From Gammaproteobacteria bacterium RIFCSPHIGHO2_12_FULL_42_10 (GTDB lineage Bacteria; Pseudomonadota; Gammaproteobacteria; DSM-16500): a stretch of 37,134 nucleotides of DNA. Location of the stretch: contig MGYE01000082.1 in NCBI GenBank assembly GCA_001801625.1, forward strand, positions 33,536-70,669, written 5' to 3'. Below are positions 1 through 37,134 of the stretch, one piece after another. Made by a program: the position numbers and the translations under genes. The notes below the pieces were generated by a model. That model saw only the letters and a list, made by a program, of their open reading frames with translations. It was not told the DNA's origin and ran no database searches. Numbering within the stretch: position 1 is the stretch's first letter; each line of letters begins with the position of its first letter.

Positions 1-69
1 TGACGACATTTCGCATCTTCAAGTGATAGCGGTATATTAGCGTAAACAATTAGAACAACAGGATAGCCT

Positions 70-765
70 ATGAGACAGGTGGTGCTTGATACAGAAACAA
101 CCGGGATGCGCGTTGAAGATGGTAATCGCATTATTGAAATAGGTTGTATTGAGATGATTAATCGCAGGATAACTAATAAACATTTTCATGTTTATTTAAA
201 TCCTGATCGTGATGTAGAAGCTGGCGCACAAGCTGTGCATGGTATTACAGCGGAATTTTTAAAGGACAAACCGCGTTTTGCAGAGATTGTAGATGAATTG
301 ATGGCATTTGTTTCGGGAGCTGAGTTAATTATTCATAATGCACCTTTTGATCTTGCTTATATTCATGCAGAATTTGCATTAACCAAGCGTGCATGGAAAG
401 ATATGTCAGCTTACTGCGCGATCATTGATACCCTGCAAATGGCGCGACGGATGCATGCAGGCCAGAGAAATAACCTAGATGCATTATGTAAACGTTATGG
501 TGTCGATCATTCAAAGCGTGAGCATCATGGCGCGTTATTAGACGCTGACTTGTTAGCTCAGGTTTATCTTGCGATGACGGGTGGACAGAGTAGTTTTTTT
601 GATACGACAGAAACAACGACTACGACAGTTACTCAATCAGCGCAAACGGTCCTTTCGTCCGGTCGGCAGGCACTTTTTGTGTTGAAAGCAGATCAGGCTG
701 AATTAGCAGAACATGATCGTTATTTAGAGCTATTGAAGAAGAAAGGCCAGTGTGTGTGGGAATGA
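70..765 (+). CDS. dnaQ: DNA polymerase III subunit epsilon (proofreading 3'-5' exonuclease)
   Basis: MRQVVLDTETTGM...GNRIIEIG (ExoI DxE motif), HNAPFDLAYIHAEF (ExoII), HHGALLDADLLAQVYLAMTGGQ (ExoIII) are characteristic of DnaQ. Confidence 0.96.
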   Translation: MRQVVLDTETTGMRVEDGNRIIEIGCIEMINRRITNKHFHVYLNPDRDVEAGAQAVHGITAEFLKDKPRFAEIVDELMAFVSGAELIIHNAPFDLAYIHAEFALTKRAWKDMSAYCAIIDTLQMARRMHAGQRNNLDALCKRYGVDHSKREHHGALLDADLLAQVYLAMTGGQSSFFDTTETTTTTVTQSAQTVLSSGRQALFVLKADQAELAEHDRYLELLKKKGQCVWE

Positions 766-775
766 CGCATACCAC

Positions 776-803
776 TTGACAAAATTTGTACAAAAAATAT
801 ACC
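776..803 (+). promoter_or_regulatory. putative sigma70 promoter for tRNA-Ser (TTGACA-16-TATACC)
   Basis: TTGACA at 776-781, 16-nt spacer containing the palindrome TTTGTACAAA (785-794), TATACC at 798-803; about 60 nt upstream of the tRNA. Confidence 0.45.
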
Positions 804-861
804 ATAGTGATTATGAAAAATCATGGTAATATAACCGGCGAATCTGATTAAACAACTAGAT

Positions 862-948
862 GGAGAGATGGCTGAGCGGTCGAAAGCGACGGTCTTGAAA
901 ACCGTTGAGTCCTTACGGGCTCCGGGGGTTCGAATCCCTCTCTCTCCG
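862..948 (+). tRNA. tRNA-Ser(UGA)
   Basis: Acceptor GGAGAGA/TCTCTCC, anticodon loop CTTGAAA (anticodon TGA), long variable arm GTCCTTACGGGCTC, T-loop GGTTCGAATCC. Confidence 0.96.
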
Positions 949-982
949 TTTATGTGAATGATGATTGCAAAACGAGGCTAAA

Positions 983-1642
983 TTGATTAACGTTTTATTA
1001 GTTGATGATCATGAGCTTGTACGTATTGGCATTAAACGCTTATTGCAAGACGTGCAAGGAATCAAAGTGATTGGCGAAGCGTCGACTGGCGAAGGTGCGG
1101 TTGCCCTTGCAAAAGAGTTAATGCCGGATGTTGTTGTTATGGATCTGCATATGCCAGGCATTGGTGGATTAGAAGCAACGCGTAAGATGATACGATACAA
1201 TCCTGATCTTAAAATCCTTGCTTTAACTATCTATACCGATGAGCCTTATCCTTCTCGATTGTTGCGTGCAGGAGCTTCTGGCTATCTGACAAAAGGTTGT
1301 GATCCAGAAGAGATGATTCGCGCCATTCGCGTGATTCACCGTGGCCAACACTATATTAGTCCAGACATTGCTCAGCAAATTGCCGTTCAGCGATATACAA
1401 AAGGGAATGAATCACCAGTCGATAGCTTGTCTGAAAGAGAGTTGCAAATTATGCAGATGATTACGCGTGGACAGAAAGCGCCAGAAATTTCTAAGAAATT
1501 GTGTTTGAGTTCTAAAACAGTTAATAGCTATCGTTATCGTATATTTGCGAAATTAAATATCAAAAGCGATGTTGAGTTAACATTGCTCGCGATGCGTATG
1601 GGAATGATCGAAGGTGCGCAAGCCGAGGTTGTCTCTGAGTGA
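983..1642 (+). CDS. uvrY: LuxR-type response regulator, UvrY/GacA/LetA family
   Basis: INVLLVDDHELVRIGIKRLL receiver domain plus C-terminal LuxR-type HTH (LSERELQIMQMITRGQKAPEISKKLCLSSKTVNSYRYRIFAKL); directly upstream of uvrC. The ORF track starts at TTG 965; TTG 983 (preceded by CGAGG) fits the family N-terminus better. Confidence 0.92.
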   Translation: MINVLLVDDHELVRIGIKRLLQDVQGIKVIGEASTGEGAVALAKELMPDVVVMDLHMPGIGGLEATRKMIRYNPDLKILALTIYTDEPYPSRLLRAGASGYLTKGCDPEEMIRAIRVIHRGQHYISPDIAQQIAVQRYTKGNESPVDSLSERELQIMQMITRGQKAPEISKKLCLSSKTVNSYRYRIFAKLNIKSDVELTLLAMRMGMIEGAQAEVVSE

Positions 1643-3465
1643 TTAGTTTGGCTTATTTAGCCAATCTTCCGCATTGTCCTGGCATCTATCAAATGATAGA
1701 TCAGCATGGCAAGGTGCTTTATGTTGGAAAAGCAAAAGATCTTAAAAAACGTGTTTCTAGCTATTTTAGTCCCTCTCAGAAAGCCAATAAAATTGTTTCA
1801 CTCATAAAACATATTGATCGTATTGAAGTGACGATTACACAGAGCGAAAATGAAGCCATTTTGCTTGAATGTAATTTAATTAAAAAGTATTTGCCGCGCT
1901 ATAATATTTTAATGCGTGATGATAAAACGTATCCCTATATTGTCATCAATATGCAACACACCTACCCTAGAATTGATTTATACCGTGGGACTCGGCACAA
2001 AAATTGCCTTTATTTTGGTCCTTATTCAAACGCTGCATTCGCGCGTGAAACGATTGGGCTCATACAAAAATTATTTTGTCTGCGCACTTGCAGGGAAAGC
2101 GTGTATCGTACACGCAGTCGTCCTTGTCTTTTGTATCAAATTGGGCGATGTAGTGGTCCTTGTGTCCAAAAAATATCACAAGAACAATATGCGCAAAATG
2201 TGCAATCTGCTATTCTTTTTCTTGAAGGGAAGAATCATGATTTGATTCATCTCTTGAAAGAAAAGATGGATGCGGCATCACTTGCAGAACATTTTGAAAT
2301 AGCCGCCACGTATCGCGATCAGATGATTCAATTACGGGCGATACAGGAAAAGCAATATGTTCAGGTAGGGTCAGGGGATGCGGATATTATTGACATTGAA
2401 GAACGTGCACAAATGTTTGCCATTCAATTACTCTCTATGCGTGCAGGCTGTATTATTCATAGTCGTTCTTTCCCGTTAAAATCACCACATGACACGACCC
2501 AAAAAGAAGCTATTTCGGCATTCATATCGCAATACTACTTATCTCTCAGTTCGCTTGTTGCAGAGAACCACCTGCCCAAGCAAATTATTGTGAATGTTTT
2601 GCCAAATGGTAAGCGTGCATTAGAAAGCATCTTGACAGAGAAAGCACGGCACATTGTAAAGATTGCTCGCCCAATTCGCGGCAAAAAATTGATTTGGTTA
2701 AAAATGGCAGCAGATAGCGCAAAACAAGCGCTGGTTCAGCATACTGCCTCTCAAGATGCGTATGAGGAAAGATGGCAGGCTCTAGCGCAACTGTTGAATG
2801 TGACAACGCCTTTGATACGGATCGAATGTTTCGATATTAGTCATACGCAAGGTGAATCGACCATTGGATCTTGCGTTGTATTTGATGCATATGGACCTGT
2901 CAAACGTGATTATCGATATTTTAATATCGTAGGGGAGGTTGGGGGCGATGACCTTGCTGCGATGCATCAGGCATTATTGCGCCGATTTAAGCGACTGATA
3001 AAAACAAATTCGACGTTGCCGGATCTTTTGCTGATTGATGGTGGCGAGACTCAACTTGCAGTTGCGCATCAAGTATTGTCCACTTTAAACCTACAGATTC
3101 AGTTGTTGAGTGTTTCGAAGGGTAAGGCACGCAAGCGCGGTGAAGAGGTGCTTCATCGCGTACAGATGAAGCCACAACGCTTACAACCTGACTCCCAAGC
3201 GTTGCATTTAATTCAATATATTCGTGATGAGGCGCATCGTTTTGCAATTACAAAGCATCGATCATTGCGAGATAAAAAAAGGCGTCGTTCTCGTTTGGAG
3301 TCTGTGCCAAAAATAGGCCCTAAACGAAGACAGGCCTTATTGAATTATTTTGGTGGCATTCAAGGTATTGCTCGTGCTAGCCTGGAAGAATTAACCAAGG
3401 TGCCGGGTGTCAGTCGGTCTTTAGCATTAGATATTTTTTCTGTATTCCATAATGAAACTGTATAA
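1639..3465 (+). CDS. uvrC: Excinuclease ABC subunit C
   Basis: GIYQMIDQHGKVLYVGKAKDLKKRVSSYF GIY-YIG domain; LLIDGGETQLAVAHQVL; C-terminal HhH; GTG start overlapping the uvrY stop. Confidence 0.97.
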   Translation: MISLAYLANLPHCPGIYQMIDQHGKVLYVGKAKDLKKRVSSYFSPSQKANKIVSLIKHIDRIEVTITQSENEAILLECNLIKKYLPRYNILMRDDKTYPYIVINMQHTYPRIDLYRGTRHKNCLYFGPYSNAAFARETIGLIQKLFCLRTCRESVYRTRSRPCLLYQIGRCSGPCVQKISQEQYAQNVQSAILFLEGKNHDLIHLLKEKMDAASLAEHFEIAATYRDQMIQLRAIQEKQYVQVGSGDADIIDIEERAQMFAIQLLSMRAGCIIHSRSFPLKSPHDTTQKEAISAFISQYYLSLSSLVAENHLPKQIIVNVLPNGKRALESILTEKARHIVKIARPIRGKKLIWLKMAADSAKQALVQHTASQDAYEERWQALAQLLNVTTPLIRIECFDISHTQGESTIGSCVVFDAYGPVKRDYRYFNIVGEVGGDDLAAMHQALLRRFKRLIKTNSTLPDLLLIDGGETQLAVAHQVLSTLNLQIQLLSVSKGKARKRGEEVLHRVQMKPQRLQPDSQALHLIQYIRDEAHRFAITKHRSLRDKKRRRSRLESVPKIGPKRRQALLNYFGGIQGIARASLEELTKVPGVSRSLALDIFSVFHNETV

Positions 3466-4069
3466 TCGCGTTATTAATTGGCCTAACATATTAACATTTG
3501 TCCGCATTTTAGTGATTCCGTTATTTGTGGTTCTCTTTTATCTACCCGTCACTTGGGCGCATACAGCTGCATCGATTGTTTTTGCAGTCGCATCATTGAC
3601 GGATTGGCTAGATGGTTATTTGGCCCGTTATTTAAAGCAAGCTACTAAGCTAGGCGCTTTTTTGGATCCTGTTGCGGATAAATTATCAGTCTCTATCGCG
3701 CTTGTGCTGATTGTGGCAGAACCTACCTTTCAGTTCGTGAATCTACCATCGACAATGCTTTTTATTCCGTGTGCATTCATTACGATTCCTGCGGCGATTA
3801 TCGTTGCGCGTGAATTGATTGTTTCTGCATTGAGAGAATGGATGGCGGAATTAGGCAAGCGACAAAATATCGCCGTATCAAACCTTGGCAAAGTTAAAAC
3901 AACCGTTCAAATGAGTGCGCTTGTTATTTTGCTATATTGCAATCATGCAAGTTCTGCATGGCTGATATTGACTGGGTATGTTTTGCTATATGGCGCTGCT
4001 TTTCTGACCATTTGGTCTATGTTGTGCTATCTAAAAGTGGCACATAAGCAGCTACAGCAATCGTTTTAA
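3452..4069 (+). CDS. pgsA: CDP-diacylglycerol--glycerol-3-phosphate 3-phosphatidyltransferase
   Basis: CDP-alcohol phosphatidyltransferase motif DWLDGYLARYLKQATKLGAFLDPVADK; overlaps the uvrC end, a classic uvrC-pgsA linkage. Confidence 0.95.
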   Translation: MKLYNRVINWPNILTFVRILVIPLFVVLFYLPVTWAHTAASIVFAVASLTDWLDGYLARYLKQATKLGAFLDPVADKLSVSIALVLIVAEPTFQFVNLPSTMLFIPCAFITIPAAIIVARELIVSALREWMAELGKRQNIAVSNLGKVKTTVQMSALVILLYCNHASSAWLILTGYVLLYGAAFLTIWSMLCYLKVAHKQLQQSF

Positions 4070-4093
4070 TCCAGCAGGAACTGCTGGATTAAA
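4065..4093 (+). terminator. 13-bp perfect hairpin spanning the pgsA stop codon
   Basis: TTTAATCCAGCAG (4065-4077) - gaa - CTGCTGGATTAAA (4081-4093). No strong T-run follows, so the terminator role is tentative. Confidence 0.5.
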
Positions 4094-4103
4094 TCTAAAT
4101 TAC

Positions 4104-4131
4104 TTGACTTAGATGAGTGCATAGTTAGAAT
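4104..4131 (+). promoter_or_regulatory. sigma70 promoter for the tRNA-Gly/Cys/Leu cluster (TTGACT-16-TAGAAT)
   Basis: TTGACT 4104-4109, 16-nt spacer, TAGAAT 4126-4131, followed by a GC-containing discriminator (GACGC) and tRNA-Gly at 4154. Confidence 0.65.
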
Positions 4132-4153
4132 GACGCTCTACTACTTAGATTAC

Positions 4154-4226
<73 letters not shown>

Positions 4227-4338
4227 TTAAAGATTGATTGAGATATTGATTGGTTGAATGAGTGTGCGTGTTATATAGCTTATTAGATTGCCATGCCTTA
4301 TCAATCTGCGAGGCTCGCAATATGACGGCGGGTATAAT

Positions 4339-4409
4339 GGCTGGGTGGCAGAGTGGTTATGCAGCGGCCTGCAAAGCCGTGGACGCCGGTTCGATTCCGA
4401 CCTCAGCCT
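4339..4409 (+). tRNA. tRNA-Cys(GCA)
   Basis: Acceptor GGCTGGG/CTCAGCC, anticodon loop CTGCAAA, T-loop GGTTCGATTCC. Confidence 0.95.
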
Positions 4410-4418
4410 AAATAACTT

Positions 4419-4502
4419 GCCCGGGTGGCGGAATAGGTAGACGCAAGGGACTTAAAATCCCTCGGGAGCAATCCCATGCCGGTTCGATTCCGGCCTCGGG
4501 CA
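4419..4502 (+). tRNA. tRNA-Leu(UAA)
   Basis: Acceptor GCCCGGG/CTCGGGC, anticodon loop CTTAAAA, long variable arm CGGGAGCAATCCCAT, T-loop GGTTCGATTCC. Confidence 0.96.
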
Positions 4503-4537
4503 ATCAGAATAATCTTCACGATTAGGCGCGTTGAATT

Positions 4538-4870
4538 ATGACCTTCGTTGTGACAGAAAAATGTATTCGATGTAAATATACTGATTGTGTTGAGGTGTGT
4601 CCTGTAGACTGTTTCTATGAAGGCCCTAATTTTCTTGTTATTAATCCAGATGAATGTATCGATTGCGCATTGTGTGAACCAGAATGCCCCGTTAATGCTA
4701 TTTATGCTGAAGATGATTTACCTGAAAAATATCAAAATTACCAACAATTAAATGCAGATTTATCTAAAAAATGGCCCGTCATTACGCGCATGAAGCCAGC
4801 GCCATCTGACGCTGATAAATGGGCTGATGTTGAAGAAAAACGGCAATATCTTGAGAAAGAATGGCCTTGA
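4538..4870 (+). CDS. fdxA: 7Fe-type ferredoxin FdxA
   Basis: [56 protein letters not shown]: the cysteine pattern of FdxA. Confidence 0.96.
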
Positions 4871-4887
4871 TGGCTTGCTCATGATGT

Positions 4888-4956
4888 GCACCTAAAATCT
4901 GCGTCCCCCTCTCCTCCCGAAAAGCGGGAGGAGAGGGGGACGCAAATTTTAGCTGC
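4888..4956. repeat. long-stem palindromic repeat, copy A
   Basis: Perfect 19-bp stem GCGTCCCCCTCTCCTCCCG (4901-4919) / CGGGAGGAGAGGGGGACGC (4925-4943) with loop AAAAG, extending outward with two mismatches to 4888/4956. Core arms recur at 14298-14344. Confidence 0.9.
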
Positions 4957-4976
4957 TTAGCGGTATTCAACAACCT

Positions 4977-5648
4977 ATGAAAATTCTCGCTTTTGATACC
5001 TCTTCATCCACCTGCCTAGTTGGATTACTTGATACAGCGCGCGGGCTTGACGATCAAATGATTGTCTCTACCAATCCCTCACCCATGCAACACGGTCAAT
5101 TCATCTTATCCATGATAGAACAGGTATTGGGGCAGGCTTCACTCACTTTGCAGGAACTAGATGCCATTGCTTTTGGGTGTGGTCCAGGTGCTTTTACAGG
5201 CATTCGTATAGCTTGTGCTGTCGCGCAAGGTCTTGGTTTTGTCACAAACTGTCGTGTGATCCCTATTTCTTCACTTGCATTGTTTGCACAAAGCGCCCAT
5301 CTGAGCGAGCAGTCTGATCGATATTTGGTGATGACAGATGCACATATGGGAGCGGTTTATTATGGCGCCTATGCTGTTAATTCAGCTGGGTTGGTTGAAT
5401 TAGTTGGCGTGGAAAAAATGAGCCAGCCTAATCAGATTGTTGTATCAGAAACACAAGATTATTGCGGTGTGGGGGATGGTTTTAGCAAGTATGGTGACCT
5501 GTTGCGTGAGCGGTTAGGGCAGTCATTGCGGTCTGTTTCTGGCTTGTTTGTGCCAAAGATTGAAGCGATGCTTTTGCTTGCTCGAGCCAAATATAACAGA
5601 CAGCAATGGATAGCGCCTCAAGATGCTATGCCTATTTATTTACGTTAA
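4977..5648 (+). CDS. tsaB: tRNA threonylcarbamoyladenosine biosynthesis protein TsaB
   Basis: MKILAFDTSSSTCLVGL...FGCGPGAFTGIRIACAVAQGLGF: TsaB/YeaZ signature. Confidence 0.95.
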   Translation: MKILAFDTSSSTCLVGLLDTARGLDDQMIVSTNPSPMQHGQFILSMIEQVLGQASLTLQELDAIAFGCGPGAFTGIRIACAVAQGLGFVTNCRVIPISSLALFAQSAHLSEQSDRYLVMTDAHMGAVYYGAYAVNSAGLVELVGVEKMSQPNQIVVSETQDYCGVGDGFSKYGDLLRERLGQSLRSVSGLFVPKIEAMLLLARAKYNRQQWIAPQDAMPIYLR

Positions 5649-5725
5649 CACTAATACTGTACGTCGGTTAAGAAAATAGAGATAATAAGCGCCAATACTA
5701 TCATTGACTAAGTGAAAGTTTTGCT

Positions 5726-8700
5726 ATGAACACACAAGCGCTCCACAACATTATTCATTCGGTTCAAGGTCATTTAAAAATACAGGCCTCTAGAAAAGAA
5801 GCTGGTTTATTGATGAAACTAGCAGAGCGTTATTTTAGCAATTGCGCGGTTGAAGATTTGGCTGAGCGCACGATTGATGATTTGTGCGGCATTCTATCTT
5901 CTCATTGGCAATTTACCAGAGAGCGCAAAGCAGGTGAAGCCAAGATTCGTATTTTTAATCCAACAAAAAAAGAAGATGGTTGGGAAACCACGCATACTGT
6001 CATTCAAATTACGTACGATGATATGCCGTTCCTTGTCGATACCACTCGTATGGTCATTAATCATCATGGCTGTGAAATTCATTTTATTATTCATTTTGGC
6101 GGACTTAATGTTAAGCGAGATCAAATTGGCGTTGTAACGGACATCTCATCATCAGGTGTTCATGATCAAACGGTTTCTGCAGAGGCGCTGATTTATATTG
6201 AGATAGATCGTATTGTTGACGATGCGGCAATTAAACTCTTAAAAGCAGATATTGAAAGTGCGCTCAATGATGTGCATTTTGCAGTAGCGGATTGGCGTAA
6301 AATGATTGCGCGCGTTGAGAGTTGTCTGGCTGAGTTAAATGCAATACCACCTGATTGCGATTCGGCTGAACTTGCGGAATCAAGAGATTTTTTACATTGG
6401 CTCATTAATAACAATTTTACTTTTTTAGGTGCACGCGATTATAAATTAATTGGTAACGATACTAACCGTGCATTGCAGCTTGTTCCAGGCTCGGGGTTGG
6501 GCGTATTACGTAGTGAATTATCTGGTGCAAGCGCTAAAAGCTATAATACATTACCACCACAGGCTCGCAAGATTGCGCTGTCAAAAAATATTCTTATCAT
6601 TGCAAAAACCAATACAGTATCGACTGTACATCGCGATGCTTATACCGACTATATTGGCATTAAGCGTTTCAATGAAAAATATGAACTGATAGGCGAGCAC
6701 CGATTCATTGGGCTATATACCTCTACAGCTTATCATTCCAGTCCTAGCCAAATTCCATTTTTGCGTCTTAAAGTGGCCAAAGTATTAAGTGAACTTGGTT
6801 TTCCACCAGAAAGTCACGATGGAAAGGAAGCGGTGCATATATTAGAAACCTTGCCACGTGATGATCTGTTTCAAGCAACGCATGAAGAGTTGCTGGAATT
6901 AACGCTGTCGATTTTGCAGCTTAAAGAAAGAAAACGCATTCGTTTGTTAGTGCGGCGCGATGCCTATTATCGATATTTATCATGCTTGGTCTATGTGCCA
7001 CGTGAAATTTTCACCACTGAACTTGCAAAAGCGATGCAAAATGTGTTGATACAAGCCTTTCATGGGTTGGAGTGTAGTTTTACAACTTACTTCTCTGATT
7101 CTGTTTTAGCGCGTATACATTTTCTAGTGCGTGTTAATCCAAAAACACCACTGGAGTACAATATTGCTCATATTGAAAAGTGGTTGATCGCAATCGCTCG
7201 TTCGTGGACAGAAGATTTAAAAAGTCAGCTGGTTCAGCATTTTGGTGAAGCCGAAGGTATTCAGTATTTTAATCGTTATCAGAAAGCATTTCCAGGCAGC
7301 TACACGGAATATTATGCACCTCAAGATGTGATTCCCGATATTTTGAAAATGGAATCACTGACGGATACGCAAACGTTAGCGATGCTATTTTCTAATAAAA
7401 CTGAAAATCGACTTAATTTGAAATTATTTCATGCTGAAACAATCATCATATTATCAGATATCTTGCCGATTCTTGAAAATATGGGATTGAAGGTGATTGA
7501 TGAAAGGCCGCATGAAATTAAACTAAGAGAGGGCAAGCGCATCTGGATTCATGATTTTGATTTGCGTTGTGCGATCAAAGAGAGTGTGAATGTAGAGGCT
7601 GTCCAGGAGATTTTCAAAGACGCACTCATCAAAATTTGGTTAAATGAAGTTGAAAACGATGGCTTTAATCGACTCGTTTTGGGCGCCAGTTTAACTAGCC
7701 AAGAAATCATGCTGCTACGGGCCTATACGAAATATTTACGCCAGATTGGTTTTACTTTAAGTCAACATTATATCGAACAAACGTTATTGCAATATGCAGA
7801 GATTACCCGGGCGTTAGTAGCGCTGTTTACAACGCGATTTGACCCACACTCCAAAGCAAGACTCTCTGCGATGGGTGAAGACGCGCCGACGACTGAATTG
7901 TTCTTTCAAAATTTGATTAATAAAATTGAACAGGCCCTGCAGGCGGTCACTAGCTTAGATGAAGATAGAATCATTCGGCGTATGTTAGAGTTGATACTAG
8001 CTACAACGCGAACGAATTATTTTCAGCACAATCATTCGCGACCTAAACCTTATTTATCTTTGAAATTAAATCCATCAGCCATTTCTGATTTACCATTACC
8101 CAAACCAAAATATGAGATTTTTGTTTATTCACCACGCGTTGAGGGTTTGCATTTACGAGCAGGCAAGGTGGCAAGAGGGGGCTTGCGTTGGTCGGATCGT
8201 CGTGAGGATTTTCGCACAGAAGTATTAGGGTTAATGAAGGCGCAGCAAGTTAAAAATACGGTCATTGTACCAGAGGGTGCAAAAGGTGGTTTTGTTATTA
8301 AGACCCCGCCTACACCTAATATGAGTCGTGATCATGTAATGCAAATGGGTATTGCCTGTTACAAGTTATTTATCAGTGGTCTGTTGGATATTACAGATAA
8401 CATGCAAGATAGTCGTGTGATTCCACCGGAAGATGTCGTACGTTATGATGAGGACGATCCTTATTTAGTGGTGGCCGCAGATAAAGGGACAGCAACTTTT
8501 TCTGATATCGCAAATAGCATTACAGAACAATATGGTTTTTGGCTGGGTGATGCTTTCGCATCGGGCGGCTCAACGGGATATGATCATAAAAAAATTGGCA
8601 TTACATCGCGCGGGGTATGGGTTGCAACAGAGCGTCATTTTCGCGAGCTAGGCATGAACGCTAATACCGATTCCTTGACCGTTGTGGGTATTGGCGATAT

Positions 8701-10585
8701 GAGTGGCGATGTGTTTGGCAATAGTATGCTGATGTCGGAACATTTTAAGTTGATCGCTGCCTTCAATCACGTGCATATTTTTATTGACCCTAATCCTGAT
8801 GCAAAAAATAGCTATCTTGAAAGAAAGCGTTTATTTGCGCTGCCACGTTCTGGATGGATAGATTATAATTTATCTCTCATTTCAAAGGGTGGTGGTATCT
8901 TTGAGCGTTCTGCGAAATCAATTAAGCTAACGCTTGAGATGAAAGCAGCGCTTGATATTCATGTGGATGCGTTAACGCCTTCTGCGTTGATTCAAGCCAT
9001 ACTAAAAGCACCGGTTAATCTTCTGTGTAACGGTGGGATTGGTACTTTCTTTAAATCAACAAAAGAAACACACAGTGATGCGGGTGATCGTGCTAATGAT
9101 GCGATTCGTATTAATGCATCTGAGTTACGTGCCAAAGTGATTGCAGAAGGTGGTAATTTAGGCATGACGCAACTTGCGCGTATTGAGTATTCTTTACAGG
9201 GCGGCATTGTGAATGCAGACTTTATTGATAATTCTGCAGGTGTCGATTGCTCAGATCACGAAGTGAATATTAAAATTTTATTGAATCAATTAGTCACAGC
9301 AAAACAATTAACAGAAGAAAAACGTAATATTCTACTTAAACAAATGACCGATGAAGTCGCGCAGTTGGTATTGCAGGATAATTATGATCAAACACAAATT
9401 ATCAGTTTAGAAATTACCAATATTCATCAAAAAATGGATTTGTTTAGACATTACATGAATGATATGGAAAAACGAGGTCGTCTGGATAGACAATTAGAGT
9501 ATCTACCAACGGATGCACAGATGATTGAGCGCAAGGCTAATAATCAGCCATTGACGCGTCCAGAGGTTGCTATTTTACTTGCTTATAGCAAGATGTACTT
9601 TAAAAAAGACATCGTTAATTTAACCATGCTAAATGAAGCTTATTTTGATAAGTATTTACTGTCTGCTTTTCCAAAGCTGTTGTGCGAGACTTTCCCAACT
9701 GTATTAAGAAAACATCGTTTGCGTAAAGAAATCATTGCGACACAACTGAGTAAAAACATCATCGATCGTATGGGCATTCATTTTGTAGAGCGCTTACACC
9801 AAGAAACGGGCGCAACGTCTGCATTTATTATTAAAGCCTATGTGATTGCTGAAGAAATTTTTCAAATACCCGCTCTTTGGGATCAAATTACAGCTTTGGA
9901 TTATGCGGTGAGCACAGAGGTACAATATCGTTTGATGCTGCAAATACATTATTTAATCAGACGTGTGACGCGGTGGTTGTTGCGCAATAGAAAGCCAAAT
10001 ATTCAGATTAAAAAATCGATTGATGCGTTAGCACCCTCCATTCAATATTTAATACAGCACTTACCGCTGCTGTTGGGTGACTCCGATAAAGAAGCGCTAG
10101 AAAGCGTTGTTAATTATTTTGTTGAGCAAAAAGTACCAGAAAAATTAGCGAGACATGTGGCTTCTTATAACGCTTTATTTACAGCGTTAGATATTATTGA
10201 GGCAACACATAAATATGATCTTGATTTAGCGCTGGCTGCAAAGACTTATTATCGATTAGGTCATCGTATTGAACTCAATATTTTAAGAGAATTAATCAAT
10301 GCTTTCCCGATTGATAATGCTTGGGATGAGTTGGCGCGTTCTGGTTTTAGAGATGATATCGATCGTGTGCAGCGTAAACTCACCGCAAGATTACTAATCG
10401 TTCAAGCAAAAACATTTACTGATACCAATATTGACGAACAAATTGATAGTTGGGTTAAGACCCATCCATTTTTAATGGAGCGTTGGTTAGCATTGCTTGC
10501 AGAGATTAAGTCTAGCGAGATCGTTGGTTTTGTGAAGTATTCCGTGCTGTTAAGAGAGTTATTTGATTTTGTGCAGACTATATGA
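5726..10585 (+). CDS. gdhB: NAD-specific glutamate dehydrogenase, large (about 180 kDa) type
   Basis: 1619 aa; [46 protein letters not shown] and [30 protein letters not shown] are hallmarks of the large bacterial NAD-GDH. Confidence 0.96.
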   Translation: [1619 protein letters not shown]

Positions 10586-11604
10586 AAAATAAATATGATT
10601 CCATTGCCATTGTAGGTGCAACAGGGCTGGTAGGAACGACTTTGCTGGCGTTGCTTCAGGAAACTGTTTTTCCTTTTAAAGCATTGCATCTGATCGCAAG
10701 CGATCAATCTGTTGGTAAAACATTGGTTGTGAAAGATAAGCATTATCTTGTTCAAGATCTTGCTGACTTTGATTTTCAAAAAACACAAATCGCTTTTTTT
10801 TGTGTAAGCAGTCATCTTTCTGAAGTCTATGCTTTAAAAGCTGTTCGAGCTGGCAATCTTGTGATTGATAAGAGCGATCATTTTCGCAATCATCCCGACA
10901 TTCCACTTGTGATTCCTGAGGTGAATGCCAATGCATTGCTTCAATGTAAAAAAGCTTGTTTGATTGCGAGTCCAAATTGCAACACGATTCCAATTGCCAT
11001 TGCATTAAAGCCTATTTACGATGCGGTCGGTATAAAACGCATCAATGTTTCAACTTATCAATCTGTTTCCGGAACGGGTAAACGCGCTATTGATGAGCTG
11101 ACAGAACAAACCAAGCAAATTTTAGAAAAAAGACCTATTGAGTTTGAAGTATATCCACAGCAAATTGCATTTAATGTCTTGCCGCATATTGATCTTTTTG
11201 AGGAAAATGGCTATACGCGTGAAGAAATGAAAATTGTCTGGGAGATGCAAAAAATATTTAACGATACTGACATTGCAATCAATCCCACTGCTGTGCGTGT
11301 GCCCGTGTATTATGGACATGCTGCATCTATCCATCTTGAAACGCGTGATAAAATAACAGCAGAAGAGGCGATGGCTTTATTTGCTGAATCGCCAGCGATG
11401 ACACTCATGACGGGTAAACATCCCTATCCAACGCCTGCACGAGATGCAGCAGGGAAAGATTTAGTCTTTGTAGGTCGTGTGAGGGAAGATATTTCACATC
11501 CAACGGGGTTGAATCTTTGGGTGGTGACAGATAACTTACGTAAAGGCGCGGCACTAAATGCCTTACACATTGCAACGCATTTCTTATCAGAACGGACATC
11601 ATGA
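10582..11604 (+). CDS. asd: Aspartate-semialdehyde dehydrogenase
   Basis: IAIVGATGLVGTTLL NAD(P)-binding start, IASPNCNT active-site Cys, ATGA overlap with the preceding gene. Confidence 0.92.
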   Translation: MKNKYDSIAIVGATGLVGTTLLALLQETVFPFKALHLIASDQSVGKTLVVKDKHYLVQDLADFDFQKTQIAFFCVSSHLSEVYALKAVRAGNLVIDKSDHFRNHPDIPLVIPEVNANALLQCKKACLIASPNCNTIPIAIALKPIYDAVGIKRINVSTYQSVSGTGKRAIDELTEQTKQILEKRPIEFEVYPQQIAFNVLPHIDLFEENGYTREEMKIVWEMQKIFNDTDIAINPTAVRVPVYYGHAASIHLETRDKITAEEAMALFAESPAMTLMTGKHPYPTPARDAAGKDLVFVGRVREDISHPTGLNLWVVTDNLRKGAALNALHIATHFLSERTS

Positions 11605-11897
11605 TTACACTCATTTTTAAAACCTATTTGTATATTTTATCGGGAATTGGCATTGCTTTATTGGCCATTTTTCTGCTGGGTTGTTATTTTATATGGCGCA
11701 TCTTTATGCATCCTGCTCGTCATGCCAATCTTTCGCTGATTGCAGGCGACGATATGATTGCCACACAATTTGACTTAGCGAGAGCATATTTTGAAACGAA
11801 TCAAAAGAATGCTTCAAAAGTTATCTTGAAAACAATTATTGCAACAGGCAATCGCGCACAGATCAGAGAAGCAAAGCTTTTGCTGGAGAAGGTGTGA
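11601..11897 (+). CDS. short membrane protein with FimV C-terminal-like domain
   Basis: One N-terminal TM segment followed by LIAGDDMIATQFDLARAYFETNQKNASKVILKTIIATGNRAQIREAKLLLEKV, which resembles the C-terminal TPR-like domain of FimV; sits between asd and truA, the fimV position in pseudomonads. Confidence 0.72.
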   Translation: MITLIFKTYLYILSGIGIALLAIFLLGCYFIWRIFMHPARHANLSLIAGDDMIATQFDLARAYFETNQKNASKVILKTIIATGNRAQIREAKLLLEKV

Positions 11898-11925
11898 TTT
11901 AGTTTGTATTATTATCTATCCCTCA

Positions 11926-11948
11926 CCCTCACCTTCCCTCGGTGAGGG
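11926..11948. repeat. small CCCTCACC/GGTGAGGG hairpin
   Basis: CCCTCACC (11926-11933), loop TTCCCTC, GGTGAGGG (11941-11948), followed by GAGGGAACGC. Confidence 0.5.
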
Positions 11949-11988
11949 AGGGAACGCAATAGAAATGATTTGATTCAGGCCAGATCTC

Positions 11989-12768
11989 ATGACTCGCATA
12001 GCGCTTGGCGTTGAATACTGCGGTGAAGATTTTTTTGGATTCCAAATCCAGGCTAATCTAAAAACAGTTCAAGCAACGTTAGAGCAAGCACTTTCAAGAA
12101 TTGCTGATGAACCGATTGCGCTGATTTGTGCAGGCAGAACAGACCGCGGTGTTCATGCGACAGGTCAGGTTATTCATTTTGATACAAAAGCTGTTCGTCC
12201 TATTAGCGCTTGGTTGCAGGGAGTGAATACTTATTTGCCCGCATCGCTTAGTGTATGTTGGGCACGCGAGGTGGATGATCAGTTTCATGCACGATTTCGA
12301 GCCATAGCGCGTTCTTATCGTTATATTATTTATAATCAATCTATACAGCGTGCCATGTTGCGTCATCGTGTTGGATTTTGTCGTCAGCCTTTAAATGTTG
12401 CGCCGATGCAAGAAGCAGCGCAGTATTTGTTGGGCGAACAAGATTTTACTTCATTTAGATCCTCTCAGTGTCAATCAAATACACCTATGCGGTGTATCAA
12501 TAAAATCACACTGGTGCGGCAAAACGATTTTGTCATGTGCGATATCACTGCTAATGCCTTTTTACATCATATGGTTAGAAATATCGTTGGTACGTTGATT
12601 TTAGTGGGGAGGGGGCTCCATACTACTTTATGGGTAAAAACGGTGCTAGAAGCAAGAAATAGGGCTCTAGCAGGAGAGATGGCGCCACCGGAAGGTTTGT
12701 ATTTAATCAACGTGTTATACCCTGAACCGTATCTTTTTCCTCCCGCTGATTTGCCGTTTCTGGTATAA
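11989..12768 (+). CDS. truA: tRNA pseudouridine(38-40) synthase
   Basis: MTRIALGVEYCGEDFFGFQIQ, CAGRTDRGVHATGQVIHF, FLHHMVRNIVGTLI motifs. Confidence 0.96.
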   Translation: MTRIALGVEYCGEDFFGFQIQANLKTVQATLEQALSRIADEPIALICAGRTDRGVHATGQVIHFDTKAVRPISAWLQGVNTYLPASLSVCWAREVDDQFHARFRAIARSYRYIIYNQSIQRAMLRHRVGFCRQPLNVAPMQEAAQYLLGEQDFTSFRSSQCQSNTPMRCINKITLVRQNDFVMCDITANAFLHHMVRNIVGTLILVGRGLHTTLWVKTVLEARNRALAGEMAPPEGLYLINVLYPEPYLFPPADLPFLV

Positions 12769-12803
12769 TGGCGGCTATATCGCTTTAAGCTTTTGAGGTC
12801 ATT

Positions 12804-13667
12804 ATGAGCTGGTTTAAAAAATTATTACCATCCCGCATTCGTACCGTAACGAGCACTAAAAAGGTACCAGAAGGGCTATGGTCCAAGTGTCCTAGTTGCC
12901 AAGCGGTGCTTTATCGAACTGAATTAGAAAAAAATTTAGAAGTCTGCCCTAAGTGCGATTACCATATTCGTCTTTCTGCGCGTAAACGATTAGCATATTT
13001 TTTAGATTCAATGCCGACAGATGAAATTGCGTCTGAGGTTGGGCCAAAAGATTTACTCAAATTCAAAGATCTCAAAAAATATAAGGATCGTTTGGTTGTA
13101 GCACAACATGATACCGGCGAGAAAGAAGCCTTGGTTGCGATGCACGGCACGGTGCAAGATGTACCCGTTGTTGTCGCGGCATTTGAATATCAGTTTATTG
13201 GCGGCTCAATGGGCGCTGCTGTGGGGGAGCGTTTTGTGCGTGCTGTACAAATTGCGCTGGAACAGCGCATTCCTTTTGTTTGTTTTTCAGCGAGCGGCGG
13301 TGCGCGTATGCAAGAGGCGCTTACCTCGCTCATGCAAATGGCTAAAGTGAGCGCAGCGTTAACAAGGTTGCAAGAGAAAGGCATTCCTTATTTTTCTGTC
13401 TTAACGGATCCCACGATGGGTGGTGTTTCTGCGAGCCTTGCGATGTTGGGCGATATTATTATTGCAGAACCCAATGCGTTAATAGGCTTTGCAGGACCTC
13501 GTGTGATTGAGCAAACTGTTAGGGAGAAACTACCTGAAGGTTTTCAAAGCAGTGAATTTTTATTAAAACATGGTGCGATTGATATGATTGTACATCGTAA
13601 TGATATGCGAAAAATGATTGCAAGATTACTCTCTAAGTTAACGCTATCTAGTCGAGGAGTCGCGTAA
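12804..13667 (+). CDS. accD: Acetyl-CoA carboxylase carboxyltransferase subunit beta
   Basis: [26 protein letters not shown] zinc ribbon; [37 protein letters not shown]. Confidence 0.97.
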
Positions 13668-14260
13668 TGGATATTAAAATCAAGCACCGAATTTTAGGTT
13701 TTTTAGTGATCGCCAGTTTGGTCGTCATTTTGTTACCTTTTTTTCAAAAAAGCAAAATCATTTCACCTGAAATTGCTGTTAAAAAGATGCCAGCTTTCCC
13801 GGATCACGTGGTTGAGATGGCTTCTGTTAATGCGCCTGCTGTGCCGACATCATTTACGCTTGAGAAAGCGACACCCGATGAGACGATTAGTGTTGCAGAG
13901 ACTGCAAAACAGTCTACGAAAATCGCAGCACTTGAAAAGCAGCCGGTTTTAAATGCATTACCGACACCGGTTATTGAACCATTTTCATTGGAAGACAAAA
14001 ATGGCTTATTTAAATTAAAAAGACCGACTTGGTTAGTACAGGTTGGGCGTTTTCAAAACAAAGCTAGCGCGATACGTTTGGCCCGTTCTTTAAAAAGAAA
14101 TGGCTATCATCCTTTGATGCAGCAATATGGCGCAGAAGGGGGGACACACCTTTTCGTAGCGCCTGAAAATACCGCTTCATCTGCGCATTTTGTTGCGCAG
14201 GAATTAGAGAATAAGATGCATGTACATGGGGTGGTGATTTACTATAAGCCGTTGGCGTGA
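13667..14260 (+). CDS. SPOR domain-containing inner-membrane protein (DedD-like)
   Basis: N-terminal TM (ILGFLVIASLVVILLPFF) and C-terminal SPOR-like LVQVGRFQNKASAIRLARSLKRNGYHPLM; start overlaps the accD stop (TAATG). Confidence 0.88.
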   Translation: MDIKIKHRILGFLVIASLVVILLPFFQKSKIISPEIAVKKMPAFPDHVVEMASVNAPAVPTSFTLEKATPDETISVAETAKQSTKIAALEKQPVLNALPTPVIEPFSLEDKNGLFKLKRPTWLVQVGRFQNKASAIRLARSLKRNGYHPLMQQYGAEGGTHLFVAPENTASSAHFVAQELENKMHVHGVVIYYKPLA

Positions 14261-14297
14261 TGTAACGCTGCGTTTGCGCTGCGAGTGGCAGAAATTT

Positions 14298-14344
14298 GCG
14301 TCCCCCTCTCCTCCCACGCTTTTTGTGGGAGGAGAGGGGGACGC
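14298..14344. repeat. long-stem palindromic repeat, copy B
   Basis: Perfect 20-bp stem GCGTCCCCCTCTCCTCCCAC (14298-14317) / GTGGGAGGAGAGGGGGACGC (14325-14344), loop GCTTTTT; same arms as copy A. Confidence 0.92.
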
Positions 14345-14479
14345 GCTAAGTATTTGTTGTATTTACATGGAGGTCATCTGAAGGCCACGTCACTGTAATT
14401 GTGCATTTTCTAGATGATAGTGGCGTTTGTCTGTCGTAAACCCAGTTTCTTTTCAAAACTATCCTATACTGAGAGCTAT

Positions 14480-14497
14480 GACGCAGATGTCTGCGTC
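14480..14497 (+). promoter_or_regulatory. 5'-leader hairpin upstream of the orphan 172-aa gene
   Basis: GACGCAGA-TG-TCTGCGTC palindrome just downstream of a TATACT box (14465-14470), with a strong SD AAGGAGGG at 14510-14517. Confidence 0.5.
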
Positions 14498-14523
14498 TAT
14501 CATGATGGTAAGGAGGGTTTGCA

Positions 14524-15042
14524 ATGAGATTATTGACAAACATGAATCCGATGACGCTGTGGCAGGAAACCATTAGAGAAGCAGAGGGGCAGTGTGAGGT
14601 TGCGCTTAGGCAGGAGTTAGAAACTTATCTTGTGACTTTATTGGCAAATTATGTGAATCAGCCTGATTTATTCAAACAAACCGTTGCGATCTCTTTTTTA
14701 GAAGCGCAATCCAAACATGATGATCTAGCATTGCAGCGGACGGGTGATCAATGTTTGCTGGTAACAGGATTATTTCCTCATTTTACGGAGAGAAAACTCG
14801 TGAAAATTAACTATTTTGTACAGGTTGGTCAGGCTTCTTATTTTTCTTTATCTCATCGTGCGAATGATTTGTTTGCATTGTTGGCTAACCATTTTGTGAC
14901 CTTGATGGATGTTTTGCAGTCAATACGCGCAGATGCTACGTTACTCCCACTCGAAGCCTATGACCAATGGAACGATCTCGGAAGCCGACGTGCACTTAGG
15001 ATTTTGGAGGAGTATCGGGCTTATCGGAATGGTGGGCGATAG
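14524..15042 (+). CDS. conserved-looking hypothetical protein, 172 aa
   Basis: Full-length ORF with strong SD AAGGAGGG at correct spacing; no family recognised. Confidence 0.75.
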   Translation: MRLLTNMNPMTLWQETIREAEGQCEVALRQELETYLVTLLANYVNQPDLFKQTVAISFLEAQSKHDDLALQRTGDQCLLVTGLFPHFTERKLVKINYFVQVGQASYFSLSHRANDLFALLANHFVTLMDVLQSIRADATLLPLEAYDQWNDLGSRRALRILEEYRAYRNGGR

Positions 15043-15059
15043 ATATTGCATTGCAAACG

Positions 15060-15099
15060 AACGAAGCTTCCCTCCCCCTCCGAGGAGAGAAGCTTCGTT
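15060..15099. repeat. AACGAAGCTTC hairpin with CT-rich/GA-rich interior
   Basis: CGAAGCTTC (15062-15070) / GAAGCTTCG (15089-15097), extended by AA/TT outside and partly by CTCC/GGAG inside. Confidence 0.6.
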
Positions 15100-15171
15100 T
15101 GATGGTATGGTGTGTTTGAGATTTTCCCCTTATCTTGTATGTCACTTCTATTGATGGCATCATTATTCTAG

Positions 15172-15190
15172 CCCCGCAACAAGTGCGGGG
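15172..15190. terminator. CCCCGCA-acaag-TGCGGGG hairpin upstream of adk
   Basis: Perfect 7-bp GC-rich stem, loop 5 nt, 33 nt before the adk start; lacks a T-run, so terminator versus 5'UTR element is unresolved. Confidence 0.45.
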
Positions 15191-15222
15191 TGATGGGACT
15201 CATTTATAGTAAGGGTGGAAAG

Positions 15223-15885
15223 ATGCGGCTTGTTTTGTTGGGGTTTCCGGGGGCGGGGAAGGGGACACAGGCTAAATTTATTGCTGCAGAATACCATATT
15301 CCACATATCTCTACTGGCGATATTTTGCGTTCTGCTATTCAGAAGACTTCAGAGCTTGGCAAAAAAGTTAAAAATATTGTAGCTGATGGGCGACTGGTGC
15401 CAGATGACATCATGACGACACTCATTGAAGATCGCTTAAAACAAAATGATTGTCAGCATGGATTCTTATTAGATGGGTTTCCTCGTACGCTGCAGCAGGC
15501 GAGTGCGCTCGAAGGTATTACGAAAATTGAGGGTGTGATTGATATTGAGTTATCAGAAGAGGCGGTGATTGAGCGTTTAACAGGACGACGTATTCACCCT
15601 GCTTCAGGTCGTACTTATCACCTGCTGTACCAACCTCCTCGTGTTCAAGACAAGGATGATGTGACGGGTGAGCCGTTGATTCAGCGACCAGACGATTTTG
15701 AAGCGACCATCAGGCAGCGCTTGAATGTTTATCAAATACAAACCAGTCCGCTAAAAGCTTACTACCAGCATGCACCCGCTATTTGCTATATGAAAATTAA
15801 TGGGGCAGAACCGATTCCGCAAGTTAAAGAAAAAATTGCACAAGCGCTCACCAAGCTTTCTCATGCCCGGGAAAAAATAGACTAA
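15223..15885 (+). CDS. adk: Adenylate kinase
   Basis: MRLVLLGFPGAGKGTQAKFIAAEYHIPHISTGDILR; LDGFPRTLQQA; RRIHPASGRTYH. The ORF track start (15190) lies upstream; ATG 15223, preceded by AAGGGTGGAAAG, is the family start. Confidence 0.96.
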   Translation: MRLVLLGFPGAGKGTQAKFIAAEYHIPHISTGDILRSAIQKTSELGKKVKNIVADGRLVPDDIMTTLIEDRLKQNDCQHGFLLDGFPRTLQQASALEGITKIEGVIDIELSEEAVIERLTGRRIHPASGRTYHLLYQPPRVQDKDDVTGEPLIQRPDDFEATIRQRLNVYQIQTSPLKAYYQHAPAICYMKINGAEPIPQVKEKIAQALTKLSHAREKID

Positions 15886-17012
15886 TGTCCGAACAAGATG
15901 CGGTGGTTTATCTCGCTGATAAAAGAGTATTAGTCTGTCAAAACCAGTGGAATCTGTCCAATCTTCCCAATCTAGAAAATTTGTTACAAAACATTGCATG
16001 GCCAAGCACAGGTACCGTCACAATCGATGGGCAGCAAATTGACGCTATGGATAGTGCAGGCGCATGGCTTTTCTTTTCGATTGAATATACGCTTGCAGCG
16101 CGTGGATTGACCGTGGTGTTGGCGAAACTTTCAGAAGCACAAAGTGCCATGCGTACCTTGATTACACCGAAAGTCATTCAGATGACAGTCGGAGATGCGG
16201 TGCCCAAAGAATGGATACCGTCGTGGCTTACAAAACTTGGGATGCAAACGGTTGATGGTATTTTAGGATTAACGTCCTACCTTGCCTTTATTGGTATGCT
16301 CACTGCTGAGGCGATACGAGTACTTGCTTATCCCAGCAAGTGGCGACTGCGAGAAATAGCCAATATTGTGTATCGCTGTGGTTATCAGGCGCTTCCTATT
16401 ATCGCGATGTTATCTTTCATGATCGGCGTTGTGATCACCTATCAGTTGGGGCTACAATTACGTAATTATGGTGCTAATCGTTACATTGTCGATTTACTAG
16501 GCCTTGCTGTTTTGCGAGAATTCGGACCTTTGATTACCGCCATTATGGTTGCGGGACGCACTGGTTCTGCTTTTACGGCACAACTGGGCACAATGAAAAT
16601 TAATCAAGAAATCGATGCATTAAATACCATGGGTGTCACACCCGCTGAATTATTATTATTGCCACGTATCATTGGTCTTTTTATTGCGTTACCGCTTTTA
16701 ACTTTTTGGGCGGATATTTTTGGTCTTTTAGGCGGCATGATGATGTCAAATAATATGCTGCAAGTCACGTGGCATGATTTTTTGCACCGTTTTCCTCGCG
16801 TCATTCCATTGAAGACGTTATTTATTGGTTTGGGTAAAGCCCCTTTATTTGCATTAGTGATTGCAAGTGTGGGTTGTTTTCAGGGGATGAAAGTTAAAGA
16901 CAATACGAATCAGATTGGATTAAATACAACGCGCAGTGTTGTCTTGTCGATTTTTTTCATTATTGTGATTGATGCTGTTTTATCGATCCTCTTTAGTAAA
17001 CTAAAATTATGA
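15885..17012 (+). CDS. mlaE: MlaE-family lipid ABC transporter permease with N-terminal STAS domain
   Basis: N-terminal STAS-like segment (GTVTIDGQQIDAMDSAGAWLFFSI) fused to MlaE permease (LGLQLRNYGANRYIVDLLGLAVLREFGPLITAIMVAGRTGSAFTAQLGTMKINQEIDALNTMG). Confidence 0.92.
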   Translation: MSEQDAVVYLADKRVLVCQNQWNLSNLPNLENLLQNIAWPSTGTVTIDGQQIDAMDSAGAWLFFSIEYTLAARGLTVVLAKLSEAQSAMRTLITPKVIQMTVGDAVPKEWIPSWLTKLGMQTVDGILGLTSYLAFIGMLTAEAIRVLAYPSKWRLREIANIVYRCGYQALPIIAMLSFMIGVVITYQLGLQLRNYGANRYIVDLLGLAVLREFGPLITAIMVAGRTGSAFTAQLGTMKINQEIDALNTMGVTPAELLLLPRIIGLFIALPLLTFWADIFGLLGGMMMSNNMLQVTWHDFLHRFPRVIPLKTLFIGLGKAPLFALVIASVGCFQGMKVKDNTNQIGLNTTRSVVLSIFFIIVIDAVLSILFSKLKL

Positions 17013-17776
17013 CGCCTATCATTGATGTCAGCCATTTGAAAATTAAGAAAGGTGGCCATTGGGTACATAATGACCTTAATCTCACTGTGAATCGTGGAGA
17101 AATATTAGGTATTGTGGGGGGGAGTGGTTGCGGTAAAACAACTTTGTTGCGTGCGATGATTGCGCTCACGAAACCAGATTCTGGTACGATTTCTATTTTT
17201 AATGAAAATCTATTTAAAGTGTCTGCAGAAAAATTATTAGCTGTGCAGTGCAGATTTGGCGTTTTATTTCAAGAAAATGCTTTATTTAGCTCGCTTAACT
17301 TATTGGAAAATATATCATTTCCTCTGTGTGAGCATACTTTGCTTGATAAACAATCGATTGAGCGATTGGCTTTATTGAAAATTGTGATGACAGGACTTCT
17401 GCCAAAGACGGCAGCGCAATATCCCGCTGAATTAAGTGGCGGAATGTTGCGGCGCGCAGGACTTGCAAGAGCGCTTGCATTGGACCCAGAATTACTATTT
17501 TTAGATGAACCGACAGCGGGTCTTGATCCGGTTACCGCAACAGGTTTTGATGAGTTATTATTAACGTTAAAGCATTCAATGAATTTAACAGTTGTGATTG
17601 TGACGCATGATCTTGACACGTTATGGACCATTACAGATCGCGTTGCTTTTCTGGGAGAAGGAAGGGTGTTATGTGTGGATAAGATGTCACAGTTAGTGAC
17701 TCATCCCCATCCTTTAATTCAAGTTTTTTTTAGCGGCCCACGAGGTAGACGAGCAGAAGATGGACAAAAACATTAA
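17009..17776 (+). CDS. mlaF: MlaF-family lipid ABC transporter ATP-binding protein
   Basis: Walker A GGSGCGKTT, signature LSGGMLRRAGLARALA, Walker B LLFLDEPTAGLDPV; ATGA overlap with the permease. Confidence 0.94.
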   Translation: MTPIIDVSHLKIKKGGHWVHNDLNLTVNRGEILGIVGGSGCGKTTLLRAMIALTKPDSGTISIFNENLFKVSAEKLLAVQCRFGVLFQENALFSSLNLLENISFPLCEHTLLDKQSIERLALLKIVMTGLLPKTAAQYPAELSGGMLRRAGLARALALDPELLFLDEPTAGLDPVTATGFDELLLTLKHSMNLTVVIVTHDLDTLWTITDRVAFLGEGRVLCVDKMSQLVTHPHPLIQVFFSGPRGRRAEDGQKH

Positions 17777-18488
17777 TTACACATTAGTGGGTGCATTCAT
17801 GATTGTGCTGATTTCGGCTATCGTGCTCGCCATTATTTGGCTTTCATCGGGTCTCAGCTTAACTCATTTTAAAACTTATATCATTTATATGCAGGAATCT
17901 GTTTCTGGATTAAGCATTGATTCACCGATTGAATTTAATGGTGTCGATGTTGGCACGGTGAGCGATATCGAGCTTGATGCGCTTAATCCGAAGCGTGTGA
18001 AAGTAGAGCTCAATATTCATAGTTCAACGCCTGTGACGCAAGGCACCGTTGCGACTTTAAATACCCGTGGTTTTACGGGGATCACTTATGTTGCATTAAA
18101 AGATGTGAGTCTTGATTTGCGCCCACTGGTGACGCCTAAAGGCGAGCTTTATCCTGTAATCAAGACGGGACCTTCTTTATTTTTGCGTATTGATACGGCG
18201 CTACAACAGTTATCATCTAATTTGCACGATGTGACGCAATCTATTCAATTGGTATTGGATAAAGAAAATCAGCTCGCTATTAAAAAGATTCTTAATAATA
18301 TGCAAAGTATTACAGCAACATGGGCTAGCAATGATAATCAAATTTTACCCATGGCGTATCGTGCACTTTCTAATTTTAACGAAGCATCACGTAATTTGGC
18401 AGGCGTATCGGCTGAATTACAACAAAACCCATCCATGCTAATTCGTGGAAAAACGGCAGCACCTTTAGGGCCCGGAGAAACAAGATGA
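17760..18488 (+). CDS. mlaD: MCE-domain (MlaD/PqiB-like) substrate-binding protein
   Basis: N-terminal TM, then VSGLSIDSPIEFNGVDVGTVSDIEL...ATLNTRGFTGITYVALKD, a classical MCE domain. Confidence 0.92.
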   Translation: MDKNINYTLVGAFMIVLISAIVLAIIWLSSGLSLTHFKTYIIYMQESVSGLSIDSPIEFNGVDVGTVSDIELDALNPKRVKVELNIHSSTPVTQGTVATLNTRGFTGITYVALKDVSLDLRPLVTPKGELYPVIKTGPSLFLRIDTALQQLSSNLHDVTQSIQLVLDKENQLAIKKILNNMQSITATWASNDNQILPMAYRALSNFNEASRNLAGVSAELQQNPSMLIRGKTAAPLGPGETR

Positions 18489-19081
18489 AGCATTGTATTT
18501 TAGCCTGTGTTTTGGCAGTGACCATTTTACTGGCGGGTTGTTTTTCGCCTGTTTCAAGTGTGCCACATACCCTTTGTCTGCTAGATACTGTACCTACCCA
18601 TCTTGCAAGGCGCCATACTCAACCTGTGGCATTGCTTGTCATGCAGCCTGATACCGTGCCGCTTTATGATACCACCCAAATCATTTACACTGATCGAGCG
18701 CATGAAATTGGGTATTTTAGTCGTTATGTGTGGGCGGAGACACCTTCAAAAATGCTACTACCTTTAATTGTGCAAACGTTACAAGCGACACATTATTTTA
18801 GCTCTATTGCGACTGCACCTAGCATCAGCCAATTTAATTACGTACTGAAAGTACAGATACAAAAATTACAACAAAATTTAATTGCAAGGCACCCCATGGT
18901 AGAATTAGCTATTGAAGCGCAATTATATAGTCTTGCAGAAGATAGGATTGTCGCTGCGAAAAGCTGGCACATCACACAACCAATGCGCGCAGTGACACCT
19001 GAAAACGGTGTGATTGCTTTTAATCAAGCAACGAGTCATTGGCTCACGGAGCTTGCGTCATTTGTCACAACATCCGTTTAG
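18485..19081 (+). CDS. ABC-type transport auxiliary lipoprotein (PqiC-like)
   Basis: Lipobox LLAGC near the N-terminus, position after the MCE gene with ATGA overlap, and PqiC/YmbA-like layout. Confidence 0.78.
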   Translation: MKHCILACVLAVTILLAGCFSPVSSVPHTLCLLDTVPTHLARRHTQPVALLVMQPDTVPLYDTTQIIYTDRAHEIGYFSRYVWAETPSKMLLPLIVQTLQATHYFSSIATAPSISQFNYVLKVQIQKLQQNLIARHPMVELAIEAQLYSLAEDRIVAAKSWHITQPMRAVTPENGVIAFNQATSHWLTELASFVTTSV

Positions 19082-19095
19082 GAGCATGAACTCGT

Positions 19096-20517
19096 ATGCA
19101 GGAAATTCACAAAAAATATCTTAAATTCGACAAAAAAATTGTTATCATTGGATTTGGCAGTATTGGGCAAGCTGTTTTGCCGCTGATTTTTCGCCATTTT
19201 ATTATCACACCTGCACAAGTGACCGTTATCACAAAACATACGAATGGGTTAGCGGTTGCCGATGAATATGGCGTGGCTTGTCAATTGACTGCGCTTACAA
19301 AAGATAATTACCAATCTTTATTGGATCAAAAACTACAGGAAGGTGATTTTCTATTAAATGTGTCGGTTGACGTTTCAAGTGTTGATTTGATTAAATTTTG
19401 TCAGCAAAAAGGCGTGCTTTATTTGGATACTTGTATTGAGCCTTGGGAGGGCGGATATGTTGATCAGACGCTTTCTGCATCGGCGCGTTCAAACTATTCA
19501 TTGCGAGAGGCTGCCTTAAAATTAAAAAAACCAGGCGTTAAACAGCCTACTGCTGTTTTAACACATGGTGCTAATCCCGGCCTCGTTTCACATTTTGTCA
19601 AACAAGCGTTGATTAATATTGCACATGATCTTGGAAAAAACATCACGATTCCTAAAACGAGAGCTGAGTGGGCGAATCTTGCGAATCAATTGCAGATTAA
19701 AACCATTCATATCGCTGAACGTGATACACAAATCGCAGCAAGTTCAAAAAAGCCGAATGAATTTGTGAATACATGGTCAATTGATGGTTTTGTGTCGGAA
19801 GGTTTTCAGCCTGCGGAACTCGGTTGGGGTAGTCATGAACGCCACTTTCCAAGTGATGCCGTTCATCATAACTTTGGTTCGCAGTGCGCGATTTATCTTG
19901 ATCGTCCTGGCGCTTCTACACGTGTACGGACATGGACGCCGCTTGCAAGATCATTTCATGGTTTTTTAATTACACATAGCGAAGCGATTTCTATTTCAGA
20001 TTATTTAACGGTAGCTGATGACAAAGGCGTGCAATATCGTCCGACCGTGCATTACGCTTATCATCCTTGCGAAGATGCGGTTCTTTCAATTCATGAATTA
20101 GCAGGTAGAGAGTGGCAAAAACAAGCGACGCAACGCTTGTTGTCACACGACATCATTGATGGTATGGATGAATTAGGCGTGCTGCTTGCGGGACACGCTA
20201 AAGGTGCGTATTGGTTTGGTTCGCAATTATCCATTCATGAAGCGCGAAAATTGGTGCCTTATAATACGGCGACTAGTTTGCAGGTAGCGATTGGTGTGAT
20301 TGCTGGTATGGTTTGGGCCATCTCGCATCCTTTTAGCGGCATTGTGGAGCCTGAGGAGATTGACCACCAGTATATCATGAATATTACATTACCCTATCTT
20401 GGCTCAGTCGTTGGACATTATACGGACTGGACGCCACTTAAAGAGCGCGGAAAGTTATTTCGTGAAGCAATTGATTATGATGATCCATGGCAGTTTATTA
20501 ATGTGCGTGTGACATGA
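19096..20517 (+). CDS. hss: Homospermidine synthase
   Basis: IVIIGFGSIGQAVLPLIFRH; LDTCIEPWEGGYVD; LTHGANPGLVSHFVKQAL are characteristic of bacterial homospermidine synthase. Confidence 0.92.
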   Translation: MQEIHKKYLKFDKKIVIIGFGSIGQAVLPLIFRHFIITPAQVTVITKHTNGLAVADEYGVACQLTALTKDNYQSLLDQKLQEGDFLLNVSVDVSSVDLIKFCQQKGVLYLDTCIEPWEGGYVDQTLSASARSNYSLREAALKLKKPGVKQPTAVLTHGANPGLVSHFVKQALINIAHDLGKNITIPKTRAEWANLANQLQIKTIHIAERDTQIAASSKKPNEFVNTWSIDGFVSEGFQPAELGWGSHERHFPSDAVHHNFGSQCAIYLDRPGASTRVRTWTPLARSFHGFLITHSEAISISDYLTVADDKGVQYRPTVHYAYHPCEDAVLSIHELAGREWQKQATQRLLSHDIIDGMDELGVLLAGHAKGAYWFGSQLSIHEARKLVPYNTATSLQVAIGVIAGMVWAISHPFSGIVEPEEIDHQYIMNITLPYLGSVVGHYTDWTPLKERGKLFREAIDYDDPWQFINVRVT

Positions 20518-22106
20518 TTCTCATCAACCAACTCCATATGGCCTATGGCCAGAAATTGCTTTTTTTTGACGTCAACCTCGTATTAGCTGATCATGGGCAT
20601 TATGCCTTGGTGGGTGCAAATGGTGCTGGGAAATCGACCTTCTTTAAAGTGGTTACGGGAGAAGAAGAGCCGATTGCGGGCAATATTGCGACTCCAAAAG
20701 ACGCTACGATTGGTTGGTTAAAACAAGATCAATTTCAATATGAAAACACAATCATTACCGATATCGTCTTGCAGGGTAAACAAAAACTTTGGCAGGCGAT
20801 GGTTGCAAAAGAAAAATTACTACAGGGTAGTGAGTGGGATGAAAAAACAGCACATCGTTTTAGCAAACTAGAAGATACGATTGCAGAGCAAGGTGGATAT
20901 AGCGCAGTGCCCTTTGCTGAAAAATTATTGATTGGTCTTGGCATTCAAGCTGAGTATCATCAAAAGCCACTTTCTGCTTTGTCAGGCGGTTTTAAATTGC
21001 GCGTGCTATTAGCGCAAGCACTCTTTCAAGAACCTGATATTTTGTTACTTGATGAGCCAACCAACCATCTTGATATTATGACCATTCATTGGCTAGAAAA
21101 ATATTTAAAAAATGAATTTCGTGGCATGGTTATTTTTATTTCGCACGATGTCGCCTTTATTGACCGACTTGCGGATTATATTTTGGATATCGACTATGGT
21201 GAAATTCGACAATATAGTGGCAATTACAATAAATTTTTAGCTGAAAAAAAGCTGATTGAAGATCAAAAATTACTTGCTAAACAAAGCGCAGAGCAAAAAA
21301 TTGCAGAGATGCAAAAATTTGTTGATCGCTTTAAAGCAGGCACGCGGTCGAGACAAGCTCAATCTCGCGCTAAAATGATCGATAAAATCGAACTGCCAGA
21401 TACTAAAAATAGCTCGCGTGCTTGGCCGCAATTTAACTTTAAGCCGAACCGTCCATCTGGAAAATTAGTTTTGCGCGCGAATGATTTAGGGATGCAATTT
21501 TCAAATAAGCCATTGTTTTCAAAATTACATTTTGAAATTGCACGTGGTGAACGGGTTGCTATTATTGGTGAGAATGGTATTGGTAAATCAACTTTAATTA
21601 AAATTTTGTTGGGGAAATTTCCACAAACAGAAGGGCAGGTGGAGTGGGGTGCTGAAACACATATTAGTTATTTTTCGCAGGACCATCATGATTTACTGCG
21701 AGAGCATCAAAGAGTATTGGATTGGCTTGAAGGTATTGTAAAGCAGGGTAATGAGCAGCTCATTAGAAAAACATTGGGTCAGGTTTTATTTAAGAAAGAA
21801 GATGTTGAAAAAGATATTTTATCATTGAGTGGTGGTGAGGCGGCGCGATTATTATTAGCTAAAATGATTTTAGAGCCAAGCAATGTGTTGGTATTAGATG
21901 AGCCGACTAATCATTTGGATATTGAAGCGACCGAAAGCCTTGCGGATGCTCTGAGAAATTATACAGGCTCATTAATTTTTGTTAGCCATGATCGACACTT
22001 TCTTAGTAAAATAGCGAATCGCGTTTTATACATTTCACATCATCATCAGCTGATTGATTTTAAAGGTAGCTTTGCTGAGTTTGAAGCGTTGTATGAGGAT
22101 AAATAA
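20514..22106 (+). CDS. ybiT: ABC-F family ATPase (YbiT-like)
   Basis: Two ABC domains (GANGAGKST / LSGGFKLRVLLAQAL; GENGIGKST / LSGGEAARLLLAKM) with an ABC-F linker; 530 aa. Confidence 0.88.
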   Translation: MILINQLHMAYGQKLLFFDVNLVLADHGHYALVGANGAGKSTFFKVVTGEEEPIAGNIATPKDATIGWLKQDQFQYENTIITDIVLQGKQKLWQAMVAKEKLLQGSEWDEKTAHRFSKLEDTIAEQGGYSAVPFAEKLLIGLGIQAEYHQKPLSALSGGFKLRVLLAQALFQEPDILLLDEPTNHLDIMTIHWLEKYLKNEFRGMVIFISHDVAFIDRLADYILDIDYGEIRQYSGNYNKFLAEKKLIEDQKLLAKQSAEQKIAEMQKFVDRFKAGTRSRQAQSRAKMIDKIELPDTKNSSRAWPQFNFKPNRPSGKLVLRANDLGMQFSNKPLFSKLHFEIARGERVAIIGENGIGKSTLIKILLGKFPQTEGQVEWGAETHISYFSQDHHDLLREHQRVLDWLEGIVKQGNEQLIRKTLGQVLFKKEDVEKDILSLSGGEAARLLLAKMILEPSNVLVLDEPTNHLDIEATESLADALRNYTGSLIFVSHDRHFLSKIANRVLYISHHHQLIDFKGSFAEFEALYEDK

Positions 22107-22118
22107 CGATAGGCTTTA

Positions 22119-22148
22119 ATATTCCTGTAAATGTGATTACAGGAATAT
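22119..22148. terminator. 12-bp perfect hairpin between the ABC-F and SulP genes
   Basis: ATATTCCTGTAA (22119-22130), loop ATGTGA, TTACAGGAATAT (22137-22148); no clear T-tract. Confidence 0.5.
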
Positions 22149-22260
22149 GCTGATTAATGTAATCGGTTGCTAGGACTGAGCATTATTTGACGTTAGACCG
22201 CAATGCCATTTAGAATAAAATAATGATGTTTTATTAATATAGGTTAGACGATCAATTACG

Positions 22261-23928
22261 ATGCTAGCCATCAAAGATGCCTATTTATCGGGGTTATTTC
22301 GATATTCAAACTGGTGGCGAAATATCACTGCGGGTGTGATTGTTGGTATTGTCGCGCTCCCACTTGCAATGGCCTTTGCGATCGCAACTGGCGTTAAACC
22401 TGAGCAAGGTTTGTATACGGCGATTAGCGCTTCATTGCTAGTGGGTATTTTTGGCGGTAGCCGAGTACAAATCGCAGGCCCCACTGGCGCATTTATCGTT
22501 ATTTTAGCCAATATTACTGCACATTACGGCATCAATGGATTGCAAATCTCTACGTTATTGGCGGGATTTATATTAATTTTAATGGGCACTGTTAAATTAG
22601 GAAGTGTCATTAAATTCATTCCTGATCCCGTTATTATTGGATTTACAACAGGCATTGGGTTGATTATTTTTGTTGGTGAGTGGAAAGATTTCTTTGGGCT
22701 GCCATTGCATCTTCCCTTAGAGATGCATTTTCATCAAAAATGCTATCTATTGCTAAAATCGCTCCCCCAGCTAGATTGGCAAACAACAAGCCTTGCGGCT
22801 CTTAGTTTGGCCCTGCTCGTACTGACACCCAAATTAATTAAACGACTACCTGGCCCCTTAGTTGTCCTGATGATGGCAACATCTATACAAACCATCTTTA
22901 AGTTTGACCATGTTGCAACATTAGGTAATACTTTTGGTAAATTTTCAAGTCAATTACCCTCTTTCCATCTACCTTCATTTTCATTAAATAATGTGATTGA
23001 GTTAATCATGCCAGCCTTTACCATTGCTCTATTGGGTGCAATTGAATCGCTCTTATCTGCAACAGCAGCAGATAGCATGATAAGAGTTCGGCATTACCCT
23101 AACCAAGAATTGATTGGTCAAGGGATTGCAAATATTGTTTCACCGCTTTTTGGTGGATTTGCGGCGACAGGTGCTATTGCAAGAACGGCAACCAATATTC
23201 GCAGTGGTGGAAATAGCCCTATCGCTGCTATTGTGCATGCCCTGTTTTTGTTGCTAGTCATTCTATTATTATCCCCTTTAGCAACAAATATCCCTTTATG
23301 CGCATTGGCTGCCATTCTATTTATGGTTGCATACAATATGAGTGATGTGCCGCATTTCATCCGCACCATCAAAAATGCGCCTGCTTATGATGTTTTCGTA
23401 ATGTTAGCCACTTTTGTATTGACCGTTTTCGTTAACTTAGTGGTCGCAGTGAATGTGGGCGTTATTTTAGCAATGTTATTTTTTATCAGTCGTATGCATC
23501 AATTGGTGCATGTAGAATTACAACATGGCGAACAGCTTTCTCATGAATTGAATAGTAATGAATTGTCATTATTATCGAATGACATACTAATTTATTCAAT
23601 CCAAGGTCCTTTTTTCTTTGGCGTTGCAGAAAAAATTGAGCACGCGCTTTCCGTGACGCACAATGACCCCAAAATTATCATTTTTAGATTGAAAGATGTG
23701 CCTTTTATGGATATGACTGGACTTGAGACATTTTATGAAATTATTAGTGAATATTGTAAACGTGATGTTAGAGTGTATCTCTGTGAGGCAAATACTCGCA
23801 TTACACAGAAATTAATAGGCCTTCATATTTTGCCGATGATAGAGAATAATAACATTTTTAAAACATTGTCAGAAACCATACAAATGATCGCTTTGGAAAA
23901 CAATAAATTACAAGTTGAATGCGTATAA
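22261..23928 (+). CDS. SulP family anion transporter (C-terminal STAS domain)
   Basis: AGVIVGIVALPLAMAFAIATGVKPEQGLYTAISASLLVGIFGGSRVQIAGPTGAFIVI; C-terminal STAS LKDVPFMDMTGLETFYEII. Confidence 0.93.
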   Translation: MLAIKDAYLSGLFRYSNWWRNITAGVIVGIVALPLAMAFAIATGVKPEQGLYTAISASLLVGIFGGSRVQIAGPTGAFIVILANITAHYGINGLQISTLLAGFILILMGTVKLGSVIKFIPDPVIIGFTTGIGLIIFVGEWKDFFGLPLHLPLEMHFHQKCYLLLKSLPQLDWQTTSLAALSLALLVLTPKLIKRLPGPLVVLMMATSIQTIFKFDHVATLGNTFGKFSSQLPSFHLPSFSLNNVIELIMPAFTIALLGAIESLLSATAADSMIRVRHYPNQELIGQGIANIVSPLFGGFAATGAIARTATNIRSGGNSPIAAIVHALFLLLVILLLSPLATNIPLCALAAILFMVAYNMSDVPHFIRTIKNAPAYDVFVMLATFVLTVFVNLVVAVNVGVILAMLFFISRMHQLVHVELQHGEQLSHELNSNELSLLSNDILIYSIQGPFFFGVAEKIEHALSVTHNDPKIIIFRLKDVPFMDMTGLETFYEIISEYCKRDVRVYLCEANTRITQKLIGLHILPMIENNNIFKTLSETIQMIALENNKLQVECV

Positions 23929-25217
23929 TGGATAACACAATAAAAGCTAAGCCCTACCCTCTTTTTGACACGCTAGAGCAATTGCAGGAACAATACAAGC
24001 AGTGCCAAGCAAATGACTCAAAACAAATTATCGCAGTTTGGCTAAACCAATGTTTTGCCGGCGCAGATTTTGAATTGCCCCATTATGCTCATCGGGATTA
24101 TCTGCATGTTTTAAATTTTCTCTATAGTTATCGGGGAAGCGTAGATACTTTTAATGCTTATCGTCGCGAATTAGAGCGAATGATTCAGTGGGGTTGGCTG
24201 ATTCAAGATCAATCCATCTTAAAACTCAAAAGAGCTGAGATTGAAACGTTTATTGAATTTTGTCGCAATCCACATCAGCGCTGGATTGGCATTAAAACAG
24301 TTTCTCGATTTATAGATAAAAATGGACAACGTCATGTTAATCCACTGTGGCGTCCTTTTGTTGTCAAGGTTTCTAAAAAATTATTTCAAGATGGCGAGCG
24401 TGCGGAAAAAATTGATTTTCAATTATCAGCGACAGGCATTAAACAAACATTTGCAATTTTGGGTAGTTTTTACAATTATTTAATTCAGGAAGAGATTACT
24501 GAAATTAATCCCGTTTTACAAATTAGGCAAAAAAGTAAATTTATTCGCAAAACACAGAGTACGCCTATGGTGAGGCGATTGTCTGATATTCAGTGGAAAG
24601 CGGTGATAGAAACAGCCGTTATATTAGCTGAGGAAAATCCCGCTCAACATGAGCGTACCTTATTTATTATGAATGCACTGTACGGTATGTATCTTCGCGT
24701 TTCGGAGCTCACTGCTACGAAACGCTGGATCCCAACAATGCGCGATTTTTTTAGAGATGCAAATGGGGATTGGTGGTTTAAAACAGTTGGAAAAGGCAAT
24801 AAATTGAGGCAAATCGCAGTCAGCGAAGCGATGTTACTAGCACTTAAACGTTGGAGGAAACATTTAAATCTCACGCCCCTACCCTCGCTTGATGAGCAAA
24901 CCGCTCTTATTCCAAAAATAATTGGCAAAGGCCCTATTGAAAGTACACGCGCTATTCGCAATATCGTGCAAATATGTTTCGATAAAGCGGTTGAAAGTCT
25001 CATAGCTGACAATAAAAATGAAGAAGCGGATTTATTACGTTCCGCGACAGTACACTGGTTGCGACATACGGGTATTTCAGATGATGTAAAAATTAGACCT
25101 CGAGAACATGTTCGCGATGATGCAGGTCACAGCTCGAGCGCTATTACAGATAGATATATTGATGTGGAATTACGTGAACGTGCAAAATCGGCTGCTAAGA
25201 AAAAGATCAAGCAATAA
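23919..25217 (+). CDS. Tyrosine recombinase / site-specific integrase
   Basis: R..K..HxxR..H..Y set recognisable: LRVSELTA, VGKGNKLRQI, HWLRHTG, DAGHSSSAITDRYID. Alternative start ATG 23928. Confidence 0.9.
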   Translation: MRIMDNTIKAKPYPLFDTLEQLQEQYKQCQANDSKQIIAVWLNQCFAGADFELPHYAHRDYLHVLNFLYSYRGSVDTFNAYRRELERMIQWGWLIQDQSILKLKRAEIETFIEFCRNPHQRWIGIKTVSRFIDKNGQRHVNPLWRPFVVKVSKKLFQDGERAEKIDFQLSATGIKQTFAILGSFYNYLIQEEITEINPVLQIRQKSKFIRKTQSTPMVRRLSDIQWKAVIETAVILAEENPAQHERTLFIMNALYGMYLRVSELTATKRWIPTMRDFFRDANGDWWFKTVGKGNKLRQIAVSEAMLLALKRWRKHLNLTPLPSLDEQTALIPKIIGKGPIESTRAIRNIVQICFDKAVESLIADNKNEEADLLRSATVHWLRHTGISDDVKIRPREHVRDDAGHSSSAITDRYIDVELRERAKSAAKKKIKQ

Positions 25218-25220
25218 GGT

Positions 25221-25406
25221 CTCCGCCCTTCTGGCCGGAGTAATTTAGGTCAGGACAAGGTTTGCACCTCGCCCTGACCCGCGCCATTTATGCCGGCTTC
25301 GGGCGGCACTCCTTCCGCCCTAAAGGGCGGGGTTTTAGACCAAAAAGCTATTTTGATAAACCACCCCGCGCCGGGATTCGCTATTCTTATGCCGCCTTGC
25401 GGTGGC
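25221..25406. repeat. GC-rich cluster of hairpins
   Basis: CTCCG..CGGAG (25221-25240); GGTCAGG..CCTGACC (25248-25279) with nested AGGT/ACCT; GCCGGC-TTCG-GGCGGC (25292-25307); CCGCCC-TAAA-GGGCGG (25315-25330) then GGTTTTAG; CCCG-CGC-CGGG (25365-25375); GCCGCC-TTGC-GGTGGC (25391-25406). Confidence 0.7.
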
Positions 25407-25686
25407 GTACAAATACTTTTATTTTTGGACGTTTATGTCTTTTTTCTTCTTTCCAAAGATCGTACTGTTGTTGTAAATTGAGCCAGCTTTCTGGTGTTGT
25501 AGCAAACGCTTTTGCCAATCGAATAGCCATGCCAGGACTTACACCAAATTTACCATTGACTAGTTCTGACAAAGATTTACGTGACACCCCGATCCCTTTC
25601 GCAATTTCGACGATTGTCAAATTGAGTGGTTCGATGTAAAGCTCTTTTAAGATTTCACCCGGATGTGGTGGATTGTGCATATGCAT
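25387..25686 (-). CDS. higA: HigA-family XRE antitoxin
   Basis: [72 protein letters not shown] is classic HigA/VapI. Confidence 0.93.
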
Positions 25687-25713
25687 GTTAATACCTCGTA
25701 AAATAATTTCAAA

Positions 25714-25992
25714 TTAATGGTAGTCTAAATAGTCAACGTCATAGGCATTTTCATTATCAAACCGAAATATTATTCTCCAATTCCCGCTTATGCTGACCGC
25801 CCAATACCCTCGTTTTCCACTCTTTAATGGATGCAGATTGGAACCAGGAAAATTCATATCACCAGCTGAAACACTGGTGTTAAGCTTGGCCAGAACTAAT
25901 CGTAACTTATTAACATGATTTCGATTAATTTTAGCGGTACTTCCGTCCAAGAAGAACAATTCTAGACCTTTATGTTTGAAATTCCTTATCAT
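25714..25992 (-). CDS. higB: HigB/RelE-family toxin
   Basis: MIRNFKHKGLELFFLDGS...HPLKSGKRGYWAVSISGNWRIIFRF; immediately upstream of higA. Confidence 0.93.
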   Translation of the reverse strand: MIRNFKHKGLELFFLDGSTAKINRNHVNKLRLVLAKLNTSVSAGDMNFPGSNLHPLKSGKRGYWAVSISGNWRIIFRFDNENAYDVDYLDYH

Positions 25993-26071
25993 AATAAAGT
26001 ATAACGCATAACGTGACGCATGTCAAATGCCATTTTTTGCTCATCCCGGCACGGGGTGTAAATAGGGTGGA

Positions 26072-26716
26072 TTACAACATTTGAACGGGTGTTTGGTTCC
26101 AACTTTTTAAGTGCCAAGTTTTGCCATCATGTGTGAGATGACAAAAATGTCCTGTGGCGACTTTTATGTTTTTCATAGCAATATGTTTTTCAAACTCGCC
26201 TGAGATAAGTTTTAAAAAATATCGCAAACATCCATTACTGGTGACGGCTAGTGCGATCTCATGATGAGCATGTCGATGAATGAGGTCATTTGAAAAAGCA
26301 TGGATACGTTGTATCACGCTCTCTTCAGATTCGCCCCACCCACCTGTTGTTTGTGTTGGCCACTTTGAATATTGCTCCCAATTCTCTAATGTTGTTTTGC
26401 CAAATTGATCACAAACGGCTTGACTTGTTAGGCCCGCCCATTGGCCGTAATTAATTTCATTGAGGCGATGATCAATGATGGTTTTAGTATTCAGCTGGAG
26501 TTGATTAATAATAATCTCTGCGAATTCAGCTGTTCGTTTCAGTGGGCCTGAGTAAATAGCTTGTGGCAAGAATCGAACTTTTTTAAACGCTGTACTCAAT
26601 AAAATAGCCTGCTCCCTTCCAGTAGAAACCAATGGAAGATCTTCTCCTGCGCCAACCCAATAAGCTTTGTCCCCTGATTGAAAGGTATTGCCATGTCGCA
26701 CCAAAATTAATTCCAT
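26072..26716 (-). CDS. Histidine phosphatase (phosphoglycerate mutase-like) family protein
   Basis: MELILVRHGNTF RHG motif; NEINYGQWAGLT; second catalytic position appears as VTSNGCLRYFLKL. Overlaps kdsB by 10 nt. Confidence 0.85.
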   Translation of the reverse strand: MELILVRHGNTFQSGDKAYWVGAGEDLPLVSTGREQAILLSTAFKKVRFLPQAIYSGPLKRTAEFAEIIINQLQLNTKTIIDHRLNEINYGQWAGLTSQAVCDQFGKTTLENWEQYSKWPTQTTGGWGESEESVIQRIHAFSNDLIHRHAHHEIALAVTSNGCLRYFLKLISGEFEKHIAMKNIKVATGHFCHLTHDGKTWHLKSWNQTPVQML

Positions 26717-27498
26717 GCGATTAACTCGCCTTCTTCATTGATAATTTTCTCTGCTGCAATAACATCTTCATCACTATCAATGGCTAAAGGTGTGCGACCT
26801 TGATAATCCACCACCACGACTTTAATGGGTATGCCATTTTCTAATGCGCGTAATTGTTCTAGTCCTTCAGTTTGCTCAAGCAGTGTTGGCGCCAAAGCAA
26901 CATATTGTTTTAAGGTGATATAACGGTAAGCATATAAACCAATATGTCGATAGACTGGCAGCGAATCTTCGGAGCGATTTCTAATAAATGGAATAATATT
27001 TTTTGAAAAATAAAGCGCATTATGTTTCTTATCAAATACAACGGTGGTACCGCCGATGGCACCGTTTAATTTTGATAAACACATACTGTCATAATCTTGT
27101 TGTTTCATTTGTGTTGCAATGGTTCCAAGCATAATGGATGGTTGATGCAACATCTCATCTAGCAATGCTTGAATGACCCAGGGCGGTGTTAAAACAGCAT
27201 CTCCTTGCAGGTTTAAGATAATATCTGGTTTATCGGATAGTGTTTCAACTGCGGCCAAGGCTCTTTCTGTACCATTATTGCAGGTAGCACTTGTCATAAT
27301 GACCTTTGCTCCAAATTGTTTGGCATGGTCTGCAATGCGCCCATCTTCTGTTGTAATGTAGATTTGATCGACCGCATGGACAGCCTTTGCAATAGACCAA
27401 ACGCGATAAAGCAAGCTTTTGTCCTTCACTAAGACTAAAGGTTTCCCAGGTAAGCGGGTAGAAGAAAATCTTGCTGGAATGACAATAATGGCGCTCAT
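26707..27498 (-). CDS. kdsB: 3-deoxy-manno-octulosonate cytidylyltransferase
   Basis: MSAIIVIPARFSSTRLPGKPLVLVKDKSLLYRVW; ILNLQGDAVLTPPWVI; LEQTEGLEQLRALENGIPI. The ORF track extends 45 nt further upstream; ATG at 27498 fits the family start. Confidence 0.95.
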   Translation of the reverse strand: MSAIIVIPARFSSTRLPGKPLVLVKDKSLLYRVWSIAKAVHAVDQIYITTEDGRIADHAKQFGAKVIMTSATCNNGTERALAAVETLSDKPDIILNLQGDAVLTPPWVIQALLDEMLHQPSIMLGTIATQMKQQDYDSMCLSKLNGAIGGTTVVFDKKHNALYFSKNIIPFIRNRSEDSLPVYRHIGLYAYRYITLKQYVALAPTLLEQTEGLEQLRALENGIPIKVVVVDYQGRTPLAIDSDEDVIAAEKIINEEGELIAWN

Positions 27499-27562
27499 AG
27501 ATGTAAATACCCAAAATAAACTCTTCTTTTTACCATAAAACATGCCTACAATAATAGTAGGA

Positions 27563-27583
27563 ATTCAGCTGAATGCATTCAGC
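27563..27583. promoter_or_regulatory. overlapping perfect palindromes (candidate operator)
   Basis: ATTCAGCTGAAT (27563-27574) and GCTGAATGCATTCAGC (27568-27583) share the half-site GCTGAAT; located between kdsB and the cNMP-fold gene. Confidence 0.55.
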
Positions 27584-27629
27584 AAAGATCCCTGCTTTTA
27601 CAGGGTAATGCAAGAAGGAGAACAATGGA

Positions 27630-28058
27630 ATGGATGCTCATAATAAATTTGATTTAAAAAAATCACTTATCAAAAAACAAACCTGCTTTTCAAAACTAAC
27701 CGATGCAGAGATTGTCGTGCTTGCCGATCTTCTAGAAGATATGCATTATAATCCAGGCGAGACGATTGTCACGGAAGGCGATCCAGTCGATAGTGTGTAC
27801 TTCATTATAGATGGCGTCGCAGATGTTCGGCATGTTTATGTCGAGAATCGTCAAATTATGTTTAAATCTATCGCAACGCTTAGCAATGGACAATCAATTG
27901 GTTTAAGTGAAACGGGTTTTTATTCATTATCTGGTTTACGTACAGCAACTGTTGTCGCAAAAACAGCATTAGAAACATTTCGTTTAAGTATTGCCTCATT
28001 TAATGGCTTTGCATTAGCCTATCCGCATGTACATGAGGCGATGCGTGTTAATGCTTGA
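27630..28058 (+). CDS. stand-alone cyclic nucleotide-binding-fold protein
   Basis: FSKLTDAEIVVLADLLEDMHYNPGETIVTEGDPVDSVYFIIDGVADV is a CNB/CAP_ED domain; no DNA-binding or kinase domain follows. Confidence 0.85.
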   Translation: MDAHNKFDLKKSLIKKQTCFSKLTDAEIVVLADLLEDMHYNPGETIVTEGDPVDSVYFIIDGVADVRHVYVENRQIMFKSIATLSNGQSIGLSETGFYSLSGLRTATVVAKTALETFRLSIASFNGFALAYPHVHEAMRVNA

Positions 28059-30030
28059 GTGTGGTGGGTGTCATTATCTTGTTTCTCGCAGCAGCGTCAT
28101 GCATCAATCCACCACGAAATGGTGCAAATCCTGTGCCAAAAATCATCCCAGCGTCTAGAAAGTCGCTGTTTTCAACTATGCCTTCATTAAGACAGGCTGT
28201 CGCTTCTTTTAGCATCGCTGCAATTAAGCGATCTGAAATTTCTGTCAGTGAACGAGTATAGCGCGTTTTTTCTGATTGGATGCGTTTACCAGATTGATTG
28301 TATCGATAAAAACCTTCTCCTGTTTTACGCCCTAGTTTTTTTATTTTTACTAATTCAATTAAACGTTGTGGAATAGCAGTATTTGAGTATGTCTTAAGAT
28401 AATCTGCTACTGACAAACAAATATCTAGCCCAATGGCATCTATTAAGGTGAGCGGCCCCATAGGCATGCCATATGAGAGCATAGCTTGATCGATTGCAGT
28501 CATTGGAATGCCTTCGTTTAGCATCGCAACACTCTCTAGCAGATAAGGCATTAAAATGCGATTAACTAAAAAGCCTGGACTACTTTTGACAGGTAACGGT
28601 AAACGATCAATGCAGCGAACAAAACTAATGGTATTATTAAATATTTGATGCGAAGTCACGTCGCTTGAGACAACTTCAACTAATTGCATTTTATGAACCG
28701 GGTTGAAAAAATGAATACCAATCAAGCGATCTTTTGCATTTAATACAGTGCTGATCTCGCTTAGTAAGATACTAGAGGTGTTTGTTGCTAAAATGGCACT
28801 TGGTTTTGCATGTGCTTCAATAGATTGAAAAACAGATTGTTTGACGGCAAGATTTTCGACAACAGCTTCAATGACAATATCTGCATGTGAGATGCCCTGA
28901 CCTGCCATATCTGGTATTAAGTGATCCATAGCTCGTTGGATCAGATAAGATTCTTTGAGTTTTTCTTTAAATAAAAGATGAGCTTTTTTGATTACACTCG
29001 CAATAGATCGTGGTTCTAAATCTTGCAAGGTAACCGTCAATCCTTTCAATGCGCACCATGCCGCAATATCACCACCCATGGTTCCTGCACCAATCACATG
29101 GATGTGTGTTGGTTGATAAGCGATATCTTTAGCTAAGCTCTTTAATTTTTCCTGTAAAAAAAAGACTCGTACTAAATTTTGAGAAGTTTCACTAAAAAAT
29201 AATCTACCGCAGCTTTTTGCTTCTTGTTGAAATGCCGCATGATTCAACACGCCCATTGTTTCCCAGTTATCGATAACTTGATAAGGTGCAGGATAATGTG
29301 ATGGGCTCATTAGATTGCGTAATTTTTTACGCAAATAAACGCTGATTACTTGTCGTGCAATCTTTCCTTGCAATAAGGATTGTAATGCAGTCTCATGGTG
29401 GGCTGGAGGTTGCTGTAAAATAAAAAATTTAGCTGCATGAATTAACTGTCGTTTAGGTACTGCAACATCAACCAGGCCTAATTTATAAGCCGCCCTACCT
29501 GTCATCATGCGTGCTGATAAAATAAGGTTGAGCGCTGCTAGCGGACCAATTAATCTTGGAAGACGCACAGTGCCACCCCAACCAGGATGGATGCCTAATT
29601 TTACTTCTGGCAATCCTAACTTAGTCTGAACACCCTCTTCTGCGACACGATATCGACAAGCCAAAGCAAGCTCTAATCCACCGCCCAGACAAAATCCATC
29701 AATGAGAGCAACGGTGGGAATTTTTAAGCCTTCCAGTTGATTGAAAATGCGTTGCCCTTCTGTTAGCAACGTCGTTGCTTGTTCGGTATCTTTCAGCTCT
29801 TTAAATTGTGAGATATCGGCGCCTGCAGCAAATCCTGTTGTCTTGCCCGATGTAATAATAAGACCGCAAACAGCATGATTTTTCTCTAGGTGATCTAACG
29901 CAGCGGATAACTCATGCATAACGTGTTGATCGATCGTATTGATAGCAGCATTTTTTTTATCAAAAAATAACCAAGCAATTTGATCTTTATCTATCTCTAG
30001 GCGCCAGTTCTGATATTGCATTGTGCTCAT
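28048..30030 (-). CDS. fadJ: fatty-acid oxidation multifunctional protein (enoyl-CoA hydratase / 3-hydroxyacyl-CoA dehydrogenase)
   Basis: N-terminal crotonase (GFAAGADISQFKEL; LGGGLELALACRYRVA; GLPEVKLGIHPGWGGTVRLPRLIG) and HADH domain (IHVIGAGTMGGDIAAWCALKG; IGIHFFNPVHKMQLVEVV). Confidence 0.93.
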   Translation of the reverse strand: MSTMQYQNWRLEIDKDQIAWLFFDKKNAAINTIDQHVMHELSAALDHLEKNHAVCGLIITSGKTTGFAAGADISQFKELKDTEQATTLLTEGQRIFNQLEGLKIPTVALIDGFCLGGGLELALACRYRVAEEGVQTKLGLPEVKLGIHPGWGGTVRLPRLIGPLAALNLILSARMMTGRAAYKLGLVDVAVPKRQLIHAAKFFILQQPPAHHETALQSLLQGKIARQVISVYLRKKLRNLMSPSHYPAPYQVIDNWETMGVLNHAAFQQEAKSCGRLFFSETSQNLVRVFFLQEKLKSLAKDIAYQPTHIHVIGAGTMGGDIAAWCALKGLTVTLQDLEPRSIASVIKKAHLLFKEKLKESYLIQRAMDHLIPDMAGQGISHADIVIEAVVENLAVKQSVFQSIEAHAKPSAILATNTSSILLSEISTVLNAKDRLIGIHFFNPVHKMQLVEVVSSDVTSHQIFNNTISFVRCIDRLPLPVKSSPGFLVNRILMPYLLESVAMLNEGIPMTAIDQAMLSYGMPMGPLTLIDAIGLDICLSVADYLKTYSNTAIPQRLIELVKIKKLGRKTGEGFYRYNQSGKRIQSEKTRYTRSLTEISDRLIAAMLKEATACLNEGIVENSDFLDAGMIFGTGFAPFRGGLMHDAAARNKIMTPTTLKH

Positions 30031-30033
30031 AAT

Positions 30034-31320
30034 TTACAAACCTCTTTCAATCAACATTGCGCCACCTTGTCCACCGCCAATGCAAATCGTAGCAACACCA
30101 CGATGTGCGTTCTCACGCTTTAGAAGCATTGCAAGATGTAAAACAATGCGTGCTCCACTTGCTCCAATAGGATGCCCCAATGCAATTGCACCGCCATCTG
30201 CATTTAAACGATCGCGATTAATTGCGCCCCATGCTTTCTCGCGCCCTAAATGAGTTTGACAGTATTGATCGCTAGATAATGCCTCCACACAAGCTAAAAC
30301 TTGCGCCGAGAAAGCTTCATTAATTTCCCAATAGTCAATATTCTGGAAAGATAAATTAAACTGTTGCATTAGTTTGTCAACAGCATAAACAGGTCCGAGC
30401 CCCATCTCAGATGGTAGGACGCCGGCCCAAGTTGTCCCAACTATTTTAGCAAGGACAGGCAAGTGGTATTTTTCAATTGCCTCATGGCTTGCAAGCAATA
30501 GAAGCGCTGCACCATCTGTCACTTGTGAGCTATTACCTGCTGTTACACTGCCAAATCGTTTATCAAAAATAGGTTTTAAAGTTGCTAATTTTTGTAAACT
30601 AGAATCAGGTCTAACACCCGTATCATTTGAGAAATAATCACCCTGATTAGAAAAGAGGGTTTTTATTTCTGATAGATGGTGATGGGTGTCTGCAGAGACG
30701 GCGCGTTGATGACTTTCGTATGCAAATTGATCCATCATTTCACGTGTGATGTTGAATTGGTGGGCTAAGATTTCTGCTGTTTGCCCCATAGAAAGATTGA
30801 TTGTAGGATCAGTTAATCCATGTAATAGCGCAATGACTGGCTTAAAATAAGCAGGTTTTAATGTAAAAATAGTTTGTAATCGCGTTTTCCAGTCTTTAGC
30901 ACTCATCATGCGTGACACCCATGCTGTCATGTCGTTATTTAACAAAAGCGGCGCGCGGCTCATGACTTCGGTACCGCCTGCCAATATTAAATCACTGCGA
31001 CCTAAGGCGATATTTGAAAAAGCACTATCTAAGGCCTGCATACCCGATGCACAATTGCGCTGTACAGTCCAAGCGGGCACTGATTTGCCGCAGCCCAAAC
31101 GTAACGCAACAATACGAGCGATGTTGGCTTCATCAACACTTGGCATCACGCAGCCCAAGATCACTTCATCAAGATGAGTTGGCGCGCACGTGGGTTGGTT
31201 TGCAAACAATTGTTGTGCGGTCATCACTGCCATATCAGAGGCAGAGAATGGACCCGCTTTGTTTGTGGTTTTTAAAAAAGGCGTTCTTGCACCATCTACT
31301 ATATAAACATCACGCATCAT
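30034..31320 (-). CDS. fadI: acetyl-CoA C-acyltransferase (thiolase)
   Basis: VYIVDGARTPFLKT; VQRNCASGMQALDSA nucleophile Cys; GGAIALGHPIGASGARIVLHL; ATICIGGGQGGAMLIE. Confidence 0.95.
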   Translation of the reverse strand: MMRDVYIVDGARTPFLKTTNKAGPFSASDMAVMTAQQLFANQPTCAPTHLDEVILGCVMPSVDEANIARIVALRLGCGKSVPAWTVQRNCASGMQALDSAFSNIALGRSDLILAGGTEVMSRAPLLLNNDMTAWVSRMMSAKDWKTRLQTIFTLKPAYFKPVIALLHGLTDPTINLSMGQTAEILAHQFNITREMMDQFAYESHQRAVSADTHHHLSEIKTLFSNQGDYFSNDTGVRPDSSLQKLATLKPIFDKRFGSVTAGNSSQVTDGAALLLLASHEAIEKYHLPVLAKIVGTTWAGVLPSEMGLGPVYAVDKLMQQFNLSFQNIDYWEINEAFSAQVLACVEALSSDQYCQTHLGREKAWGAINRDRLNADGGAIALGHPIGASGARIVLHLAMLLKRENAHRGVATICIGGGQGGAMLIERGL

Positions 31321-33764
31321 ACAATGACCTTACTTAAATCAAATGAAAATTCATTTACTTTAATAATAGCTTCACGTAAAGACTCAAATGCACTCAGGTG
31401 GCGAGCTTCTTCTTCTGTCAGTACATTAATCTTGCATGCCTGTGCAATACGCTGCATTTTGCTATATTGCCCAGGAATTAATTTATCTCGAACAGCACGA
31501 TTGACTTTTTTCAAAAGCTCATCCATTGGCGCGACATTGAGTAATGCGTTTTCTAGAAGATCAGGCTGTGTATGTTCTGCTCTGCCGATATAACAATATT
31601 GTGTCAATCGATTGCGAAAATCCGAAGGCGTGGTCATGGATAATGCTAATTTTGCGTGCAAGCGATCGCTTGGTAGACGGTATGCCGTCCCAAATGGGAA
31701 GACAATAAAACGTAACAATTTTCCAAGAAATCGAATGGGGAAATTATACAGCAAACCATCAATTGCAATTTGAATGTTATGCAAGTTTGATTGCAATGCC
31801 CATGTAGCATGATCGCATTCTTCTTTTGATTGTAGGGATAATGTATCGTGATATCGCTTTAAAGCGGCAGAAGCCAAATAAAGCTCGCTTAATATATCAC
31901 CTAATCGCGCAGAAACGCGTTCCTTTCGCTTGAGCTGCCCACCTAACAACATGAGACTAATATCAGATAGAAAAGCAAGCGCTGTACTCATGCGTGTTAA
32001 TTGCTTATGGTGTTTCTTAATGGTGCGGTTCTTGATGGAAGAATAAATAAATCGCCCGCCAGTTAAACCATATCCAAGACTACGGATAAAATGACTAACA
32101 AAATAACCAACATGCGACATGAGTAGTTGATCGAATTGATTGAGATCAGGTTTCTTTGAAAGAATAATTATCATTTCCTGATAGAGGTATGGATGACAAC
32201 GAATAGCGCCTTGTCCAAAAATGATAAGATTGCGTGTTAAAATATTCGCACCTTCAACCGTGATACTAATGGGAATGCTATTGTAAACAGGTGCTAAAAT
32301 ATTATCGGGCCCTGTTTGAATAGCATGCCCACCATGTATATCCATTGCATGTTGTACGCTGCGACGGGATAACTCAGTCATCTGGTATTTTGCAATGGCA
32401 GATGCAATAGCAGGCTTGATATGTTGCTGTAGCGCACCGATTGTCATGGTGCGGCACGCTTCAAGTGTGTACGTAAAGCCTGCGATATAACCCAATGCTT
32501 CCTGAATCCCTTCAAATGAGGCAATGGGTACGTTAAATTGCTGCCGTAGGCGCGCATAAACGCCTGTATGACGATAAGCCATCTTACTGCAGGCTGTAGC
32601 GAGCGCAGGCAAAGAGATAGCGCGACCCGCAGAAAGCGAACCCATGAGCATTCGCCAGCCTTTCCCAATCATGGGTTCTTCTCCAATAATCCAATTCATT
32701 GGAATGAAGACATCTTTGCCGCGTGTCGGGCCATTTAGAAAAGCGAGCTGCATTGGGTAATGACGATGACCAATTTCAACACCAGGATGTGAGGTTGGAA
32801 TCAGACAGAGTGTAATACCGCGATCTTCTTCGCTGCTTAGCAGATGATCAGGATCATAGAGATGTATAGCAAGACCCAGCAAGGTAGCAACAGGTGCTAA
32901 TGTAATATAGCGTTTATCCCAGGTGACGCGCATACCTAAGATATTTTTTCCTTCAAATTCACCGTAACAAATAATCCCTTTATCAGGGATTGCACCTGCA
33001 TCACTGCCTGCATCAGGTGCGGTGAGTGCAAAACATGGCATTTCTTCGCCTGTTGCAAGGCATGGTAAGTAGCATTGTTTCTGCTCATCTGTGCCATATT
33101 GCAACAATAGCTCGCCTGGACCTAACGTATTTGGCACCATGAGAGTCACCGCAACGCTGATACTGCGTGTTGCAACTCTTACGATAATGACAGAGAGCGC
33201 TGCAACAGAAAAGCCTAGCCCACCATATTGTTTGGGAATAACTAAGCCAAAAAAGCCTTCTTTTTTTAAATAATTCCAAATGTGATCAGGTATATTATGT
33301 ATTTCATGCACAATTTCCCAGTCGTTTAACATGCTGCAGAGTGTGTCTACTTGATTAGATAAAAAACGCTGCTCTTCTATTGTGAGAGTGGGCGCAGGTT
33401 CAGAAAATAATTTTTCCCAATGGGGGTTGCCGCAAAATAATTCTTTTTCCCACCATAAGTCACCCGCCTCAATGGCTTCTTTTTCTGTATCGCCAATCGC
33501 TGGCATGTGTTTTTTTAATCGACTTAGTAGATACGGCAATAAATAACGTTGACGATAGGTTTTTAAATAAATAAATGAGAATAAAAGAAATGTACTGATC
33601 CAAAGAGCGAACAAAACAGTGAACGATAGTCGTCCAAAGCAAGAAATGGTTATGATGACGACAGCAAGCAGTATTGTCCACGATCTAGCAGATAGCGCAT
33701 AGCATGCGCTAATCCAAATCGTTGCAAGCAAAACGACAGCATCAAGAAGATGAATGACATCCAT
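31317..33764 (-). CDS. fadE: acyl-CoA dehydrogenase FadE
   Basis: 815 aa; N-terminal TMs; CFALTAPDAGSDAGAIPD; FGLVIPKQYGGLGFSVAALSVI; HGGHAIQTGPDNILAPVYNSIPISITVEGANILTRNLIIFGQGAIRCHP. Confidence 0.95.
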   Translation of the reverse strand: MDVIHLLDAVVLLATIWISACYALSARSWTILLAVVIITISCFGRLSFTVLFALWISTFLLFSFIYLKTYRQRYLLPYLLSRLKKHMPAIGDTEKEAIEAGDLWWEKELFCGNPHWEKLFSEPAPTLTIEEQRFLSNQVDTLCSMLNDWEIVHEIHNIPDHIWNYLKKEGFFGLVIPKQYGGLGFSVAALSVIIVRVATRSISVAVTLMVPNTLGPGELLLQYGTDEQKQCYLPCLATGEEMPCFALTAPDAGSDAGAIPDKGIICYGEFEGKNILGMRVTWDKRYITLAPVATLLGLAIHLYDPDHLLSSEEDRGITLCLIPTSHPGVEIGHRHYPMQLAFLNGPTRGKDVFIPMNWIIGEEPMIGKGWRMLMGSLSAGRAISLPALATACSKMAYRHTGVYARLRQQFNVPIASFEGIQEALGYIAGFTYTLEACRTMTIGALQQHIKPAIASAIAKYQMTELSRRSVQHAMDIHGGHAIQTGPDNILAPVYNSIPISITVEGANILTRNLIIFGQGAIRCHPYLYQEMIIILSKKPDLNQFDQLLMSHVGYFVSHFIRSLGYGLTGGRFIYSSIKNRTIKKHHKQLTRMSTALAFLSDISLMLLGGQLKRKERVSARLGDILSELYLASAALKRYHDTLSLQSKEECDHATWALQSNLHNIQIAIDGLLYNFPIRFLGKLLRFIVFPFGTAYRLPSDRLHAKLALSMTTPSDFRNRLTQYCYIGRAEHTQPDLLENALLNVAPMDELLKKVNRAVRDKLIPGQYSKMQRIAQACKINVLTEEEARHLSAFESLREAIIKVNEFSFDLSKVIV

Positions 33765-33885
33765 GTGGTATATCTATCCGACAAATACTTGAATCTTACA
33801 ACACTTCGGATGAAGTGTCATCTGAACATCGCGGGCTCGGGTGGTTTTTTCAGTTTCGCGACAGCAACAAGTTACTCACAGTTTC

Positions 33886-33894
33886 TGTGGATAA
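33886..33894 (-). promoter_or_regulatory. consensus DnaA-box-like 9-mer (TTATCCACA on the minus strand)
   Basis: TGTGGATAA on the plus strand; a near-match TTACTCACA in opposite orientation at 33872-33880. Confidence 0.35.
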
Positions 33895-34091
33895 GTCTGT
33901 TAGTAACCTATCGAAAATCTGTTAGATAGACCTACTATCAAGATGTTGTTTCAAAAGGTCAGTATCTAAACATGAGTCATATTACCGCTCATCACCTGCA
34001 TTAAGATAAGACAGAATTGTATAAAAGAAGATCATTGATGAATAAATGGAATAATATTTTGTATTTATTCAGCAGAATAACTAAAAACAGG

Positions 34092-34187
34092 GTTTCGTCG
34101 TTGCGATGCGCGCAGCGACGAAACAATCCAGATAATACTGTCAATTTAATATACTTTCTGGATTGCTTCTCTTCGCTAGCAATGGCG
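34092..34187. repeat. interrupted palindromic element, about 100 bp
   Basis: Hairpin GTTTCGTCGTTGCG-atgcg-CGCAGCGACGAAAC (34092-34124) and a 9-bp perfect inverted repeat CAATCCAGA (34124-34132) / TCTGGATTG (34157-34165), with related outer arms. Confidence 0.75.
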
Positions 34188-34200
34188 ATTTTATGAATAG

Positions 34201-36246
34201 TCACTGAGTAAATTTTTTCAACTCAGCAAGCATGCTCACTACGGGTGCTGTTTTAGCAAAATTAGATTGTAAATTATCCGTCCATTGACCGCTCTGTCTG
34301 TTTATTAATATAAATATTTTTTGATGAGTGTTTTGAGGATACATTGCGAGTATCCAATGGTCATTTAATGCAGCAAATTGTTTGCTTGCGATGATTTTTT
34401 TATTCATTTTTTCTGTCACGGTGAGTCGTGTTGTAAAAGGATCAATTTGAAAGAGCTGAATACCTTCCAAAATAACATCCTGCATTTCAGGATAAACCGT
34501 CCGAATGGCTTCAGGCGTAAAATCACTCTCAATGACGATATATCTTTTATTAAGTTGTTGATCAGCGTGTTGTGAAAAATGATTGAAATAAGGAGTCAGT
34601 GACCGTTGTGTTGTGTTGATTTGTGGTGGTTTAATTTTTAGTAGATCAAGAATGGTAGGCTGAATATCTAACAATGAGACAGCATGATTGCTTGCGCCTT
34701 GATTTAAAGTGGTCATACCATAAGCTTTGAACGCTAATAAAGTATGATACTGCGTTAAGCTTAACACATCTGTTCCATGCCCCACCGATTGATTGACCGC
34801 TTCATGTTCTAAACTATGCGGATAAAAGCGTGGCGCTCTTTCGTGAGCCTTGCTTGGCACATACAAATCTTCTTCAGTCATGCGATCGCCGGGTAATTCT
34901 AATGCCTCGCCATGATCGGATAGTAAAACGACAATCGCATGCTCTAGCAAATGTGCATTTTGTAGTAATACGAAGAAATCATGTAATTGCTGATCGACCT
35001 GTTCAATGCTCATTTCATAACGTGGAATGGCCGCATAATGACGTCCATCTAATCGCGCCCATAAATAGGGATAATGCGGTAGGCAAAAATGAACTGCTAA
35101 AAAAAGTGGTTTTGTTCTTGTGTGATATAAGGCTGACTTTATTAATTGTAAAAAACTATTAGGCTCATAAATGAAATAAGCTGGACGATTTGCATAGCTA
35201 TAAGGAAACAACCATCGTCCTATTGTTGTATTGACAACTAAGTTAGACAAAGGAAAATCATTGAATGTGCCCAGTAAAAAATCATTGATACCCATAGGCG
35301 GCGTCACCATCCGATCAAACCCGTATTTTTCACCAATATTACTGAAACGGGTTTCATCTGTAGCGTAAATAGTTTCATAGCCTTTTTGTTTTAAAATCAA
35401 AGGAAGTGAGGTTGATAAATTAGCATGATCTTGTTTAGATAGATTTGTGCGAATACCGGTTGTATGTGGGTATTCTCCCGTTAAAATACTTGTCCAGGAG
35501 GGAAAAGTTCTTGCAAGTGGTGTGATAGCATTGCGTAGCACAAAAGATTGCGCTAAAAATTGATCGATGAATGGCGTGTTGATTGCATGACCAAAAAATC
35601 CTAAAAAATCCGGTCTCACTGAATCCATGCCAATGAGGATAACATTGGGCTCGGTGGTTGTAGCGGCGTCATTTGTAGGCAAGCTGTTATAATAGCCGTA
35701 CCAACCACCCGCAAAAATACAACATGCAAGTAATAAGCGTCGTATCCACTGGCTATACAAAATGACAAATGTAATGCAGCATGAAAAAACAACCAGGCCT
35801 GATAACCAAATGATCAGAGCAATCTGTCTATTGAAAAGCATCATAGACAGTTCAGAAAATTTTGAATTAGGAAAAAAATATTGATTAGCGGCAAAAACAG
35901 ATAATATGCCTAGCAGCCAAAGACCTATTGCAAAAAATATTTTTTGCCAATGCGTGATTTGAAAAAAGCTGGTGGTATAGCTCGCTGTCATCCAGATGAA
36001 CGCGCAATAGATAAAATGTATTAATAATTCAGCAAAAACAAAATAGATAATACCGGGTAGCATAGCAATAGGCAGATCCAGATGATCTGTCATGAATGTA
36101 TAATCTGAAAGATAAGTGCGATTGCATTGTATAAAAAAACTAATTTCTAACAATAGGAAGAAACCAGTTAATAATGCTAAATAAGAAAATATATTAGCAG
36201 AACGTTCTGTGGATATATTGTTCTTGGCGACCACCACCTTGATCAT
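34201..36246 (-). CDS. membrane-anchored sulfatase-fold (alkaline phosphatase superfamily) protein
   Basis: N-terminal multi-TM region, then NVILIGMDSVRPDFLGFFG, RTFPSWTSILTGEYPHTTGI, IVVLLSDHGEALELPGDRM; TAATG overlap with hpt. Confidence 0.85.
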   Translation of the reverse strand: MIKVVVAKNNISTERSANIFSYLALLTGFFLLLEISFFIQCNRTYLSDYTFMTDHLDLPIAMLPGIIYFVFAELLIHFIYCAFIWMTASYTTSFFQITHWQKIFFAIGLWLLGILSVFAANQYFFPNSKFSELSMMLFNRQIALIIWLSGLVVFSCCITFVILYSQWIRRLLLACCIFAGGWYGYYNSLPTNDAATTTEPNVILIGMDSVRPDFLGFFGHAINTPFIDQFLAQSFVLRNAITPLARTFPSWTSILTGEYPHTTGIRTNLSKQDHANLSTSLPLILKQKGYETIYATDETRFSNIGEKYGFDRMVTPPMGINDFLLGTFNDFPLSNLVVNTTIGRWLFPYSYANRPAYFIYEPNSFLQLIKSALYHTRTKPLFLAVHFCLPHYPYLWARLDGRHYAAIPRYEMSIEQVDQQLHDFFVLLQNAHLLEHAIVVLLSDHGEALELPGDRMTEEDLYVPSKAHERAPRFYPHSLEHEAVNQSVGHGTDVLSLTQYHTLLAFKAYGMTTLNQGASNHAVSLLDIQPTILDLLKIKPPQINTTQRSLTPYFNHFSQHADQQLNKRYIVIESDFTPEAIRTVYPEMQDVILEGIQLFQIDPFTTRLTVTEKMNKKIIASKQFAALNDHWILAMYPQNTHQKIFILINRQSGQWTDNLQSNFAKTAPVVSMLAELKKFTQ

Positions 36247-36812
36247 TAAGCCTGTCCATCATCTTCACTCACTGCATAAATACCAGGCACATTGCGTAAA
36301 TGCTCCTCGTAATCCAATCCAAAACCAAATAAATATCGATCTTCAGTAGTGAGCCCTACAAAATCTGGTTCAAATTTGATACCCGGTTCACGTGCACGTT
36401 TTTTGCTAACTAACACGGCAGAGTATACTGCTTGCGCTTGTTGTTGTTTGCAGTAATCTAAAATGGCTGCTAATGTTAAGCCGCCATCCATAATATCATC
36501 AACGATTAGAACTGTGCGATCTTTTAAGCTCTGTCTTGGCTCAACCAGCCAATGTAGATCACCGCCACGCGTCGTACCACGGTAACGTGTTGCGTGGATA
36601 TAATCGATTTCTAATGGAAAAGATAAACGTGTCACAAGATGGCCGACAGTAATTAATGCACCCGTCATGACACATAATACCAATGGACGGGTCGATTTTA
36701 ATTGTTGTGTAATCGCAGTTGCCATGCGGTCTAGTGCAGTATTCACCGCTTTAAAATCATACAAACATTCTGAACGGTTCAATATCAATTGAATTTGATC
36801 GATGGTTTTCAT
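36246..36812 (-). CDS. hpt: hypoxanthine(-guanine) phosphoribosyltransferase
   Basis: LVLCVMTGALITVGHLVTRL; PRPP loop TVLIVDDIMDGGLTLAAILDYC; VGLTTEDRYLFGFGLDYEEHLRNVPGIYAV. Confidence 0.93.
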   Translation of the reverse strand: MKTIDQIQLILNRSECLYDFKAVNTALDRMATAITQQLKSTRPLVLCVMTGALITVGHLVTRLSFPLEIDYIHATRYRGTTRGGDLHWLVEPRQSLKDRTVLIVDDIMDGGLTLAAILDYCKQQQAQAVYSAVLVSKKRAREPGIKFEPDFVGLTTEDRYLFGFGLDYEEHLRNVPGIYAVSEDDGQA

Positions 36813-36823
36813 ATAGTAGCCTC

Positions 36824-37134
36824 ATGCCTACGAATATCCCGACAGAACTACATACTATACGCGATTTTTTGCGTTATGCGACCAGTCGCTTCAACGAAGC
36901 TGGACTCCATTATGGACATGGAACTGACAATGCCTGGGATGAGGCGGCCTCGTTGATTTTACATACATTACACCTTCCCCATTCCATTCACCCTGCCGCC
37001 CTGGAAGCCGCCTTAGTGGAAGCTGAGCGCCATGCATTAATGGCGTTGATTGAAAAACGTATTAGCAGCCGAATACCTGCTGCCTATTTAATCCATGAAG
37101 CTTGGTTTGCCGATTTGCCATTTTATGTTGATGA
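36824..37134 (+). CDS. prmB: 50S ribosomal protein L3 N(5)-glutamine methyltransferase (N-terminal part; truncated by window end)
   Basis: Own translation: MPTNIPTELHTIRDFLRYATSRFNEAGLHYGHGTDNAWDEAASLILHTLHLP...RIPAAYLIHEAWFADLPFYVD matches the PrmB N-terminus; open to the end, so absent from the ORF track. Confidence 0.9.
   Translation, partial: MPTNIPTELHTIRDFLRYATSRFNEAGLHYGHGTDNAWDEAASLILHTLHLPHSIHPAALEAALVEAERHALMALIEKRISSRIPAAYLIHEAWFADLPFYVD

Follow-up and report, generated by a model that had tools for sequence, protein, structure and literature searches.

The window, that is the whole 37,134-nucleotide stretch of DNA analysed here, carries a short open reading frame, which we refer to as micro-fimV, wedged between asd and truA (Table 1). 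The location of truA on the 3' side of micro-fimV is the same arrangement as in classical fimV loci. The next gene, which we take to be an accD homologue, completes the order asd-fimV-truA-accD that is conserved in the family to which this genome belongs. In the window, micro-fimV and truA are separated by 91 bp, whereas in the relatives these genes mostly abut. This gap is filled by an imperfect palindrome rich in G+C (CCCTCACC...GGTGAGGGAGGG) at positions 11918-11960, which outfolds most of its shuffled versions (z -2.2); no second copy of it was found within the window. The encoded protein has one strong hydrophobic segment, preceded by only ~7 residues and joined to the C-terminal domain by a linker of ~10-15 residues.

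Table 1. Features of the micro-fimV locus (window coordinates) and compact pilus genes found elsewhere in the same genome.
Feature	Position	Strand	Remarks
asd, aspartate-semialdehyde dehydrogenase	10582..11604	+	NCBIfam-confirmed; stop codon overlaps the micro-fimV start (ATGA)
micro-fimV	11601..11897	+	98-aa ORF, ATG start; single TM helix and FimV C-terminal domain
N-terminal TM helix	11601..11708	+	residues 2-36 (AlphaFold); hydrophobic core ~8-32; very short N-terminal side
FimV C-terminal (TPR3-like) domain	11739..11894	+	residues ~47-98; helices 52-65, 69-82, 85-97
truA, tRNA pseudouridine(38-40) synthase	11989..12768	+	NCBIfam-confirmed; downstream of micro-fimV
accD homologue (presumed)	12804..13667	+	named by gene order, no HMM
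compact pilus genes	L223:8161-11493 and L227:5724-6848		own genome

The sole NCBIfam match of the micro-fimV ORF was TIGR03504 (FimV_Cterm), which aligned ORF residues 55-97 with profile positions 1-43 of 44 (E 6.9e-7). The score of the ORF alone, 29.2 bits, is slightly under the cut-off of 30.65, and the whole open frame scored 30.4/30.7 bits, the upper figure being just above it. Pfam produced only a weak match to TPR_19 (E 0.013). All 20 aligned relatives matched TIGR03504 (best E 1.3e-15), which excludes a chance origin of the match, and the family profile matched 4MAL, a structure of Pseudomonas aeruginosa FimV, with an E value of 2.7e-17. The AlphaFold model, for which the window protein and 19 relatives served as input, consists of a TM helix and three further helices (mean pLDDT 88), and the six best PDB matches returned by Foldseek were all to the TPR3 of P. 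aeruginosa FimV (4MAL, 4MBQ), with TM-scores of up to 0.93 on target. Micro-FimV is thus predicted to have the three-helix TPR3-like fold of FimV, and the asd-truA locus is that of FimV as well. The sequence-only reading, which had described a 98-aa ORF with one TM segment and a FimV-type C-terminus at the asd-truA locus, was borne out on each of these counts by the profile match, the NCBIfam-confirmed neighbours and the predicted fold. Judged from profile, model and position, micro-FimV is a FimV derivative and a positional orthologue of fimV. One could also hold that the ORF encodes a small membrane protein unrelated to FimV, whose TPR-like tail arose by chance, and appeal to the weak TPR_19 match and to the window copy alone falling just below the TIGR03504 cut-off; this notion has a negligible probability and is refuted by the FimV-type locus, profile, fold and family data.

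The family is related to Aquicella; the 16S rRNA of BBSC-SA02, a probable member of it, is 94.6% identical to that of Aquicella siphonis (PMC7453286). Its 36 genomes represent the entire order in the genome set examined. A TIGR03504-positive mini-protein is encoded in 31 of the 36, including all 17 of good quality, and the five genomes without a match are 52-83% complete. All 31 copies sit in frames of 96-146 aa; FimV elsewhere in the class usually comprises 550-1400 aa. Both asd and truA flank micro-fimV in 29 of these 31 loci, and the remaining two show one neighbour. Every copy has one predicted TM segment, and its C-terminal side is the more positive one in 30 of the 31. In the family alignment, the TM segment and the linker are variable and the domain is strongly conserved (GDD..ATQLDLARAYIE..), with G49, T55, D58, L59, E65, L76, G83 and A91 invariant. 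The micro form noticed in this genome is therefore real, but it belongs to the whole family and not to this genome alone: the reduction of FimV is ancient and family-wide, dating from the last ancestor shared by the Aquicella-related family or from earlier still. Four loci from genera g9 and g12 (L032, L035, L038 and L039) contain mutually different ORFs of 69-100 aa between asd and micro-fimV, which by eye have no evident link to FimV.

Such a short ORF could also be a functionless pseudogene remnant of fimV in a shrinking genome, a possibility that would fit the 1.43-Mb size of this (96% complete) genome, the gap in front of truA and the position of the window copy as the most divergent one in the family (30.4 bits vs 40-59 for the others). 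The FimV_C identity of the window copy to its genus is 0.489, as compared with 0.599 among the other members. This divergence, however, parallels that of TruA, whose identity to the genus is 0.567 for the window and 0.747 among the others and which sits on a long branch in the TruA tree, so that the window lineage as a whole appears to be fast-evolving. Further, the same architecture and invariant residues are found in 31 genomes of 11 genera with zero internal stops, and the decay that would have spoken against the sequence-only reading was not seen. The dN/dS check suggested in that reading gave a pairwise median of 0.34, a favourable but rough value with dS near saturation, which makes conservation across 31 genomes the better argument. 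We therefore reject the pseudogene interpretation, to which we assign a very low probability, and regard micro-FimV as a conserved protein and not a decaying remnant.

The claim that only the TM segment and the C-terminal module remain likewise held: no match to the FimV LysM core (TIGR03505) scored above the cut-off in any of the 36 family genomes, this one included, and the few residues before the TM segment leave no room for such a domain in the ORF. This TIGR03505 search was sensitive enough, since it detected the core in the long-FimV controls. No full-length FimV was detected elsewhere in the genome, which has a single TIGR03504 match. The long acidic or repeat-rich region between the TM segment and the FimV domain is likewise missing, its place being taken by the short linker. 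The domain itself differs in charge: its mean net charge is -0.5 in the 31 micro forms (+2 in the window) and -7.5 in 101 long FimVs, a comparison whose p-value cannot be taken at face value because related sequences are not independent. Since the acidity typical of the long FimVs is gone from the tail domain, the partner surface of micro-FimV may have changed. In Shewanella, PdeB docks through its GGDEF domain on a negative patch of the FimV domain of HubP (PMC9061725); by analogy, the loss of this type of acidic patch means that the docking surface of micro-FimV has probably changed its partner or its mode.

Peptidoglycan targeting could have been kept if FimV had been split and micro-FimV acted in trans with a separate LysM protein. 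Such an arrangement exists in f94, where FimV_C has an ORF of its own behind a 536-aa LysM/TM ORF (L110). Against it stands the lack of any FimV_core match above the cut-off in the 36 genomes and of any LysM ORF between asd and truA in the family loci examined, and we consider a split FimV improbable here. The apparently split fimV is seen in two f94 genomes (L110:2987-4986 (-) and also L109), with the FimV_C ORF located 86 bp after the FimV_core ORF.

The type IV pilus encoded by the genome is a compact one, with a pilin, PilB, PilC, PilD and PilM/N/P/Q. Of these, PilN and a half-length PilM match are found beside a penicillin-binding-protein gene, together with a 267-aa PilP-domain protein and a 418-aa PilQ. 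PilB consists of the ATPase part only; a TAA codon inside the match had suggested a broken gene, but the ORF proved to be an intact 374-aa ATPase that has no N-terminal domain. All 36 family genomes have PilQ- and PilB-type matches, although the models used also pick up relatives, those of type II secretion among them. FlhF-like full-length matches occur in five of the 36 genomes at 150-166 bits, below the cut-off of 174, and flagella, as judged by these matches, are mostly absent from the family. AMIN domains give PilQ its hold on peptidoglycan; none of the 11 family PilQs tested had one at E<=0.01, whereas PilQ carries two AMIN domains in each of eight long-FimV genomes. In P. aeruginosa, deletion of either the PilQ AMIN or the FimV LysM delocalises the pilus machinery, both being needed for its polar placement (PMC5285504), and in P. 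putida, FimV that lacks LysM is no longer polar but spreads along the membrane and cell contour (PMC12918733). By analogy, since the LysM and AMIN anchors are both missing, a polar pilus placement read from peptidoglycan through PilQ AMIN and FimV LysM should not operate here. A strict coupling of the LysM and AMIN losses was not upheld across the class: in G086, G070, G128/G240 and G236, the FimV LysM is present but the PilQ frames are short (338-462 aa), and from this length we infer that AMIN is absent from them. The ancient family-wide reduction, the loss of acidity in the domain and the AMIN-less PilQ all go beyond the sequence-only reading.

That reading also suggested that the cytoplasmic function of the FimV tail is retained, which we can only infer. 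The N-terminal helix would anchor micro-FimV in the inner membrane, and the C-terminal three-helix domain would lie in the cytoplasm and bind a client there, most likely the pilus/competence apparatus of the compact type IV kind (PilM/N/OP/Q, PilB). Micro-FimV would then help to assemble the pilus apparatus, or to keep it membrane-bound, with no positional cue taken from peptidoglycan; since position would not be read in this way, a role as membrane tether or scaffold is more likely than one as polar landmark. We see about an even chance that micro-FimV, tethered to the membrane, serves to dock a cytoplasmic client, the first candidate for which is the pilus base. Speaking against this, the interface of the FimV domain with its old client is not conserved as such in micro-FimV, and in P. 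putida and Shewanella putrefaciens the domain contributes little to swimming and is not swappable (PMC12918733).

Co-occurrence with pili is uninformative with regard to the client in any set where micro-FimV and pili are both universal. A function of the FimV tail that is independent of pili, with the pilus association being incidental, has a smaller though still appreciable probability. Its partners could be, for example, c-di-GMP enzymes or chromosome-origin or division-linked proteins, and the FimV domain of HubP indeed binds a GGDEF protein (PMC9061725). It would also account for the f48 genomes, which keep a short FimV (88-159 aa) and have no PilQ at E<=1e-50, as well as for the FimV_C frames of 100-372 aa in f121/f133, likewise without PilQ at E<=1e-50; the f48 case argues against a pilus client. 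However, this threshold is strict, being near the score of the family's own PilQ (6e-58), so that weaker PilQs may be missed; moreover, PilQ- and PilB-type matches occur in the entire family, flagella are mostly absent, and the short FimV is not accompanied here by any gene that would point to a partner. In f121 (L112, L113), a 136-aa hydrophilic ORF, similar in both genomes, adjoins asd between asd and truA, and a diverged FimV_C frame of ~100 aa is also located there. Tentatively, and with some doubt, one might suppose that the tail of FimV performs an ancient, minimal task at the inner membrane for which peptidoglycan binding and polar placement are both dispensable, as are type IV pili in some lineages, and that small-genome bacteria trimmed FimV to that core, in the window's family together with the loss of AMIN from PilQ.

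In hubs as large and rich in domains as FimV and HubP, it is difficult to tell what the C-terminal domain does apart from targeting. Genomes with a natural FimV of ~100 aa, maintained throughout a family, and an AMIN-less PilQ offer a minimal system for finding the client of this domain and for asking whether the placement of pili can dispense with peptidoglycan cues. In a limited search of the literature (open-licence papers), no prior report of micro-FimV was found.

Among the known systems, micro-FimV shares with P. aeruginosa FimV (4MAL/4MBQ, TIGR03504) the C-terminal TPR3 domain, as judged by profile and fold, the location of this domain C-terminal to a TM helix, and the asd-truA locus. 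Unlike the large P. aeruginosa protein, it comprises just 98 aa and has no periplasmic LysM (TIGR03505), no acidic cytoplasmic region and no other TPRs, and the net charge of its domain is near 0 instead of strongly negative. With HubP of Vibrio and Shewanella it has in common the FimV-type C-terminal domain, which in HubP docks clients such as PdeB (PMC9061725), and a single TM segment, which in micro-FimV is a predicted one; HubP, however, depends on its LysM to reach the pole and contains long acidic repeats, and micro-FimV is devoid of both. A similar arrangement is that of the short FimV_C ORFs in f48 and f52 (L106-L108, L076), other families of the class, where a membrane segment and FimV_C are encoded just 5' of truA, as here, and where no FimV_core LysM was found; the called ORF of L106 has no clear TM. 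PilQ is absent from f48 at E<=1e-50, whereas G390 (f52) has one. These families were not joined with that of the window (f1) in the TruA tree, whose backbone is poorly resolved, so that the number of independent FimV reductions cannot be read from it. The name that fits the domain content of the protein is FimV-derived micro-protein (FimV_C-domain protein) and not FimV/HubP polar landmark, because it lacks the LysM and the acidic region of the latter and has the domain, the predicted fold and the locus of FimV.
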